NCBI RefSeq assembly: GCF_000334455.1
Contig: NZ_BANX01000008.1
Coordinates: 186,001-250,000, forward strand
From: Gordonia soli NBRC 108243
GTDB lineage: Bacteria; Actinomycetota; Actinomycetes; Mycobacteriales; Mycobacteriaceae
Direction of reading: 5' to 3'
DNA length: 64,000 bases
Below the pieces are notes generated by a model. It did no database searches, was not told where the DNA came from, and saw only the letters and a program-made list of their open reading frames with translations. This document shows, piece after piece, positions 1 to 64,000 of the stretch. Each line of letters opens with the position of its first letter. Position 1 is the stretch's first letter. Both the position numbers and the translations under genes were made by a program.

Positions 1-1
1 G

Positions 2-277
2 GTCGACAACCGGACCGTCGTCGAGACCATCCTCGAGGTGCTCGGACAGCCGGCCGACGCCTTCGACTTCGTCACCGACCGCCCCGGCCACGATCGCCGA
101 TACGCGATCGACTCGACCCGCCTGCGCACCGAACTCGGCTGGCAGCCGTCGTATCTCGACTTCCGCGCCGGACTGTCGGCGACCGTCGACTGGTATCGCG
201 ACAACACCGAGTGGTGGCAGCAGACCAAGGTCGGGGTCGAGCAGGGCTACGCGGCCACCGAGAAGGTCATCGGCTGA
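2..277 (+). CDS. dTDP-glucose 4,6-dehydratase-like protein, C-terminal fragment
   Basis: Only the last 91 codons lie in the window; the reading frame is open from base 2 and the start is off the left edge. The visible part has the extended-SDR sugar-nucleotide C-terminal pattern: a DRPGHDRRYAID segment, then ELGW and W-rich helices (WYRDN, EWW) with a 'GL..TVDWY' stretch. In dTDP-glucose 4,6-dehydratases (RmlB/RfbB, which make dTDP-4-keto-6-deoxyglucose for rhamnose) the DRPGHD motif binds the nucleotide and is diagnostic. The N-terminal NAD site and the YxxxK motif are not visible, so paralogues cannot be separated. The frame stops at TGA 275-277 and a convergent hydrolase gene follows. Confidence 0.8.
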   Translation, partial: VDNRTVVETILEVLGQPADAFDFVTDRPGHDRRYAIDSTRLRTELGWQPSYLDFRAGLSATVDWYRDNTEWWQQTKVGVEQGYAATEKVIG

Positions 278-335
278 CCTCCTCGACCGCTGGTCATCGC
301 GCTGCCGGGACATTCCGACGGCGAACGACCCGCCG

Positions 336-1241
336 TCAGCCGGCCGGAACAATCGCCCGCAGGAACCCCAGCTGGTCGGCGACGACCTTCTCGAACGCTT
401 CGCCGCCACCGTCGGCGTCGGGGTAGATGTCGAAGTGTCCGACCGGGTACCGGATCATCCGGGCGTTGAGTGATCTGTCGACGTACCGCACCGTGGTACG
501 CGGAGGGGCGACCGTGTCCCGGTCGCAGACGCACACCAGTGTCGGCGCGGACACGTGCCGCAGTGCGCGTCCCGGGAAGTGCAGTGGCACGGCCAATCCG
601 ACCCGGGCGGCGACCTCGTTGGCGAAGTCCAGTTCGTCGGGGACCAGCGGTAGGTAGCCGGGGACGGCGTCGGGTGCCGACATCAGGGCGGCGGACCCCG
701 GTGGGCCGGCGAGCGCGACGGTCACCGGGGCGCGGCCGAACACCGAACCGGCGAGGTCGGCGATGGCGCGGGCGGTCACCTTGGCACCGGAGACCGGACC
801 GAGCGCGAGCGTCGAGGCGATGCCGTCGGTGAACGGACACTGCGCGACCACCGCCGCGACGCGGCCGTCGCGACGTCCCGCGATCATCACGTGTCCGCCA
901 CCGAACGACGTGCCCCACAAGACGACCTTGGTCGGGTCGACCCCGGGGACCGATCGCGCATACGCGATGGCGGCGGCCCAGTCGTCGAGCTGTCGGCTGA
1001 TCGACAGCAGTTGCCGCGGCTGTCCATCGCTGTCGCCGAAGTGTCGGTAGTCGAAGACCAGGCAGGCGTAGCCGGCGGCGGTGAATCGTTCCGCGAACAC
1101 GTCCAGGCGCATCCGTCGCACCGCTCCGAGCCCGTGGCCCATCACGATGATCGGGACGTCCACACCATCCGTCGGTCGGTACAACCAGGCCCGACACGTC
1201 GTCCCCGACGAATCGAACTCGACGTCACTGCGCTCACTCAT
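336..1241 (-). CDS. alpha/beta hydrolase family protein
   Basis: A 301-residue hydrolase. The start is placed at ATG 1241, giving MSERSDVEF, because a GGGGGA ribosome binding site lies just before it; the frame could extend 22 codons further but without such a site. An oxyanion-type GHGLG segment is near residue 35. The nucleophile elbow is GTSFGG with Ser near residue 112, and the late DRDTVAP and GHFDIYP segments should carry the catalytic Asp and His. The GTSFGG elbow with a cap region resembles dienelactone hydrolase/acetyl-xylan-esterase-like and DUF1100-like hydrolases. The substrate cannot be told. It diverges from galE, and nothing ties their functions together. Confidence 0.8.
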   Translation of the reverse strand: MSERSDVEFDSSGTTCRAWLYRPTDGVDVPIIVMGHGLGAVRRMRLDVFAERFTAAGYACLVFDYRHFGDSDGQPRQLLSISRQLDDWAAAIAYARSVPGVDPTKVVLWGTSFGGGHVMIAGRRDGRVAAVVAQCPFTDGIASTLALGPVSGAKVTARAIADLAGSVFGRAPVTVALAGPPGSAALMSAPDAVPGYLPLVPDELDFANEVAARVGLAVPLHFPGRALRHVSAPTLVCVCDRDTVAPPRTTVRYVDRSLNARMIRYPVGHFDIYPDADGGGEAFEKVVADQLGFLRAIVPAG

Positions 1242-1423
1242 GTCTCCCCCTTCGACACCGGACTCTCGACAACGGTCAACGTACCAATTGGCAGTGGCGT
1301 TGAACACAGCGCGGAATCAGCACGTGTGGAGAACCGGGGTCTCGATCAGCGGCCCGGCCGCCCACATGATCCGTTCAGCTCCTCGGATGCATCGCCACAG
1401 CGTCGGCATCTACCGTGGTGCCC

Positions 1424-2443
1424 ATGCGTGTTCTCGTCAGCGGCGGTGCCGGATACATCGGGTCCCATACAGTCGTCCGCCTGGTGGAGGCGGGTCACGA
1501 GGTCGTCGTGGTCGACGACTTCAGCAACGCCAAACCCACGGTCGTCAACCGACTCGAGAGCCTGACCGGCGCCTCGATCCCGGTCCACGCGATAGACCTC
1601 ACCGACGTCGACAAGACCGCCCACCTCTTCGCGCACGAGCAGATCGACGCGGTGATCCATTTCGCGGGATACAAGGCAGTCGGCGAGTCCGTCGCGAAGC
1701 CGCTGGACTACTACCAGAACAACCTCGACTCCACGTTCTCGCTGGTGCGCGCGATGGAACGGCACGGAGTGCACCGATTGGTGTTCTCGTCGTCGGCGAC
1801 CGTCTACGGCGCCGAGCCGGCCCTGCCGATGACCGAGGACCTGCCGACGTCGGCGACGAATCCGTACGGCTGGACGAAGGTCATGATCGAGCAGGTGCTC
1901 CGCGACGTCGCCGCGAGTGACGACCGGTGGCGGATCGCCGCACTGCGCTACTTCAACCCGGTCGGCGCGCATCCGAGCGGCCAGATCGGCGAGGACCCCA
2001 GCGGCATCCCGAACAACCTGATGCCGTTCGTGGCTCAAGTGGCCGTGGGCAGGCGCGACAAGTTGTCGGTGTTCGGCGACGACTACGACACCCCGGACGG
2101 CACCGGCGTGCGCGACTACATCCACGTCGACGACTTGGCGGCCGGCCACGTCGCCGCACTGGACCGCATCAGCGCCGGCACCGACCCGATCTCGATCTGG
2201 AATCTCGGTACCGGACAGGGCGTCTCGGTGCTGGAGGTGGTCCGCGCATTCTCCCGGGCCAGCGGGCGGGAGATCCCCTACGAGGTCGCCGCCCGCCGCC
2301 CCGGGGACATCGCCGCGTCGTACGCCGATCCGACGCGCGCCAACGCCGAGTTGAACTGGTTCGCGCACAAGACGATCGACGACATGTGCGTCGACACCTG
2401 GCGCTGGCAGTCGGAGAACCCGAACGGCTACCCCGACGCCTGA
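1424..2443 (+). CDS. galE: UDP-glucose 4-epimerase GalE
   Basis: 339 residues, the usual GalE length. It interconverts UDP-glucose and UDP-galactose with tightly bound NAD, supplying galactose for cell-wall arabinogalactan. The NAD motif GGAGYIG is at residues 7-13, the catalytic serine lies in FSSSATVYG (about 121-129), and the YxxxK pair is Tyr148/Lys152 in NPYGWTK. The substrate-domain signatures ALRYFNPVGAHPSG, RDYIHVDDLA and NLGTGQGVSVLEV follow. The start is ATG 1424; ATG or GTG codons slightly upstream would add only two or three residues. TACCGT at 1411-1416 lies 7 nt before this ATG with no ribosome binding site between, so a leaderless message is likely. It is convergent with the membrane gene at 2474. 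Confidence 0.95.
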   Translation: MRVLVSGGAGYIGSHTVVRLVEAGHEVVVVDDFSNAKPTVVNRLESLTGASIPVHAIDLTDVDKTAHLFAHEQIDAVIHFAGYKAVGESVAKPLDYYQNNLDSTFSLVRAMERHGVHRLVFSSSATVYGAEPALPMTEDLPTSATNPYGWTKVMIEQVLRDVAASDDRWRIAALRYFNPVGAHPSGQIGEDPSGIPNNLMPFVAQVAVGRRDKLSVFGDDYDTPDGTGVRDYIHVDDLAAGHVAALDRISAGTDPISIWNLGTGQGVSVLEVVRAFSRASGREIPYEVAARRPGDIAASYADPTRANAELNWFAHKTIDDMCVDTWRWQSENPNGYPDA

Positions 2444-2473
2444 TCTGCCCTCGGAGGGGATCGGTCGAACCGG

Positions 2474-4570
2474 TCAGCCGGTGGCGAAGACCGAGTCGTC
2501 GACCCGGTACACCGTCGCCTCACCGCGGGTGAACACCGGCGTCAGTCCGGGTGCACCCTTCTGCCGCAACTCCAGGAACGGGTCGCCCTGGTGACCGTTC
2601 TCGGGATCGGGGACGCCGCGCTGGAACTCCCAGTAGCTCGGCGGGCTGTCGATCACGTAGTGCACGTTGAGATCTCGCGCGATGCGATCGATCTCGGGAT
2701 CGGCACCGATCTGCGCGACGCCCCAGAACAGGTCGCGCTGCCGCTGCGAGAAACTGTTGGCCCGATAGAACGGGAAGAGCGGGGTCAGTCCGGTCACCGG
2801 GTAGAGCCAGCCGGTGCCCTGGTCGAGGTTGTTGAGCACCACGGTGCCGCGGATGTCCGGCTGGGCGGCCAGCCACTCGTATGCGGCGATGTCGTCGGCA
2901 CCGACGAACCGACCGTCCCGCTCCTTGCTCGCGATGATCGCGTTGTCGGGGTAGCGCAACACCCCGCCGACCGCGATCAGGGCGAAGAGCAGTACCGCGG
3001 CGACCGGGGTGACCCAGGTGGACGCGTCGCGGCGAGTGCGGATCAGTCGGGACACGCCTGCGGCCGCAGCCAGCACCAGCGCGCCGATGCCGACACCTGC
3101 GGCCGCGGCGGAGAAGATCGCGGTGACGAACGTGAGCCGGTGACCCGAGTTGTAGAAGTAGCCGCCTACGGTGCCCAGCGGATACGATAGCGGCCCGAGC
3201 GCGACCACCGAGTTGGCCGTCACCAGCACGAACACCAGCCACGCAGCGAGACCCGCCCAGCAGCGCGCCCAGATCAGCACGACGAAGCCGATGGCCGCGG
3301 CGAGGACCAGCTCCCAGATCGGGTAGGTCCGCTCGAGCGGGATGGTGCCGTTGAACGCACCCTGCGCGAGCGCATCGACCATCCCGGCGCTCTCGTCGCG
3401 GAAGTCGAAGCCGGCGAGCTCGTTGTTGTCGGCGATACGGATGGTGCCCAGGATGACCGGAAGGCTGAGCACTAGCGCGCCCACGCCGATCGTGACCAGC
3501 GACGCGAAGTCGACGAGTCGGGTGCGGGCCGGTCGCCAGAGCGCCTCGAACAGCCACCACAGTCCGACCAGCACCGCGGCGAACACGAGTCCGGACGGGT
3601 GCGTGGCGGTGACCCCGGCGAGTGCCACCGCGGCGGGCACGATGCGTCGCGCGTCCCGGACCGCGCCGATGGTCAAGACCGCGGCGATCGGCGCCAGTGA
3701 CACACCGACCGCATTCGGCACCGACGTCAGCTGGATCTCGACGTACGGGAGCGAGCTGAACAGCGCCGACATCGCGGCGGCCACCCCGGCCAGGAACGCG
3801 GAGCGGTCGGCCGAGAAGCGATGGCGGGCAAGCCAGTAGGCCAGGGCGGCCACCCCGAAGGGGATCGTGATGGCCAGCACCGCAGGCGAATAGGTGTTGT
3901 AGAGCTCGACCGGGTCGGCGTCGGTGATCGGGAAGAGCAACGCGCCCACTGCATGCCACGTGTTCGGGTAGTAGTTGAACCCGTGCGTGTCGTAGTTCAT
4001 CAGCTCGCCCATGCGCAGCGCCGAACCGACACCGGATTCATGGATGAAACGCAGCGAGCTGGCGTGCCAGAGCGAGTCCCAGACCTGCGAGATGTTCTCC
4101 AGCCCACCGGGTGCCGTCTTGACCAGCGGGCGAATACAGGTGATCGCGATGATCACGGCTCCGATTGCGACACCCGCCACCAGCGCGAGCACGCCTCGGC
4201 GTCCGATCCGCGGGTCCGCAGCCCCGTCGGCTGCGCCCGCATCGCCGTCGATGTCGGGCGCACCGACCATCGCGGTGAGGCGCCGACCCGGTCGGGTACG
4301 GAACAGTCGGTCGTGGCCCCACGCCAGGACCAGCGCGGCGATCAGGGCCAACGCGGCGGTCACCAGATTCCACTCGAAGCCGATCACTCCGTACAGGACG
4401 GTGGCCAGGCTGACGATGGTGAAGGTGACCGGCGGGCCGGCGGCGACCGCGACCGGCCACGGTAGGCCCGCGCGCCGTGCGACCACCGCTCCCGGGACCA
4501 CCAGGATCAGGGCCGTCAGCAGGGTCACCCATGCACCCAGCATCACGACCGGCCCACCTCCCGTGTCCAT
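2474..4570 (-). CDS. large polytopic membrane protein (Rv3635-like, DUF6541-type)
   Basis: 698 residues with about a dozen or more hydrophobic helices (for example LLTALILVVPGAVVA at the N terminus and VLALVAGVAIGAVIIAIT near 130), then a soluble C-terminal tail of about 150 residues from 'GGVLRYPDN'. In M. tuberculosis a large membrane protein of this kind also neighbours galE (Rv3634c/Rv3635). The overall plan, many helices followed by an extracytoplasmic tail with WLAAQPD and TPLFPFYRANSFSQ segments, recalls GT-C-type lipid-linked glycosyltransferases and DUF6541 proteins. No catalytic DxD is obvious to me, so the transferase role is inference from architecture and position. The start at ATG 4570 precedes a hydrophobic first helix; MLGAWVT nine residues in is an alternative. 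Confidence 0.75.
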   Translation of the reverse strand: MDTGGGPVVMLGAWVTLLTALILVVPGAVVARRAGLPWPVAVAAGPPVTFTIVSLATVLYGVIGFEWNLVTAALALIAALVLAWGHDRLFRTRPGRRLTAMVGAPDIDGDAGAADGAADPRIGRRGVLALVAGVAIGAVIIAITCIRPLVKTAPGGLENISQVWDSLWHASSLRFIHESGVGSALRMGELMNYDTHGFNYYPNTWHAVGALLFPITDADPVELYNTYSPAVLAITIPFGVAALAYWLARHRFSADRSAFLAGVAAAMSALFSSLPYVEIQLTSVPNAVGVSLAPIAAVLTIGAVRDARRIVPAAVALAGVTATHPSGLVFAAVLVGLWWLFEALWRPARTRLVDFASLVTIGVGALVLSLPVILGTIRIADNNELAGFDFRDESAGMVDALAQGAFNGTIPLERTYPIWELVLAAAIGFVVLIWARCWAGLAAWLVFVLVTANSVVALGPLSYPLGTVGGYFYNSGHRLTFVTAIFSAAAAGVGIGALVLAAAAGVSRLIRTRRDASTWVTPVAAVLLFALIAVGGVLRYPDNAIIASKERDGRFVGADDIAAYEWLAAQPDIRGTVVLNNLDQGTGWLYPVTGLTPLFPFYRANSFSQRQRDLFWGVAQIGADPEIDRIARDLNVHYVIDSPPSYWEFQRGVPDPENGHQGDPFLELRQKGAPGLTPVFTRGEATVYRVDDSVFATG

Positions 4571-4660
4571 CGTGTTCCCGTCAGCCGCCGAGAACTGTAG
4601 TTGGAGGTTACCGGGCGGGTTCCGGCGACAGACTCGGGCCGCTCCGGGTGGCGAGCCGCC

Positions 4661-5953
4661 TCAGGTCCGAGTCGGCCGTCGCAGCATTCGATGCACCGCC
4701 GCGACCAGAATCAGTCCGGCGAGGGCAGCGGCGACCCCGAAGCCGAACATCGCGGGATAGCCGACCGACCACTGCTCGGCGATCCACGCCAGGATCATGG
4801 GCATCGCGAAGCCCAGGTAGGTGCAGCTGTAGAACACCGCGGTCATGCCGGCCAGCCGGCTCGGCGGTGCCAACCGCTGGACCTCCAGCAGGCCCGCGAT
4901 CATCGCCATGCCGTATCCACCGCCCAGCATGGTCGAGGCGACCAGCGCCAGCCAGATCGCACCGGAAGCGGCCGCCCCTGCGGCGAGGGCCATCCCGACG
5001 GCGAGCAGGCCGAAGGCCACCGCGACGCCGCGCACACCGTCGGGTCGGTCGATCCGACGACCCGCGATCTGGATGCCCAGCCCGGCCGTCAGCCCGACGA
5101 CACAGCACAACGCGGCAAAGGCGATCGGTGCCGCCGACGTCGCCTCTGTGAAGAGAGCGGGGATGACCGCGTAGCCCACACCGCAGGCCCCGAAGACCCA
5201 CGGTGCCAGCGGGAGCACCACCAGCAGGAACCGACGGTGTGTCAGCCCGCGGATCTTCAGGTCGTCGATCAGCCGGCCCGGTTGCTCGGCCCGCTGTCGG
5301 GTCTCCGGCGTCCTCACCACCCAGGCGACGGCCACCACGGCGATACCGATGTTGACCAGGTAAGGCAACACGTGCGGCCACGGCCCCCACTGCGCGAGGG
5401 CGCCCGCGAGGCCGGCCCCGATCCCGAACCCCGCGGTGAGACTCATGGCCGCACGACGCGCGCCGACTGCAGCCGGGCGGCCCTCGGTGCGGGTGATCTC
5501 GGTCAGCCAAGTGCCTCCCACCGCCATCGACAACCCCAACGCGACACCGCTGAAGACCCGGCCCACACCGAGTAACGCCAGGGAGTGCGGGCCGGCCGCG
5601 ATGAGTGCGGAGCCGACGGCTGCGAACACCGGCGCGGGCAGCATCAGCGCGCGGCGACCGAGTCGGTCCGACAACGGCCCGCCGATGAGCAGTGCCGGGA
5701 TGATGCCGAGCACGTAGGCGAAGAGGAGCCCGTCGACCGCGATACCCGAGAGCGAACCGCCCTCCCGGTACATCACCAGCAATGGGGTGAACTCGTTGCC
5801 GCCCCAGGCCGAGGCGAACATCGCCAACGACACCGGCACCCAGCGACCGGTTCGCCCGACGGACGTCGGCGCCTGAACACCCGACACCGCTGTGTGCGAC
5901 ACCGCTGTTCCCGATCCTTGGATCTTCGAGGCCTGGATCTTCGACGGGGTCAT
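4661..5953 (-). CDS. MFS transporter
   Basis: 430 residues with the 12-helix major facilitator pattern. GGPLSDRLGRRALML near residues 90-104 is the conserved loop 2-3 signature (GxxxDRxGRR). The N terminus begins with a short repeat-rich soluble stretch (KIQASKIQGSG) before the first helix, reflecting small tandem repeats in the DNA at about 5885-5945. The first codon overlaps the stop of the upstream GntR gene by 4 nt (ATGA), so the two are translationally coupled and the regulator probably controls the transporter. The substrate is unknown; FCD-type GntR partners often point to organic acids or amino acids, which is only a weak hint. No truncation is seen. Confidence 0.85.
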   Translation of the reverse strand: MTPSKIQASKIQGSGTAVSHTAVSGVQAPTSVGRTGRWVPVSLAMFASAWGGNEFTPLLVMYREGGSLSGIAVDGLLFAYVLGIIPALLIGGPLSDRLGRRALMLPAPVFAAVGSALIAAGPHSLALLGVGRVFSGVALGLSMAVGGTWLTEITRTEGRPAAVGARRAAMSLTAGFGIGAGLAGALAQWGPWPHVLPYLVNIGIAVVAVAWVVRTPETRQRAEQPGRLIDDLKIRGLTHRRFLLVVLPLAPWVFGACGVGYAVIPALFTEATSAAPIAFAALCCVVGLTAGLGIQIAGRRIDRPDGVRGVAVAFGLLAVGMALAAGAAASGAIWLALVASTMLGGGYGMAMIAGLLEVQRLAPPSRLAGMTAVFYSCTYLGFAMPMILAWIAEQWSVGYPAMFGFGVAAALAGLILVAAVHRMLRRPTRT

Positions 5954-6621
5954 GCGTCCTCCCCTGCCGATCGGCGGTCACCGGAGGTCCCCGGGACCGC
6001 ATGCACCTCGGTCATGTGCCGCGCCAGTCTCGTGCCGAACCTCCGCGCGTCGAGATCCTCGATGAGCTCGGCGAGTTCGGTGTGGTCGGCCAGGATGCGG
6101 TCGGTGACCTGGTCGTCGCGTCGCACACTCGCGGTCACCATCCGACGGTGACGCTCCCCGAGGCCCTGATAGAAATCCGACAGCAACGGGTTGTCGGCGG
6201 CCGCGACGATCAACTGGTGGAACTCCAGGTCGAGCCGGGTGAACTCGCCCAAGTCGGCGCGATCGGCAGCACGATGAGCGGCGAGGTTCGCGCGCAGGGC
6301 AGTTCCCAGGGTGGCGACCGACAGATGGTCGACGACCACGCGTTCGACCGCGTGGATCTCCAGCAGCAACCGCGCGTCGAGGACGTCGCGCGCCTCGCGA
6401 TCGGCGATCGGCACCACCAGCGCACCCCGCTTGGGATACAGCCTCATCCACCCTTCGGTCTCGAGGCGCAGGAAGGCCTCACGCACCGGGGTGCGGCTGA
6501 CCGAGCAGCGGGTCGCGATCTCACCCTCGCTCACCAACTCACCACCGGGCAGTCGGCTGGTCAAGATCAGATCCTTGACCTCCTGGTAGACCCGCTCAGC
6601 GGCCGACGATTCCTTAGACAC
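5950..6621 (-). CDS. GntR family transcriptional regulator, FCD domain
   Basis: 223 residues. An N-terminal winged helix-turn-helix (about residues 10-72) contains the GntR signatures 'VYQEVKDLIL', 'LVSEGEIATRCSVSRTPVREA' and 'LRLETEGWMRL'. A helical FCD effector domain follows, with 'DARLLLEIHAVERVV', 'LDLEFHQLIV' and a late H-T-E segment that usually contribute metal or ligand contacts. The start is GTG 6621. TAAGAT (minus strand, 6634-6629) sits 7 nt upstream, so the message looks leaderless. A near-perfect 23-bp palindrome covers that -10 and the start codon, which suggests autorepression. It is first gene of a two-gene operon with the MFS transporter (ATGA overlap). Confidence 0.9.
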   Translation of the reverse strand: MSKESSAAERVYQEVKDLILTSRLPGGELVSEGEIATRCSVSRTPVREAFLRLETEGWMRLYPKRGALVVPIADREARDVLDARLLLEIHAVERVVVDHLSVATLGTALRANLAAHRAADRADLGEFTRLDLEFHQLIVAAADNPLLSDFYQGLGERHRRMVTASVRRDDQVTDRILADHTELAELIEDLDARRFGTRLARHMTEVHAVPGTSGDRRSAGEDA

Positions 6622-6635
6622 AACTTGTATCTTAG
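6613..6635. promoter_or_regulatory. Probable GntR/FCD operator over the regulator's own -10 and start codon
   Basis: A 23-bp palindrome with arms CTTAGACACAA and TTGTATCTTAG around a central C; the arms match at 9 of 11 positions. FCD-type GntR proteins typically bind short palindromes of the TTGT/ACAA kind. It covers the minus-strand -10-like TAAGAT and the GTG start of the regulator, so binding would block transcription of the regulator-transporter operon. Confidence 0.6.
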
Positions 6636-7056
6636 ATTCGCCGTCCAGCGGATTTCGACCCCTGTGTCACGGGTGTCACAGCGACGACGCCGCAGGTGGG
6701 ACCGAGCGTCTGCTCGGTCGGCGGGCGAAAGCACACGCTCGGTGCAGCGATTGTGAGCTTTACCAGCGCCGATGCTCAATTGCTTTCGCCTCGTACCGGG
6801 TGGCAGACTGACTGGGTTCCATGTGTGCGCATCACCAATGCGCAGCCGTGGTCCGCCAGTGGAGCACCTCCGCCCGACGCCGCGGCCGACCGACCGTCGA
6901 CCTGCGCGAGCAGCGGAGCGTCGAGTCGGATCCATCGCGATCACCCCTCCGACCGTCTCGAGGGACCCACATCCGAACCACCGACGGCTACGACGCCGGT
7001 CAGCGCGAGACATCGAGGTCCGCGGCGACGGCGATGCCGTGTACGAAGGAGAGACC
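6636..7056. other. Intergenic region upstream of malic enzyme
   Basis: About 420 bp between the divergent GntR gene and malic enzyme. The frame of malic enzyme stays open leftwards to 6772, but that stretch is Arg/Pro-rich and lacks malic-enzyme similarity, so I treat it as untranslated leader. It holds a perfect 7-bp inverted repeat, TGCGCAT then 5 nt then ATGCGCA, at 6826-6844, and a strong AAGGAG ribosome binding site at about 7045-7050 for the GTG at 7057. I see no other gene. Confidence 0.5.
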
Positions 7057-8283
7057 GTGACCAGCACGGCAGATGATTACCCGAGCACCGATCTGCACGA
7101 CCCGATCGGATCCGCGGATGTGACCGAACGCCCCATCACCGACGACGAGGTGTTCCTCGCCCACGTCGGCGGCAAACTCTCCGTCGAACTACGCGGCCCC
7201 ATCGACACCCAACGCGACCTCTCCATCGCCTACACCCCCGGCGTCGCCCAGGTCTCGCGCGCCATCGACGCCGACGCCGACCTGGTCAACAAGTACACCT
7301 GGACCGACCGCCTCGTCGCCGTCGTCAGCGACGGCTCGGCAGTCCTCGGGCTCGGCGACATCGGCCCCCGCGCCTCGCTACCGGTCATGGAAGGCAAATC
7401 GGCACTGTTCCGCACCTTCGCCGGCCTCAACTCCATCCCCATCGTCCTCGACACCAAAGACCCCGACGAGATCGTCGAGACCCTGATCCGCCTGCGCCCC
7501 AGCTTCGGCGCGGTCAACCTCGAAGACATCTCCGCACCACGCTGCTTCGAGATCGAACGCCGCGTCATCGAAGCCCTCGACTGCCCGGTCATGCACGACG
7601 ACCAGCACGGCACCGCCATCGTCGTGCTCGCCGCCCTCAAAGGCGCGGTCACCGTCCTCGACCGCCCCATCACCGACCTGAAAGTCGTCATCTCCGGAGC
7701 CGGAGCCGCCGGCGTCGCGTGCGCGAACATCCTGCTCGCCGCCGGGATCTCCGACATCGTCGTCCTCGACTCCAAAGGCATCGTCTCCGCCGACCGCACC
7801 GACCTCAACCACGTCAAGGCCGACCTGGCCGCCCGCACCAACCCGCGCGCGCTGACCGGCGGCCCCGCCGACGCCCTCGCCGGCGCCGACGTGTTCCTCG
7901 GCGTGTCCGCGGGCACCGTCGACGAAACCCTCATCGCATCGATGAGCGATCAATCGATCGTGTTCGCCCTGTCCAACCCGGACCCGGAGATCCACCCCGA
8001 TCTCGCCGCGAAACACGCCGCGATCGTGGCCACCGGACGCAGCGACTTCCCCAACCAGATCAACAACGTCCTCGCCTTCCCCGGCGTGTTCGCCGGAGCC
8101 CTCGACGCCGGCGCCCGCCGCATCACCGAAGGCATGAAAATCGCCGCTGCCGAAGCCATCTACTCCGTCGTCGCACCCGACCTCGCCGCCGACCGCATCG
8201 TGCCCAGCCCACTCGACAAACGCGTCGCACCCGCAGTCGCCGCCGCAGTCGCCGACACCGCCCGCGCCGAAGGCATCTGCTGA
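7057..8283 (+). CDS. NAD(P)-dependent malic enzyme
   Basis: 408 residues, the size of short bacterial malic enzymes without a phosphotransacetylase domain. It decarboxylates malate to pyruvate. The start is GTG 7057 because an AAGGAG ribosome binding site sits 6-11 nt upstream. Signatures in order: catalytic Tyr in SIAYTPGVAQV (near residue 54), VVSDGSAVLGLGDIG (near 88-102), the Lys of MEGKSALF, metal ligands in NLEDISAPRCFEIER and MHDDQHGTAIV, the nucleotide fold VVISGAGAAGVACANILL, and ALSNPDPEI. NAD versus NADP preference cannot be assigned safely. It is transcribed away from the GntR-MFS operon; C4-dicarboxylate metabolism could link them, but that is speculation. Confidence 0.93.
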   Translation: MTSTADDYPSTDLHDPIGSADVTERPITDDEVFLAHVGGKLSVELRGPIDTQRDLSIAYTPGVAQVSRAIDADADLVNKYTWTDRLVAVVSDGSAVLGLGDIGPRASLPVMEGKSALFRTFAGLNSIPIVLDTKDPDEIVETLIRLRPSFGAVNLEDISAPRCFEIERRVIEALDCPVMHDDQHGTAIVVLAALKGAVTVLDRPITDLKVVISGAGAAGVACANILLAAGISDIVVLDSKGIVSADRTDLNHVKADLAARTNPRALTGGPADALAGADVFLGVSAGTVDETLIASMSDQSIVFALSNPDPEIHPDLAAKHAAIVATGRSDFPNQINNVLAFPGVFAGALDAGARRITEGMKIAAAEAIYSVVAPDLAADRIVPSPLDKRVAPAVAAAVADTARAEGIC

Positions 8284-8307
8284 CCCGGCTGTCCGACAGG
8301 TCGGAGG

Positions 8308-8982
8308 TCAGTCCTCCCGCTGTTGCCAGGTGCAGAGACAGACCTCGTTGCCCTCCGGGTCGGCGAGCACCCACCATTCCGGCGCGAACTCGTCGGTGAG
8401 GAGTTGGCCGTCGGCCGCGAGGGCTGCCTGAAGTCGCTGGTGCACCACGTCGTGCGGCACCCAGAGGTCGACGTGCATCCGGCTGCGTTGCGGTCGAGGC
8501 TCGTCCATCTGCTGGAAGTAGATGCCGGGTAGGCGACCCTCGGGATCGGACAGGTCGACCGAGGTGTGCTCGGGCTCTTCGTCGTAGCCGAGAACGGCCC
8601 GCCAGAACGGCGCGATCCGGGCGATGTCGAGAGCGTCGATCGCGAGTTCGAAGACCGCGGGCGGATGCTTCTCGTGCGGCGTCAGCCCGTGCTCGACGGC
8701 GATCTCGGCGATCCGGTTGGCCAGCGCGACATCGGCCTCGGTGAGCCGGTGAGCACTGTGCGTCGACAGCGCGAGATGCACCGTCGGGTAGCGGATGTCG
8801 ATATCGGGATGGTGCCCCGCCTCTTCGGCGGCCCCGATGACCGCGGTGACGAACTCACCGCCGGCGGCCATCGAGCCGGTGCGGTAGGTCGCGTGCAGCA
8901 CGTTCGACAGCACGCGCCAGGGGTCGGACACCGCCTCGGTCGCGGCAGCGGAGGTGACTGGTGTGCCTGTGGAACCGGTCAT
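8308..8982 (-). CDS. Fusion of pterin-4a-carbinolamine dehydratase-like and VOC (glyoxalase-like) domains
   Basis: 224 residues in two modules. Residues about 20-105 match pterin-4a-carbinolamine dehydratase: GHHPDIDIRYPTVHLALSTH with the catalytic-type HHPD, followed by the 'LTEADVALANRIAEIA' helix. Residues about 110-222 are a vicinal-oxygen-chelate fold, with 'DIARIAPFWRAVLGY', 'IYFQQM', 'RMHVDLWVPHDV' and the terminal 'WWVLADPEGNEVCLC'. Both modules are known alone and as a fused pair in actinobacteria; the substrate of the fused form is not known to me. The start ATG 8982 has TAGGCT 6 nt upstream (8994-8989, minus strand) and no ribosome binding site, suggesting leaderless translation. 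It diverges from the gene at 9044. Confidence 0.82.
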   Translation of the reverse strand: MTGSTGTPVTSAAATEAVSDPWRVLSNVLHATYRTGSMAAGGEFVTAVIGAAEEAGHHPDIDIRYPTVHLALSTHSAHRLTEADVALANRIAEIAVEHGLTPHEKHPPAVFELAIDALDIARIAPFWRAVLGYDEEPEHTSVDLSDPEGRLPGIYFQQMDEPRPQRSRMHVDLWVPHDVVHQRLQAALAADGQLLTDEFAPEWWVLADPEGNEVCLCTWQQRED

Positions 8983-9043
8983 GCCCCGAGCCTACGGATC
9001 GTCGGGGGCCGACCGAGCCCGCTTGTCGGGATACGCTGCGGGA

Positions 9044-9631
9044 GTGCTGCTCCCTGCCCGCGTCGCCGAGGCCATCGCCGCCGGTGACGTCGACCTCGCG
9101 TTCCGCCGCTGGTCGACGCCCAGGGTGAAGGTCGGATCGCGGTTCACCACGTCGGCCGGGATCGTCGAGGTCACGTCCGTCGAGCCGACCGATGTCGGCG
9201 CCATCACCGTGGATGAGGCCCGTCGAGCCGGGTTCCCGACGGTCGCGAAGGCTGTCGGCGCGTTACGGAAGAACGACGATCCGGTCTACCGCGTCGGGCT
9301 GCGATGGGCGGCCGAGGATCCGAGGATCGCACTGCGCAACGACGCCGACCTCTCCGACGACGACGTCGCCGACCTGACGCGCCGTCTGGAGCGCCTCGAC
9401 ACCCGCTCCACCCACGGCCCGTGGACGCGTGCGGTCCTGGAGATGATCGATCGTCGGCCCGCCATCCGCGCGGCCGATCTCGCCGCCGAATTCGGTCGGG
9501 AGACACAGCCGTTCAAACTCGACGTGCGCAAGTTGAAGACGTTGGGGCTGACCCACAGCCTCGAGGTCGGGTACGAGCTCGCGCCCCGCGGTCGGGAACT
9601 GCTGGGCCGGCTCCGCACCGCCGACGACTGA
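9044..9631 (+). CDS. Hypothetical protein with ASCH-like N terminus and wHTH-like C terminus
   Basis: 195 residues. The start is GTG 9044; TACGCT at 9032-9037 lies 6 nt upstream, consistent with a leaderless message, whereas the longer frame back to 8954 would run over the neighbour's promoter. The N-terminal part (MLLPARVAEAIAAGDVDLAFRRW, then 'VKVGSRFTTSAGIVEVTSV' and 'VYRVGLRWAAEDPR') resembles ASCH/PUA-like folds, which often bind RNA. The C-terminal half ('WTRAVLEMIDRRPAIRAADLAAEFG', 'FKLDVRKLKTLGLTHSLEVGYELAPRG') resembles a winged-helix module. No catalytic motif is visible. A large nested hairpin begins 9 bp after the stop. Confidence 0.7.
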   Translation: MLLPARVAEAIAAGDVDLAFRRWSTPRVKVGSRFTTSAGIVEVTSVEPTDVGAITVDEARRAGFPTVAKAVGALRKNDDPVYRVGLRWAAEDPRIALRNDADLSDDDVADLTRRLERLDTRSTHGPWTRAVLEMIDRRPAIRAADLAAEFGRETQPFKLDVRKLKTLGLTHSLEVGYELAPRGRELLGRLRTADD

Positions 9632-9640
9632 GGCGCTCGC

Positions 9641-9717
9641 CTGCTGAGATCGTCCCCGTGAGCACCCGCCGAGGGGAATGTGCCCTCGGCGGCCCGTCAG
9701 GGGGTCGATCTCAGCAG
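9641..9717. terminator. Large nested inverted repeat, probable transcription terminator
   Basis: A perfect 12-bp outer stem (CTGCTGAGATCG at 9641-9652 with its complement at 9706-9717) encloses a perfect 10-bp inner stem (CCGCCGAGGG at 9666-9675 with 9683-9692) and a 7-nt loop. There is no U tract, as is common for actinobacterial terminators, although TTTT follows at 9724. Position after a stop codon and before a tRNA promoter fits termination; the two-tier structure is unusually elaborate and could instead be a small mobile palindrome. Confidence 0.55.
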
Positions 9718-9725
9718 ATCCGGTT

Positions 9726-9754
9726 TTGGTGCCGCGCGGGATGGTCGCTAGACT
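9726..9754 (+). promoter_or_regulatory. Promoter of tRNA-Thr
   Basis: A -35-like TTGGTG at 9726-9731 and a -10 TAGACT at 9749-9754 are separated by 17 bp, a canonical primary-sigma arrangement. The tRNA begins 26 nt after the -10. Confidence 0.6.
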
Positions 9755-9779
9755 CGTGACCGCTGTCTGCGGACGGCAC

Positions 9780-9855
9780 GCCGCCCTAGCTCAGTCGGTA
9801 GAGCAATTCACTCGTAATGAATAGGTCAGGGGTTCGATTCCCCTGGGCGGCTCCA
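9780..9855 (+). tRNA. tRNA-Thr (anticodon CGT)
   Basis: A full 76-nt cloverleaf with encoded CCA. The acceptor stem GCCGCCC (9780-9786) pairs with GGGCGGC (9845-9851). The D arm is GCTC...GAGC, the anticodon stem ATTCA/TGAAT encloses the loop CTCGTAA (anticodon CGT, reading ACG Thr codons), and the T arm is AGGGG-TTCGATT-CCCCT. Discriminator T and CCA occupy 9852-9855. The last 15 nt are duplicated just downstream. Confidence 0.95.
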
Positions 9856-9913
9856 CAGAGTCCTGGGCGTCTGCCCTGGGCGGCTCCACGGAGTCCTGGG
9901 CGTCTGCCCTGGG
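9841..9913 (+). repeat. 33-bp tandem duplication including the tRNA-Thr 3' end
   Basis: A 33-bp unit starting CCCTGGGCGGCTCCA occupies 9841-9873 and is repeated at 9874-9906 with one mismatch (CACAG versus CACGG), followed by a third partial copy CCCTGGG at 9907-9913. The first copy contains the 3' half of the T stem, the acceptor strand and the CCA of the tRNA. This could be slippage or the trace of integration and excision at a tRNA 3' end, but no integrase is in the window. Confidence 0.8.
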
Positions 9914-9922
9914 CACACCACC

Positions 9923-9986
9923 CATTCACCCGACCGACCGACATCTACGCGGCGTCACGACCTGCGGATACGGTGATCGCGTGAGT
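9923..9986 (+). repeat. Duplicated promoter block, copy 1 (upstream of lemA)
   Basis: A 21-bp exact match beginning CATTCACCCGACC at 9923-9943 recurs at 10954-10974 upstream of the gene at 11010. In both places a CGGCGTC and a TACGGTGA-type -10 region follow at the same distance (46 and 44 bp from block start to -10), ending at a GTG start codon. Confidence 0.7.
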
Positions 9987-10583
9987 CCCTGGATCGTGAC
10001 GTTGATCGTCCTGGCCGTGGTCGTGGTCGCAGTCGGTTGGTACTTCTCCGCATACAACGGCTTCGTCCGGCTGCGGAACCTCGTCGCCGAGTCCTGGCAG
10101 CAGGTCGACGTCGAACTGCAGCGGCGGCACGATCTGGTGCCCAACCTGGTGTCGACGGTCGCGCAGGCGGCCGACTTCGAGCGGACGACCCTCGATGCGG
10201 TGACCGACGCACGCACCCACGCGACCCGCGCCCGCCGAGACGTCACCGATGTCGCTCAGGTCGCCGCAGCAGAGAACTCGCTCTCGGCGGCGCTCGGACG
10301 TCTCACCGCACTCGCGGAGGCCTACCCACAACTCCAGTCGATCCGCAATTACGAAGCGCTGCAGCGTGAACTGACCGACACCGAGGATCGCATCGCGGCC
10401 TCGCGTCGTCTCTACAACGCGAACGTGCGGGCGTTGAACACCAGGATCGAGTCGGTGCCGGCGAACGCGATCGCGTCGATCCACTCGGTGGCACGAGCCG
10501 ACTACTTCGAGATCACCGGCCCCGAGGTGCGATCGGTCGTCGACGTGACCACGCTCTTCGGTCGTGGCGACACGCGTCGCTGA
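9981..10583 (+). CDS. lemA: LemA family protein
   Basis: 200 residues. One N-terminal membrane helix ('IVTLIVLAVVVVAVGWYF', about 4-22) is followed by the LemA core: 'YNGFVRLRNLVAESWQQVDV', the RRHDLVPNLV signature near 50-58, 'AAENSLSAALGRLTALAEAYPQLQ' and 'LQRELTDTEDRIAASRRLYNANVRALN'. LemA proteins are membrane-anchored helical bundles facing outside; their molecular role is unsettled. The start GTG 9981 lies 6 nt after TACGGT (9969-9974), suggesting a leaderless mRNA. Its upstream block is duplicated in front of the membrane gene at 11010, so the genes may be co-regulated. Confidence 0.9.
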   Translation: MSPWIVTLIVLAVVVVAVGWYFSAYNGFVRLRNLVAESWQQVDVELQRRHDLVPNLVSTVAQAADFERTTLDAVTDARTHATRARRDVTDVAQVAAAENSLSAALGRLTALAEAYPQLQSIRNYEALQRELTDTEDRIAASRRLYNANVRALNTRIESVPANAIASIHSVARADYFEITGPEVRSVVDVTTLFGRGDTRR

Positions 10584-10667
10584 CCACCACCGTCCCTCGG
10601 CAGGACCATCCGGTCGGCTTCGTCGGTTCCGCTGTGCGCCGACCCCGATGCTGGGATCGTCGTTGAC

Positions 10668-10937
10668 ATGGCGACTCTGGTCACGTCCGACGAACTCGAC
10701 ATCAACCTGCTGTTCTCCGACCCGGTCCAGGACGTCCTCCTGTACCTCCAGGAGGTGGTCCGGCAGCGTGAACCACTGGGCATCCTCACCGGCGAGGAGA
10801 ACCTCGGCATCATCGTGAATCTGGCGAACATCGCGCAGGTGACGATCGTCGAGCACGACGACTCCGAACCCGACGAGGACGACAAGCTCACGCTGGTGAT
10901 CTCCATCGCCGAGATCCGTTCCGAGGCACACAAGTAG
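10668..10937 (+). CDS. Small acidic hypothetical protein
   Basis: 89 residues, acidic at the C-terminal end (EHDDSEPDEDDK), with a predicted alpha/beta content and no membrane segment, signal peptide or recognised motif. It lies 84 bp after lemA on the same strand and 72 bp before the membrane gene at 11010, so it may share their expression. The start is ATG 10668; there is no convincing ribosome binding site, which lowers confidence. Codon use is typical of the neighbours (strong G/C third positions), supporting a real gene. I do not recognise the family. Confidence 0.55.
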   Translation: MATLVTSDELDINLLFSDPVQDVLLYLQEVVRQREPLGILTGEENLGIIVNLANIAQVTIVEHDDSEPDEDDKLTLVISIAEIRSEAHK

Positions 10938-10953
10938 CCGTCGCTGGAACTCA

Positions 10954-11012
10954 TTCACCCGACCGACCGACAGCTGAGCTGACACGGCGTCGGCGGCTAC
11001 GGTGAGCGTGTG
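10954..11012 (+). repeat. Duplicated promoter block, copy 2 (upstream of the membrane gene)
   Basis: The second copy of the block found before lemA. The first 21 bp are identical, then the copies diverge apart from CGGCGTC and the CGGCTACGGTGA region that carries the -10 at 10998-11003. The duplicated control region suggests the two genes share a regulator. Confidence 0.7.
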
Positions 11013-11846
11013 GATCAGCCGCATACCGCAGCGGAGTCGAGGATCGACCCCCTGGGTCCGTTCTGGACGCGCACCTGGTTCTTGAACACCCTGTCGGCGA
11101 TCACCTTCGTCGGCCTGGTGACGTTCCACGCGTGGTGGTGGAGCGGACACGGCCGACCGTGGTCGTGGATGCTGCTGCTGACGACCCCGCTCATCGCGTT
11201 CGTCCCCGCCGGCATCGTGGTGAAACTGTCCCGTCGTGCGTCGACGCGATCGTGGGCGCTACGCAACGGCTTCGAGTACCGAGCACGCCTCGGCGGGGCA
11301 CCGCCCGCATGGGACTTCCCACCGTTCTCCGGTACCCGTGCCCGACGAATCCGCTTGCGAGACGGAATGACCGGCCGCATCGGCCCGTACCCCGCGACCT
11401 TCTTCCACTACACCTGGTGGAACAACCGGCGGCTGTTCGCGAGTTCGCACTACCGCAACGTCTTCACGCTCCGACTACCGGCGGCATTGCCCCGACTGAC
11501 CGTCGGCGTCACACTCGACACCTCGACAGGCGACACCGTCCGCTTCGAGTCGGCCGACTTCGACGACAGGTTCACCGTCCACTCGACCGATCCCGCCTTC
11601 GCCCACGCGGTGCTGACGCCGCGGACCATCGACGCTCTGGTGGAACTCAGCCGGACGGCGGGGAGCGTGATGCTGACCAAGTTCGAGATCGCCGACGACC
11701 TGCTGGTCGCGGTGTCGACCGTCGGCAACCGGCCCGAACAGATCACCGAGATCTTCGATGCGATGCGGATAATCGCCGTCGGCATACCCCGGTTCGTCTG
11801 GACCGATCGCGGCGTCGCGCCCCCGATGACTGCCCAGAACCGTTGA
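11010..11846 (+). CDS. Membrane protein with two N-terminal helices, unknown function
   Basis: 278 residues. Two hydrophobic segments ('LNTLSAITFVGLVTFHAWWW' about 24-43 and 'MLLLTTPLIAFVPAGIVV' about 53-71) are followed by a roughly 200-residue cytoplasmic beta-rich domain with 'FEYRARLGGAPPAWDFPPF' and 'FFHYTWWNN'. The plan resembles membrane proteins found next to LemA (DUF3137-like), but I cannot confirm the family. The start is GTG 11010, with TACGGT at 10998-11003 six nt upstream; this promoter region copies that of lemA. It follows the small acidic gene and is convergent with the secreted protein gene at 11872. Confidence 0.7.
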   Translation: MDQPHTAAESRIDPLGPFWTRTWFLNTLSAITFVGLVTFHAWWWSGHGRPWSWMLLLTTPLIAFVPAGIVVKLSRRASTRSWALRNGFEYRARLGGAPPAWDFPPFSGTRARRIRLRDGMTGRIGPYPATFFHYTWWNNRRLFASSHYRNVFTLRLPAALPRLTVGVTLDTSTGDTVRFESADFDDRFTVHSTDPAFAHAVLTPRTIDALVELSRTAGSVMLTKFEIADDLLVAVSTVGNRPEQITEIFDAMRIIAVGIPRFVWTDRGVAPPMTAQNR

Positions 11847-11871
11847 GCAGCAGGTGATCAGCCGTCAGGGG

Positions 11872-12300
11872 TCAACAGAACGAGTGTGACCGGTGGACGA
11901 AGAACGTGCCCAGGGAGGTCTGTCCCTGACTCGCCGTGCGCTTCCATCGCGAGGTCCCGCTGATCTTGGTGGTGGAACCCTGTTTCAATCCGGTGGTCGG
12001 ATCGGTGCGACAGAAGCCGTTCTCCTGACTCACCACCGCTTGATAATCACGATGCGGGACAACGCGCTTGAAGATCATGCAGCCGTTGGGTGCGGTGTTC
12101 AACGTCTGCTGCGGACCCAGCCAGTACTGGCGCGTCGTCACCGTCACCGGCCCGACGTACGGTCGGCCGCCATCCCACTTCGCGCACACCCGAACCGTCG
12201 GACCCGCCGCCTCGGCAGGCGCGGCAGCCACCGCCACGCCGACCATCGCGACCAGCCCCGCGACGACCACGACCACGCATCGACGAAGCGACGACATCAT
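11872..12300 (-). CDS. Small secreted protein
   Basis: 142 residues with a clear Sec signal peptide: MMSSLRR, a hydrophobic core VVVVAGLVAMVGVAVA, and an AEA cleavage motif near residue 32. The mature part is about 110 residues with four cysteines (in VRVCAKWDGG, NGCMIF, FCRTDP and the C-terminal residue), enough for two disulfides. No enzyme motif is visible. A GGGAGGGG ribosome binding site precedes ATG 12300. It is divergent from the small gene at 12412 and convergent with the membrane gene at 11010. Function unknown. Confidence 0.75.
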   Translation of the reverse strand: MMSSLRRCVVVVVAGLVAMVGVAVAAAPAEAAGPTVRVCAKWDGGRPYVGPVTVTTRQYWLGPQQTLNTAPNGCMIFKRVVPHRDYQAVVSQENGFCRTDPTTGLKQGSTTKISGTSRWKRTASQGQTSLGTFFVHRSHSFC

Positions 12301-12411
12301 TCAACCCCTCCCGTACGTGTGTACGAGACACTACCGCCTCGCCCCGACCGATACGTGTCGGCGGCGTACCTATAGTGGAATCCGAGACCCGCCCACAGCG
12401 AGGAGAGCGTC

Positions 12412-12627
12412 ATGTCCGATTTCATCGACAAGGTCAAAGAAGAGGCCAAGGCGGTTTCGGCAGCGATCGACAACGAGCTGACCGTGCTCGAGGGGGCCGG
12501 CGGCTACGACCCGCTGGCCGAGGACGAGAACGCCGAGTCGACGGAGGAATCCAAGGGCGGGGTCGAGTTCGCGTCGGACGACACCGAGGGTGGAGTGGCC
12601 CCCGCGGAGGAACCCTCCGACAAGTGA
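12412..12627 (+). CDS. Small acidic protein, unknown
   Basis: 71 residues, strongly acidic and probably disordered after residue 35 (clusters of E, D, S and G). The first 30 residues form an amphipathic helix (MSDFIDKVKEEAKAVSAAI). A good AGGAGAG ribosome binding site lies 5-11 nt before ATG 12412. There is no signal peptide or membrane span. The length, ribosome binding site and standard codon use support a real gene; no function can be offered. Confidence 0.6.
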   Translation: MSDFIDKVKEEAKAVSAAIDNELTVLEGAGGYDPLAEDENAESTEESKGGVEFASDDTEGGVAPAEEPSDK

Positions 12628-12660
12628 CATCCCGGCTCCATCGCGATCACGGCCGCGACA

Positions 12661-13788
12661 TCACGGCCCGGCGATCCAGCGAGGGGCGTGACGAACGGTC
12701 AGGACGGCGACGATCGTCCACGCGGCGACCAGGAGCAGCAGCAACACCGCCGAGACGATGTGCAGCAACGGCAGGCCCGCGGCATGGGCCAGTGCGGCCG
12801 TCCCCGTCACACAGGTGCCGACCGGGAACGTGAAGCTCCACCAGGAGAGCGAGTAGCGCAACCCCCGGCGAGCGGCCCGGACCGTCATCGCAGTCGCCCC
12901 GGCGAACACGGCGGCGACCACCAGCACCATGATCGATCCGAAGACGATGCCGAAGTCGTCGAGCATCGCGGCCAGACCGGACCGATCGCCGGTCAGGACG
13001 AGTGCCGAACGGTCGCCGAGCAGGTTGGCGGCAGTGATCGACTGCCCCAGGATGCCCAGGCTGATCCACACCGTCGGCGTGGCCTGTACCTCGGACCAAC
13101 CGTCGAACATCAGCCGGCGCGCCACCATGCGCAGGACGACCGCCCCGGCGATCAGCGAGATGACGAACAGGCCGTAGCAACTCCACAGCAGCACTTCGCG
13201 AGCGACACCGTGCAGATGCGGGAGCAGCACCGCGCCGGTCGATGCCGAGACCATCGGCGGGACCACCGGCATCAGCCAGGCAGGCACCGGGAGCGTGGTC
13301 GGGAGTGAACCGGTGAGCATCCGCAGCGGGATCACCGAACACGTGAGCAGACCCACGAGCGTGCCGAGAACCCAGAGGCCGACGCCCACCCACACTGAGA
13401 TCGTCACGCCGAGAACCGGACCGCCGAGCGACACGGCTCCACAACCGACGGTCAGGATCGCCATCGGTAGCGCGCCGTAGAAGAGCGCGACCACCGGATG
13501 GTCGGCATATCCGCGGGCACGCTCACGGTGGACGAGCCAGTGCGTTCCGAAGGCGATCGACACCGCGACGAGGAGCACCGTGGCGAGCAGCCACATCATC
13601 GTGGCCTCGGTACGTAGCCGCTCCCCGGCCACCGACATCGTGGCCGTGGCCACGATCCCGGTGCCCATCACCGCGGCGAACCAGTTCGGCGTGACGTGCG
13701 CGAACAAGCCGTCCGCCGTCCGGCCACGCGCGCCACCGTTGCCGGGCGCACTGGGATCGGCGTGGAGGTCGCGGGCCGAGATCGTCAT
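12661..13788 (-). CDS. TDT family transporter (TehA/SLAC1-like, C4-dicarboxylate or sulfite exporter type)
   Basis: 375 residues from ATG 13788; an in-frame GTG at 13866 would add 26 residues but would leave only 26 bp to the divergent LysR start. The protein has about ten hydrophobic helices and the TDT hallmarks TPNWFAAVMGTGIVA near residue 35 and SWWSFTFPVGTC near 310, where a conserved Phe gates the pore in SLAC1-like channels. Family members export dicarboxylates, sulfite or tellurite-related anions. The divergent LysR gene is the likely regulator. Small-anion export is well supported; the substrate is not determined. Confidence 0.85.
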   Translation of the reverse strand: MTISARDLHADPSAPGNGGARGRTADGLFAHVTPNWFAAVMGTGIVATATMSVAGERLRTEATMMWLLATVLLVAVSIAFGTHWLVHRERARGYADHPVVALFYGALPMAILTVGCGAVSLGGPVLGVTISVWVGVGLWVLGTLVGLLTCSVIPLRMLTGSLPTTLPVPAWLMPVVPPMVSASTGAVLLPHLHGVAREVLLWSCYGLFVISLIAGAVVLRMVARRLMFDGWSEVQATPTVWISLGILGQSITAANLLGDRSALVLTGDRSGLAAMLDDFGIVFGSIMVLVVAAVFAGATAMTVRAARRGLRYSLSWWSFTFPVGTCVTGTAALAHAAGLPLLHIVSAVLLLLLVAAWTIVAVLTVRHAPRWIAGP

Positions 13789-13892
13789 GTATCGATGGTC
13801 TGCTGCGCGTGGATCTGCTGGTAGAGGGCTTGAGATTGTCAGGTCACAAGAATCGCTTGTGGCCACAACCGTGAGCTGGATACGGTCGAGAG

Positions 13893-14807
13893 GTGGTACA
13901 GCGCCGACTCCCTGACCTGGCCGCCCTCGATGTGGTGGTCACCGCCGCCCGCCACGGCAGCATGGGCGCGGCCGCGCGCGAACTCGGCATCAGCCAGCAG
14001 GCGGTCAGCGCCCGCGTCCGCGCCGTCGAACACGAGTTGGGAGTCGAGATCTTCGCGCGCTCGACCACCGGCATCGACGTCACGACCAACGGGATGGTCG
14101 TCCTCGAGTGGGCCAACGGGGTCGTCGAACGCGCCTCGGAATTCATGACCAGCGTCGAGACCCTCGTCGCGGAACGACAGGCGACGCTCGTCGTCGCAGC
14201 ATCGAAGACAGTCGCCGAATACCTGGTCCCCGCCTGGATCACGACGCTCTCACATCGAGTCGATGCCCGGATCTCGGTCCGGCCGATGAACTCCACCGAG
14301 GTGGTCGCGATGGTCGGCGGCGGCGAGGCGGCGATCGGATTCATCGAGAGTCCTGGTCCCGCAGCAGATCTCGAGAGCGCCGTGGTGGCCCGTGACGAAC
14401 TGGTGGTGGTGGCGGCCCCCGATCACCCGTGGGCACGACGCACGTCGATCACCGTCGACGAACTGGCAGCCACCCCGCTCATCCAGCGCGAGCCGGGGTC
14501 GGGAACCCGGGTGACGGTCGAGGACGCCCTGGCCGCGGCCGGTCGGCAGGCGGCCGAGCCGTCGATCGAGTTGCGGTCGGTGACCGCGATCCGCGCGGCG
14601 GTCCTTGCATCCCCATCGGCGACGGTGCTGTCCCGCCTGTCGGTCGACGACGACATCACCGCCGGCCGACTCGCCCGCATCGAGGTCGAGGGACTGCGCA
14701 TGCCGCGCGCGCTCCGGGCGGTCTGGTCACCGCGGATCACCTTGCGGGGCCCGGCCCGCGACCTGCTGGACATCGCCATGGCGAGTCGGCAACTCCCGCA
14801 CACATGA
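13893..14807 (+). CDS. LysR family transcriptional regulator
   Basis: 304 residues. The N-terminal helix-turn-helix (about 5-65) reads 'LAALDVVVTAARHGSMGAAARELGISQQAVSARVRAVEHELG', typical of LysR. The rest is a periplasmic-binding-protein-like effector domain. It is divergently transcribed from the TDT transporter, the classic arrangement for a LysR regulator and its target. TACGGT at 13881-13886 is 6 nt before the GTG start, suggesting a leaderless message. The intergenic space (about 105 bp with the start chosen for the transporter) should hold the operator; I did not find a clear T-N11-A palindrome. Confidence 0.9.
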   Translation: MVQRRLPDLAALDVVVTAARHGSMGAAARELGISQQAVSARVRAVEHELGVEIFARSTTGIDVTTNGMVVLEWANGVVERASEFMTSVETLVAERQATLVVAASKTVAEYLVPAWITTLSHRVDARISVRPMNSTEVVAMVGGGEAAIGFIESPGPAADLESAVVARDELVVVAAPDHPWARRTSITVDELAATPLIQREPGSGTRVTVEDALAAAGRQAAEPSIELRSVTAIRAAVLASPSATVLSRLSVDDDITAGRLARIEVEGLRMPRALRAVWSPRITLRGPARDLLDIAMASRQLPHT

Positions 14808-14933
14808 CCGCGGTCCACCCGCGACGGAGCAGAATCTGAACACGGGGTGTATCAGTTTCGCCTAGAGTGATGCCGAGTGCGTGGACACGCTCGCCACGCA
14901 TCGACCATCTCGACCGGGGGAGGCTCGTCACCG

Positions 14934-16571
14934 ATGCCATCGATTCGCGACCATCTCGTCACGCTGTCGGACACCGTGGGCGCACTGCGCGTCCTCCAGA
15001 GTTCGGGCGCTTTGGACTTCCGTCGTCCACGCGAGGTCGCGGCCGCCGTGAAGCGCAACGCGACCATCGGCGCACCGGCGGCGATCGTGCGGCACGGCGC
15101 CGAGAAGCATCCCGACGCGCCGGCCATCACCGACGAACACGGCACCATCTCGTTCGCCGAACTCGACCGCAACAGCAACGCGGTGGCCAACGAGCTGATC
15201 GCGGCCGGTCTCTCGACCGGCGATGTAGTGGGCATCCTGGCTCGCGACCATCGCGGCCTCGTCACCGTCCTGAGCGCCGCCGGGCGCGCCGGTCTGCGTC
15301 TGGCGATGCTCAACACCGGGTTCGGCGCAACACAACTCGGCGAGGTGGTCGAGCGCGAGAACATCGCCGCGGTCCTCTACGACGAGGAGTTCACCGATCT
15401 CATCGACACCCTCCCAGCCGAGCTGCCGCGGTACCTCACCTGGGTCGACGGCGATCGTGCGGTTCCCGAAGGGGTGAAGACCCTGCAGGCGATCGTCGCC
15501 GACGGAAACAGTTCGTCGCCGCCGGACCCCAAGCAGTGGGCAGGGCTGGTCATCCTCACCAGTGGCACCACCGGCCTCCCCAAAGGCGCTCGGCGCGGCA
15601 AGGTCTCACCGTTCACGACCGCTCTGCTGCTCGACCGGATCCCGTTCCCCCAGCAGGGGACGATGGTCATCGTCTCGCCGATCTTCCACTCGACCGGCTT
15701 TGCACTCTGGGGAGTCGGGACCGCGCTCGGCAACCACACCGTGGTGATGCGACGCTTCGATGCCGAGAAGACACTCGCGGCCCTGTCCGAGCATCGCGCG
15801 GAGATGCTCGTCGCAGTACCGACGATGCTGCACCGGATGATCGCGCTGGGACCCGAAGTCTTTGCCAAGTACGACCTCTCGGCACTGAAGGTCATCGTCA
15901 TCGCCGGGTCGGCGTTGTCGCCGACCCTGTCGGAGGCGGTCCAGGATGCCTTCGGCGACGTCCTCTACAACCTCTACGGTTCCACCGAGGTCGCCGTCGC
16001 ATCCGTCGCGCAACCGCACGAACTACGCCTCGCACCCGGCACCGTCGGGCGGGCACCGGTGTCGAGTCATCTCCGCCTGTACGACGAGAACGACCGTCCC
16101 ATATCGGGTTCCAACGTTCGGGGCCGATTGTTCGTCCGCAACGGCGCGCCGTTCGAGGGGTACACCGACGGACGGACCAAGCAGGTCATCGACGGCTACA
16201 TGTCGACCGGCGACATGGCACGGTTCGACGAGCACGGACTGATGTTCATCGAGGGTCGGGACGACGACATGATCGTCTCCGGTGGCGAGAACGTGTACCC
16301 GCTCGAGGTCGAGAACCTGCTGGCCGAGCATCCCGAGGTCGCCGACGTGGCGGTGGTCGGGGTCGAGGACGACGAATTCGGAACGCGGCTAAGGGCTTTC
16401 ATCGTCCGAGCACCCGATGCCGAGCCGCAGGTCGACGAGATCAAACACCACGTCCGGTCGCACCTGGCCCGCTACAAGGTCCCCCGCGACGTCGTCTTCG
16501 TCGAGGATCTCCCCCGTAACCCCACCGGCAAACTCGTCCGTCGGCTGCTGCCGACCGGCCCGCTGGACTGA
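14934..16571 (+). CDS. Fatty acyl-CoA synthetase (FadD type AMP-dependent ligase)
   Basis: 545 residues of the ANL superfamily. The P-loop-like LTSGTTGLPKGARRG is near residues 206-220, the adenylate-binding YGSTEVAV near 344, STGDMARF with the hinge region near 420, and the catalytic Lys in RNPTGKLVRR near the C terminus. It activates fatty acids to acyl-CoA through an acyl-adenylate. The chosen start ATG 14934 has GGGGGAGG 10 nt upstream. An alternative GTG at 14877 lies 8 nt after TAGAGT (14863-14868) and would give a leaderless product 19 residues longer. Nearby acs and crotonase genes fit lipid catabolism. Chain length is not predictable. Confidence 0.9.
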   Translation: MPSIRDHLVTLSDTVGALRVLQSSGALDFRRPREVAAAVKRNATIGAPAAIVRHGAEKHPDAPAITDEHGTISFAELDRNSNAVANELIAAGLSTGDVVGILARDHRGLVTVLSAAGRAGLRLAMLNTGFGATQLGEVVERENIAAVLYDEEFTDLIDTLPAELPRYLTWVDGDRAVPEGVKTLQAIVADGNSSSPPDPKQWAGLVILTSGTTGLPKGARRGKVSPFTTALLLDRIPFPQQGTMVIVSPIFHSTGFALWGVGTALGNHTVVMRRFDAEKTLAALSEHRAEMLVAVPTMLHRMIALGPEVFAKYDLSALKVIVIAGSALSPTLSEAVQDAFGDVLYNLYGSTEVAVASVAQPHELRLAPGTVGRAPVSSHLRLYDENDRPISGSNVRGRLFVRNGAPFEGYTDGRTKQVIDGYMSTGDMARFDEHGLMFIEGRDDDMIVSGGENVYPLEVENLLAEHPEVADVAVVGVEDDEFGTRLRAFIVRAPDAEPQVDEIKHHVRSHLARYKVPRDVVFVEDLPRNPTGKLVRRLLPTGPLD

Positions 16572-16640
16572 CTGGTTCGGGTCTGGGGCTGGGTTGGTCC
16601 GCGCTGAGTGCGCGCGGCCCCTCCCCCGGCGCTTCTGACC

Positions 16641-16707
16641 AAAATCTGCCGCCCAGCCGGGAGGCGCGTGCAATATCCACGTGGCGGGTCGCTCCACGGC
16701 AGATTTT
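16641..16707. repeat. Palindromic element, copy R1
   Basis: 67 bp bounded by AAAATCTGC and GCAGATTTT. With flanks, the terminal inverted repeat is 16 bp with one mismatch (16636-16651 with 16697-16712). The centre holds CGTGCAATATCCAC at 16667-16680, an A/T-rich core in a very GC-rich surround. The inner CGTG/CACG can form a second hairpin. Confidence 0.85.
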
Positions 16708-16769
16708 CGTCAGCGGACATGAGCCGACCGGCGCTGGTAACCAGCCAGACCAGCCCCGGCTCCCCGACC

Positions 16770-16838
16770 AAAAACTGCTCTCCCCAGCGGGGAGGCGCGT
16801 GCAATATCCACGTGGCGGGTCGCTCCGCGGCAGATTTT
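16770..16838. repeat. Palindromic element, copy R2
   Basis: 69 bp. The left end AAAAACTGC has one change from the consensus and the right end GCAGATTTT is intact. The central CGTGCAATATCCAC is at 16798-16811. It is 129 bp downstream of R1, and the spacer between R1 and R2 is largely the same as that between R2 and R3. Confidence 0.85.
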
Positions 16839-16901
16839 CGCCAGGCCAGCATGAGCCGACCGGCGCTGATACCCAGCCAGACCAGCCCCGGCTCCCCGAC
16901 C

Positions 16902-16968
16902 AAAATCTGCTCCCCAGCGCGGAGCCACGTGCAATATCCACACGACACCCCGCTCCACAGCAGATTGT
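16902..16968. repeat. Palindromic element, copy R3
   Basis: 67 bp. The left end AAAATCTGC is intact and the right end is GCAGATTGT. The centre CGTGCAATATCCAC at 16928-16941 is followed by ACACG instead of GTGG, which moves the inner stem but keeps CGTG/CACG pairing with a longer loop. It lies 132 bp from R2. Confidence 0.8.
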
Positions 16969-17140
16969 GATCAGGCAGAGACGAGTCACCGGCCCCGACA
17001 ACCACCCGAGCTCCCGCCAAAACCACCCGACCCGAGCCGCGCCTGCCAATACGGTCGACGCACCCAGCTCTCGGGCACTCCCGGGCAGACCTCTGCACGC
17101 ACCCGCGCCTCACCAGCCTGACCGGCCCACGCTCTCGGCC

Positions 17141-17207
17141 AAAATCTGCCGCCCAGCCGGCAGGCGCGTGCAATATCCACACGCCACCGCGCTCCACAGC
17201 AGATTTT
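17141..17207. repeat. Palindromic element, copy R4
   Basis: 67 bp with perfect ends: GGCCAAAATCTGC (17137-17149) against GCAGATTTTGGCC (17199-17211). The central CGTGCAATATCCAC is at 17167-17180. It stands apart from the R1-R3 cluster, separated by about 170 bp of unrelated sequence. Confidence 0.85.
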
Positions 17208-17225
17208 GGCCAGGCCGGCCGGGCC

Positions 17226-17270
17226 CTCCACAGCAGATTTCGGCCGGGCCGGCCACAGCAGATTTTCGCC
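17226..17270. repeat. Two half-copies of the palindromic element
   Basis: CTCCACAGCAGATTT (17226-17240) and CCACAGCAGATTTTCGCC (17253-17270) match only the right end of the 67-bp element. They look like truncated or degraded copies next to R4. Confidence 0.65.
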
Positions 17271-17334
17271 AGCTGAGCCCAGGCCAGCCCGAGCCGAGCC
17301 CAGCCCACACCAGACCCGCCAACCAGCCCGAGAC

Positions 17335-18621
17335 CTACACTCGCGAACCCTTGCTCATCGCCAACCCGATCGTCGCGACCATGGCGTCCACGGCGAACTT
17401 GGGTTTCACGTTGAAGTCGAGCACCTCCCGACAGTGCAGGACGGCCTCGACGCAGGTCAGCAGCTGCTCCGGCGACGCGTAGTCGGCCATCCCGGCCACC
17501 ATCTCGTCCTTGTCGGGATGCATCGCGGTCACCTGCGCACCGACGGACACGACGAGTGCATCGCGGAACAGCGCGGCCAGGTCGACGAGCGCGCGGTCGA
17601 GCACATCGCGACCGACGCGCGTGGCCCTCGACTTCTGGCGCTTCTCCAGATCCTTCAGGGCGCCCGCGGTCCCGCGGGGTGGCCGCGCGGTGCCCTTGCC
17701 GGTACCGCCGGCGCCGAGGGCGGTCTTCATCTCCTCGGTCTCGGCCTCGTCCAGCTCGGCGGCGATGGCCTTGGCCGCCTCGTCCGCCGACCGTACGAGG
17801 TCCTCGGCCGCCTTGTAGGCGGTCGCCTCGCGGGTGGCATTCCGGGCGATCCCCAGCGCCTTCTCGCGCTGTGCGGCCGCATCGGGATCGGTCGCGAGCC
17901 TCTTGGCGCGTCCGACGTGTCCACCGCAGACCGAGGCCGCCCAGGTCGCCTTGTCCGGGTCGATGCCGTCGCGCTCCACCAGCACCCGGGCGATCGCGTC
18001 CGCAGGCGGCGTCGTGAGCGCCACGTGCCGGCATCGCGACCGCAGGGTCACCGCGATGTCCTCGGGGTCCACCGACGGGGCGCACAGCAGGAACACCGTG
18101 CGCGACGGCGGCTCTTCGACGGCCTTGAGGAGCGCATTGGCGGCCTGCTCGGTGAGACGGTCGGCGTCCTCGACGATCACGACCTGCCATCGGCCTGTCC
18201 CGGGCCGTCGTGCCGCTGCCTGGACGACCTCGCGCGCCTCCTTCACCGACACGCTCAGTCCCTCGGGGACGATGTGCCGGATGTCGGCATGGGTGTGGGC
18301 CATGGCGGTCACACACGCCCGACACTCGCCGCATCCGATCTCCTCGGACTGGCACTGCAGTGCCGCGGCGAAGCACGTCGCCGCCACCGACCGCCCACTC
18401 CCCGGCGGCCCGGTGAACAGCCAGGCGTGGGTCATGGCCGCGCGTGATCCGACCTCCAGCTCGTCCGCCGTGGTCGGCGAATCGTCGTCGGCGAACATCG
18501 ACATCGCACCGGCATCGGCCTCGTCGAGTCGGTTCGCCACTCCCCGGGCGGCGCGCGCGGCCGTGACCAGGTCGGCAGCCACCGCGGTCTGCCCGATCAG
18601 CCGATCGAAGACATTTGTCAC
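17335..18621 (-). CDS. holB: DNA polymerase III subunit delta'
   Basis: 428 residues. This is a clamp-loader subunit of the AAA+ fold. The N-terminal domain has the P-loop-like TGPPGSGRSVAA near residue 70, the zinc ligands in CGECRACVTAMAH near 97, VVIVEDADRLTEQAANALLKAVEEPP (sensor and arm helix) and FLLCAPSVDPEDIAVTLRSRCR. The C-terminal part is longer than in E. coli and Lys/Ala-rich around 290-330, as in mycobacteria. The start GTG 18621 lies 6 nt from TAGGCT (18633-18628, minus strand), suggesting leaderless translation. It is divergent from the adenylyl cyclase gene, as in Rv3644c/Rv3645. Confidence 0.93.
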   Translation of the reverse strand: MTNVFDRLIGQTAVAADLVTAARAARGVANRLDEADAGAMSMFADDDSPTTADELEVGSRAAMTHAWLFTGPPGSGRSVAATCFAAALQCQSEEIGCGECRACVTAMAHTHADIRHIVPEGLSVSVKEAREVVQAAARRPGTGRWQVVIVEDADRLTEQAANALLKAVEEPPSRTVFLLCAPSVDPEDIAVTLRSRCRHVALTTPPADAIARVLVERDGIDPDKATWAASVCGGHVGRAKRLATDPDAAAQREKALGIARNATREATAYKAAEDLVRSADEAAKAIAAELDEAETEEMKTALGAGGTGKGTARPPRGTAGALKDLEKRQKSRATRVGRDVLDRALVDLAALFRDALVVSVGAQVTAMHPDKDEMVAGMADYASPEQLLTCVEAVLHCREVLDFNVKPKFAVDAMVATIGLAMSKGSRV

Positions 18622-18627
18622 ATGATC

Positions 18628-18699
18628 AGCCTAATGTGCAGTTCGGACGGTCCTCGTCGGCCGAGCCGTGTTTAACAATTGCAAGCAGCCAGCTATTTT
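18628..18699. promoter_or_regulatory. Divergent promoter region for holB and the adenylyl cyclase
   Basis: Minus-strand TAGGCT at 18633-18628 ends 6 nt before the GTG of holB, and plus-strand TATTTT at 18694-18699 ends 7 nt before the GTG of the cyclase. Neither start has a ribosome binding site. The spacing matches leaderless initiation on both sides of an 85-bp gap. Confidence 0.55.
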
Positions 18700-18706
18700 A
18701 GGGAAC

Positions 18707-20251
18707 GTGGTCCAACAACGGTCGCGGTGGTCAAAGGGCCTTCACCTGGCCCGATGGCTGGCGCATACCCCTTGGCCGATCCTGGCGCTGGACATGCTGC
18801 GAGCCAATGTGGTCGGCGCGCTCTTCACCTTTGCTTTCCTGCGCTTCGGGATGCCGTTGTCGGATGCCATCTCACTCGACGAGATCACCGGCCTGAACCA
18901 GATCATCTTCGCGGTCTACCTGTTCGTCGCGATGATCATCGGCGGCATCCTCAGCATCCAGCTCTCGCTGCCGGTGCTGATCTGGCATCGCCGACGCTCC
19001 CGCCTCGACAACGAGTCGGCCCGCCGGCGTGCGCTCAAACTCCCGCGACTCCTGACCATCGTCAACGCGACGCTCTGGTTGATCGGCGGCGTGATCTTCA
19101 CCGTCGTCAACCTGCCCGCGTCGGGCAAGAACGCCTTCATCGTGGCCATAGCCAGCGCCATCGGCGCACTGGTCACCTGCGTGTTGAGCTTCATGCAGGC
19201 CGAGAAGGTCCTGCGTCCGATCAGCGTCGCCGCCATGGCCAACGACCCCGACGTCGCCGTCGCCCCCGGCGTCACCAGCCGGATCGCCATCTTCTGGGTG
19301 GTCAGCGTGCTGGCACCGCTGGTGGTCATCATCGGTCTCATCACCATGCAGCGTTTCGACTTCATCGACACCGACGCCGAGGGCCTGCAGCGGCCGATTC
19401 TCTGGATGGCGGCGTCGGCGCTGGCGTTCAGCATGATCGCGATCTTCCGCGTGGTCGGGGCCATCAACGACCCGATCAAACAGCTCCGGAAGGCTCAGAG
19501 CGAGGTCAGCGCGGGCAACCTGAACGTCGCCGTGAAGATCTACGACGGCAGCGATCTCGGCCTCCTACAGGCCGGCTTCAACGACATGGTCGCCGACCTC
19601 CGCGAGCGCCAGCAGCTGCGCAACCTGTTCGGCCGGTACGTGGGCGAGGACGTCGCCCGCAAGGCGATCGAGACGGGTACCGAACTCGGCGGCGAGGAAC
19701 GCTACGTGGGGGTGTTGTTCGTCGACATCGTCGGGTCGACGCGCCTCGCGGTGAACCGACCGCCGCGCGAGATCGTGGAACTGCTCAACGAGTTCTTCCG
19801 CGTCGTGGTGACCGTCGTCGGACGCCACGGCGGCTTCGTCAACAAGTTCCAGGGCGATGCCGCACTCGCGATCTTCGGTGCACCGCTCGACCTCGAGGAC
19901 TTCGCCGGCCGAGCGCTGACCGCGGCCCGCGAGCTGCGCACCGAACTGCACGAGACGCTGGGTGACACCGACATCGGGATCGGGGTCTCCGCCGGAAAGG
20001 CGATCGCCGGACACATCGGCGCCGAGCAGCGACTCGAATACACCGTCATCGGCGATCCGGTCAACGAGGCGGCCCGGCTCACCGAACTCGCCAAGGACGA
20101 ACCGACCCGAGTCCTCGGATCCGCCCGGGCGGTCTTCCTCGCGTCCGCCGAGGAAGCCGCCAACTGGGACATCGGCGAGGGCGTCGAGCTACGTGGGCGC
20201 GGTATCGAGACCCTGCTCGCGCGACCGCATCTCGAGCCCATCTCCAGCTGA
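18707..20251 (+). CDS. Membrane-bound class III adenylyl cyclase with HAMP domain (Rv3645-like)
   Basis: 514 residues from GTG 18707; a GTG 13 codons earlier is less likely because TATTTT sits 7 nt before 18707. Six hydrophobic helices fill about residues 25-260. A HAMP linker follows ('INDPIKQLRKAQSEVSAGNLNVAV'), then a class III cyclase domain from about 325. Catalytic features appear complete: metal Asp in FVDIVGSTRL and the second in FQGDAALAIFG, adenine-selecting Lys of NKFQGD and Asp of YTVIGDPVN, and the Asn/Arg of VNEAARL. It makes cAMP, which the Crp/GlxR at 45360 would sense. Order and architecture match M. tuberculosis Rv3645. Confidence 0.93.
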   Translation: MVQQRSRWSKGLHLARWLAHTPWPILALDMLRANVVGALFTFAFLRFGMPLSDAISLDEITGLNQIIFAVYLFVAMIIGGILSIQLSLPVLIWHRRRSRLDNESARRRALKLPRLLTIVNATLWLIGGVIFTVVNLPASGKNAFIVAIASAIGALVTCVLSFMQAEKVLRPISVAAMANDPDVAVAPGVTSRIAIFWVVSVLAPLVVIIGLITMQRFDFIDTDAEGLQRPILWMAASALAFSMIAIFRVVGAINDPIKQLRKAQSEVSAGNLNVAVKIYDGSDLGLLQAGFNDMVADLRERQQLRNLFGRYVGEDVARKAIETGTELGGEERYVGVLFVDIVGSTRLAVNRPPREIVELLNEFFRVVVTVVGRHGGFVNKFQGDAALAIFGAPLDLEDFAGRALTAARELRTELHETLGDTDIGIGVSAGKAIAGHIGAEQRLEYTVIGDPVNEAARLTELAKDEPTRVLGSARAVFLASAEEAANWDIGEGVELRGRGIETLLARPHLEPISS

Positions 20252-20290
20252 CCGGATCACGCCCGAGGTCGGCCTCGGAGCAGTGCTCGA

Positions 20291-23200
20291 TCAGTCCGTC
20301 GTCTCGGTCGCCGCCTTCGTGGCGGCTGTCTTCTTGGCGGTGGTCTTCTTCGCCGCCGTCTTCTTCGCGGTGGTCTTCTTGGCCGCGGTCTTCTTGGCCG
20401 CGGTCTTCTTGGCAGCCGTCTTCTTGGCAGCCGTCTTCTTGGCCGGGCTCTTCTTGGCGGCCTTCTTCGTCGCCTTCTTCACCGGACCGCGTGCCCGACG
20501 ATCGGCCAGCAGCTCCATCGCCCGCTCGGGCGTGATGCTGGCGACCTCGTCGCCCTTGCGCAGGCTGGCGTTGGTCTCGCCGTCGGTCACGTAGGGGCCG
20601 AAGCGACCGTCCTTGATGACCATCGGCTTCTCGCTCACGGAGTCGTTGCCGAGCTCCCGTAGCGGCGGTGCGGCGGCCTGCCGTCCCCGACGCTTGGGTT
20701 CGGCGTAGATCTTGAGCGCTTCCTCGAGGGTGATCTCGAACAGCTGCTCCTCGCTCGTCAGCGAGCGGGAGTCGGTGCCCTTCTTCAGATACGGGCCGTA
20801 GCGACCGTTCTGCGCGGTGATCTCGTCGTTGGACTCCGGGTCGACGCCGACCACCCGAGGCAGCGACAACAGCTTGAGGGCGTCCTCGAGGGTCACCGTC
20901 TGGATGTCCATGGAGCGGAACAACGATCCGGTGCGCGGCTTCGGGCCGGCCTTCTTCGCAGCCTTCTTCGCCGTCTTGGTGGCGGTCTTCTTGGCCGTGG
21001 TGGTCGCGGCGCCACCGCCGCCCGAGGGCTCGTCGAGCGGCACCACGCCGCTCTCGCCGCCGTCGCGCGGGGTCGGACCGGCCGGCACGGTGGCGGGCGC
21101 CTTGCCGCCGCCGCCGCCGTCCTCGTCATCGTCCGACGGGAGGATCTCCGTCACATACGGGCCGAATCGGCCTTCCTTGGCGACGATCTCGTGTCCGGTG
21201 GCCGGGTCGGTACCGAGCGTCCGCCCCTCCTGCGGTGTGGCGAAGAGCTTCTCGGCCACCTCGAGGGTCAGCTCGTCCGGGGTGATGTCAGCGGGGAGGT
21301 TGGCGCGCTTGAGGTCGGGCTCGGCGTCCGGGCCGGCGACGTTGCGCTCCAGGTACGGCCCGTAGCGGCCGACCCGGACGTACACCGGTCGGCCCTCCTC
21401 GTCGTCGAAGAGCCGGATCGAGTTGACCTCGCGGGCGTCGATCTCCTCCAGGTTGACGCCCACCAGCTTCTTGAGGCCACCCTCGCGGGCGATCCCCGAT
21501 CGTGCGCTGTCGTCGTCAGCCGGCGAGTCGGGCGTCGGCGCAAGACTTTCGGCCGCACTGCCGTCGCCGCCGAAGTAGAACTCCGACAACCACCGGGTGC
21601 GATCGGCCTGCCCGCTGGCGATCTGGTCGAGGTCGTCCTCGAGGGTCGCGGTGAAGTCGTAATCCACGAGACTCTGGAAGTAGGCCTCCAGCAACCCGAC
21701 CACCGCGAAGGCGATCCACGACGGCACCAGGGCATTGCCCTTCTTCACCACGTAACCGCGGTCCTGGATGGTGCCGATGATCGAGGCGTAGGTCGAGGGA
21801 CGGCCGATGCCCAACTCCTCCAACACCTTCACCAGCGACGCCTCTGTGAAGCGCGCGGGCGGGTTGGTCGAATGGCCTTCTGCCGTCAGGTCGGTCGCGG
21901 TCAGGGCCTGGCCCTCGGTGAGCTGAGGCAGCCGGTTCTCGGCGTCGTCGGCCTGCCCACCGGTCTGGTCGTCGACGGTCTCGACATACGCCGACAGGAA
22001 GCCGGGGAAGGTGATGGTACGGCCCGATGCCGCGAAGGTGCACTGCTCGCCCGACGACGCCGTGCCCGAGATCCGCAGGCTCATCGTGGTTCCGCGGGCA
22101 TCGGCCATCTGCGATGCGACGGTGCGCTGCCAGATCAGTTCGTACAGGCGGAATTCGTCGGTCTCCAGACTGCTGGCGACCTGGCCGGGGGTACGGAACG
22201 TCTCACCCGCGGGACGGATCGCCTCGTGTGCCTCCTGCGCGTTCTTGACCTTGCGGTTGTACTGCCGCGGAGTCGGATTCACGAACTTGTCGCCGTACAG
22301 CTCGCGCGCCTGGGCCCGAGCGGCATTGATCGCCGACTCGCTCAGGGTGGTCGAGTCGGTACGCATGTAGGTGATGTAGCCGTTCTCGTACAGCCGCTGC
22401 GCGATCCGCATCGTGCGGTCCGACCCGAAGCGGAGTTTGCGGCCCGCCTCCTGCTGCAGCGTCGAGGTCATGAACGGCGCGTACGGGCGTCGGGTGTACG
22501 GCTTCTCCTCCACCGAGGTCACCGACATCGCGGCACCGCGCAGCGCGGTCGCCAGGGCGGTGGCGCGGCTCTCGTCGAGGACGACGACGCCATCGGGCTT
22601 TTTCACCGAGCCGGTGGAGTCGAAGTCACGACCGGCCGCGACCCGCTGGTCGTCGACTGACACGAGGCGGGCACCGAAGGACTTCGGCGAGTTGGCGGCC
22701 TCGGTGTCGGCCCCCGTCTCCAGCTCGGCGGAGATGTCCCAGTAGTCGGCCGACCGGAACGCCATGCGCTCGCGTTCACGCTCGACGATGATGCGGGTGG
22801 CCACCGACTGGACGCGGCCGGCCGACAGCTTCGGCATGACCTTCTTCCAGAGCACCGGGGACACCTCGTAGCCGTAGAGGCGGTCGAGGATGCGGCGGGT
22901 CTCCTGGGCATCGACGAGGTCGATGTCGAGGTCGCGCGGGTTCTCCGCCGCGGCACGGATCGCGGGCTCGGTGATCTCGTGGAAGACCATCCGCTTGACC
23001 GGGACCTTGGGCTTCAGCGTCTCGAGAAGGTGCCAGGCGATGGCCTCACCCTCGCGGTCACCGTCGGTGGCGAGGTAGAGCTCATCGACATCCTTGAGCA
23101 GCGACTTCAGCTCGGTCACGGTGGACTTCTTGTCCGCCGACACCACGTAGAGCGGCTCGAAGTCGTCGTCGACGTTCACCCCGAGGCGTGCCCACGGCTG

Positions 23201-23389
23201 CCCCTTGTACTTGGCCGGGACGTCCGCCGCGCCGCGCGGGAGGTCGCGGATGTGGCCACGAGACGACTCCACCACGTAGTTGGCCCCGAGGTAGCCCGCG
23301 ATCTTGCGGGCCTTGGTCGGGGACTCGACGATGACGAGTCGTCGGATCGCGCTCCCACGGGCGGGAGAGGTGGTGCTGGTGTCGGCCAC
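20291..23389 (-). CDS. topA: DNA topoisomerase I
   Basis: 1032 residues. This type IA topoisomerase relaxes negative supercoils. The Toprim domain starts at [17 protein letters not shown] near residue 20 and continues with the DxD-type '[19 protein letters not shown]'. The active-site Tyr lies in [14 protein letters not shown] near 340. As in other actinobacteria the C-terminal zinc fingers are replaced by repeated 'GRYGPYL/GRFGPYV' modules (four or more), then a Lys/Ala-rich tail of about 60 residues made of AAKKT repeats. The start GTG 23389 has an AAGGA ribosome binding site. It is convergent with the cyclase gene. Confidence 0.96.
20310..20480 (-). repeat. Degenerate 15-bp tandem repeats encoding the TopA lysine tail
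   Basis: About ten imperfect copies of a 15-bp unit (plus-strand reading GCCGTCTTCTTGG and variants) encode the KKTAA-type repeats at the C terminus of TopA. Lys-rich tails in actinobacterial TopA bind DNA non-specifically. The repeat number is expected to vary between strains. Confidence 0.8.
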
Positions 23390-23542
23390 CGAATGTCCTT
23401 CGTTTGTTTCTCGCTACTGGAGTGGTTTGTACCTTATATACAGCGCTATTTGCACACGTGGATTCCCGATTTCGGCGTGGCACATCGTTCCACTTCCGAA
23501 TTCCTGCCCGTAATTGCAGGTCAGGGCGCTGTCACGATCGTG

Positions 23543-24130
23543 TCAGAAGTCACCGACACTCGGCCACTGCGCACTCGCTCCCGAGAGTTCCGGCGGCGAT
23601 CCGACGTTCTCGACGAGGCGGGTCAGTCGGCGCCTGCCGGCCACCCGCAGGGCCGGGCTGTGGCCGCGGGTGCCCACCAGGGTCGGTGCGATCCCGGCTC
23701 GCATCAGGGCAGTCGCGAGTGGTGCGTGCGACTCGGGATCGTGCGGATCCAGGCCGAGCAGGTAGCGCTCGGCATCGGGACGCCCGGCGGCGATGACCCA
23801 GATGCGCAACGCACGTGGTGACGGCACCCAGCCGGCCGGCATCGCCTTCACCGCGCCCGTCGTCCATCGGGAGTGCATCGCGTCGAGGCGATGATCCGGC
23901 ACGGTCCGCGCGATCGGATTCCCTTCGTCCGAGATCGCCGTCTCCGCGTCGAGTCCGGTCGCACGCATCTCGGCCACGAGCGCCTCGGCACGCCACGACT
24001 CGGTGACGACGACCGAGACCCGGGTTCCGGCGGCGGATCGGACCGACTGGCCATGAGCGGCCAGCAGACCGGCGAGGTCGTCGAACACGGGCTCGTCGGT
24101 CTCGGCCGAGAAGAACGACAGTTGCCCCAT
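23543..24130 (-). CDS. Conserved hypothetical protein (Rv3647c-like)
   Basis: 195 residues, soluble, with no signal peptide. The N terminus GQLSFFSAETDEPVFDDLAGLLAAHGQ and the segment 'GTRVSVVVTESWRAEALVAEMRATGLDAE' suggest an alpha/beta domain; 'WTTGAVKAMPAGWVPSPRALRIWVIAAG' is well conserved in my memory of the family. It lies between topA and cspA on the same strand, as Rv3647c does in M. tuberculosis. TAATGT (minus strand, 24143-24138) is 7 nt before ATG 24130, suggesting a leaderless mRNA. The role is unknown; the constant company of topA hints at a DNA-related function but proves nothing. Confidence 0.85.
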   Translation of the reverse strand: MGQLSFFSAETDEPVFDDLAGLLAAHGQSVRSAAGTRVSVVVTESWRAEALVAEMRATGLDAETAISDEGNPIARTVPDHRLDAMHSRWTTGAVKAMPAGWVPSPRALRIWVIAAGRPDAERYLLGLDPHDPESHAPLATALMRAGIAPTLVGTRGHSPALRVAGRRRLTRLVENVGSPPELSGASAQWPSVGDF

Positions 24131-24252
24131 CGAGACGACATTACTGTCCCGCGGTGTCCACGGCGCCCCGTCCGCGCGGTCAGATCACCCGATCATCGTC
24201 CCGCCCAGCGGGATCGTGCGCGACGGTCCGGGAGACAGACCCCTGACACAAG

Positions 24253-24289
24253 ACTGCTCCCGACCTCGCAGTGCGAGATCGGGAGCAGT
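24253..24289 (-). terminator. Terminator of cspA
   Basis: A strong hairpin: ACTGCTCCCGA (24253-24263) pairs perfectly with TCGGGAGCAGT (24279-24289), and an inner CTCGCA/TGCGAG extends the stem. It lies 36 bp after the cspA stop, with only a weak T-rich run on the minus strand. Confidence 0.8.
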
Positions 24290-24325
24290 TGTGCGGTGTG
24301 TCTTCCGCAGGTGCGAAAGCCGATC

Positions 24326-24529
24326 CTAGACGGCGCGCACGCCGGTGGCCTGCGGCCCCTTGGTGCCCTGTCCGACCTCGAACTCGACGCGCTGGTTCTC
24401 CTCGAGGGTACGGAATCCGTTGCCCTGGATCTCGGAGTAGTGGACAAACACGTCGTCCGCACCCTCGTCAGGCGCGATGAAGCCGAAGCCCTTCTCCGCG
24501 TTGAACCACTTCACAGTTCCCTGTGCCAT
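24326..24529 (-). CDS. cspA: Cold-shock protein CspA
   Basis: 67 residues, the standard length of a single cold-shock domain. RNP1 is in [14 protein letters not shown] and RNP2 in DVFVHYSEI; both bind single-stranded RNA or DNA and help melt RNA structure. ATG 24529 is preceded by AAAGGA. A strong terminator follows the gene. It is divergent from the helicase gene, as in Rv3648c/Rv3649. The upstream region contains a perfect short hairpin, GGTCGG-GA-CCGACC (plus strand about 24582-24595), which could lie in its 5' leader. Confidence 0.96.
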
Positions 24530-24856
24530 TACTGCAATCCTTTACATACATTCCAACAGACGCGACACGATGGTCTCGTGCCGTGGTCGGTCCCGACCGC
24601 CATACTTCAAGGAAGCCCCGCGGAGTCCCCGCCAACACCTACTTCAGTACCACGAACGCAACACGATCTCGCTGGTCATCGGAGTCCGATGGTCCACGAA
24701 AGCTGCGACCCAGACCAGTCAATCATGTTCACCCCCGGGGCGATAGTCACCACAACCAAACTGCGTGTAAACCTGGCAGATTTCAGCGGACCGACATGCA
24801 GAAGTATCATCGGTGATCAGCAATAACGAACGCCAGACCCACGGACCTGACAGGAA
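24530..24856. other. Intergenic region between cspA and the helicase gene
   Basis: 327 bp with divergent promoters. The cspA side holds the AAAGGA ribosome binding site and a GGTCGG/CCGACC hairpin in a probable untranslated leader. The helicase side has TATCAT at about 24807-24812, a possible -10, and AGGAA just before ATG 24857. The region is less GC-rich than average. I see no gene in it. Confidence 0.5.
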
Positions 24857-27184
24857 ATGCAGAACTCAACATTCGGCACCGAGTTGCTGCACCGAACCCT
24901 TGCCGGCACAAAACAGAACCCCGGTCCGTTAACGCACGTGTCCGTGATCCCATCGCGCTCAGCAACTTTCGCAGAGTGGCCGGACTGGGTCGCCGATGAG
25001 GTCCGCATGGCGCTGGCAGACAACGGCATCGACCGTCCGTGGCGTCACCAGGTCGAGGCGGCGGATCTCGCCACTTCCGGGCAGCACGTCGCGCTCTCGA
25101 CGGGCACCGCGTCCGGCAAATCGCTCGCGTACCAGCTGCCGATCCTCACGGCGCTGATCAACGATCCGAATTCGACGGCGTTGTATCTCTCGCCCACAAA
25201 GGCATTGGGCGCCGATCAGATCCGTGCGGTGGCGACCACCATCGCCGGCCGGCGTGCATTCAACCATCTGCAGCCGTGCGCTTACGACGGCGACACCGAA
25301 CCGGAGATCCGCCAATGGGCGCGCGCGCATTCGCGATGGATTTTCACCAACCCCGACATGCTGCACATCGGGATCCTGTCGTCGCACGCGAGGTGGCGTC
25401 ACTTCTTCCGACATCTCCGCTACATCGTGATCGACGAAAGTCATCACTATCGGGGTGTCTTCGGTTCGCATACCGCCATGGTTCTCCGCCGTCTACTGCG
25501 GATCTCGCGGTCGGCAGGCGGAAATCCGACGGTCATCGCAGCGAGCGCGACGGCCGCCGATCCGGCCGGCGCGCTCACCCGTCTGATCGGTGAGCCCGCC
25601 GTCGCGGTCACCGAGGACACCTCGCCACGCGGCGAACGCACGGTCGCACTGTGGGAACCGGACTTCCTGCCGTCGGTGGTCGGCGAGAACGGTGCCCCCG
25701 TCCGGCGCTCCGCTGGGGCCGAATCCGCGCGTCTGCTGGCGGATTTCGTGATCGAGGGTGCGCGGACGCTCTGCTTCCTGCGGAGCCGTCGCGGGGTCGA
25801 GATCACCGCGCGGAACGCTCGCGCCCTGCTGGCCGGCACCGCGCCGGAACTGATGGATCGTGTTGCCGCATATCGCGCCGGCTACCTCGCCGACGATCGC
25901 CGACGCCTCGAACGTGCGATCGCCGACGGAGAACTGGTGGGGGTCGCCACCACCAATGCGCTCGAACTCGGTGTGGACATCAGCGGCCTGGACGCGGTGA
26001 TCGTCGGCGGGTACCCCGGCACGGTGGCATCGTTCTGGCAGCAGGCCGGACGTGCAGGGCGGCAGCGTGATTCCGGTGACTCGCTGGTCGTGTTGGTCGC
26101 CAGGGACGACCCGCTCGACACCTATCTGGTGCACCATCCGGCGGCGCTGCTCGACACCCCGGTCGAGGCCACCGTCACGGACCCGGCCAACCCGTACATT
26201 CTGGCCCCACATCTGCTCTGCGCCGCGTCGGAGTTGCCGCTCACCCCGGCCGAGGTCGAGCGCTGGGATGCGGCCGGTGCCGTGGACGATCTCGTCGCGG
26301 AGGGCTTGCTCAAACGGCGCAAGGCCGGCTGGTACGTGGCCGCGGGAGTGGAACCGCACGGCGACATCGACATCCGGGGCGGCATCGGCGGACAGGTGTT
26401 GATCGTCGACCAGACCACGTCGCGGTTGCTCGGCACCGTGGACGCCGGACGCGCCATGTCGACCGTGCACCAGGGTGCACTGCACATCCACCAGGGCGAG
26501 TCGTACGTCGTCGACGAACTCGACCTCGTCGACGGTCTCGCACTCGCGCATCCGGAGGAACCGGACTGGACGACGTCGGCACGGGAGACCACCGACGTCA
26601 CCATCACACGAATCCTGGACGAGCAGCGCCACGGCCCGCTCACGACTGCCCTGGTGGAGGTCGACGTGACCCATCAGGTGGTCGGGTACCTGCGGACGCT
26701 CATCTCCGGCGAGGTGCTGGACGCCGTCGAGCTCGACATGCCGCCGCAAACACTGAGCACCCGGGCGGTGATGTACACGCTGACGCCGGAGGCTCTCGAG
26801 GGTGTCGGTGTGACGGTCGGTCGGTTCCCGGGCGCGCTGCACGCGGCCGAGCACGCGGCCATCGGCATGATGCCGCTCGTGGCGACCTGCGACCGCTGGG
26901 ACATCGGCGGATTGTCGACGAACCTGCATCCCGACACCGGCTTGCCGACGGTCTTCGTCTACGACGGTTACATGGGCGGCGCCGGGTTCGCCGACCGCGG
27001 TTACGAGGCCTTCGGTACGTGGGTGGCGGCGACGCGGGATGCCGTCGCGGACTGCCGATGCGAGACCGGCTGCCCGTCCTGCGTACAGTCGCCGAAGTGT
27101 GGCAACGGTAACGATCCGCTCGACAAAGACGGCGCGGTGAAGGTGCTGAGCCTGCTGTCTCGGCAATACTTGATCGATGCATGA
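24857..27184 (+). CDS. DEAD/DEAH-box helicase with C-terminal DUF1998-type cysteine motif (MrfA/YprA-like)
   Basis: 775 residues. Superfamily 2 helicase motifs run in order: Q-motif region 'WRHQVEAADLA', Walker A STGTASGKSLAYQLP near residue 81, TALYLSPTKALGADQ (Ia), FTNPDMLH, Walker B VIDESHHYRG near 193, ASATAADP (III), then in RecA2 'TTNALELGVDISGLDAVIVGGYPGT' and QQAGRAGRQ (VI). The C-terminal CRCETGCPSC...PKCGNGNDPLDKDGA supplies the four cysteines typical of DUF1998/MrfA helicases, which act in DNA repair. The start is ATG 24857 with AGGAA upstream. It matches Rv3649 by position. Repair is inferred from the family. Confidence 0.92.
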   Translation: MQNSTFGTELLHRTLAGTKQNPGPLTHVSVIPSRSATFAEWPDWVADEVRMALADNGIDRPWRHQVEAADLATSGQHVALSTGTASGKSLAYQLPILTALINDPNSTALYLSPTKALGADQIRAVATTIAGRRAFNHLQPCAYDGDTEPEIRQWARAHSRWIFTNPDMLHIGILSSHARWRHFFRHLRYIVIDESHHYRGVFGSHTAMVLRRLLRISRSAGGNPTVIAASATAADPAGALTRLIGEPAVAVTEDTSPRGERTVALWEPDFLPSVVGENGAPVRRSAGAESARLLADFVIEGARTLCFLRSRRGVEITARNARALLAGTAPELMDRVAAYRAGYLADDRRRLERAIADGELVGVATTNALELGVDISGLDAVIVGGYPGTVASFWQQAGRAGRQRDSGDSLVVLVARDDPLDTYLVHHPAALLDTPVEATVTDPANPYILAPHLLCAASELPLTPAEVERWDAAGAVDDLVAEGLLKRRKAGWYVAAGVEPHGDIDIRGGIGGQVLIVDQTTSRLLGTVDAGRAMSTVHQGALHIHQGESYVVDELDLVDGLALAHPEEPDWTTSARETTDVTITRILDEQRHGPLTTALVEVDVTHQVVGYLRTLISGEVLDAVELDMPPQTLSTRAVMYTLTPEALEGVGVTVGRFPGALHAAEHAAIGMMPLVATCDRWDIGGLSTNLHPDTGLPTVFVYDGYMGGAGFADRGYEAFGTWVAATRDAVADCRCETGCPSCVQSPKCGNGNDPLDKDGAVKVLSLLSRQYLIDA

Positions 27185-27209
27185 CGATCCTCGGGGGGAG
27201 GACAGCGGA

Positions 27210-27728
27210 ATGTCACGCGCCATCACGGCTCCGCGCCGTGCGTTCTTCTTGCTCGCGCGTCCGACCGAGGACACCGACCAGTTGCCCGCGACCATCGGGG
27301 AGAAGGACGTCTTCTACTCCGAGGAAGAAGCGATCGACGCCCTGGACCTGCACTACGCATGGTGCGCCGTCCGGACCGGCGGATACGACTCGGTGGTCAC
27401 CACCGCGCAGTGGTACCTGCAGAGCGCGATGGTCGGGCCGCGGATTCCCCCGGCGCTCGGCGAGGTCTATCTCGCGGTCCAGGACGGCACGACCGGCGAT
27501 TCGTGGGCGGTCGCAGGCGGATTCCTCACCGAGGGCGAGCTGATCCACTGGGCTCCTTTCGTTCACGCTGTCAAAGCCTTCATTCCGGTTGCTCCGGCCA
27601 CCGACGCCTTCGGGCTCGCCTACCGTGGCGACGCGACGGTCTACTTCCATCAGCTCTGGTTCTCGCCGATGCACTCGCGGCGTGTGTACCCGAAGCGGAT
27701 CGTCGTCGACGAGGAGAGCACCGGCTGA
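27210..27728 (+). CDS. Hypothetical protein
   Basis: 172 residues from ATG 27210, chosen because GGGGGGAG at 27193-27200 is a strong ribosome binding site; the frame could start at ATG 27177, overlapping the helicase stop. No signal peptide, membrane span or catalytic motif is evident. Recognisable stretches are 'YSEEEAIDALDLHYAWCAVRTGG', WAVAGGFLTEGELIHWAPFVHA and 'VYFHQLWFSP'. It lies directly after the helicase, 25 bp from its stop, so it is probably co-transcribed. It converges with the Tad operon. I do not recognise the family. Confidence 0.7.
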   Translation: MSRAITAPRRAFFLLARPTEDTDQLPATIGEKDVFYSEEEAIDALDLHYAWCAVRTGGYDSVVTTAQWYLQSAMVGPRIPPALGEVYLAVQDGTTGDSWAVAGGFLTEGELIHWAPFVHAVKAFIPVAPATDAFGLAYRGDATVYFHQLWFSPMHSRRVYPKRIVVDEESTG

Positions 27729-27764
27729 GCCCGGCGGCACCGCCGAGCTCACTCCCGCGACGGG

Positions 27765-28115
27765 TCAGCCCACCGGGCCCGCGCGTGCGTCCGCGGTGGC
27801 CGATCGCAGCCCCAGGCGCCCGAGCCGCACGGGGATCTCGACCCGCACCACCATGTCCTCCCCCGACGCCGCGCACCGCACCACCCGCGCGTCCGCTCGT
27901 TGCTCGTCGGCGATCGACTGCGCCGCCTCGCACGGGCCACGCTCGGCGACAACGTGTTCGATCGCCGCGGCCAGCGCCGCCAGATCCGCCGCCGACTGCG
28001 CCCGGTGTCGGGCGAGCACGGCCGCCCCGACGTAGACCATGAGCACGATGAGCGTCATCAGCCCGGCGATGACCAGCGCGGCCGTCACCGTCGCGAAGCC
28101 CCGTTCGTCGGCCAT
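27765..28115 (-). CDS. TadE-like pseudopilin, Rv3654c family
   Basis: 116 residues from ATG 28115, with GAAGAG upstream; a GTG one codon earlier is possible. The N terminus ADERGFATVTAALVIAGLMTLIVLMVYVG has the short basic-acidic leader, Gly and long hydrophobic helix of type IV prepilin-like proteins. Position +5 after the Gly is Thr where Glu is usual, so processing may be altered. Residues 45-116 form a small exported domain with two cysteines (GPCEAAQ, RCAASG). Last gene of the Tad operon, 26 bp after the TadE gene. M. tuberculosis has the same order (Rv3654c). Confidence 0.82.
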   Translation of the reverse strand: MADERGFATVTAALVIAGLMTLIVLMVYVGAAVLARHRAQSAADLAALAAAIEHVVAERGPCEAAQSIADEQRADARVVRCAASGEDMVVRVEIPVRLGRLGLRSATADARAGPVG

Positions 28116-28141
28116 CACACTCTTCGAGTGGACGACCGTTC

Positions 28142-28552
28142 TCAGCCGGATGGCCGCACCCCAGGGGCGAAACGAACCTGACCTTCACCATCGGGTTCGA
28201 CCGCGGCGACCGCCCGCGCCGACACCTCCATCATCGGCACCAGCGGGACGTCGACGGAGACCTCGACCGTCACCCGATCATCGCTGCGCTGCACCGAGAT
28301 CGACGCGTGGTCGCCGACCATCCGTCGCCCCGCGGACTCGGCTCCCGCATCGCCGGACGCCGACAACCGGGCGACCTCCCGTGCCGCGTCCGTGCAGCGG
28401 ATCTGACTGGTCACCGCCCCCAGGACACCGACCGCCAGCACGATCACCGACACGATCGCCGCGATGGCGAACGCCGCCTCCACCGTGACCATCCCCCGAT
28501 CGTCACGGGCGAGGCGCGCGAGCGGGACGCACCGCGCGACGCGGCGGCTCAT
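28142..28552 (-). CDS. TadE family minor pilin protein
   Basis: 136 residues. The start is ATG 28552, overlapping the stop of the upstream pilin gene by ATGA; the longer open frame upstream is only a shadow of that gene. A DDRGMVTVEAAFAIAAIVSV segment at about 22-41 fits a prepilin cleavage motif G/MVTVE with Glu at +5, followed by the membrane helix. The exported part contains 'CTDAAREVARLSASGD', typical of TadE, and ends in a Val-rich beta region. TadE proteins are pseudopilins needed for Flp pilus assembly. Corresponds to Rv3655c by position. Confidence 0.85.
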   Translation of the reverse strand: MSRRVARCVPLARLARDDRGMVTVEAAFAIAAIVSVIVLAVGVLGAVTSQIRCTDAAREVARLSASGDAGAESAGRRMVGDHASISVQRSDDRVTVEVSVDVPLVPMMEVSARAVAAVEPDGEGQVRFAPGVRPSG

Positions 28553-28908
28553 CCCACCGCGGTGTTCAGGGCCTTGCCGATGATGCCGGTCAACACGTTC
28601 ACGATGTTGTCGCCGGTCACGACCGTGTACAAGATGGCCCCGAAGGCGGCGGCGGCGATGGTGCCGATCGCATACTCGGCGGTGCTCATCCCGGCCTCGT
28701 CCGCGGCGAGTCGGAGCATGGCGCAGCTGAGGACGCGGCGCCATCGCGGACGGGGTGACCTCTTCGGCTGCGGCTGGTCGGCCGCGGCCTGATCGCCCGG
28801 CGGCTCGGCCGCTGCGCGCTCGGCGTTTGCGGGTTCGGCGTTTGCGGGTTGCGCGGGTACCGGCTGGACGCTCGGTGGCGCGGTCTCCGCGGTGATGTTG
28901 TGCGACAT
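28549..28908 (-). CDS. Flp pilin-like protein (DUF4244) with a long N-terminal leader
   Basis: 119 residues from ATG 28908, supported by GAGGAG 6 nt upstream. Residues 1-70 are Pro/Ala/Glu-rich, with a PANAEPANAE duplication from a 15-bp repeat in the DNA, then a basic stretch (RSPRPRWRR). The C-terminal 46 residues are pilin-like: ADEAGMSTAEYAIGTIAAAA fits the Flp consensus G/xxxxEY, with cleavage before MSTAE and Glu at +5, then a hydrophobic helix. This is the likely major pilin. A leader of about 73 residues is unusually long; Flp leaders are usually 10-26. ATGA overlap with the TadE gene. Confidence 0.85.
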   Translation of the reverse strand: MSHNITAETAPPSVQPVPAQPANAEPANAERAAAEPPGDQAAADQPQPKRSPRPRWRRVLSCAMLRLAADEAGMSTAEYAIGTIAAAAFGAILYTVVTGDNIVNVLTGIIGKALNTAVG

Positions 28909-29031
28909 GGATTCTCCTCGATGATCGGGATCGGACCAGGTGTGCGGTCGTACTCTCTCGGACGCACCGGAGGCGCGTCCGGCTCCCATGCCGCGGACAC
29001 CGATCCCCTGCCGTTCGTCACACACCCGTCC

Positions 29032-29634
29032 TCACACGCCGCCCAGCACCGAACCCGCGAGGCCGATCACCACCGGCACGATGCCCAGACAGACGAAGGC
29101 CGGTAGGAAGCAGAGTCCGAGTGGGCCGCTGATCGCGACGCCGGCGCGTTCGGCGGCGGCGAGGGCTGCGTCGTGGGCCCCGTCCCGCGTGGTGTCGGCG
29201 AGTTCGGCGAGGCCGGACGCCATCGACGAGCCCGCCCTCGCCGATCGTCTGGCCATCACCGCCATCGCGTCGAAGTGCTCGTCCACCATGGCCGGGGCGT
29301 CGTCCGAATTGGCTGCGGCCCAAGCACGATCGGGGTCTGCACCGAGGTGTAACAGTTCCGCGGTCCGCGCGAGTGGCACGGCCAACCGGGCGGGCGCGAC
29401 CCGGGCGACGATCTCCGCAGCGGTGCCGGTCGGTAGCCCCGCGCGCAGACACACCGCGAACAGGTCGAAGGCCGCGGCGATCGCAAACGGATCGTCGGGT
29501 CCCGTTCGCTCCGGATCCTGCTCCGCGACAGGCGGTACGCCAGCGACGTCGATCCGACGCAACCACCACGCAGGCGACGGCCAGATCCACAGCGCGGCAG
29601 CGACCATCACGCCTGCACACACCACACCGGTCAC
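29032..29634 (-). CDS. Type II secretion system F domain protein, TadC-like
   Basis: 200 residues. A first hydrophobic segment at residues 3-20 and two near the C terminus ('ISGPLGLCFLPAFVCLGIVPVVIGLAGSVL') flank a helical GspF/T2SSF domain with 'FDLFAVCLRAGLPTGTAAEIVA' and 'MAVMARRSARAGSSMASGLAELA'. It acts as an inner-membrane platform of the Tad apparatus with TadB. The start GTG 29634 overlaps the TadB stop (GTGA). A gap of 123 bp separates it from the pilin gene, which has its own strong ribosome binding site and perhaps its own promoter. Confidence 0.85.
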   Translation of the reverse strand: MTGVVCAGVMVAAALWIWPSPAWWLRRIDVAGVPPVAEQDPERTGPDDPFAIAAAFDLFAVCLRAGLPTGTAAEIVARVAPARLAVPLARTAELLHLGADPDRAWAAANSDDAPAMVDEHFDAMAVMARRSARAGSSMASGLAELADTTRDGAHDAALAAAERAGVAISGPLGLCFLPAFVCLGIVPVVIGLAGSVLGGV

Positions 29635-30440
29635 CGCGCGGTCACCCGGGCGATGATCCGGTCGGACCAGGCGAGTCCTGCCACCGCCAGCGTCGTCCCG
29701 ACCACCAGCAGGATGCCGCCGAGACCACCGCCGAGGAGCACACCGATCGGGTCGGCCCCGATCGCCTGGCCGAGCACGACACCGAGCACCGGGAGTCCGG
29801 CGAGCACCGTCGCGGTCGCCCGCGGACCGGCGAGCCCGGCACGGGTCCGGTCGGCGAAGCGGCGGCGAGCGCTGAGATCGGCTCTGACCGAGCCGATCAT
29901 CTCGACCATCGGCAACCCGTAGCGATCAGCGGTGGTCCAGGCGACGGCGATCCGCTCCCACGACGGTCGGGCGCCGGGACGGACGACCGCGAGATCGTCC
30001 GCGACGTCTCCGCCGAGCTCGGCACGTCCGGCGAGTCGGGTCAGCCCGTCCACCACCTCCCGGTCCGCACTGACGCCACGAGATCGCAGATCGTCGGCCG
30101 CCGCCGAACACGCGCGAGCCGGGGGTGCGCCGACCGAGAGCTCGGCGATCATCACCCCCAGCGCGGTCGCGAGATCGTCGGCTGCTCGCGCTTCGTCGCG
30201 GTCACGTCGTCGACGCCGGAGCCGCGAGACCACCGCCGCGGTGGTGATCGTGGCGGCGATGCCTGCGGCCGGGCCGGCGAGGACGACGACCACAGTCGGC
30301 ACACCGACCGCGAGCAACGGCCCGGCCGGGACGTCGACGACCCGAGTCGTCCGTCCCGACAGATCGTCGAGACGGTGCTGGGCCCGGGTCCTCGGCCACA
30401 GCAGGCAGGCGAGGGCTGCTGCCATGAGCAGGGCGATCAT
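29631..30440 (-). CDS. Type II secretion system F domain protein, TadB-like
   Basis: 269 residues. Two N-terminal helices ('IALLMAAALACLLW' and 'LLAVGVPTVVVVLAGPAAGIAATI'), the T2SSF domain about 90-215 ('LATALGVMIAELSVGAPPARACSAA', 'WERIAVAWTTADRYGLPMVEMIGSVRADL') and two C-terminal helices ('TATVLAGLPVLGVVLGQAIG', 'GGILLVVGTTLAVAGLAW') give the standard TadB layout. It overlaps the ATPase gene by 4 nt (ATGA), so it is translationally coupled. With TadC it should form the membrane platform. Corresponds to Rv3658c by order. Confidence 0.88.
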   Translation of the reverse strand: MIALLMAAALACLLWPRTRAQHRLDDLSGRTTRVVDVPAGPLLAVGVPTVVVVLAGPAAGIAATITTAAVVSRLRRRRRDRDEARAADDLATALGVMIAELSVGAPPARACSAAADDLRSRGVSADREVVDGLTRLAGRAELGGDVADDLAVVRPGARPSWERIAVAWTTADRYGLPMVEMIGSVRADLSARRRFADRTRAGLAGPRATATVLAGLPVLGVVLGQAIGADPIGVLLGGGLGGILLVVGTTLAVAGLAWSDRIIARVTAR

Positions 30441-31633
30441 GTCCGGACTCGTCGGTTCACCACATCGTCCAAGCGTCGCCGGTCACGGAACCCGCTCGAC
30501 CGCAACCAGACCGGGACAGTGGACACCATGCCGTCCGGTCCACGCTCGACCACGGCGATCTCCGTCAGTCCCCGACTCCCGTCAGCGGTACGGGCCACCC
30601 CCAGCACGATTCGTACCGCCGCCGACAACTGGCTGTGCAGCGCGGCACGAGACATGCCGCCGAGTGCCGCGAGTGCTTCCATCCGAGCGGGGACCTCGGC
30701 CGTCGAGTTCGCGTGGAGCGTCCCGGCGCAACCGTCGTGGCCGGTGTTGAGCGCCGACAACAGGTCGATGACCTCGGCGCCACGCACCTCACCCACCACT
30801 ATGCGATCGGGACGCATCCGCAGCGCCTGACGGACCAGCGTGCGCACCGGGACCTCGCCCGCACCTTCGACGTTGGACGTCCGGGCGACCATCCGGACCA
30901 CGTGCGGATGTTCAGGCGCGAGTTCCAGCGCGTCCTCCACGCACAGGATTCGTTCGTGCACACTCATCGCCCCGATCAGGCTGTTGAGCATGGTCGTCTT
31001 ACCCGACCCGGTACCGCCGATGATCAGGAAGGCCAGTCGCGCGTCGAGGATCGCCCGGAGCACCGGGACCGTCTCGGCGGGAATCGATCCGGATGCGATC
31101 AAGTTCTGCAGCGTCTTACCCGCCGGCCGCAGCACCCGCAACGAGATGCAGGTGCCGTCCGTCGCGATGGGCGGGATCACCGCATGCAGGCGCACCGTGT
31201 AGCCGCGTCGCCCGACCTCCGAGAGTTGGCCGTCGACCCATGGCTGCGCATCGTCGAGGCGCCTGCCCGCCCCCAGCGCCAGCCGACCGGCGAGTCGGCG
31301 GACGGCCGCCTCGTCGTCGAAGGTGACGTCGCTGAGTTCCAGGCCCCGACCACGGTCGATCCAGACCCGGTCGGGACCGACCACCAGGATGTCGGCGACG
31401 TCGGGCTCGGCCAACAGGTGCTCGAGCCGCCCGGCCCCGATCAGCTCGGTCTGCAGAAAGCGCAGCGCGGCAAGCAGATCGGTGTCGCCGAGCACTCCGG
31501 CCGCCTCGGCCCGGATCGCTGCTGCGATCACCTCTGCGGTCGGTTCGGCGGCATCGACGGCCAGCCGATCTCGCACGCGATCGAGCAGCGTCGTGTCCAC
31601 CGTGCCCGGCGCCGGGGTCCGCGTCCCGGTCAT
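30437..31633 (-). CDS. tadA: TadA/CpaF family secretion ATPase
   Basis: 398 residues. Hexameric ATPase of the type II/IV secretion superfamily that powers Flp pilus assembly. The N-terminal domain contains 'LADPDVADILVVGPDRVWIDRG'; the NTPase core has Walker A IIGGTGSGKTTMLNSLIG near residue 205, the Asp box 'RILCVEDALELAPEHPHVV', Walker B MRPDRIVVGEVRGAEV near 285 and the His box GHDGCAGTLHANS near 310. It is flanked by ssd upstream and tadB downstream with ATGA overlaps on both sides. Corresponds to Rv3659c. No truncation is seen. Confidence 0.93.
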   Translation of the reverse strand: MTGTRTPAPGTVDTTLLDRVRDRLAVDAAEPTAEVIAAAIRAEAAGVLGDTDLLAALRFLQTELIGAGRLEHLLAEPDVADILVVGPDRVWIDRGRGLELSDVTFDDEAAVRRLAGRLALGAGRRLDDAQPWVDGQLSEVGRRGYTVRLHAVIPPIATDGTCISLRVLRPAGKTLQNLIASGSIPAETVPVLRAILDARLAFLIIGGTGSGKTTMLNSLIGAMSVHERILCVEDALELAPEHPHVVRMVARTSNVEGAGEVPVRTLVRQALRMRPDRIVVGEVRGAEVIDLLSALNTGHDGCAGTLHANSTAEVPARMEALAALGGMSRAALHSQLSAAVRIVLGVARTADGSRGLTEIAVVERGPDGMVSTVPVWLRSSGFRDRRRLDDVVNRRVRT

Positions 31634-32697
31634 CGGTCGGCCATCTCACGGCGACGGGCTTCGGCCGCCCGATGCACCGCCGTCGCCGCGCGCCCGAGCG
31701 GGCTTCGAGCTGTCACCCGTAGACGTCCCGCATCCAGCCGGCCAGCCATCCCCGGGTCGGGCCGGTACGCGGCGAGCAGATCGAGGCCCACGGCATCGGC
31801 GACCTGCGACGCTCGCAGACCACCGGGTGACGGCCCACGGATCGCGAGCCGCGCCTCGAGGTGATCCGGGATGGTCCGGGCAACCAGGGAGCGGGTCGAT
31901 GCACAGCCGGCGACCGTCGGTGCGGACACCACGATCAGCAGGTCGACCGACTCGGCGACCGCACGGACCAGCGGGCCGTCCGACCGTGGCAGGTCGACGA
32001 CCACGCGATCGCCCTGCGCCCGACCGGCATCGATCACCGAGAGGACGGCATCGGGTCCGATCGCGCGCGCATCACCCCGGCGTGGCGCGAGCACGGACAA
32101 CCGGTCGTCGAGTCCGATGACCGCGCTGTGCAGCGCGGACCCACTGACGGTGCCGCCCTCGAGAGTCAGGTCCTGCCAACGCAACCCGGTGCGGTCCTCG
32201 ACCCCGAGCATCAGGTCGAGACCCGGTCCGAGCTCATCGGTGTCCAGCAACAGGACACCGTGGCCGGCATCCGCGGTGATCATGGCGGTGGCTGCCGCGA
32301 GTGTGCTCGCGCCCGCTCCCCCGTGACCTCCGATCACCGCGACCGCGCCACCCGGTGATCCGCGTGGCGCCCGCAACCCGCTCAGCGTGTGCACGAGCGC
32401 GGACTCGTCGGCGGGGAGAACGGCACCGCTGTCGGCGCCGAGCTCGACGGCCATCCGCCAGATCACGGCCGGCGCATCGACATCGCCGACGACCACCACG
32501 CCGGATCGTCGGGGCATCCGTTGCGCCGACAGGACCGGCACCGACTCCGCATCGACCATCACCGCCCGCGACCGCACCCACTCGCGGCGACACGCTCGGG
32601 GATCCGCGGTGAGCATCCGATAGCCGGCCGCCGCGGCGCAGCGCGCCACCTCGTCGCGGACCGCGGGGCCGACCAGGGCCAGGACGTCGTCGGGCAT
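31630..32697 (-). CDS. ssd: Septum-site-determining/TadZ-like P-loop protein (Ssd)
   Basis: 355 residues, first gene of the Tad operon. Residues 1-115 form a receiver-like domain. A deviant P-loop of the MinD/ParA family lies near residue 122 (VIGGHGGAGASTLAAATA): the usual K(G)GxGKT is GGAGAST, so the signature Lys and Gly-Lys-Thr are changed. 'LLLDTDELGPGLDLMLG' and 'DRVVVDLPRSDGPLVRAVAES' are the remaining switch motifs. TadZ/CpaE proteins place Tad machines in the cell; the M. tuberculosis homologue Rv3660c is named Ssd for its effect on septation. The start is ATG 32697; no Shine-Dalgarno is obvious. Confidence 0.88.
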   Translation of the reverse strand: MPDDVLALVGPAVRDEVARCAAAAGYRMLTADPRACRREWVRSRAVMVDAESVPVLSAQRMPRRSGVVVVGDVDAPAVIWRMAVELGADSGAVLPADESALVHTLSGLRAPRGSPGGAVAVIGGHGGAGASTLAAATAMITADAGHGVLLLDTDELGPGLDLMLGVEDRTGLRWQDLTLEGGTVSGSALHSAVIGLDDRLSVLAPRRGDARAIGPDAVLSVIDAGRAQGDRVVVDLPRSDGPLVRAVAESVDLLIVVSAPTVAGCASTRSLVARTIPDHLEARLAIRGPSPGGLRASQVADAVGLDLLAAYRPDPGMAGRLDAGRLRVTARSPLGRAATAVHRAAEARRREMADR

Positions 32698-32835
32698 GGA
32701 GCGATTCTGCTGCCGTCGAGCAGGCCCGCGGGTTCGGTGATCGGGATCTGTGGATTGATCTCGGGTTGGGGATGAACCGGAACCGGAGTGGCGCCCGCCG
32801 ACCCGAGGCTAGCTCGAATTCCGGCCCGGACCCGA

Positions 32836-33807
32836 CTACGCCCCGTGCAGCGGGAGCACGACCTCACAGGGCACCCGGACCGGATGTGCCGGGTCGAGCG
32901 CGTTGAGAACCATGTACGCCGTCCGGCGAGACCCGGCGATGGCCAGGTGATCGCTGTAGTCCTGCGCGCACGTGTCCTGCACGACGATGTTGCGGACCTG
33001 CTGTCCGGGCCGTCCGGCCACCTGCCCGCTGGTGTAGGGCACGACGATCTCGTCGTAGCGGGTGGAGATGTTGGTGTAGCGGATACCGCTCACATACGGC
33101 GATCCGCCGCTCCAGATCGCCTTGTTCATCGCCGACCCGGCCATCATCTGACCGCACGCACCGCAGATGGGCAGGTCCGCGCCGCGCAACAGGGGTTGGG
33201 TGAGACCGGAGATCGGACTGTCGGCGAACGAGCCGCGCCACAGCGGGGCGAGGGACACGTAGTTCGAGACCTTCGAGGCTCCGCCCAGATACTTGATGTA
33301 GTACGTCGGCAGATAGGTGCCCTGTGAATGACCGACGATGTCGACCGAGGTGGCGCCGGTCGCCGCGAGCACCCGGTCGACGTATCGGGCGAGCTGAGCC
33401 CCCGACACCTGCATGCGGGTCATCCCACCGATCGCGGACACCGGCCAGGGCGCGCCGGGGATCGCACCGTAGGTCGGGGCGAAGACGCAGTAGCCGCGGT
33501 TGGACAGCATCCCGACGTACGCGCCCCAGTTGGTCTGCTGCGATCCGCCGGTCCCGTGCAGGAGGATCACCGGTCGCGGATGCTCGGCGCTCGGTCGACA
33601 GCTGAAGTCGTTGGACCCCGGCAGTGAGCCGCCGGGGTGGGTGAGTTCGGCCGGGATGCCGGAGAAGAAGCCGAAGGTCTCGGGTAGCGGACGGTCGGTT
33701 CCGGGCGCCGCGTGGGCGGCTCCGAATCCGGTGATCGACCCCACGGCCAGCGCGACGCCGACGGCGACCACGCCGAGCCCGCGACGGATTCTGTTGTTCA
33801 TCGCCAT
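32836..33807 (-). CDS. Secreted triacylglycerol lipase/esterase, alpha/beta hydrolase
   Basis: 323 residues from ATG 33807, placed 5 nt after GGAGG; a second ATG two codons later is equally placed for secretion. Signal peptide: MNNRIRRG, hydrophobic VVAVGVALAVGSITGFGA, cleavage after AHA near residue 32. The mature enzyme has the oxyanion motif PVILLHGTGGS near 80, the lipase pentapeptide in DIVGHSQGTYLP near 160 (nucleophile Ser), and a late 'YSDHLAIAGS' with the probable catalytic His. Cysteines in FSCRPSAEHP, GYCVF, ICGACG and DTCAQD suggest disulfides. Likely hydrolyses host or storage lipids outside the cell. Confidence 0.88.
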   Translation of the reverse strand: MAMNNRIRRGLGVVAVGVALAVGSITGFGAAHAAPGTDRPLPETFGFFSGIPAELTHPGGSLPGSNDFSCRPSAEHPRPVILLHGTGGSQQTNWGAYVGMLSNRGYCVFAPTYGAIPGAPWPVSAIGGMTRMQVSGAQLARYVDRVLAATGATSVDIVGHSQGTYLPTYYIKYLGGASKVSNYVSLAPLWRGSFADSPISGLTQPLLRGADLPICGACGQMMAGSAMNKAIWSGGSPYVSGIRYTNISTRYDEIVVPYTSGQVAGRPGQQVRNIVVQDTCAQDYSDHLAIAGSRRTAYMVLNALDPAHPVRVPCEVVLPLHGA

Positions 33808-34199
33808 GACGACCTCCGAGGTCCGCATCGACACCTGCGGATCGAAACTAATCACGGACCGCGGCCTCGCGGATGCGAATGGTCAGATCGTCGGCCCGAC
33901 TCGGGCGAGCGGAAGAAGAAGGGGCCGCGTCGGCGGCGAAACCACCCTCAAACAGAGGACGACCCCGGCCAGGGGGGGAGGAGGCCGGGGTCATCGCGTT
34001 TCAGCCCCGGGGGGTCGGGCTGAAAGGCACCGGTATCAACCGGGTAAAGCCGACTATACACATGCCCAAGGAAAGGGCGCAAGCATCCGGATTCAGAGGT
34101 CTCGGTCACGTTTCTATATAACGATCGACGTTGTTAACGATACTTGATGACACGTGACTACCCCTGTTCGGGAGGCCCTGCGCGACGTAGGCTGACACG
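33808..34199. other. Intergenic region between lipase and SerB-like genes
   Basis: 392 bp with divergent transcription on both sides. It contains the two stem-loops listed separately (33961-34025) and, just before the plus-strand gene, TAGGCT at 34188-34193. The stretch 34110-34145 is A/T-rich for this genome (TATATAACG, GTTGTTAACG). I see no gene. Confidence 0.5.
33961..34025. other. Two consecutive G-rich-loop stem-loops
   Basis: Stem 1: GACCCCGGCC (33961-33970) pairs perfectly with 33983-33992 around a purine-only loop (AGGGGGGGAGGA). Stem 2: TTTCAGCCC (33999-34007) pairs perfectly with GGGCTGAAA (34017-34025) around another G-run loop. They could be a terminator pair, a structured leader of the plus-strand gene or a small RNA. 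Confidence 0.5.
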
Positions 34200-35159
34200 G
34201 TGACCGAGACGACCTCGACCGGCTCATCACAGAACCCCCCGTCACCTGCAGAAGTGTCTCCAACAGCGGCGTCGGCGGCGTCTGGCGCGTCGTCGGCCTC
34301 CCCGGGTTCACTGCGCGAAAGCGACTATTCACCCGCCTCGGATATTGCAACGCGCGTTGTGAAATCAACGGATCGCAAAATCGCAGCATTCTTCGACCTC
34401 GACAAGACGGTCATCGCGAAATCCAGCACCCTGGCCTTCTCGCGTCCATTTTTTGATGAAGGTCTCATCAACCGCCGATCTGTACTGAAGTCCAGTTACG
34501 CGCAGTTCCTGTTCCTGGTGACGGCCGCCGATCACGACCAGGTGGAGCAACTGCGACGCCACGTCACCGCGATGTGCGCCGGCTGGGACGCCGAACAGGT
34601 CCGCACGATCGTCCACGAGACCCTGCACGACGTCGTCCATCCGCTGGTCTTCGCCGAGGCGGCCGAATTGATCGAGCATCACCAGCGGCAGGGGCACGAC
34701 GTCGTCCTGATCTCCGCCTCCGGTCGCGAGATGGTCGAGCCGATCGGTGAGATGCTCGGCGTCGACCACGTTCGTGCCAGTCACATGCGGATCGCCGACG
34801 GTCACTACACCGGCGAACTGGACTTCTACTGCTACGGCCCCGAGAAGGCCATCGCCATGGCGGACATGGCGCAACAGCTCGGTTACGACCTGCCCGCTTC
34901 CTTCGCGTACTCCGACTCCATCACCGACCTCCCGATGCTGTCGGCTGTCGGGCATCCGGTGGCGGTGAACCCGGATCGGCAGTTGCGACGCCACGCGGGC
35001 GATCACGGCTGGCCGGTACTCAGCTTCAATCGTCCGGTGTCGGCACGTGATCGACTGCCGCACACGTCATCCCGGGTCGCCGGCGCAGTCGCGGCCGGGG
35101 CCGGCGCCGCGGCGCTCGGCATGCTGGGCTACCGCGCACTCCGCGGTTCACGGCACTGA
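34200..35159 (+). CDS. HAD-superfamily IB phosphatase, SerB-like (Rv3661-like)
   Basis: 319 residues. A disordered Ser/Ala/Pro-rich N terminus (residues 1-55) precedes the HAD core: motif I AAFFDLDKTVIAKSS near 65 with the nucleophile DLDKT, motif II VVLISASGREM near 165, and motif III/IV FAYSDSITDLPMLSAVG near 240. The C terminus has a hydrophobic Gly/Ala stretch (VAGAVAAGAGAAALGMLGY). HAD-IB enzymes include phosphoserine phosphatases and lipid phosphatases; the DLDKT motif and membrane-associating tail favour a lipid phosphate or related substrate. The start GTG 34200 is 6 nt after TAGGCT, so probably leaderless. Followed by the putative Ms1-like RNA. Confidence 0.9.
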   Translation: MTETTSTGSSQNPPSPAEVSPTAASAASGASSASPGSLRESDYSPASDIATRVVKSTDRKIAAFFDLDKTVIAKSSTLAFSRPFFDEGLINRRSVLKSSYAQFLFLVTAADHDQVEQLRRHVTAMCAGWDAEQVRTIVHETLHDVVHPLVFAEAAELIEHHQRQGHDVVLISASGREMVEPIGEMLGVDHVRASHMRIADGHYTGELDFYCYGPEKAIAMADMAQQLGYDLPASFAYSDSITDLPMLSAVGHPVAVNPDRQLRRHAGDHGWPVLSFNRPVSARDRLPHTSSRVAGAVAAGAGAAALGMLGYRALRGSRH

Positions 35160-35271
35160 TCGGGACGTCGCCCGCAGCCCGCCGGCCCAGCGCCGGGGCC
35201 TGCCACCCAGTGCTCGGCACACCATGCGATGGAGGCGCCATCACGTCACCGAACGATGGCGCGTCGAGGGC

Positions 35272-35300
35272 TTGATGTGACCGCGGTCACGGTGTAGAAC
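35272..35300 (+). promoter_or_regulatory. Promoter of the putative Ms1-like RNA with a Crp/GlxR-like site in the spacer
   Basis: -35 TTGATG (35272-35277), 17-bp spacer, -10 TAGAAC (35295-35300). The spacer contains a perfect 14-bp palindrome GTGACCGCGGTCAC (35277-35290); as TGTGACCGCGGTCACG it matches the Crp/GlxR consensus TGTGA-N6-TCACA in nine of ten fixed positions. A site between -35 and -10 would be expected to repress. Confidence 0.6.
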
Positions 35301-35603
35301 TGTGTTACGGAAATGACGAGCGGCAAAGTCCGAATCGGAAGAGAAGATACGGACCCCCGATCGAGCACTTCCCAGCACGGGCGGCAAGCACCCACGCGGA
35401 GCGCGCCGCATATGGCAGAAGCGTTGTGCGCCTGCGACATCGTCATCGGTCGGATGGAACCGTAATAGCCACACCTGAGTCGGATTCATCCAGTCGTACG
35501 GTCACTCGCCGAGGCGGTCACCACAACCCACCCAGCACGCTTGGTAACTTGGGTCCGTGCTACGCGGGCGGCAACCCGACCGAGAGGTCCGGGAGCCGCC
35601 CGC
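35301..35603 (+). ncRNA. Putative Ms1 (MTS2823)-like RNA polymerase-binding small RNA
   Basis: In M. tuberculosis the abundant stationary-phase RNA MTS2823, homologue of M. smegmatis Ms1, lies between Rv3661 and Rv3662c as I recall; this gap has the same two flanking genes. A good promoter ends at 35300. The 5' side can pair with a downstream segment: TTACGG (35305-35310) with CCGTAA (35460-35465), TGTG (35301-35304) with CACA (35470-35473), and TGACGA (35314-35319) with TCGTCA (35440-35445), leaving a large asymmetric bulge as in 6S-type RNAs. A strong hairpin, GCGGGCGGC/GCCGCCCGC at 35564-35603, could end a transcript of about 300 nt. Ms1 binds core RNA polymerase and builds up in stationary phase. 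The exact ends are uncertain. Confidence 0.5.
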
Positions 35604-35716
35604 AGTGCTGTCTGCACCACCAGCATCGAGATCTCCCGTTCGTCATCGGGCAGAGCGGGATTCGACCTCATCGCCGCGCACCGGAATGCTGTCGGATGCG
35701 ATCCGACGACGCGGCG

Positions 35717-36484
35717 TCACGCCGACCGCGCGGCGTCGGCGATGGACCGCGCCTCCGCGGCTCCCCCCTCGAGCGCCTCGCAGCAGAAGGTGATCCAGGC
35801 ACCCAGCGCGGCGGCGTCGCCGGTGGCGAATGCCGCTGCGCGATCCCGATACTCGCCCACACGCTTGAACCAGGTGACCTCCGGCACGCCGAGACCGTGT
35901 GGGTCGAGACCACTCGACGTACTCACGAGGCGCGCGGCGGCGCGCGCGACCACACCGTTGGCGGAGTCGAACGGCGCGATCGAGAGCAACTCGCCGTGGA
36001 CCACCGCCGCCAGCACCGGCGCCGGCACCGACGTCGCGCCGGTCAGCAACTGCGACAAGAGATCCAGACGCGATGCCACGAGCGCATCGGGGCGGGGCCG
36101 ACCCAGTTGATCGGGATCGTCGACGAGGTCGGCGGCCGCGAGGACGTGCAGCCGGGCGAACGCCTGCGCGGGAGCACGCCGGAAGACCGCGGTCAACTGG
36201 TCGGCGTTCTCGCCGTCGAGGGCCTGTGCGACCCGCATCGCACCGGCCAGGATCGGGTCGTCGTAGTCGCCGTCGCGGCGCAGTTCGACGCTTCCGCCGT
36301 CGATTGCGGCCGACGACCGGCCGGCCCGCCAGGAGGCCTCGGTGGCCGTCTTGTCCCAACCACGCAGGTTCGCGGGGTGCCGGTGGACGGCCGACAACGC
36401 GTCGCGCGCGCGGTCGGCGGCATCGGCGACGCCGGGTAATGCCGTCAGCGGCGCCAACGGGTCGGCGCCGGGAGTGCTGCTCAC
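35717..36484 (-). CDS. Fic-fold-like protein with degenerate active site (Rv3662c-like)
   Basis: 255 residues from GTG 36484; the open frame further upstream is Arg-rich and lacks a plausible start. TATCGT (minus strand, 36498-36493) is 8 nt upstream. The helical layout and LSIAPFDSANGVVARAAARL near residue 165 resemble the Fic/Doc motif HPFx(D/E)GNGRxxR, but the catalytic His is Ala, the first Gly is Ala and the first Arg is Val; F, N, G and the last R remain. A SSAAIDGGSVELR segment near 50 resembles the start of Fic domains. AMP-transfer is therefore unlikely; a scaffolding role is possible. The fold assignment is my inference. Confidence 0.7.
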   Translation of the reverse strand: MSSTPGADPLAPLTALPGVADAADRARDALSAVHRHPANLRGWDKTATEASWRAGRSSAAIDGGSVELRRDGDYDDPILAGAMRVAQALDGENADQLTAVFRRAPAQAFARLHVLAAADLVDDPDQLGRPRPDALVASRLDLLSQLLTGATSVPAPVLAAVVHGELLSIAPFDSANGVVARAAARLVSTSSGLDPHGLGVPEVTWFKRVGEYRDRAAAFATGDAAALGAWITFCCEALEGGAAEARSIADAARSA

Positions 36485-36666
36485 GACTGTCCACGATAAT
36501 GGTCGCCGCTCGTCGCGCCGACGCCGCCACTCGTCGCGCACCGACGACGTCCGACCCGACGGGTGACTGCAACGACGATCCAACGTGACTACCCTCACAA
36601 TGAGTTCCCGGCGCGACCGTGAGTCACCGCCACCCGTCGTCAAGAGAGTGAAAGGCCACGTCACCC

Positions 36667-38619
<1,953 letters not shown>

Positions 38620-38808
38620 GCGCTCGAGGCGATCCGCCGCACGTGCGCGCGACCGCCTGACCTGCACGACCGCCACGACGTCCGGCGTCCCGATCGGCCC
38701 ACCACTTCCCTCGGAGTGAGCAGGTCGGTCGGGGCGGCGGGTGCACGTGGACGCCGACCCCCGTCCGCATGGCAACATATGGCTCACACCCGAGCTACGG
38801 AGGATTCT

Positions 38809-39333
38809 GTGAGCCGCAACGATCACGACCGGCCCGGACACGGGAGTCAGGCGCCGGGATCGGTCCCATCGATCCCGCTGAACGACGCGAGTCTCGGCCG
38901 CAACGGCGAACCCAGCATCGGGAACCTGGTCAAGGACGCCACGGCCAACGTGTCGACGCTGTTCCGGTCCGAGGTGGCGCTGGCAAAGGCCGAACTGGTC
39001 GGTGAGGCGAAGAAGGCCGGCGCAGGCACCGGACTGCTGGTCGTCGCGGGCGTTATGGCCCTCTATTCGAGCTTTTTCTTCTTCTTCTTCCTCGCGGAGC
39101 TGCTCGACGAGTGGATCCCGCGCTGGTTGGCCTTCCTGATCGTCTTCCTGCTCCTGGTGCTGATCACCGTCGCCGCCGCATTCGTCGGCTACATCCTGTT
39201 CAAACGGGTACGCGGACCGAAGAAGACCATCGAGTCGGTACGCGAGGTGCCGACTGTCCTCCCCGGACACAACCCGTCCGCAGTCTCGGAGCACCCCGGC
39301 ATCCCGCCGGCCCGCGACCTCTCGCGAGGGTGA
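38809..39333 (+). CDS. Phage-holin-family (DUF1469) membrane protein (Rv3669-like)
   Basis: 174 residues from GTG 38809, chosen for the GGAGGA ribosome binding site at 38799-38804; the frame is open to 38716 but the added part is Arg-rich. Residues 1-40 are polar. The DUF1469 core follows, 'IGNLVKDATANVSTLFRSEVALAKAELVGEAKKAG', then two helices ('TGLLVVAGVMALYSSFFFFFFLAELL' and 'WLAFLIVFLLLVLITVAAAFVGYILF') and a polar tail. Members of this family are not lytic holins; the role is unknown. The ephE start follows 3 bp after the stop, so they form an operon. Confidence 0.85.
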   Translation: MSRNDHDRPGHGSQAPGSVPSIPLNDASLGRNGEPSIGNLVKDATANVSTLFRSEVALAKAELVGEAKKAGAGTGLLVVAGVMALYSSFFFFFFLAELLDEWIPRWLAFLIVFLLLVLITVAAAFVGYILFKRVRGPKKTIESVREVPTVLPGHNPSAVSEHPGIPPARDLSRG

Positions 39334-39336
39334 TCC

Positions 39337-40272
39337 TTGGTCGGCCCTCCCGACCCCTCGATCGTCCGGACCCCGGGTGCGTGGCAGCACTTCGACGTCC
39401 GCGCGAACGGGGTTCGTTTCCACGCCGTCGAGTGCGACGGCGACTGGCGTGCGGACCGACCGCTGGTCCTGCTGCTGCACGGTTTCGGTGAGTTCTGGTG
39501 GAGTTGGCGGCATCAGCTCGTCGCGCTCACCGAGGCCGGCTACCGGGCGGTCGCCATCGACCTCCGCGGCTACGGCGACTCCGACAAGCCGCCACGCGGC
39601 TACGACGGGTGGACCCTCGCCGGTGACACCGACGGACTGATCCGCTCGCTCGGACACACTGAGGCCACCCTCGTCGGACACGCCGACGGCGGACTGGTCT
39701 GCTGGGCGACCGCCATCCTGCACCCACGATTGGTGAAGTCCATCGCCGTGGTGTCCTCACCGCATCCGCGAGCCCTTCGGTCGGCGGTGCTCACCCGTCG
39801 GGACCAGCGGTCGGCATTCCTCGGAGGGTTCCTGCGCAACCAGATACCGCGGGTGGGCGAGCGGACCCTGACCCGTCGGGACGGCGCCTACATCGAGGAC
39901 TACTTCCGGGAGCGGTCGTCGGCGCGCTGGCAGGGCACCGACGACTTCGCCGACACCATCACGCGTAACCGCGAGGCGATCCGCATCCCCGGCGTCGCGT
40001 TCTGCAGCCTGGAATACCAGCGCTGGGCGTTTCGCTCGCAGTTCCGTCCCGACGGTGCGAAGTTCATGGGGCTGATGCGTCGCCCCCTGTCGATCCCCGT
40101 ACTGGGGCTGCGCGGGAGCGACGACCCGTTCATCCTGCCGGGACTCATGGGTGCCAGTCGTCCCTACGCGCCCGATCTCGACAGTCGTGAGGTACGCGGC
40201 AGTGGACACTTCCTCCATCAAGAAGACCCCGACGCCGTCACCGCTCACCTGATCGACCTGCTGCGCAGCTGA
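39337..40272 (+). CDS. ephE: Epoxide hydrolase-like alpha/beta hydrolase (EphE type)
   Basis: 311 residues, starting with TTG 39337, 3 bp after the preceding stop. The oxyanion segment LLLHGFGEFWWSW (HGF) is near residue 47, the nucleophile elbow VGHADGGLVCW near 112 has Asp as nucleophile (typical of epoxide hydrolases and dehalogenases), and the late GLRGSDDPF and GSGHFLHQEDPD supply the acid and the catalytic His. Epoxide hydrolases open epoxides to diols through an ester intermediate. M. tuberculosis EphE (Rv3670) has the same neighbours. The TTG start is confident because of the coupling, though no ribosome binding site stronger than GCGAGGG is present. Confidence 0.88.
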   Translation: MVGPPDPSIVRTPGAWQHFDVRANGVRFHAVECDGDWRADRPLVLLLHGFGEFWWSWRHQLVALTEAGYRAVAIDLRGYGDSDKPPRGYDGWTLAGDTDGLIRSLGHTEATLVGHADGGLVCWATAILHPRLVKSIAVVSSPHPRALRSAVLTRRDQRSAFLGGFLRNQIPRVGERTLTRRDGAYIEDYFRERSSARWQGTDDFADTITRNREAIRIPGVAFCSLEYQRWAFRSQFRPDGAKFMGLMRRPLSIPVLGLRGSDDPFILPGLMGASRPYAPDLDSREVRGSGHFLHQEDPDAVTAHLIDLLRS

Positions 40273-40334
40273 GAAGCCTGCTGACCCGACGAGCGACCGA
40301 TGGCATACGGGTCACATCAGATCGTCGTCGCAGG

Positions 40335-41132
40335 TCAGCCCAGGGAGCGCGGCACCCAGCTGAGTCCAGATCGACCGCCACCCGTGCGCGCGATCTTGTG
40401 GTTCTTGCCGGTGACCAGACGGGCCTGCAGGACCGTCTCGGTCCAGAACGCGCTACGCGGCGACGCCGTCCAGGTCTCGTGGAACAGCTTCTTGGTCGCA
40501 GCGAGCGAATCCGGCGACCGGTCGACGAGCTTCGCCACCATCGTCTCCGCGGCCGCGAACGGATCGTCGGCGATGTCCGTGACCAGGCCGTACTCCAGGG
40601 CACGGCTGCCGTCGAACACCTCTGCCGTCATGGTGAGGTACTTGGCGAGATCCATCGGGATCAGCTCACGCAGGGTGACGGACCCGGTCATGTCGGGTAT
40701 GAGCCCGAACTTGCCTTCCATGATCGACATCTGGCAGTCCGGGGTCGCCACCCGGAAGTCTGCGGCCAATGCCAGTTGCAGGCCGCCGCCATAGCAGTGA
40801 CCGTGCAGCACCGCGAGCACGGGAACCGGTAGTTCCCGCCACGCCCAGCACGCCTTCTGGAAGAGATTCGTGGTCTGGATGGGCAGCTTCGCCAGTCCCG
40901 TCACCGCGCGGCGGGGCTCCTTGCCGACGCTCGCGAAGTCGAGGCCGGTGCAGAACGCATCGCCGTCGCCTCGCAGGACGACCGCGCGGATCTCCTTGTC
41001 CCCGGCGATGTCCGACGGGAGCCGACTCAACGCGTCGAGCATCGCGAAGTCGATCGCGTTGAGCTTGTCCGGCCGCGCGAGCGTCACCTGCGCGACGCCG
41101 TCACGGACATCGAGTCGGACGCGATCTGTCAT
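40335..41132 (-). CDS. Enoyl-CoA hydratase/isomerase family protein
   Basis: 265 residues of the crotonase fold. 'VTLARPDKLNAIDFAMLDAL' near residue 16 and the oxyanion-hole pair FCTGLDFASVG (about 60-70) and LHGHCYGGGLQLALAADFRVA (about 108-128) are present. The glutamates expected in hydratases are 'MSIMEGKFGLIPDMTG'; the conserved ME(G)K/L position holds Glu, but the second acid is replaced by Asp in IPDMTG, so isomerase or hydratase specificity is open. A strong AGGAGG lies before ATG 41132. This gene is not between ephE and marP in M. tuberculosis, so it is an insertion in the shared order. Confidence 0.88.
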   Translation of the reverse strand: MTDRVRLDVRDGVAQVTLARPDKLNAIDFAMLDALSRLPSDIAGDKEIRAVVLRGDGDAFCTGLDFASVGKEPRRAVTGLAKLPIQTTNLFQKACWAWRELPVPVLAVLHGHCYGGGLQLALAADFRVATPDCQMSIMEGKFGLIPDMTGSVTLRELIPMDLAKYLTMTAEVFDGSRALEYGLVTDIADDPFAAAETMVAKLVDRSPDSLAATKKLFHETWTASPRSAFWTETVLQARLVTGKNHKIARTGGGRSGLSWVPRSLG

Positions 41133-41190
41133 GAAAGAACCTCCTGGTCGATGGGTGCACCGCTCACACGCGAGTCACCTCGACGCCACA

Positions 41191-42390
41191 TCAGGGATGC
41201 ACGCAGGACTGCGTGTCGACCCGTGCCGATGCACGTTCGGACTGCTGGAAGTCGGGTTGTACCTGATCGGCGGTCAGCACGAAACCGGTCTGGTCGGTCG
41301 CGTCCTCGGCCGCGCCGAACACCACTCCCAACACCTCGCCCCGTGAATTGACCAGCGGGCCACCGGAATTGCCCTGTCGGATGGATCCGCGGACGGTGTA
41401 GACCTCACGCAGGACCTTGCCACTGCGGTAGATGTCCGGCCCCGACAGGTTGATCACGTCGCGGATGCGGACCGGCGATGCCGTGTACGGCCCCGCTTCC
41501 GGGAACCCGAGCGCGATGGCGTCGTCGTTGGTGCGCGCCTGCTGTTCGGCGAACCGCAGCGCCGGTGCGTCGAGCCCCGGGACGTCGAGGACGGCGAGGT
41601 CGGTGCGCGGATCGAACAGCACGACGCGGGCCGGGAGCCGGTCGCCGCGCGAGGTCTCGACCTCCAGGCGTCGGGTCCCCGCGACCACGTGTGCGTTGGT
41701 CATCACGCGCTCGGGCGAGATGACGAACCCGCTGCCCTCCAGGGCCTGCCGACAACTCGGTGCGACCCCCTCGATCTTGACGACACTGGGCCGCACCTGC
41801 GAGACGACCGGCAGCTGGGTCAGCGCGGCGTCGGGCGGTCCGACGTTGGTGACCGGTGCCCGACCGAACGGCGGCAGCACCTCCGGGATGCCCGAATTGT
41901 CCAGCAGCGCGCTGAAATCCTTCGGCAGGTCGCGTAACCACTCGGGCGCCACCGCATCGACACCGCCCAGTACGCGGGACTCGCGGACGGCCGACGCCAC
42001 CTGTGTCGCAGCCGAACTGCTGATGGGGATCGCCAGCAGCCACGCCGCGACCAGCACCGCGATCACCTGGACAACAGAGCCGATCACGCTGTCGACGCGA
42101 CGCAGGGCACGGGAACGGATGACGCTGCGGGCGGCCCGACCCAGGATCATGCCGGACACCTCGCCGATGATCACCAGGACGAGCAGCAGCATGAGCCCGA
42201 CGACCAGCCGGATCTCGCGGTCCTCGAAGTGGGAGATCACATGCGGCGCCAACAGCACGCCCGCGACGGCACCGAGGATGACGCCGACGAAGGCGAACGT
42301 CGAGGCGACGGCTCCCTGCCGGAACCCACTGGCCGCGGCCAGGACCGCGATGACGAGCACGATCAGGTCGACCCAGGTCGATCCGCTCAT
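41191..42390 (-). CDS. marP: Membrane-bound periplasmic serine protease MarP (CvpA plus trypsin-like domain)
   Basis: 399 residues. Four membrane helices in the first 150 residues form a CvpA/colicin-V-production-like domain (VDLIVLVIAVLAAASGFRQG at the start). The extracytoplasmic protease follows: His in MTNAHVVAGTRR near 235, Asp in DPRTDLAVLDV near 264, and Ser in RQGNSGGPLVNSRGEV near 343. Cysteines in 'PSCRQALEG' and near the C terminus (TQSCVHP) can form the disulfide described for MarP. In M. tuberculosis, MarP (Rv3671c) protects against acid stress. It overlaps the Nudix gene by ATGA, last in the nth-tlpA-nudix-marP operon. Confidence 0.94.
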   Translation of the reverse strand: MSGSTWVDLIVLVIAVLAAASGFRQGAVASTFAFVGVILGAVAGVLLAPHVISHFEDREIRLVVGLMLLLVLVIIGEVSGMILGRAARSVIRSRALRRVDSVIGSVVQVIAVLVAAWLLAIPISSSAATQVASAVRESRVLGGVDAVAPEWLRDLPKDFSALLDNSGIPEVLPPFGRAPVTNVGPPDAALTQLPVVSQVRPSVVKIEGVAPSCRQALEGSGFVISPERVMTNAHVVAGTRRLEVETSRGDRLPARVVLFDPRTDLAVLDVPGLDAPALRFAEQQARTNDDAIALGFPEAGPYTASPVRIRDVINLSGPDIYRSGKVLREVYTVRGSIRQGNSGGPLVNSRGEVLGVVFGAAEDATDQTGFVLTADQVQPDFQQSERASARVDTQSCVHP

Positions 42391-43262
42391 CCGCGATCCC
42401 CCGACCCCGGGGAATCGACATCGCCGACAGCGGGGTCCGCGGCGACGGTCTCGGCTTCGGTCGAGACCGTTCCTGCGGTGTCTGCCGGGTTCGGCGGGAA
42501 ACCGGTGACCTGAGAGCTACCGGCCAGCGCGATCATCTCGTCGAGTGGACGGATGTCGTCGGTGTCCCAGGGGACGTCCCAGCCGGAGGCCTCGCTGATC
42601 GCGGCGATGAGGCCGCCGGTGAATCCCCACACCAACATGCCGTCGACGAAGAAGGCGGGCCCGCGGTACAACCGGCCACCCATCACCGACCTCTGGACCT
42701 GGAAGCGGTTCTCCGGCGCCAGCATCTCGCGGACGTTCACTCGGGCGACCCGCGCGGTCTCGGCCACGTCCACGACGCGGACCGGACCGGGCTCACGCCA
42801 GTGCGCCACCACGGGGTTCACGTCGAATCCCGACGGCGGCACCGGGAAGGTCGGCAGTGTCGCGACGACTTCCACGCCGTCCGGCACGAGACCGGTCTCC
42901 TCCTCTGCCTCACGCAACGCGGTGCCGACCGGGTAGTCGTCGCCGGGATCGCGCGCACCGCCGGGGAAGGCGATCTGTCCACTGTGTTGCCGCAGCGTCG
43001 ACGCCCGCTCGGTGAGCAGTACGTCGGCGTCGGCGGGGAGACCGCCGGGGTGGTCGGGATCGGACTGCCAGCTGCCGCCGAACAGCACCAGCACCGCGGC
43101 CGCCCGACGATTCCGGGAGAACTTCGCCGCCCATCGGGTGCGGTCGCCACCACGGTTGAGCACGGCCTCACTGACCGCGTCCACATTGCCGGTGAGCGTA
43201 CGGAGCCATGGCGGGATGGCATCGGTCTCCACGAACGGACCGGCGAACGACGAGTCGGTCAC
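42387..43262 (-). CDS. CoA pyrophosphatase, Nudix family
   Basis: 291 residues from GTG 43262, which overlaps the stop of the thioredoxin-like gene (GTGA); the open frame further upstream is a shadow. The CoA-specific UPF0035 motif LLTERASTLRQHSGQIAFPGG lies near residue 80 and the Nudix box GGARDPGDDYPVGTALREAEEETGL directly after it; REAEEETG holds the metal-binding glutamates. It probably hydrolyses CoA or oxidised CoA to 3',5'-ADP and phosphopantetheine. The C-terminal 45 residues are acidic and disordered. Matches Rv3672c. The Nudix gene also overlaps marP by 4 nt. Confidence 0.93.
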   Translation of the reverse strand: MTDSSFAGPFVETDAIPPWLRTLTGNVDAVSEAVLNRGGDRTRWAAKFSRNRRAAAVLVLFGGSWQSDPDHPGGLPADADVLLTERASTLRQHSGQIAFPGGARDPGDDYPVGTALREAEEETGLVPDGVEVVATLPTFPVPPSGFDVNPVVAHWREPGPVRVVDVAETARVARVNVREMLAPENRFQVQRSVMGGRLYRGPAFFVDGMLVWGFTGGLIAAISEASGWDVPWDTDDIRPLDEMIALAGSSQVTGFPPNPADTAGTVSTEAETVAADPAVGDVDSPGSGDRG

Positions 43263-43990
43263 GTGGTCACGCCCAGGTGTTCGCGGACCGCAGACGCGAT
43301 CTCGTCCGGGTTCTCGAACACCTGCGGCAGCACCTTCGCGACGGTGCCGTCCGGACGGACCAGAACCGTCGACGGGAAGACCTTGGGGACCCGCAGCGCG
43401 GCCGCGATCTGAGCACGGGTGTCGAGGACAGTCGGCAGGCGGACGCCGACCTCGGTGAGGAACTTCAGCACCAGGTACGGGTTCTGGGCGCCCTCCTGCG
43501 CGTGCACGGTCAGCACGTCGACCTTGTCGCCCGCCCGCTGCGCATAGGCCGCCAACTCCGGCAGTTCCCGACGGCACGGTAGGCACCACACCGCCCACAT
43601 GTTGATCAGCAGGGGTTTACCCGCGGTCGCGGTGCCGACGTCCGTCGGTGCACCGGTACCGAGGCACTGCACGGTGATGCCCGCGAGCGCCGCGTCGGGG
43701 CCCTGGGGCGCGACGCCGGTCGGGCAGTCGGCCAGCGCCGCATCACGCCGCGCGGCCGCCAACTCGGCGTCGCCGACCTGGGCGTCGGTGGCCGCCGGCC
43801 CCGATGGTCGGGCCGATGTCGCGGACCCGTAGTCGTCACCACCACCGCGCGGCCAGATCGCCACCACGAGCGCGATCATCACGACGACGAAGACGAGCGT
43901 CCAGCGAGCAGATGCCGGGAAGCGTGAACCGCGCCGCGGCCCTGGCGGCGGCGACGACGAGGGCGTGGTGCTCACCTCGGTGGCGCCCAC
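43259..43990 (-). CDS. Membrane-anchored thioredoxin-like protein (TlpA/ResA type)
   Basis: 243 residues. An N-terminal cytoplasmic tail of about 28 residues and one signal-anchor helix ('WTLVFVVVMIALVVAIWP') put the rest outside. A TlpA-like thioredoxin fold follows with NMWAVWCLPCRRELPEL near 150 (active-site CLPC), 'KVDVLTVHAQEGAQNP' and the cis-Pro region KVFPSTVLVRPDG. A disulfide pair (LADCPTG, VQCLGTG) may add stability. It probably reduces or isomerises disulfides of exported proteins; linkage to MarP, which itself needs a disulfide, is suggestive. Overlaps nth by 1 nt (TAGTG). Matches Rv3673c. Confidence 0.9.
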   Translation of the reverse strand: MGATEVSTTPSSSPPPGPRRGSRFPASARWTLVFVVVMIALVVAIWPRGGGDDYGSATSARPSGPAATDAQVGDAELAAARRDAALADCPTGVAPQGPDAALAGITVQCLGTGAPTDVGTATAGKPLLINMWAVWCLPCRRELPELAAYAQRAGDKVDVLTVHAQEGAQNPYLVLKFLTEVGVRLPTVLDTRAQIAAALRVPKVFPSTVLVRPDGTVAKVLPQVFENPDEIASAVREHLGVTT

Positions 43991-44733
43991 TACGCCGGAA
44001 GTCCTGCGAGTTCGAGCAGATGATCGGTCTCGGGCCCCTTGACCAGTGCTGCCGCAGCCGCCTTGTCCATCGGCCCCTCACCGACCGACGGACAGTCCTT
44101 GGCGAGGATGCAGATCCCGCAGGCCGGCTTACGCGCGTGGCAGACCCGACGACCGTGGAAGATCACCCGGTGCGACAGGTCGGTCCACTCCTTGCGCTCG
44201 ATCAGTTCGCCCACCGCGTGTTCGACCTTCACCGGGTCGGTCTCGGCGGTCCACTCCCACCGACGGACGAGCCGCCCGAAGTGGGTGTCGACGGTTATCC
44301 CCGGGACACCGAAGGCGTTCCCGAGGACGACGTTGGCGGTCTTGCGGCCGAAGCCGGGCAGCGTGACGAGTTCACGCAGGGTCGAGGGGACCTCACCGTC
44401 GAAGCGTTCCAGCAGGGCCTGACCGAGTCCGATGATCGAGTTGGCCTTGTTCCGGTAGAAGCCGGTCGACCGGATCATCTCCTCGAGTTCGGTGCGATCG
44501 GCCTCGGCGTAGTCGCGCGCCGAACGATAGCGCGCGAAGAGCGCGGGGGTGGTCTGGTTGACCCGGACGTCGGTGCATTGCGCGGACAGGATCGTGGCGA
44601 CCGACAACTCGAGAGGGGTGGTGAAGTCGAGCTCGCAGTAGACGTGCGGAAAGGCGACCTGCAGCGTGCGGTTCATCCGGCGGGCGCGCCGGACCAGGCC
44701 CAGCCTGGTCTCGTCGGTCTTGCGAGGGCTCAC
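43990..44733 (-). CDS. nth: Endonuclease III
   Basis: 247 residues. DNA glycosylase/AP lyase for oxidised pyrimidines. The HhH-GPD core is present: [17 protein letters not shown] (catalytic Lys of GRKTA near residue 136) and [17 protein letters not shown] with the catalytic Asp. The C-terminal [4Fe-4S] loop has Cys-X6-Cys-X2-Cys-X5-Cys ([17 protein letters not shown]). GTG 44733 is preceded 6 nt upstream by TAACCT (44745-44740, minus strand), suggesting a leaderless operon start for nth-tlpA-nudix-marP. Matches Rv3674c. It diverges from the small membrane gene at 44865. Confidence 0.96.
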
Positions 44734-44864
44734 CCGATCAGGTTAGCCACCGGAACCGACCGGCATCGTCGCGACTCGATGGATGGCAGGTCGTCGGCAA
44801 CATCGCTGGTCGTTGATAACAAGTCAGTGACGTCCCCGCCTCTGGTTAGGAGGTGGCGTCCGCA

Positions 44865-45161
44865 TTGTGTTTACTGATCCCCATGCAAGGTCTCGCCGCG
44901 CTGCTGTTCCCGGCTGTGCTGATGCTGTTCGCACTCGCGATGGAGAAGGTACAGACCAGGATCGACCGTCTGTCCGTCTCCCGCGACCACGTCGAGGACT
45001 TCCTGCAATCGGCCGAGCCGGCCAACGTCGACACCCTCGCCAAGGAGGGCTTTCCCGCGGCGATGGACGAGTTGCGCACCCGCCGAGCCACCCGTGTCGA
45101 CGGTGATTCCGCGGCGCAGGTCGCCCTCACCGCCGAGCCGTCGCCGCAGCGGGCGAGCTGA
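44865..45161 (+). CDS. Small membrane protein upstream of crp (Rv3675-like)
   Basis: 98 residues if translation starts at TTG 44865, which is 11 nt after AGGAGG (44848-44853). ATG 44883 (six codons in) and GTG 44853 are alternatives; GTG overlaps the ribosome binding site and is unlikely. One hydrophobic helix (GLAALLFPAVLMLFALAMEKVQ) lies at the N terminus, followed by a cytoplasmic helical tail with 'QTRIDRLSVSRDHVEDFLQSAEPANVDTLAKEGFPAAMDELR'. It sits immediately before the crp gene, 198 bp away, as Rv3675 does. Function unknown. Confidence 0.7.
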   Translation: MCLLIPMQGLAALLFPAVLMLFALAMEKVQTRIDRLSVSRDHVEDFLQSAEPANVDTLAKEGFPAAMDELRTRRATRVDGDSAAQVALTAEPSPQRAS

Positions 45162-45359
45162 ATCGACCCTGCACATCGCGATCGACTCTGCACATCGCGC
45201 CCCGGGACACGCCGCCATTGCGTCGTCAGTGACCCATTCAACACATATGCTGGTGGCGGGAGTAGCGTTGCATCGGCATCCCCGTGCCGTCGATCCCACC
45301 CCGAGGGTCGCGCAGTGACATGGGCACGTTGGACTGAGCTGGACGAGAGAGGTTTGTAG

Positions 45360-46034
45360 GTGGAGGAAGTACTGGCGCGGGCGGGCATATTCCAGGGGGT
45401 CGAGCCCTCAGCCGTCGCAGCGCTCACCAAGCAACTACAGCCAGTCGATTTCCCCCGCGGTCACGTGATCTTCCACGAGGGTGAACCCGGCGACCGGCTG
45501 TACATCATCCTGTCGGGCAAGGTGAAGGTCGGTCGTCGCTCCCCCGACGGTCGCGAGAACCTGCTGACCATCATGGGACCGTCGGACATGTTCGGCGAGC
45601 TCTCGATCTTCGACCCCGGTCCCCGCACGTCGTCGGCGACCACGGTCACCGAGGTGCGCGCCGTGTCCATGGACCGCGACGCCCTGCGCGCGTGGATCAA
45701 GGACCGCCCCGAGATCGCCGAGCAGCTGCTCCGCGTCCTGGCCCGCCGCCTCCGGCGCACCAACAACAACCTGGCCGACCTCATCTTCACCGACGTCCCG
45801 GGTCGCGTGGCGAAGCAGCTCCTGCAGCTCGCCCAGCGCTTCGGTACCCAGGAGGCCGGCGCTCTGCGCGTCACCCACGACCTCACGCAGGAAGAGATCG
45901 CCCAGCTGGTCGGCGCCTCCCGCGAGACCGTGAACAAGGCACTCGCCGACTTCGCGCAGCGTGGCTGGCTCCGCCTCGAGGGCAAGAGCGTGCTGATCGC
46001 CGACTCCGAGCGACTGGCCCGCCGAGCGCGCTGA
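45360..46034 (+). CDS. crp: cAMP receptor protein (Crp/GlxR)
   Basis: 224 residues, the length of actinobacterial Crp/GlxR. N-terminal cyclic-nucleotide-binding domain: [18 protein letters not shown] (near residue 79) carries the phosphate-binding Arg and neighbouring Ser/Thr. A long dimer helix follows, then the winged helix-turn-helix with [28 protein letters not shown] near 165-190, whose recognition helix contains the Arg/Glu pair expected for TGTGA half-sites. GTG 45360 follows GAGAGG at about 9 nt. A cyclase at 18.7 kb and a near-consensus target at 35276 lie in the window. Matches Rv3676. Confidence 0.96.
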
Positions 46035-46057
46035 GACGCGCTCACCGATCGAATTGT

Positions 46058-46093
46058 GAACAGCCCCTGGTGGATCTCCACCGGGGGCTGTTC
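46058..46093. terminator. Bidirectional terminator between crp and the metallo-beta-lactamase-fold gene
   Basis: GAACAGCCCC (46058-46067) pairs perfectly with GGGGCTGTTC (46084-46093), and inner GGTGGA/TCCACC extends the stem to 16 bp with a 2-3-nt loop. It lies between two convergent genes. Confidence 0.9.
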
Positions 46094-46150
46094 CGCGTCG
46101 GTAGGAAGCCCGTCCCGGCCGACGACACGCAGAGCCTTCGAGCAGACCGG

Positions 46151-47032
46151 TCAGGCGCTGCGCAGGTACTCCAACTGCGCCTTCACCGACATCCGGGCCG
46201 CAGGCCACAGTTTCTTGTCGACGTCGGCGTAGACCTTGCGGACCACCTTCATCGGCTTCGCCTTCTTCGCCGAGATGCCCAGGTCGTCGAGCGCAGCCCG
46301 CACCTGGTCGATCCGCTCCTCGCGATGCTGCTTGTAGAACCGCGCCACCGGGATCACGTCGGGATGGTCGGGTCCGTGTGCCGGCAGCAGCGCCGTCGGT
46401 GCACCATCGCCGTTCTCGCTCTCGACGATGATCCGGTTCAGGGAGTTCAGGTAGTCCCGCAGGGTCCCGTCGCTGGGGTCGATGACCGTGGTCCCGCGAC
46501 CGAGGATCGTGTCGCCGGTCAGCAGCGCGCGCTGACCCTGCCACTCCACGAGAAAGCTCACCGAGTCGCCGGAGTGACCGGGCGTGAGGAGAACGGTGAT
46601 CCGCAGGCCGGCGACCTCGATGACCTCGCGGTCGGCGAGCGGCTTGCCGTCCCGGCAATGCGCCGACAGTCGCGCCCGGGTGGGCGCCGACGTCCGCTTC
46701 GCAAGCGCGTCGATCGCCCCGGTGTGGTCGAAGTGTCGGTGCGTGATCAGCGTCAGTACGATCCCCGACTGCTCGGCGATCCGCTTCACATGGGCCTTGT
46801 GCTTCTTCGGACCCGGATCGACGACCACGCATTCGCGGTTGCCGGGCGCCCGCAGGATGTAGGTGTTGGTGCCCTCGAGCGTCATCGAACCGGGGTTCTT
46901 GCACAGCAGCACGGACGCGAACGGCGTGACCTCCCGGAGAACGCCGTAGGCGGGGTGCACCGGGAGGTCATCAACTGTGGAGTCAGCAGCGGTGGAGTCA
47001 GCAGAGGAATCGGTACCGGCTTCGTCGGTCAT
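46151..47032 (-). CDS. Metallo-beta-lactamase-fold hydrolase (Rv3677c-like)
   Basis: 293 residues. The metal-binding motif LTLITHRHFDHTGAIDAL near residue 100 (HxHxDH), GHSGDSVSFLV near 165 and LLTGDTILGRGTT near 185 give the ligands. The C-terminal third has 'ALLPAHGPDHPDVIPVARFYKQHREERIDQVRAAL', the glyoxalase II/LACTB2-like ending. Family members are thioesterases or single-strand RNA endonucleases; LACTB2-like assignment would favour nuclease activity but this is not settled. Residues 1-25 are acidic and Ser/Asp-rich. TACTGT lies 8 nt before ATG 47032. Convergent with crp. Confidence 0.88.
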   Translation of the reverse strand: MTDEAGTDSSADSTAADSTVDDLPVHPAYGVLREVTPFASVLLCKNPGSMTLEGTNTYILRAPGNRECVVVDPGPKKHKAHVKRIAEQSGIVLTLITHRHFDHTGAIDALAKRTSAPTRARLSAHCRDGKPLADREVIEVAGLRITVLLTPGHSGDSVSFLVEWQGQRALLTGDTILGRGTTVIDPSDGTLRDYLNSLNRIIVESENGDGAPTALLPAHGPDHPDVIPVARFYKQHREERIDQVRAALDDLGISAKKAKPMKVVRKVYADVDKKLWPAARMSVKAQLEYLRSA

Positions 47033-47103
47033 GGTTTCCCACAGTAATCCGCGTCACTTCCGCGCCGGCCGGGGTACCGCCTTCGATTCCTGCAGATCGG
47101 TTC

Positions 47104-47631
47104 TCATCCGATCCGCTGCGATGCGACCACGGCATCCGCGGCATCGGACCGACGCACCCCGGCCGCTCGGGCGGAGATGATCGCGCCCTGCACTCCGATG
47201 GTGATCGCGAGGTAGACCAGGATCGAGGCGCCGTCGAGGCCGGAGAGCCCCCGGGCCATCGGTTCGCCGAATGCCATGGGGACGCCCAGCGATATCGCGG
47301 CGTGGGCGACGATCGCGACGACCCACAGCGCGATGGTCGCCGGACCGCCCCGGCTGACGACGACACCTGCGGCATCGCGATAGATCTTCACCTGGTGCGC
47401 GCGGGGTACGGCGATTGCGGCGGCGACCACGAATCCCACGAGGACGGCCACGATGTCGCCGACGGTGTGGTGGTGGTTCTGCAGGTAGTCGACTGTCTGG
47501 TAGATCCCTACGGCCCCCAGCACCACCGGCACCGTGACGGTCGAGCGGGACACCGGGCGTTCGCGGGTCTGCCGGTAGAGGAGGAAGACGATGGCGACGA
47601 CCACGAGGATGACGATGAGCGGTGTGTTCAT
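47104..47631 (-). CDS. Multi-pass membrane protein, unknown (DUF1453-like)
   Basis: 175 residues from ATG 47631 (MNTPLIVILVVVAIVFLLYR); ATG 47667 is an alternative that would overlap the palindrome upstream. Four to five hydrophobic helices alternate with short loops ('QTVDYLQNHHHTVGDIVAVLVGFVVAAAIAV', 'IALWVVAIVAHAAISLGV'). The RQTRERP loop after helix 1 and 'AHQVKIYRDAAGVVVSRGG' resemble CcdC/DUF1453 membrane proteins. It diverges from the two-component system genes, with a three-half-site operator between. Probable target of that system; the function is unknown. Confidence 0.7.
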   Translation of the reverse strand: MNTPLIVILVVVAIVFLLYRQTRERPVSRSTVTVPVVLGAVGIYQTVDYLQNHHHTVGDIVAVLVGFVVAAAIAVPRAHQVKIYRDAAGVVVSRGGPATIALWVVAIVAHAAISLGVPMAFGEPMARGLSGLDGASILVYLAITIGVQGAIISARAAGVRRSDAADAVVASQRIG

Positions 47632-47665
47632 GCTCTTCAGCTTCGACGTCGACGCTGCTGCGGCC

Positions 47666-47695
47666 ATCAACCCTCGGGTTGATCCAGGGTTGATC
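47666..47695. promoter_or_regulatory. Three-half-site operator between the membrane gene and the two-component system
   Basis: A perfect 18-bp palindrome (ATCAACCC-TC-GGGTTGAT, 47666-47683) is followed 11 bp on by another GGGTTGAT (47687-47694). Direct repeats one helical turn apart next to a palindrome suit a dimeric or oligomeric response regulator of the NarL/LuxR class, encoded 1.4 kb away. Confidence 0.55.
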
Positions 47696-47834
47696 TCGGG
47701 ACGACGGCCCGCTCGATGCCCGCGTGGTGCGGCTACGGTTCAGGCGGGCAGCGGTCGAGGCGGGCAGCGGTTCAGGCGGGCCGCACGTGCGTCGGTGACA
47801 GACGCAACTGTGTCGGCGACAGGAAGGGAGTCGG

Positions 47835-49067
47835 ATGATCGAGCGGAGAGCGCGCGCGATCGCGCCGGAGCGCGGGGTGCTGTCCGGCGTGCTGATCCTC
47901 GCCGTCGTGGTCACCGTCGTCAACGACGCCTCGCATGAACCGGCGTGGCGGTCGGCGATCGGCTGGGCGGCCACGGTGGTGCTGTGCCCGATGCTGGTCG
48001 CGGTCTTCGGCGGCGGACGTTTCGGTCGCTGGCGGATGGCCGGCGCCATCGGCCTCGCGGCGTCGGCATCGACTCTGGTGCTGGCCTTCACCGGTGGCGC
48101 GACGACCTGGATCGGCTACCTCGGGGTGATCGCGGCCGGGCTGGTCCCGACGGCCGGCTGGTTGTCGGTCGTGATCGCGCTCCCGCCCGTGGTCGCGCTC
48201 GGCATCCACAGCTGGTGGCTCGCCGACAGCACGTGGGCGCCGATCATCAACGTCGGGGCCGCGATCATCACGGTTGCCTATGTGATCGCGCGGACCCGGG
48301 AGCGTGAGGCTGAGGAACTCGCCTCGGCCCAACGCGCCGTGATCGAGGAGCAGCGCGCCCGTGCCATCGCGGTCGAGCAGCAGCGGGAGATCGCGGCCCA
48401 GCTGCACGATGTGTTGGCGCACACGTTGTCCGGCCTCGTCATCACGCTGCAGGGCGCGTCGGTGGCGGCTCGCAAGGAGAACGTGTCCGCAGATCTCGAC
48501 GAGCGGCTGCGCACCGCCATCTCGCTTGCGCGCGACGGTTTGTCGGGGGCGCGATCGGCGGTCGGGTCATTGCGCGGTGACGGTGACGCGGGGCCGGCGT
48601 CGGGTGACGCCGACTCCGAACCGATTGCCGACTGGCTGGCACGGACCATCGACCGGTCGCGGGCGTCGACCGGTCTCGAGGCCACCGTGTACGGTGACGC
48701 CGACGTCGTGCCGTCCGGGTGGCGGGGCCTCGTACGATCGTTGCTCATGGAGGGGCTCACCAACTCGATCCGGCACGCACCCGGTGCGCCCGTGCGCATC
48801 GAATTCTGCGGCCCGGTCGACGTTGCCCGCCCGGTCGATGGTGCCCGCCCGGTCGATGATGCAGACACCGCCGTCGACCATGCCCCCACCCCCATCACGG
48901 TGCGGGTGTTGTCCGTCGGCGACGTGACGACCTTCGGCAGGGGCGACACCGGCGGTGGTGGCCACGGGATCATCGGCCTCCGCGAGCGGGTCGAGGCCGC
49001 AGGCGGATCACTGTCCCACGGCGCCACCGACGGTGGATTCCTCCTCGAACTCCGCACGGCGCCATGA
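47835..49067 (+). CDS. Sensor histidine kinase, NarL/DesK family (HisKA_3)
   Basis: 410 residues. Four to five membrane helices in residues 14-155 ('VLSGVLILAVVVTVVND' through 'VGAAIITVAYVIA') form the sensor, followed by a coiled coil ('REREAEELASAQRAVIEEQRARAIAVEQQREIAAQ') and HisKA_3 with the phospho-His in QLHDVLAHTLSGLVI near residue 196. The ATPase domain has the N box MEGLTNSIRHAPGAPV near 306 and the Gly-rich GGGGHGIIGLRERVEA near 374. A Pro/Asp-rich insertion from small DNA repeats (ARPVDG) interrupts it at about 330-350. ATG 47835 follows GAAGGGA. It overlaps the response regulator by 4 nt (ATGA). Confidence 0.9.
   Translation: MIERRARAIAPERGVLSGVLILAVVVTVVNDASHEPAWRSAIGWAATVVLCPMLVAVFGGGRFGRWRMAGAIGLAASASTLVLAFTGGATTWIGYLGVIAAGLVPTAGWLSVVIALPPVVALGIHSWWLADSTWAPIINVGAAIITVAYVIARTREREAEELASAQRAVIEEQRARAIAVEQQREIAAQLHDVLAHTLSGLVITLQGASVAARKENVSADLDERLRTAISLARDGLSGARSAVGSLRGDGDAGPASGDADSEPIADWLARTIDRSRASTGLEATVYGDADVVPSGWRGLVRSLLMEGLTNSIRHAPGAPVRIEFCGPVDVARPVDGARPVDDADTAVDHAPTPITVRVLSVGDVTTFGRGDTGGGGHGIIGLRERVEAAGGSLSHGATDGGFLLELRTAP
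48812..48865 (+). repeat. Short tandem repeats inside the histidine kinase gene
   Basis: Three imperfect 18-bp copies of GCCCGCCCGGTCGATG-type sequence encode ARPVDG-ARPVDD in the ATPase domain of the kinase. The repeats expand a loop between the N box and the G box and are in frame. Confidence 0.6.
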
Positions 49068-49702
49068 CCGTCCGCATCGTCATCGCCGACGACCAGACCG
49101 TGGTCCGCGAGGGCTTGCGGTCGCTGCTGTCGCTGTTCGACTCGATCGAGGTGGTCGGGGTCGCCCCGGACGCGGAAGATGCGCTGCGACTGGTCGGTTC
49201 AGCCGATCCCGACGTCCTGCTGACCGATCTGCGCATGCCCGGGATCGGCGGTGTCGAGGGAATCCGGCGACTGGTGACCGGCGGCTCCCGGACCGCTGCG
49301 GTGGCCCTGACGACCTACGACGACGACGAGACGATCGTCGCCGCACTCGATGCCGGGGCCATCGGGTTCCTGAACAAGGACGCCGACCCCGAAGTGATCG
49401 AATCGGCGATCGTGGCTGCCGCCGAGGGTCGCTCACTGCTCGACGCCAAAGCGCTACACGCTCTTCGCACCCGCGCCGGCACTCCGGCCGGCCGGCCGCC
49501 GGAGAACCCTGATGGCCTGACCGACCGGGAGATCGAGGTGCTCCGCCTGGTGGCGAAGGGCCATTCCAATCATCGGCTCACCACCGAGCTCGTGGTGAGC
49601 ATCAGCACGGTGAAGACGCACATCAACCACATCCTGACGAAGACCGGTTGTCGGGACCGGGCTGCGCTGGTGGCCTACGCGTTCGCGCACCACCTGGCCT
49701 GA
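49064..49702 (+). CDS. Response regulator, NarL/LuxR family
   Basis: 212 residues. The receiver domain has the acidic pair in IVIADDQTVVREG, the phospho-acceptor Asp in DVLLTDLRMPGIGG near residue 54, the switch Thr in VALTTYDDDE and the Lys in GFLNKDADPE. The C-terminal LuxR helix-turn-helix is LTDREIEVLRLVAKGHSNHRLTTELVVSISTVKTHINHILTK near 150-190. ATGA overlap with the kinase gene shows a coupled two-component system. Likely binds the GGGTTGAT half-sites upstream of its own operon and the divergent membrane gene; this is inference. Confidence 0.93.
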   Translation: MTVRIVIADDQTVVREGLRSLLSLFDSIEVVGVAPDAEDALRLVGSADPDVLLTDLRMPGIGGVEGIRRLVTGGSRTAAVALTTYDDDETIVAALDAGAIGFLNKDADPEVIESAIVAAAEGRSLLDAKALHALRTRAGTPAGRPPENPDGLTDREIEVLRLVAKGHSNHRLTTELVVSISTVKTHINHILTKTGCRDRAALVAYAFAHHLA

Positions 49703-49768
49703 CAAGGGTTCGGCCGCAACGGGTGTCGACGACGATCGGGGACACCACCGCGTCGGCGAGGTCCCGGA

Positions 49769-50983
49769 TCAGGGGTGGCTATCGGTCGCTCCGCCGCCGA
49801 CCGAGCGCGTCTCGAACGGACCGTCCTCGACCGTGTAGTCCGCCGTGCCGTCGTACCCGTCTTCGCCGTACTCGCCATCGCCGTGCCCGTCGTCACCGTT
49901 GGAGCCGACGACCTGCCCCTGCAGCGACTTCAGCAGTGCCGCACCCTGGGTCACCACACCGGTCATCACCTCGTTGATGCCCTCGGCCCCGTTGAACACG
50001 GTCAGGTTCGAGGCACCCAGTCCCTTGGCGACTTCGCCGACAAGCGATGGCAACTGCTCGATGAGCTGCTGGTCGAGCGCGATCCGGTTGTGCTTGGCGG
50101 CGGCCGCCGACTGGATCTCGATCGCTCGCGCCTCGGCCTCGGCGATGATCTGGGTGCGCTTCGCCTCTGCCTCGGCGGGCTTGATCACCTCTGAGAGCAG
50201 CTGCTGCTCACGCAGATCCGCTTGCGCCTGGGCGAGGAGTGACTGCTCCCGGATGATCTCCTGGCTGACACGCGCCTCCGCGAGCGGCCCTGCCTGGGAT
50301 GCCTCGGCGTTCGCCTTGTCCGTCTCGGACCTGATCTCGGCGCGCTTGATGGACGTCTCGCGCTCGTAGTCGGCCTGGTTTCGGAGCGACTCCTGCTGCG
50401 CCTTGGACGCCTCCTGGTCGGCGCGGGCCTTCTCGACGGCGGCCTCGCGCTGAACCTTCGCGATGTTGGGTGCGGCGAGGGCGTTGATGTAACCGGAGTC
50501 CATGTCGTCGATCGACTGGATCTGGAACGAGTCGACCACCAGGCCGATCGACCCCATCTCCTTCTTCGAAGCCTCCAGGACCTGACGTGCCAGGGTGTCG
50601 CGTTCACGGATGATCTGCTCGACGGTCATCGAGCCGACGATCGATCGCAGGTGGCCGGAGAACACCTGCCCGGTCAACTGGTTCATCTCGTTCTCCTGCT
50701 CGGAGATGAAGCGCTGGCCGGCGTTGACGATCGACGCGACGTCGCCGCCGACCTTGTGGGCGATCACCGCGCGGACGTTGAGCTGGATGCCCTGGGTCGT
50801 CACGCAGACCTCACGGATCTGCGCCTCGTGGAGTGCCATCGAGAGGTAGCGGACCTTGCGCAGGACCGGGACGACCCACTTGCCGTGCCCGACGACCACG
50901 TCGAACGGAGTGCCGCCCTCGCGGGACTTCTTACCCGAGATCAACATCGCTTCGTCGGGTTCTGGCACGTGGTATCCGAGCAT
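49769..50983 (-). CDS. SPFH/flotillin-like protein
   Basis: 404 residues. Residues 1-150 form an SPFH (band 7) domain without the usual N-terminal membrane hairpin, 'EAQIREVCVTTQGIQLNVRAVIAHKVGGD' and 'IRERDTLARQVLEASKKEMGSIGLVVDSFQIQSI' being typical of flotillins. A long Ala/Glu/Gln-rich coiled coil (about 165-290, with 'EAEAKRTQIIAEAEARAIEIQ') and 'LGASNLTVFNGAEGI', the flotillin C terminus, follow. The last 50 residues are Gly/Asp-rich and disordered. ATG 50983 has GAGAGG upstream. The NfeD-like gene lies 69 bp upstream on the same strand, the classic flotillin partner. Confidence 0.88.
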   Translation of the reverse strand: MLGYHVPEPDEAMLISGKKSREGGTPFDVVVGHGKWVVPVLRKVRYLSMALHEAQIREVCVTTQGIQLNVRAVIAHKVGGDVASIVNAGQRFISEQENEMNQLTGQVFSGHLRSIVGSMTVEQIIRERDTLARQVLEASKKEMGSIGLVVDSFQIQSIDDMDSGYINALAAPNIAKVQREAAVEKARADQEASKAQQESLRNQADYERETSIKRAEIRSETDKANAEASQAGPLAEARVSQEIIREQSLLAQAQADLREQQLLSEVIKPAEAEAKRTQIIAEAEARAIEIQSAAAAKHNRIALDQQLIEQLPSLVGEVAKGLGASNLTVFNGAEGINEVMTGVVTQGAALLKSLQGQVVGSNGDDGHGDGEYGEDGYDGTADYTVEDGPFETRSVGGGATDSHP

Positions 50984-51052
50984 GTTCTACCTCTCTGTGG
51001 TTGCCGGTCTGGTCACCGGCTCTGGATGTACCTCGGGCGCACCGGTGGTGCG

Positions 51053-51256
51053 TCAGCCCGGCAGGGGCAACCAGCGTTCGACGTCGACGATCCGACCGGG
51101 TTCGACCCCGATCACCAACACCGTCGCATCGACCTCGATCGGGTCGGCGCTGCGCGCCAGGTATCGCTCGGTGCCGCCGGCCAACGCGAGTTCGACCTCA
51201 CCGATGCCGTCGCCTCCGGCGATGGCGAGCGTGACCACGCCCGTCGAACCGACCAC
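51053..51256 (-). CDS. NfeD-like small OB-fold protein (no membrane region)
   Basis: 67 residues from GTG 51256 with a GGGGAGG ribosome binding site 3-9 nt upstream. Short beta strands (GVVTLAIAGGDGIGEVELALAGG, 'DATVLVIGVEPGRIVDVERWLPLP') match the OB-fold C-terminal domain of NfeD, whose longer forms carry membrane helices and a ClpP-like protease. Here only the OB domain is present. It precedes the SPFH gene on the same strand, so the two are an SPFH-NfeD operon. NfeD OB domains help flotillin microdomain assembly. Confidence 0.7.
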   Translation of the reverse strand: MVGSTGVVTLAIAGGDGIGEVELALAGGTERYLARSADPIEVDATVLVIGVEPGRIVDVERWLPLPG

Positions 51257-51543
51257 GTCCTCCCCTGCCGTACTGCGGGATCTCTCGATGCCTCACCCTA
51301 TCCGGCCAGGTGTGACCGCGAACAGCAGCCGGCCGACCGACACAGCCCCCGCGCCCGGCCATCCGGGCGACTCGGGCTCGGCTCGGACGTGTCCGATTCA
51401 CCCGATCCTCGGTGTCGGCTGTGCATCCACCTCGGTTCGGCGCACGCCGAGCCGAGGTCGGACCGGGGGAACAGCGGACCCCTACCTCACCGTTGTGCGC
51501 AGGGTGGCCGGCGCACCGGCCGTTCGACGACGAAAGGCAGATC

Positions 51544-52368
51544 ATGACTGAAAAGGTCTGGTTCATCACCGGCACCTCGCGCGGATTCGGCCGCGAGTGG
51601 GCGATCGCCGCACTCGACCGTGGCGACAAGGTCGCCGCCACCGCACGCGACATCGCGTCGCTCGACGACCTGACGCAACGCTACGGCGACGCGCTCCTCC
51701 CGATCGAACTCGACGTCACCGACCGGGCGGCCGATTTCGCCGCCGTCGCACGGGCCCACGAGCACTTCGGTCGGCTCGACGTCGTGGTCAACAACGCCGG
51801 CTACGGACACTTCGGATTCATCGAGGAGCTCACCGAGGACGAGGCCCGCGCGCAGATCGAGACCAACGTCTTCGGCGCACTCTGGATCACCCAGGCAGCA
51901 CTGCCGTTCCTGCGGGAACAGCGCAGTGGCCACATCATCCAGGTGTCGTCGATCGGTGGCATCAGCGCGTTCGCGAGTGTGGGCATCTATCACGCATCGA
52001 AGTGGGCCCTCGAGGGCTTCTCCCAGGCTCTCGCGCAAGAGGTCGAGTCCTTCGGCATCCACGTGACGCTGATCGAGCCCGGCGGTTTCGCCACCGATTG
52101 GGCCGGCTCGTCGGCGAAGCGCTCCGCGGAACTGCCCGCGTACGCAGAGGTCCACGCCGCCGCACAGGAGGCGCGCAAGAAGCGCACCACGACCCCCGGA
52201 GACCCGGCTGCGTCAGCGGCTGCGGTGCTGAAGATCGTCGACGCCGAGAAGCCGCCCCTGCGAGTCTTCTTCGGTGCGGCGCCGCTGGACATCGCCAAGG
52301 CCGACTACGAATCCCGGCTGGCGACCTGGGAACAATGGCAGGACGTCGCCGTTCAGGCGCAGGGCTGA
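51544..52368 (+). CDS. Short-chain dehydrogenase/reductase
   Basis: 274 residues from ATG 51544; the frame is open to 51412 but the added part is Pro/Arg-rich with no similarity, and AAAGGCAG lies just before 51544. The classical SDR motifs are FITGTSRGFGREWA (nucleotide binding), VVNNAGYGHFG (NNAG), VSSIGGISAFASVGIYHASKWALEG (Ser, YxxxK) and IEPGGFATDW. The substrate is unknown. It diverges from the NfeD-SPFH operon with 287 bp between them. Its last codons lie within the first of three copies of a 22-bp tandem repeat. Confidence 0.9.
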   Translation: MTEKVWFITGTSRGFGREWAIAALDRGDKVAATARDIASLDDLTQRYGDALLPIELDVTDRAADFAAVARAHEHFGRLDVVVNNAGYGHFGFIEELTEDEARAQIETNVFGALWITQAALPFLREQRSGHIIQVSSIGGISAFASVGIYHASKWALEGFSQALAQEVESFGIHVTLIEPGGFATDWAGSSAKRSAELPAYAEVHAAAQEARKKRTTTPGDPAASAAAVLKIVDAEKPPLRVFFGAAPLDIAKADYESRLATWEQWQDVAVQAQG

Positions 52369-52413
52369 AGCCGTTCAGGCGCAGGGCTGAAGCCGTTCCG
52401 GCGCAGGGCTGAG
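52348..52413 (+). repeat. Three tandem 22-bp repeats across the SDR stop codon
   Basis: A unit starting GCCGTTCAGGCGCAGGGCTGAA occurs at 52348-52369 and 52370-52391, with a third at 52392-52413 differing at two positions. The first copy contains the SDR stop (TGA 52366-52368). Since 22 is not a multiple of three, the later copies lie in other frames and are non-coding. Confidence 0.85.
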
Positions 52414-52491
52414 CGCTCCCGGTCGGGGTCGTCCACGTGGGCGGCCCCGATCGGCGTCTGCGGAAAGGTGGCGGTCCCCGGTAACGTGCCG

Positions 52492-53259
52492 TCAGTCCGT
52501 GATCAGGTCGTACGAGAGTTTCCCGACCATCACCAGCACCACCGCGAGCAGCACCCAGCGGACGAATGAACTGCCCCGGCCGAGTGCCATGTGCGCACCG
52601 ACCTGGGCACCGGCGATGTTGGCGACGGCCAGCCCCAGTCCGAGCAGCCAGAGGATGTGCCCGCCCAAACCGAAGACGACGAGCGCCCCGAGGTTGGTGC
52701 CGGTGTTGATGACCTTCGCCCGTGCCGAACTCTCCAGGAACCCGGTGCCGACGAGGGCGGTCAGCGTGATGATCAGGAAGGTCCCGGTGCCGGGTCCCAT
52801 CACACCGTCGTAGAACGCGACCACCACGCCCGCCACCAGGAGGCCGACCAATTTTGATGTGCGAGAACGGGTCTGCAGGGTCGCCGACCCGAAGTCGGGC
52901 TTGCAGACGACGAAGATCCCCACCGCGACGAGGAGTCCGAGGACGATCGGGGTGAATGCCTCGGTGGGGAGTCGGCTGGCCACATAGGCGCCGGCTCCCG
53001 AGGAGAGCACCGCGAGGACGAACACGGGCGCGAGGGTCCTGGCATCCAGCCGGACCTTTCGCGCATAGGCGACGGCGGCCGAGGCGGTGCCGAACACCGC
53101 AGCGAACTTGTTGGTGCCCAGGGCCGTTGCCGTGGGCAGGCCGGGATAGGCGATCAGCATCGCCGGGATCAGGACGAGCCCGCCCCCGCCGACGACGGCG
53201 TCGACCCAGCCGGCCATCGCCGCCGCGACGATCAGCAAGACGATGTCGGCGGTCGACAA
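52492..53259 (-). CDS. TSUP family transporter (sulfite exporter TauE/SafE)
   Basis: 255 residues with about eight hydrophobic helices in two symmetric halves. 'GWVDAVVGGGGLVLIPAMLIAYPGLPTATALGTNKFAAVFGTASAAVAYARK' near residues 18-70 is the TauE/SafE signature; 'LVGLLVAGVVVAFYDGVMGPGTGTFLIITL' begins the second repeat. Family members export sulfite, sulfoacetate or related anions. The likely start is TTG 53259, only 3 bp after the RidA stop and directly after an AGGAG, so start choice is uncertain. It sits downstream of RidA on the same strand, so probably one operon. Confidence 0.88.
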   Translation of the reverse strand: MSTADIVLLIVAAAMAGWVDAVVGGGGLVLIPAMLIAYPGLPTATALGTNKFAAVFGTASAAVAYARKVRLDARTLAPVFVLAVLSSGAGAYVASRLPTEAFTPIVLGLLVAVGIFVVCKPDFGSATLQTRSRTSKLVGLLVAGVVVAFYDGVMGPGTGTFLIITLTALVGTGFLESSARAKVINTGTNLGALVVFGLGGHILWLLGLGLAVANIAGAQVGAHMALGRGSSFVRWVLLAVVLVMVGKLSYDLITD

Positions 53260-53262
53260 CTC

Positions 53263-53763
53263 CTAGCTGACTTCGGCGGCGCCGGCCTCGGTGGTGCTGA
53301 CCTCGACGATCAGCTCGACCTCGACGGGTGCGCCGAGCGGCAGTTCGGAGACACCGACGGCCGATCGCGCGTGGGCGCCTGCCTCGCCGAAGATCTCACC
53401 GAGGAGGTCGGAAGCACCGTTGATCACCTGCGGCTGGCCGGTGAAGCCGGGTGCGGACGCCACGAACCCGACCACTTTGACGATCCGGACGATCGAGTCG
53501 AGTCCGACGAGGGCGTCGACGGCGGCGAGCGCGTTCAGTGCGCATTGGCGTGCAGCGGCGGTGGCGGCCTCGGGCGTCACGACGCCCTCGGCGCCCTCAC
53601 TGACCTTGCCCCGCACGTCGAGGCGTCCGTCGATGACCGGGACCTGACCCGCGGTGTAGACCAGGTTTCCGGTGCGGACGGCGGGGACGTAGCTCGCGAC
53701 GGGCGCGACCACACCGGGCAGCGCGATACCGAGTTCGCCGAGTCGTTCGGTCCAGGTCGCCAC
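53263..53763 (-). CDS. RidA family protein (Rid/YjgF)
   Basis: 166 residues. RidA proteins hydrolyse reactive enamines and imines from amino-acid metabolism. Family segments 'ASYVPAVRTGNLVYTAGQVPVIDG' and 'ARSAVGVSELPLGAPVEVELIVEV' are present; the catalytic Arg is usually in a late SRxxV motif, here HARSAVGV at about 137-144. A GTG 53763 start follows the DUF4177-like gene by 2 bp, with GAAGGG just before its stop. Matches Rv3678c. The 30 C-terminal residues beyond the core are extended. Confidence 0.88.
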   Translation of the reverse strand: MATWTERLGELGIALPGVVAPVASYVPAVRTGNLVYTAGQVPVIDGRLDVRGKVSEGAEGVVTPEAATAAARQCALNALAAVDALVGLDSIVRIVKVVGFVASAPGFTGQPQVINGASDLLGEIFGEAGAHARSAVGVSELPLGAPVEVELIVEVSTTEAGAAEVS

Positions 53764-53765
53764 GA

Positions 53766-53930
53766 TCAGCCCTTCGGACGCTTCAGGTAGGCGACGTGCT
53801 GCTCACCGGTCGGACCGGGCAGGACGCTGACGAGTTCCCAACCGTCGGAGCCCCACTGGTCCAGGATCTGCTTGGTCGCATGGGTCAGCAGCGGCACCGT
53901 CACGTACTCCCAGGCGGTCACTTCACTCAT
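53766..53930 (-). CDS. Small DUF4177-like protein
   Basis: 54 residues: MSEVTAWEYVTVPLLTHATK, then 'ILDQWGSDGWELVSVLPG' and 'QHVAYLKRPKG'. The W-E-Y-VTVP start and the DGWELVSV-x-Y-LKRP pattern are those of DUF4177, a small beta-rich family seen in many bacteria. TAGGCT (minus strand, 53942-53937) is 6 nt before ATG 53930, suggesting a leaderless mRNA; the RidA start follows 2 bp after the stop, so these two and the TSUP gene may form an operon. Too short for usual ORF cutoffs, so easily missed; position matches a small gene annotated in M. tuberculosis between Rv3678c and Rv3679. Confidence 0.8.
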   Translation of the reverse strand: MSEVTAWEYVTVPLLTHATKQILDQWGSDGWELVSVLPGPTGEQHVAYLKRPKG

Positions 53931-54090
53931 GCGGCAAGCCTAGCCGGTGCCGGAGTCGGTGCGAGGCGTGCCGGGGAGTCGGGGTGATCGCGCGGCGGAG
54001 TGGAGCGAAGAACTCGCGTGCCGCAGTTGCCGTCGCCGCGCCATCCGACATCACACCCGATGCGGCGGGAGGGGCCGATATGGTGAGGCC

Positions 54091-55149
54091 GTGGTCAATG
54101 AGACAGTCCCGGATGGTCGCGGTCCCGGAGCCGAGGTCCCCGACGCCGCCGGGGTGCACGTGAACCTCTGGCCGGAAGTGGCCGCCCGCGCGCGGCTGCA
54201 CTTCGTCTCCGGCAAGGGCGGTACCGGCAAGACGACCGTCGCCGCCGCCATCGCGCTCGCGTTGGCGGCCGACGGCAAGAAGGTGTTGCTGGTCGAGTGC
54301 GAAGGCCGCCAGGGCATCGCACAGCTCTTCGACATCCCACCGCTGCCGCCCACCGACACCCGGATCGCGACGGCCGAGGGTGGTGGCGAGGTCTCGGCGT
54401 TGGCGATCGACATCGAGCATGCGCTCCTCGAGTATCTCGACATGTTCTACAACCTCGGCTTCGCCGGACGTGCGATGCGGCGTATCGGAGCGATCGACTT
54501 CGTGACGACCGTGGCACCCGGCCTCCGCGACGTCTTGCTGACCGGCAAGATCAAGGAGCGCGTCGTCCACTCCGACAAGTCGGGAAAGCAGGTCTACGAC
54601 GCGGTGGTCGTCGACTCGCCGCCCACGGGGCGAATCGGCAACTTCCTCGACGTCACGCAGGCGATGGCCGACCTCACCAAGACCGGCCCGATCCGCAATC
54701 AGAGCGACGGTGTGGTTCAACTGTTGCACTCCGCGGACACCGTCATCCATCTGGTCACCCTGCTCGAGGCGATGCCCATCCAGGAGACCATCGAGGCCGT
54801 CGGCGAACTCCAGAGCAAGGACCTCACGGTCGGCAGCCTGATCATCAACCGCGTCAGCACGCCGCATCTGCCAGCCGACGCGGTCGACGAGATCGCCGAG
54901 GGACGGATCGACGCCGAGCGGATCCAGGCGTCGGTGACCGGTGCCGGGATCACCCTGGCCGACTCCGATCTGGCCGGACTGTTGACCGAGACCATCGAGC
55001 ACGCGACTCGTCTGCAGGCGCAGCAGATCGCGAAGGCCCAGCTGGACGAGGTCGACGTCCCGACACTCGAGTTGCCCGCGCTGGGAGAGGGCATCGACCT
55101 CGGTTCGATCTACGAACTGGCCGAACTGCTGCAGAAAGCAGGTGCATGA
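54091..55149 (+). CDS. Get3/ArsA-like ATPase A (BagA, Rv3679-like)
   Basis: 352 residues from GTG 54091; TATGGT at 54079-54084 lies 6 nt upstream, so leaderless. The deviant Walker [17 protein letters not shown] near residue 38 has the signature Lys of ArsA/Get3 ATPases. [15 protein letters not shown] and [23 protein letters not shown] are switch motifs, and '[23 protein letters not shown]' precedes them. With the next gene it forms a heterodimer described in M. tuberculosis as Bacterial Get3-like A/B, linked to envelope lipids. It lacks the Cys pair of true arsenite pumps. ATGA overlap with the partner gene. Confidence 0.92.
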
Positions 55150-56258
55150 TGCCGGTCGACCTCAAGATGGGTGCGGTCCTGACCGATCCCGGGACACGGG
55201 TGGTCATCTGCTGTGGCGCCGGCGGTGTCGGCAAGACGACCACCGCCGCCGCGATGGCCCTCTATGCGGCCGAGCACGGCCGACGGGTCGCGGTGCTGAC
55301 CATCGACCCCGCGCGCCGACTCGCACAGTCCCTCGGGATGTCGGAGCTGACCAACGATCCGCAACCGGTGGTCGTGGACGACGTCTCCGGAGCGGGCAAC
55401 GGGTCCCTCGACGCCATGATGTTGGACATGCGCCGGACGTTCGACGAGATGGTCATCGAGTATTCGACGCCCGATCGCGCCGCCGCCATCATGGACAACG
55501 CGTTCTATCAGACGGTCGCGTCGTCCTTCTCCGGCACGCAGGAGTACATGGCGATGGAGAAGCTCGGCAAGCTCCTCGAACAGGACCGCTGGGACCTCAT
55601 CATCGTCGACACCCCGCCGTCCCGGAACGCCCTTGACTTCCTCGACGCCCCGGCGCGGCTGGGCTCGTTCCTGTCCGGACGGCTGATGAAGGTACTGGTC
55701 GGCGGTGGACGCGGTGTCGGACGTGTGGTGACGGGTGCGATGAGCCTCGCCATGCGCGGTGTCTCGACGATCGTCGGAGGCGACACGCTGCGCGACGTCG
55801 CGACCTTCGTCCAGTCACTCGATTCGATGTTCGGCGGGTTCCAGGATCGTGCGGCAAAGACATATGCGCTGCTGAAGCAGCCGGGTACGCAGTTCGTCGT
55901 GGTCGCCGCGGCCGAACCGGACGCGCTGCGCGAGGCCGCCTTCTTCGTCGACCGGCTGTCCGAGGAGACCATGCCGCTCGCAGGTCTGGTGCTCAACCGG
56001 ACCCATCCGAACCTGACGTCGATCTCGGAGTCGTCGGCGCGAGCTGCCCTGGAGACCGTCGACGACGAGCTGACCACCGGCGTGCTCCGCATCCATGCCG
56101 AACGCGCCGCCACCGGGAAGCGCGAACTGCATCTGCTGCAACGGTTCACGGCGGCTCATCCGGCCGTCCCGATAGTCGGCGTGCCGGCGTTGCCGTTCGA
56201 GGTCGCCGACGTCCGGGCACTGCAGGCCGTGGCCGAGCAGATCACCGGCCGCGGCTGA
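55146..56258 (+). CDS. Get3/ArsA-like ATPase B (BagB, Rv3680-like)
   Basis: 370 residues from ATG 55146, overlapping the stop of the upstream gene by 4 nt. Walker A is [18 protein letters not shown] near residue 22; GAGGVGKTT lacks the extra deviant Lys seen in BagA. Switch I '[16 protein letters not shown]' and switch II '[19 protein letters not shown]' are present, and a hydrophobic client-groove-like region '[36 protein letters not shown]' near 175-215. It is the partner of BagA and the operon precedes whiB4, as in M. tuberculosis. A role in lipid or membrane-protein handling is inferred from the family. Confidence 0.92.
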
Positions 56259-56282
56259 TCCGGTGGTGCAGGCGAAGCTGCG

Positions 56283-56615
56283 CTAGACGGCGTCGGCGTG
56301 CTGGCGCCGACGCTGGGCCTCGAAGAACGACGCCCACGAGGTGACCTCGGGATGCTGCCGCAGCAATGCGCGACGCTGACGCTCGGTCATGCCACCCCAC
56401 ACACCGAACTCCACGCGGTTGTCGAGGGCATCCGCGCCACATTCGAGCTGGACCGGGCAGTGCCGGCAGATGGTCGCGGCCTTGCGCTGAGCCGCGCCGC
56501 GGACGAACAGATCGTCGGGGTTCCCGCCTCGGCACCGTGCCTGTGCGACCCAGGTCAACCGAGCTTCGCCGTTGACTACTTCTCCGGTCGGAACGCCTAT
56601 CGCTGCTGTCGTCAT
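56283..56615 (-). CDS. whiB4: WhiB-family redox-responsive regulator, WhiB4
   Basis: 110 residues from ATG 56615 (MTTAAIGVPTG). The four iron-sulfur cysteines are in WVAQARCRGG, ICRHCPVQLEC (Cys-X2-Cys-X5-Cys). The WhiB turn GVWGGMTERQRRALLRQHPEV near 78-98 follows. The C terminus 'FFEAQRRRQHADAV' is basic and probably binds DNA. WhiB4 senses oxygen and nitric oxide through its [4Fe-4S] cluster and controls antioxidant genes. Position between BagB and ponA2 matches Rv3681c. Confidence 0.93.
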   Translation of the reverse strand: MTTAAIGVPTGEVVNGEARLTWVAQARCRGGNPDDLFVRGAAQRKAATICRHCPVQLECGADALDNRVEFGVWGGMTERQRRALLRQHPEVTSWASFFEAQRRRQHADAV

Positions 56616-56916
56616 CCGCCGAACCCCTGTCTGTCGTGTCGGTTCGCGGTCCCCTGCGGGACCCGATCTATGAGGGTGCGCACCACCTGGACAAATCCGC
56701 TCGCCACGCCACTTTTGAGACGGATTGTTACGTGAGTCACATTCTGCACTCAATTTAGGGATCTGTGTATGACGACGCAACCCCTAGCGCGAAGAAACTG
56801 GCACAGCCGTGCAAACAGAGCTCATCAGCGCAGGTCAGCGGTTCGATAACGGTTCGTACACCTCGACGGGCGCGCGGTCCGGCCCTGGAGACGGGTTGCC
56901 ACGTATCCTGTTGCTC
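56616..56916. other. Intergenic region between whiB4 and ponA2
   Basis: 301 bp, divergent. It carries the whiB4 promoter (56725-56753, minus strand) and the ponA2 -10 (TATCCT at 56904-56909). GTGAGTCAC at 56732-56740 is a short palindrome within the whiB4 promoter spacer. No gene is seen; the frame open to 56809 upstream of ponA2 is not conserved in my recollection of PonA2 proteins. Confidence 0.5.
56725..56753 (-). promoter_or_regulatory. Promoter of whiB4
   Basis: On the minus strand, -35 TTGAGT (56753-56748) and -10 TAACAA (56730-56725) are separated by exactly 17 bp. The spacer contains the palindrome GTGAGTCAC, a possible operator. The untranslated leader would be about 105 nt. Confidence 0.55.
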
Positions 56917-59370
56917 GTGCCGATCTCGAAGAAATTGTGGCCACTTGCAGGAAGCTGCCTCCTCGCCGGTGTCCTCGTCGCCGGAATGCTGTTCCCCGTG
57001 GCCAGCGGCCTGGGAGTGGTCTCCAACCGGGCTGCCTCCGCGGTCGAGAACGTCTCGTCGGAGCTTCTGAACGGGACGCTCCCCGAGGTGTCGACGATGA
57101 CCGACGCCGACGGCAAGCCCATCGCGGTGCTCTACGACCAGTTCCGGTATCAGGTCGGCTACAACGACATCTCGCCGGACATGATCCGCGCGATCATCTC
57201 GATCGAGGACCGGCGCTTCCTCGAGCACGACGGCGTCGACTGGAAGGGCACCATCCGCGCGGCCCTGAAGAACTCGTCGTCGGGCGAGGTCCAGCAGGGC
57301 GCGTCGACGCTGGATCAGCAGTACATCAAGAACTATCAGCTGTTGGTGTTGGCACGCACCGAAGCCGATCGTCAGGCAGCCATCGAGACCACCCCCGCCC
57401 GCAAGCTCCGCGAGGTCCGGATGGCCCTCACCATGGAGCAGTCGCTGACCGAACAGGCCAAGCGCGACAAGGGACTCGACGACGCCGCAGCCAAGCAGGA
57501 GGCCAAGAAGCAGATCGTCACGCGCTACCTGAACGTGGTGCCGTTCGGCAACAACGCCTACGGCATCGAGGCGGCCGCGCAGACCTACTTCGGACGGTCG
57601 GCGAAGGATCTCACGATCGGACAGTCGGCGATGTTGGCCGGGATGGTGCAGTCGAGTTCTGCGCTGGATCCGTACAACAACCCCGAGGCGTCGCTCGAGC
57701 GTCGGAACGTCGTGCTGGACACGATGATCGATAATTTCCCCGACCGCCGCGCCGAGATCGAGAAAGCCAAGGCCAGTCCGCTCGGCGTGCTGCCGCGCCC
57801 GAACACCCCTGCTCAGGGCTGCATCGGCGCCGGCAACAACGGCTTCTTCTGCGACTACGCGCTGCAGTTCCTGGCCGAGAACGGGATCTCCCGCAACTCG
57901 GTCCTGCGCGGTGGTTACGTCATCCGCACGACGCTCGACCCGGCCGTCCAGCGGTCGACGGTGCGCGCAGTCCAGGACCAGGCGAGCCCGACCGCCGACG
58001 GTGTCGCGAACGTGATGAGTGCGATCCGTCCCGGCAAGCGCTCCCACGATGTGCTGGCGATGTCGTCGAGCCGCAACTACGGGCTCAACCTGAACGCAGG
58101 CGAGACCATGCAGCCACAGCCGTTCTCGCTCGTCGGTGACGGCGCGGGATCGGTGTTCAAGATCTTCACCGTCGCCGCGGCGATGGAGAAGGGCCTCGGC
58201 GCGGGCTCCTCGATCCCGGTCCCGTCGAGCGTGGCCGTCGAGGGCATGGGCAACAGCGGCGGCTCCAACGGCTGTCCCGCCAACTCCTACTGCGTCAAGA
58301 ACGACGGCAAGTACCCCGCGTCGATGTCCATCACCAATGCCCTTGCGCAGTCCCCGAACACCGCGTTCGTAAAGCTCTTGCAGCAGGTCGGTGTGAAGCC
58401 GGCAGTCGACATGTCGGTGCGATTGGGTCTGCGGACCTACAACGCGCCCGGCTCGTCGGGCTACGGCGACAAGAGCGTCGCGCAGTACGTCAAGGACGGC
58501 AACCTCGGTTCGTTCACCCTCGGCCCCACTCCGGTGAACGGGTTGGAGTTGTCCAACGTCGCCGCCACGATCGCGTCCGGTGGAACCTGGTGCCCGCCGA
58601 ACCCGATCGCATCGATCAGCACCATCAAGCGCGACAAGTACGGCAACCCGGTGGTCGGTCCGGACAACCGGCCCGCGCTCACCGCGGTGCCGTTCACCGC
58701 ACCGAAGTGCGAGCAGGTCGTCGAGGAGGGACTGGCCAACACCCTCGCCAACGCGATGAGCAAGGACGACCAGGGTGGCGGCACCTCGGCTGCGGCCGCG
58801 GGATCGCAGGGCTGGAGCCTCCCGGCGTCGGGTAAGACCGGCACCACCGAGGCACACCGCTCGTCGGCGTTCCTGGGATTCACCAACCAGATCGCCGGGT
58901 CGGCGTACGTCTACAACGACGGCCCGACCCCGTCCGGTGTCTGCACCTCGCCGCTGCGCCAGTGCTACGACGGCAATCTCTACGGCGGTATGGAGCCCGC
59001 CCGCACCTGGTACGAGGCGATGAACCCGGTCGCGACCAAGTTCGGGCCGGTCCGGCTCCCTCCGATCGACCCGCGCTTCCAGTCGGGCAGTGACCGCGGC
59101 CGCATCCCCGATGTGACGGGGTTGCCCGCGAGCGCCGCGACCTCGCGGCTGCAGGCCGCCGGGTTCAAGGTGAACCAGCTCGACGTCGACAGCGGCCGTC
59201 CGCAGGGCACCGTCGTGTTCACGGCACCGTCGGACTCGGCGATGCCGGGCAGCGTGGTGACCGTGTACGTCAGCAACGGTCGGCGCACTGAAGGCGGCTC
59301 GAACGGTCCGACCCAGACCACCGTGCAGGTGCCCGGTGTCGGACCGGTGGTGATCCAGCTCCCCGGGTGA
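56917..59370 (+). CDS. ponA2: Bifunctional penicillin-binding protein PonA2 with PASTA domain
   Basis: 817 residues from GTG 56917; TATCCT at 56904-56909 lies 7 nt upstream, so leaderless. The start gives MPISKKLWPLAG, close to the mycobacterial N terminus. One membrane helix (LLAGVLVAGMLFPVA). Glycosyltransferase domain: SIEDRRFLEHDGVDWKG with catalytic Glu near residue 95, and QGASTLDQQYIKNYQL. Transpeptidase domain: AGSVFKIFT (SxxK) near 410, SPN in AQSPNTAF near 478, and KTGTTEAHR near 640. A PASTA domain 'IPDVTGLPASAATSRLQAAGFKV' near 730 follows. It polymerises and crosslinks peptidoglycan. Matches Rv3682. Confidence 0.95.
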   Translation: MPISKKLWPLAGSCLLAGVLVAGMLFPVASGLGVVSNRAASAVENVSSELLNGTLPEVSTMTDADGKPIAVLYDQFRYQVGYNDISPDMIRAIISIEDRRFLEHDGVDWKGTIRAALKNSSSGEVQQGASTLDQQYIKNYQLLVLARTEADRQAAIETTPARKLREVRMALTMEQSLTEQAKRDKGLDDAAAKQEAKKQIVTRYLNVVPFGNNAYGIEAAAQTYFGRSAKDLTIGQSAMLAGMVQSSSALDPYNNPEASLERRNVVLDTMIDNFPDRRAEIEKAKASPLGVLPRPNTPAQGCIGAGNNGFFCDYALQFLAENGISRNSVLRGGYVIRTTLDPAVQRSTVRAVQDQASPTADGVANVMSAIRPGKRSHDVLAMSSSRNYGLNLNAGETMQPQPFSLVGDGAGSVFKIFTVAAAMEKGLGAGSSIPVPSSVAVEGMGNSGGSNGCPANSYCVKNDGKYPASMSITNALAQSPNTAFVKLLQQVGVKPAVDMSVRLGLRTYNAPGSSGYGDKSVAQYVKDGNLGSFTLGPTPVNGLELSNVAATIASGGTWCPPNPIASISTIKRDKYGNPVVGPDNRPALTAVPFTAPKCEQVVEEGLANTLANAMSKDDQGGGTSAAAAGSQGWSLPASGKTGTTEAHRSSAFLGFTNQIAGSAYVYNDGPTPSGVCTSPLRQCYDGNLYGGMEPARTWYEAMNPVATKFGPVRLPPIDPRFQSGSDRGRIPDVTGLPASAATSRLQAAGFKVNQLDVDSGRPQGTVVFTAPSDSAMPGSVVTVYVSNGRRTEGGSNGPTQTTVQVPGVGPVVIQLPG

Positions 59371-59410
59371 TGTGACAGCCCGGCGCTGCGATCGTGCGTA
59401 TCCTGGTTTG

Positions 59411-60412
59411 ATGCTCCACACCGACCAGATCATCGCCTCCGTCCGGTCGCGGGAGGGCCGGGTTCCGTCGGGCGTCGCCCGCGTACTGGGAGCTGCCGCC
59501 GGCGCGGCGGCCGCAGGCCTCTTCTACTCGACTGTGATCGAGCGCAACGCCTTCACGCTGCGACACTCCACGCTGCCCGTCCTCGAGCCGGGCGCGACGC
59601 CGCTACGTGTGCTGCACATCAGCGATCTGCACATGACACCCAACCAGCACCTCAAGCAGGCCTGGGTGTCCGAACTCGAGGCGCTGGAGCCCGATCTGGT
59701 GATCAACACCGGCGACAACCTGGCCCACCCGCAGGCTGTGCCGTCGGTGATCCAGTCCCTGGGCGGTCTGCTCTCCCGGCCCGGACTCTTTGTCTTCGGG
59801 TCCAACGACTACTTCGGGCCGACCGCGAAGAACCCGCTCAAGTACTTCGACAAGAACCACGAGCGTCGGCACGGCGAGCCGTTGCCATGGCAGGATCTGC
59901 GCGCTGCGTTCACTGAGCGCGGCTGGCTCGATGCGACCCACACGGTGCGTGAACTCGAGGTCGCCGGCGTGCGGGTGGTAGCGGCGGGTGTCGACGATCC
60001 GCACCTGCAGCGCGACCGGTACGAGACAGTCGAGGGTCGGCCCAACCCGCTGGCCCATCTGCGACTCGGGCTCACCCACTCGCCGGAGCCCCGCGTGCTC
60101 GACCGGTTCGCCGCCGACGGCTACGACCTGACGCTCGCCGGCCACACCCACGGGGGCCAGCTGTGCCTGCCTTTCTTCGGGGCGCTGGTCACCAACTGCG
60201 AGCTCGACCGGTCTCGGGTCAAGGGTGTCTCCAACTGGGGGTCGACCATGAAGCTGCACGTCAGCGCAGGTCTCGGTACATCCCCGTACGCTCCGGCCCG
60301 ATTCTGCTGCCGCCCGGAGGCCAGCCTGCTGACGCTCACCCCGGTCTCCCACGGCGACGCCGACGAATCGGTGGACCAGTCGCTTCCGCAGTTGGCGACC
60401 GAGACCAGCTGA
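59411..60412 (+). CDS. Membrane-anchored metallophosphoesterase (Rv3683-like)
   Basis: 333 residues from ATG 59411; TATCCT at 59399-59404 is 6 nt upstream, a second leaderless start like ponA2. An Ala/Gly hydrophobic stretch (ARVLGAAAGAAAAGLFYSTV) near residues 27-46 anchors it. The calcineurin-like motifs are HISDLHMTP near 75 (GDxxH family's D-x-H), VINTGDNLAHP near 105, VFGSNDYFGP near 135 (GNH replaced by SND, so the usual His is Asp/Tyr; check), and LAGHTHGGQLCLP near 255 (GHxH). Substrate unknown; YkuE/YaeI-like members act on lipid or cyclic nucleotide phosphates. Follows ponA2 by 40 bp. Confidence 0.9.
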   Translation: MLHTDQIIASVRSREGRVPSGVARVLGAAAGAAAAGLFYSTVIERNAFTLRHSTLPVLEPGATPLRVLHISDLHMTPNQHLKQAWVSELEALEPDLVINTGDNLAHPQAVPSVIQSLGGLLSRPGLFVFGSNDYFGPTAKNPLKYFDKNHERRHGEPLPWQDLRAAFTERGWLDATHTVRELEVAGVRVVAAGVDDPHLQRDRYETVEGRPNPLAHLRLGLTHSPEPRVLDRFAADGYDLTLAGHTHGGQLCLPFFGALVTNCELDRSRVKGVSNWGSTMKLHVSAGLGTSPYAPARFCCRPEASLLTLTPVSHGDADESVDQSLPQLATETS

Positions 60413-60529
60413 CGGGGCCGGCACGGGTTGCCGAAGCACCCTGATCTGCGCAGCTGATCGGCCGCGTCGGTTTCGCGGACTCCGTCTCCGCCCTGAATAT
60501 GGCGATCCCGGTTGTGAGAAGCTGCTCGG

Positions 60530-61258
60530 ATGACCAACTCGCAACCGTCCCCGTCGTCGGTCAAGGTGCTCGCCTTCGACACCTTCGGCACGGTGACCGA
60601 TTGGCACACCGGGATCTCCGGGGCCGTGACGGAGACCCTGGGAGACGACCTCGACGCCGGCGCCTTCACACGCGCCTGGCGCACGCGCTACGCCCCCATC
60701 ATGGGCGAGGTCGAGGCAGGTGAGCGCCCGTGGCAAGGCCTCGACGACCTGCAGCGGATCACTGTGCGCGACACCGCCGACGAGTTCGAGGTCGCGATTG
60801 ACGACGACCAGGTCGAGTCGTTGGTCCGTGCCTGGCGCAGCATCCCCGCGTGGCCCGATGCCGCCGACGGTCTCCGTCGGCTCCGCGAGAAGTACACGGT
60901 CGTCGCGCTGAGCAACGGAACCGTCGCACTGCTGACCGAGATGGCCAAGCACAACGACTTCGGCTGGGACTTCATCGGCGGGTCCGACCTGTGGCGCCAC
61001 TACAAGCCCAGTCCCGCAACGTATCGCGGCATCGCCTATCTCTTGGAGGTACCGACGTCGCAGGTGATGATGGTGGCCACCCACCAGAGCGACCTCGACG
61101 CGGCGCGCTCCAACGGACTGCGGACCGCGTTCATCGAGCGCCCGGCCGAATGGGGCGGTCAGCCCAAGGACGACTCCGGGTCACCCGACAACGATCTGCA
61201 CGCGACCGACGTGCACGACCTCGCCGACCAGCTCGGGGTGGCCCGAGCAGAGCGCTGA
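60530..61258 (+). CDS. Haloacid dehalogenase type II
   Basis: 242 residues of the HAD superfamily. Motif I VLAFDTFGTVTDWHTG near residue 13 has the nucleophile Asp (the usual second Asp is Thr, as in dehalogenases), motif II VALSNGTVALL near 125, motif III Lys in WRHYKPSPATYRG near 160, and MMVATHQSDLDAARSNGLRTAFIERPAEWG near 185-213 is the typical HAD type II C-terminal segment. It would hydrolyse 2-haloacids to hydroxyacids, though many homologues act on other substrates. ATG 60530 has GAGAAGC upstream. A short gap and convergent crotonase genes follow. Confidence 0.88.
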   Translation: MTNSQPSPSSVKVLAFDTFGTVTDWHTGISGAVTETLGDDLDAGAFTRAWRTRYAPIMGEVEAGERPWQGLDDLQRITVRDTADEFEVAIDDDQVESLVRAWRSIPAWPDAADGLRRLREKYTVVALSNGTVALLTEMAKHNDFGWDFIGGSDLWRHYKPSPATYRGIAYLLEVPTSQVMMVATHQSDLDAARSNGLRTAFIERPAEWGGQPKDDSGSPDNDLHATDVHDLADQLGVARAER

Positions 61259-61285
61259 GCCGACCGACCTGCCGAGCCGACCGAC

Positions 61286-62209
61286 CTAGCGCGGCTTGGC
61301 ATCCCCGAACGGCTCGTCGCGCTGTCGGACCGCCTCGCGGAATCCCTCGGTCGCCGCACGCATCTGGAATCCGTAGCCCTCGGGAGTGTGACGGGCGATC
61401 CCGTCGAACACCGTGCTGATCATCCCCGATGTGGAGACCCCCTGCGCCAGCAGTGAACTGTTCAACGCGAGCTTCGCCATGATCAGCTGGTTGACCGGCA
61501 TCTGCGCGATCCGACCGACGAGTTCCTCGGTCCGCGAATCGAGTTCGTCGGCCGGTGGCGCCTCGATGGCGAGACCCCACTCCAGGGCTTGACGTCCGCT
61601 GATGAGATCGCCGGTGAACAGCAGCCGCTTGGCCCGCTGGTCCCCCAGACGGTGCGCCCACATCCCCGCAGCCGGCACGCCCCAGACACGCATCGGCGGA
61701 TACCCGATGCGTGCGTCATCGGCGCAGATGATCTGGTCGGCGTAGAGCGCGATGTCGGTGCCGCCGGCCACCGCGAAACCCTGGATCTTGACCACGGTCG
61801 GCTTGTTCGCGTGCAGCAGGCTCGAGAAGCCGCGGTTGAATCGACTCATCATCGCGTAGTCGATCATCGGGTCCCAGGTGGACGACGGGTCGTGGTTGCG
61901 CGCCTGCACCATGGGATCGAGCACCGACGGGGAGTTTCCGTCGGCGGAGTCCCCTGCGTCCCCGGCACCGATGCCCTCGGCGAAGATCGAGAGATCGTAT
62001 CCGCCGCAGAATCCCTTGCCGCGCCCGGACACCAGGATGACGTGGACGCCGGGGTCGAGGTCGGCGCGCTCCACTGCGGCCGCGAGATCGATCGGGGTGT
62101 CGGCGGTGATCGCGTTCCCCCGTTCCGGCCGATCGAAGGTGATCCGAGCGATCCGATCGGTGACCTCGTAGGTCAGGGTGGCGTAGTCCGAACCCGTTTT
62201 CTCAGGCAT
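61286..62209 (-). CDS. Enoyl-CoA hydratase/isomerase family protein
   Basis: 307 residues from ATG 62209, chosen for GAGGAGAG just upstream. It has a crotonase fold: 'ITFDRPERGNAITADTPIDLA' near 20, the oxyanion segments 'ILVSGRGKGFCGGYDLSIF' near 60 and 'KIQGFAVAGGTDIALYADQIICADDARIGYPPMRVWG' near 150, and a lengthy insertion about 75-115 (DAGDSADGNSPSVLD...HDPSSTWDPMIDYAMMSRFN) that resembles the CaiD/EchA variants of mycobacteria. The start overlaps the preceding crotonase stop by 8 nt. Second-to-last gene of a fatty-acid degradation operon. Confidence 0.88.
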   Translation of the reverse strand: MPEKTGSDYATLTYEVTDRIARITFDRPERGNAITADTPIDLAAAVERADLDPGVHVILVSGRGKGFCGGYDLSIFAEGIGAGDAGDSADGNSPSVLDPMVQARNHDPSSTWDPMIDYAMMSRFNRGFSSLLHANKPTVVKIQGFAVAGGTDIALYADQIICADDARIGYPPMRVWGVPAAGMWAHRLGDQRAKRLLFTGDLISGRQALEWGLAIEAPPADELDSRTEELVGRIAQMPVNQLIMAKLALNSSLLAQGVSTSGMISTVFDGIARHTPEGYGFQMRAATEGFREAVRQRDEPFGDAKPR

Positions 62210-63002
62210 CTCTCTCCTCGAACGATCCGTGCCGACCGGCACCTCCGGCGAATCTGGTCGCACCGGCCACCGTGTCCGACGCCAGCGACGTCATGCCGTG
62301 CCGCAGTTCGTTCCGGAGTGCGTCCGGTTCGTCGAGCGACTCCTGCTCGAGCAGCGAGAGTCTGTCCTCACGCATGCAGGTCTGCGGGAATCGCGATATC
62401 TCCGTGGCGAGTTCGACGGCGGCATCCACAGCCGTACCGTCGTCCACGACCCGGTTGACCAGACCGATGTCGAAGGCCTCGGTCGCGTCCACCGCCCGGC
62501 CGGTGAGGACGAGGTCCATCGCCCGGCCGGTCCCGATCAGTCGGGGTAGGCGCACAGTGCCACCGTCGATGAGCGGCACACCCCACCGCCGACAGAACAC
62601 GCCGAGAACCGCACTGCGTTCGGCGACCCGGAGATCGGCCCAGAGGGCGAGCTCGAGCCCACCGGCCACGGCGTGACCGGCGATGGCCGCGACGACCGGC
62701 TTACCCAGCCGCATCCGGGTGGGTCCCATCGGACCGTCGCCGTCGTCGGCGACGCGGTTTCCCCCGCCATCGGCGATGGCCTTCAGATCTGCGCCCGCAC
62801 AGAAGTTCCCGTGCTCGCCGTAGAGCACCGCGACCGATGCGTCCGGATCGTCGTCGAAGGCTCGGAACGTGTCGGCGAGCGCCTCGGCCGTGGCCCGGTC
62901 CACGGCGTTGCGTACGTGCGGGCGGTCGATGCCGATCAGCGTGACCGGACCCCTGCGCGTGACGCGGACGGTGGTGGCCGGCGTCGCTGCCATCGCCGTC
63001 AC
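62202..63002 (-). CDS. Enoyl-CoA hydratase/isomerase family protein
   Basis: 266 residues, another crotonase. 'LIGIDRPHVRNAVDRATAEALAD' near 20, FCAGADLKAIADGGGN near 68, 'IAGHAVAGGLELALWADLRVAERSAVLGVFCRRWGVPLIDGGT' near 106-147. The GRRWGVPL-like segment is typical of EchA proteins that lack the two hydratase glutamates: position 'FCRRWGVPLID' has Arg and Asp, so hydratase activity is doubtful and isomerase or another acyl-CoA reaction may apply. Start GTG 63002 overlaps the upstream acyl-CoA dehydrogenase stop (GTGA). Same operon as its neighbours. Confidence 0.88.
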   Translation of the reverse strand: MTAMAATPATTVRVTRRGPVTLIGIDRPHVRNAVDRATAEALADTFRAFDDDPDASVAVLYGEHGNFCAGADLKAIADGGGNRVADDGDGPMGPTRMRLGKPVVAAIAGHAVAGGLELALWADLRVAERSAVLGVFCRRWGVPLIDGGTVRLPRLIGTGRAMDLVLTGRAVDATEAFDIGLVNRVVDDGTAVDAAVELATEISRFPQTCMREDRLSLLEQESLDEPDALRNELRHGMTSLASDTVAGATRFAGGAGRHGSFEERDA

Positions 63003-64000
63003 CCGACCTTCGGCGTGGTGCGGTCGAGGATCGCCGACACCTCGAGACCTGCTGGGAGCGTTCCGAACACGTCGCCGTGGTCGGCGCCGAGTCGACTCAC
63101 ACAGAACGCCTCGGCGACCTCGGGGTGACCGTGGCGGATGAGCAGCGAACCCTGCAGGATCGTCGCCATGTCACCGACGACGCGGCGGGCCGCATACTGC
63201 GCGACATCCGGTGATCCGGTCGCCAGCCCGGACAGGTCGACGCCGAGCTTTGTCACCGCCGCGTCGAGGTGGGGATCGGCCCCGCGACTCGCCGACACCT
63301 CACCGAGGAAGGCTTCGACGGTCTCCGGCTGTTTGACCATGGCCCGCAACACGTCCAGAGCGGCGACGTTCCCGGATCCCTCCCACACCGAGAGCAGTGG
63401 CGCCTCGCGATAGAGGCGCGGCATCCGCGAGTCCTCCACGTATCCGTTGCCGCCCAGACACTCCAACGCCTCGGCCGCGTGGATCGGACCGCGTTTGCAG
63501 ACGTGGTACTTGCTCACCGCCAGGCTGATCCGACGGAGGGCGTCGGCACCCTGGTCGCCTTCGGCGGCCCGGTCGGTGAGCTCCGCCAGCCACAGTCCGA
63601 CGGTGGTGGCGGCCTCCGCCTCGATCGCGAGGTCGGCCAACACGTTGCGCATCAGGGGTTGGTCGATGAGCTCGGCACCGAACGCACGGCGGTGGGCTGC
63701 ATGGTGGGCCGCGTTGGCGACCCCGACGCGCATCCCGGTCGCCGCACCCAGCGTGCAGTCGAGCCGGGTCATGTTGACCATCTCGATGATGGTCGCGACG
63801 CCACGCCCCTCCTCGCCGACGAGCCAACCGAGAGTTCCGTCGTACTCCACCTCGCTGCTCGCGTTGGAGTGGTTGCCCAGCTTGTCCTTGAGACGTTGGA
63901 GCAGGAACGGGTTACGCGAACCGTCCGGCAGAACCCGCGGGACCAGGAAGCATGACAGACCTCCCGGCGCCTGCGCGAGAACGAGGAACAGGTCGGACAT
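62999..64000 (-). CDS. Acyl-CoA dehydrogenase (AidB-like), C-terminal part
   Basis: At least 333 residues; the frame is open to the right edge, so the N terminus is missing. The MSDLFLVLAQ at the edge is an internal conserved segment, not a start. Visible features: GGLSCFLVPR, the 'IKDKLGNHSNASSEVEYD' region, MVNMTRLDCTLGAATGMRV (flavin binding), 'AECLGGNGYVEDSRMPRLYREA' and 'SVWEGSGNVAALDVLRAM', which are closer to AidB and isovaleryl/acyl-CoA dehydrogenases of the FadE type. The catalytic Glu in WEGSGN is present. It overlaps the crotonase gene (GTGA) and probably heads an operon that begins outside the window. Confidence 0.9.
   Translation of the reverse strand: MSDLFLVLAQAPGGLSCFLVPRVLPDGSRNPFLLQRLKDKLGNHSNASSEVEYDGTLGWLVGEEGRGVATIIEMVNMTRLDCTLGAATGMRVGVANAAHHAAHRRAFGAELIDQPLMRNVLADLAIEAEAATTVGLWLAELTDRAAEGDQGADALRRISLAVSKYHVCKRGPIHAAEALECLGGNGYVEDSRMPRLYREAPLLSVWEGSGNVAALDVLRAMVKQPETVEAFLGEVSASRGADPHLDAAVTKLGVDLSGLATGSPDVAQYAARRVVGDMATILQGSLLIRHGHPEVAEAFCVSRLGADHGDVFGTLPAGLEVSAILDRTTPKVG

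What the first reader, a model, noticed from the sequence alone, without database searches (positions are those of the whole stretch)
16641..17207. Family of 67-69 bp palindromic elements with an invariant CGTGCAATATCCAC core, between fadD and holB
Four copies (16641-16707, 16770-16838, 16902-16968, 17141-17207) share ends AAAATCTGC...GCAGATTTT and a central 14-mer, CGTGCAATATCCAC, conserved in every copy while the arms drift. The sequence between arms and core varies yet keeps pairing: R3 and R4 carry ACACG where R1 and R2 have GTGG, preserving a CGTG/CACG inner hairpin. Constant core, drifting arms and preserved pairing are expected of a REP/MITE-like mobile palindrome or a protein or RNA binding array. 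The A/T-rich core is striking in this GC-rich genome. I do not know this family.
Basis: seen in the sequence. Interest (0 to 1): 0.78.

Follow-up and report, generated by a model that had tools for sequence, protein, structure and literature searches.

The report
Palindromes travelling with a nuclease gene
Scattered palindromic DNA elements in a Gordonia genome look like loose ends of a mobile unit whose gene encodes an unusual DNA-cutting enzyme; many such enzyme genes in related species are also bracketed by palindromes, suggesting a new way for small repeats to spread through bacterial genomes.

Summary
The four copies are real but longer than stated: 77-bp imperfect palindromes. Genome-wide, 72 copies lie in 41 intergenic gaps, 23 of them convergent, with one orientation within each gap. 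Family patterns match none of 58 congeners.

New result: one family-1 cluster brackets a gene for an AbiEi-type winged helix fused to a Vsr-like/homing-type nuclease. A 48%-identical paralogue is bracketed by a second palindrome family, and two more paralogues by two further families, each also with stray copies in this genome. Of 47 nuclease loci examined in other Gordonia species, 34 have a strong palindrome within 250 bp, versus 7 of 72 control genes. Palindromes on the two sides usually resemble each other, and one unit lies at different loci in different species. The window holds an apparently empty site (20252-20290).

Best reading: REP-like non-autonomous copies of the ends of a nuclease-bearing mobile unit, analogous to REP/RAYT but with an unrelated enzyme. 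Association is shown; mobilisation by the nuclease is inferred.

The parts
16635..16713 (+). Family 1 palindrome, copy 1 (77 bp, apex CAATATC)
16765..16843 (+). Family 1 palindrome, copy 2 (two extra bases in the left arm)
16897..16974 (+). Family 1 palindrome, copy 3
17136..17213 (+). Family 1 palindrome, copy 4
16718..16922 (+). Tandem flank/spacer duplication (16718-16790 and 16850-16922, 90% identical) linking copies 1-3
   Evidence: family D3
17000..17095 (+). Family 2 companion element (core TGCCAATACGGTCG) in the long spacer between copies 3 and 4
17228..17243 (+). Solitary right half-arm (CCACAGCAGATTTCGG)
17251..17270 (+). Solitary right half-arm (contains ACAGCAGATTTTCGCC)
9641..9717 (-). 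Stray copy of family 5, the palindrome family that brackets another nuclease paralogue of this genome (C59:97211-98008); 84% identical over 75 bases to the upstream one
20252..20290 (.). Apparently empty site: 39-bp gap between the convergent adenylate-cyclase gene and topA; species G048 carries a palindrome-bracketed nuclease gene here, and G019 a nuclease gene without clear palindromes

Best explanation
Family 1 is a non-autonomous, REP-like population of palindromes derived from the ends of a mobile unit [palindrome]-nuclease gene-[palindrome]. The gene encodes an AbiEi-type winged-helix domain (probably binding the palindrome arms) fused to a Vsr/I-Bth0305I-like PD-(D/E)XK nuclease (probably cutting at or near the A/T-rich apex). 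Cutting followed by repair or copying would place the palindromes, alone or with the gene, in intergenic sites, and repair between neighbouring copies would give the same-orientation ~130-bp tandem arrays. Shown: the families, the bracketing, the shared architecture, the different locations of one unit, the predicted fold. Inferred: binding, cutting, mobilisation, and which side is cause and which effect.
Against: No target-site duplication was established and no strain-level insertion polymorphism was available. In 400-kb and 371-kb samples of two relatives (G018, G025) dispersed copies are nearly absent, so dispersal is shown only for this genome. Outside syntenic loci, nuclease similarity does not predict palindrome similarity (rho 0.01, 205 of 500 permutations as high). 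Many nuclease loci are orthologous between species, i.e. look vertically inherited. 13 of 47 relatives' loci score below 12. Family-1 copies also lie on both sides of two unrelated genes. Family 4 is not tied to its nuclease alone: a copy lies beside 5 of 15 DUF222 genes; my confidence was lowered from 0.62 to 0.60 for this.
Confidence: 0.6

Rival explanations
1. The palindromes are operators or structural binding sites of the AbiEi-type winged helix: those beside the gene autoregulate it, and dispersed ones form a regulon or a nucleoid-organising array. The nuclease does not move them.
For: Conserved outer half-sites and core with a less constrained stem between look like protein-contact blocks; arms vary independently; the upstream palindrome ends a median of 120 bp before the gene; AbiEi-like N-terminus.
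Against: 23 of 41 gaps are convergent, where no promoter of the neighbouring genes is expected; a palindrome also starts a median of 20 bp after the stop codon; no pattern match in 58 congeners; one unit changes location.
Confidence: 0.2
2. The dispersed copies are selected as bidirectional transcription terminators or 3'-end hairpins of convergent genes; the nuclease link is incidental.
For: 23 of 41 gaps convergent vs 32 of 242 gaps of at least 50 bp in sampled DNA; fold z-scores -3.5, -1.4, -3.2 and -4.9 for the four window copies.
Against: Only 2 terminator-like sites in 16500-17400, both small hairpins within a left arm (shuffles 0.6); pairing is not maintained by compensating changes; it does not explain bracketing of nuclease genes by matched palindromes in many species.
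Confidence: 0.08
3. The nuclease gene is a passenger: a homing-type gene that inserts into, or is attracted to, palindrome arrays mobilised by something else (perhaps, for family 4, the DUF222/HNH genes).
For: Vsr-like homing fold; family-1 copies also flank other genes on both sides (a TPR-like protein and a biotin ligase); a family-4 copy lies beside 5 of 15 DUF222 genes.
Against: Each of four nuclease paralogues in one genome has its own family; in the G018 and G025 samples the palindromes are almost only at the nuclease genes, so arrays did not obviously pre-exist. The DUF222 genes have no palindrome pair: 0 of 15 score >=10 on both sides. No Y1 transposase matched in this genome.
Confidence: 0.1

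Closest known systems
REP/BIME elements with RAYT (REP-associated tyrosine transposase), Nunvar et al. 2010, PMC2817692 (outline and abstract seen)
   Same: Extragenic palindromes in high copy number and clusters, species-specific, with a gene bracketed by its cognate palindromes.
   Different: The enzyme is a Vsr-like PD-(D/E)XK nuclease with an AbiEi winged helix, not a Y1/HUH transposase (no Y1_Tnp match in this genome); elements are about 65-80 bp rather than 20-40 bp (size of REPs from the abstract of PMC3733652 in the listing); clusters keep one orientation rather than alternating.
I-Bth0305I and other Vsr-like homing endonucleases (PDB 3r3p; biology recalled)
   Different: AbiEi-type N-terminus; bracketed by palindromes; no intron or intein context noticed.
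AbiE toxin-antitoxin antitoxin AbiEi (PDB 6y8q)
   Different: C-terminal nuclease; no AbiEii partner beside the family-1 gene, whose neighbours match GAF and aldehyde dehydrogenase.
ERIC / Correia / other MITE-like intergenic palindromes (recalled)
   Same: Long intergenic imperfect palindrome with conserved core.
   Different: A candidate cognate gene is identified here; no target duplication established.

Membership tests
REP/RAYT system | Y1 (HUH) tyrosine transposase gene of the RAYT type in the genome | tested here: not met
   PF01797: 0 matches in G000; the same search rings in 5 of 14 control genomes.
REP/RAYT system | A gene bracketed by its cognate palindromes | tested here: met
   Met in form, with a different enzyme.
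REP/RAYT system | Extragenic, high-copy, clustered elements | tested here: met
   72 copies, none overlapping a gene called by my script, 23 multi-copy gaps.
REP/RAYT system | 20-40 bp elements in alternating orientations (BIME) | tested here: not met
   77 bp; same orientation in 23 of 23 multi-copy gaps.
MITE | Terminal inverted repeats shared with an autonomous element | tested here: inconclusive
   The whole element is the inverted repeat; many nuclease genes have one such palindrome per side.
MITE | Target-site duplication | tested here: inconclusive
   Empty-site comparison possible only with distant species (about 80% DNA identity in flanks); no duplication evident.
Vsr-like homing endonuclease | Vsr-type nuclease fold with conserved acidic residues | tested here: met
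Vsr-like homing endonuclease | Site-specific cleavage of the allele lacking the element | not testable with these tools
   Needs biochemistry.
AbiE toxin-antitoxin | Adjacent AbiEii toxin gene | tested here: not met
   For the family-1 gene only: neighbours match GAF and Aldedh; other loci were not tested.
Known structured RNA | Match to an Rfam family | tested here: not met
   0 matches with E<=1 in 16300-17500.

The most novel reading that the evidence does not exclude
A new class of bacterial mobile element: a winged-helix/Vsr-like nuclease gene bracketed by 65-80-bp palindromes with an A/T-rich apex, common in Gordonia and apparently present in Tsukamurella, which can move as a ~1.1-kb unit and in some genomes sheds its palindromes into scores of intergenic copies per family. 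It would be a convergent counterpart of REP/RAYT, built on a nuclease family (DUF559) that Pfam still lists as of unknown function.
Probability: 0.5. Interest if true: 0.92.

Novelty: new variant of a known kind. Interest (0 to 1): 0.85.

Why it matters
It gives a testable role to a protein family annotated only as DUF559, 'very-short-patch-repair endonuclease' or 'AbiEi antitoxin domain protein', and suggests that REP-like repeat populations can be tied to an enzyme unrelated to HUH transposases. One genome with at least four nuclease paralogues, each with its own palindrome family, is a natural experiment on how enzyme and palindrome specificity diverge. It could also explain the origin of unnamed intergenic palindromes in actinobacteria.

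Tried and rejected
RAYT: no PF01797 match in this genome. DUF222/13E12 HNH genes as drivers of families 1, 3 and 5: 17 matches; with the arm patterns of families 1 and 3, only one locus (L211) had an element, of family 3. This is not a clean rejection for family 4: on rechecking, a family-4 copy lies a few hundred bases from the DUF222 match in 5 of 15 distinct genes (L205-L209, the five best-scoring), none with palindromes on both sides (0 of 15); whether the DUF222 genes were duplicated together with that copy is untested. Structure maintained by compensation: not seen within family 1, family 3 (0.665 within vs 0.657 between; 28 rows, a few being one element read on both strands) or family 4 (0.602 vs 0.627, 38 copies). 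Rfam: no match. Nuclease-palindrome co-divergence: weak over all pairs (rho 0.126, 3 of 500 permutations as high), lost without syntenic pairs (rho 0.01); the family-5 nuclease is an exception, since its closest relative (L321, 56%) also has its closest palindrome. Dispersal in relatives: 0 hits of families 1, 3, 4 and 5 in a 400-kb sample of G018, where its own palindromes gave only a partial hit and palindrome-like coding stretches; G025 gave one 49-bp partial copy and one weak family-5-like hit outside its nuclease loci. The scans of viral contigs (21 stretches) and genome contigs (9 single hits in other phyla) look like chance and were not followed. The repeat finder on L171 and L175 added nothing. 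The C-terminal fold also matched Toxoplasma and Tetrahymena mitoribosomal proteins and TnsA of Tn7, not pursued.

Sampling limits: the 52 nuclease loci are the 30 loci returned, 20 more that I picked from its list, and 2 own loci already held; the full list is longer and was cut. Control genes were 12 holB loci (one from this genome) and 60 ORFs drawn by script from the G018 sample. Gaps and genes come from my own simple codon-usage caller. Gaps that hold elements are longer for that reason, so the convergent comparison is not length-matched. The 400-kb G000 sample was placed by hand; it held 0 family-1 copies where about 5 would be expected. Family-1 copies were sought only in stretches chosen from first-pass hits, so divergent copies are missed.

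Full report
OBSERVATION. The four copies exist and exceed chance. Aligned with 63 further copies from the same genome they define a 77-bp imperfect palindrome, consensus TGACCAmAATCTGCCGyCCAGCGGnnnnCGCGTGCAATATCCACGCGrCnCCCCGCTGGACGGCAGATTnTGGTCA (67 copies passed the arm filters of that script). A profile search of 41 held stretches (40 chosen from hits, plus the window) gave 72 non-overlapping copies; copies too divergent for those first searches are missed. Mean pairwise identity is 73%; the commonest base averages 94% in the core, 86-87% in the outer arms, 62-67% in the inner stem and 43% in the flanks. So the core and outer arms are constrained while the stem between them drifts.

PAIRING. 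The consensus is palindromic, but individual copies do not compensate. Pairing between the two arms of one copy (68.1%) is no better than between arms of different copies (70.5%). A separate count on 32 of the 72 copies finds fewer cells with two-sided changes than shuffles, 19 against 40.2. Families 3 and 4 show no excess either.

PLACEMENT. No copy overlaps a gene called by my script. The 41 gaps are 23 convergent, 14 co-directional and 4 divergent, against 32 convergent of 242 gaps of at least 50 bp in sampled DNA (not length-matched). All 23 multi-copy gaps keep one orientation; spacings fall near 120-170, 210-280 and 367 bp. All 10 spacings of 210 bp or more hold another repeat, family 2. 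Of 18 distinct family-2 matches in held DNA, 14 lie within 52 bp of a family-1 copy (with two places listed twice there; the held DNA is biased towards family-1 sites).

DISTRIBUTION. Core-plus-arm patterns match only this genome among 59 of the genus. The genus is Gordonia: the length of contig G021:C1 equals that of the contig of a homologue named Gordonia jinghuaiqii. A looser arm pattern matches 4 of 59 genomes and revealed family 3 (AAATCTGTAC...GACATATCGTC...GTACAGATTT; 42 BLAST matches counting both strands; 27 distinct copies in held DNA). It has the same 65-bp arm-to-arm length and central pentamer register as family 1 but a different subterminal triplet and core.

GENUS-WIDE TEST. 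The nuclease occurs in 58 of 59 genomes. For 47 loci in relatives, a palindrome score of at least 12 within 250 bp is found in 34, against 7 of 72 control genes (Fisher p=1.5e-12); both sides reach 10 in 21 of 47 against 1 of 72. The 15 DUF222 genes of G000, a second control, give 3 and 0. The upstream palindrome ends a median of 120 bp before the gene (39 loci) and the downstream one starts a median of 20 bp after it (40 loci); in 23 of 28 loci with both (5 from G000) the two resemble each other beyond the 95th percentile of cross-genome pairs. Sequences differ greatly between species, but the plan recurs: outer arms, often CAGCG/CGCTG, and an apex such as GAC[ATATC]GTC or GTGG[ATAAT]CCAC. 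The central five bases are 64% A/T against 37% for whole elements (79 palindromes). Outside the genus, 2 of 3 Tsukamurella homologues on records labelled plasmids have such palindromes; no control was run for these.

MOBILITY. G003 and G026 share with G056 and G005 only the unit (about 1318-2458 in the locus frame, gene about 1500-2328) and not the 1.5-kb flanks held; with G021 only the gene and little more aligns. Other loci are orthologous, and there the upstream palindrome region is often the part that no longer aligns. G048 carries a bracketed nuclease gene between the adenylate-cyclase gene and topA, and G019 a nuclease gene whose palindromes are not clear (scores 1 and 4); the window has a 39-bp gap there. 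Loss from G000 rather than gain in the others is not excluded. At one orthologous site G040 has two downstream palindromes 111 bp apart where G018 has one, which shows arrays changing length. In G054 (L116) holB and fadD are almost adjacent, while G000 has 763 bp between them, holding the array.

HOW IT PROBABLY WORKS. Shown: matched palindromes at both sides of many nuclease genes; several families in one genome, at least four of them each at its own nuclease paralogue; dispersal in G000. Inferred: the winged helix binds the arms, the nuclease cuts near the A/T-rich apex, and repair or replication copies the palindrome to new intergenic sites, with purifying selection leaving mostly those between convergent genes. 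An operator or architectural role for the palindromes is the main rival.

NOVELTY. Searches of the held library found nothing that joins this protein family to palindromes: DUF559+palindrom, 2 unrelated listings; DUF559+AbiEi, 0; DUF559+'mobile element', 1 unrelated listing; Gordonia+'repetitive extragenic palindromic', 3 unrelated listings; RAYT with homing endonuclease or REP, only RAYT/REP or unrelated papers among the 10 of 30 listed. Most subscription papers are not held. It works like REP/RAYT (PMC2817692, outline and abstract seen) but fails the enzyme test, so it is filed as a new variant, not a member.

Noticed in passing
window 9641-9717: Long palindrome belonging to family 5, the palindrome family of a different nuclease paralogue (84% identical over 75 bases to the copy upstream of C59:97211).
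   Followed up: yes
window 20252-20290: Convergent cyclase-topA gap that holds a nuclease gene in two other species (bracketed by clear palindromes in one of them).
   Followed up: yes
window 17000-17095: Family 2 companion element with core TGCCAATACGGTCG; in better copies each arm has two half-site-like repeats. No nuclease gene was found for it.
   Followed up: partly
L205-L209 (G000: C34, C50:86.6 kb, C33:134.7 kb, C37:44.8 kb, C24:6.9 kb): Five DUF222 (13E12-type HNH) genes have a family-4 palindrome a few hundred bases away, on the 5' side of the DUF222 match.
   Followed up: partly
L175:1501-1562 (G008): A lone palindrome of the same plan (GTGG[ACTAT]CCAC apex) just after a gene that reads like an acyl-CoA dehydrogenase; no nuclease gene noticed beside it.
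   Followed up: no
L264 (G040), L262 (G050), L149:11290-11510 (G000): Near-perfect 75-bp palindromes on both sides of the nuclease gene in G040 and G050; at the 3' end of the same neighbouring gene G000 has a family-1 array instead.
   Followed up: partly
L148:4171-5061: A gene with a Schlafen AlbA_2 domain lies directly next to a family-1 copy.
   Followed up: no
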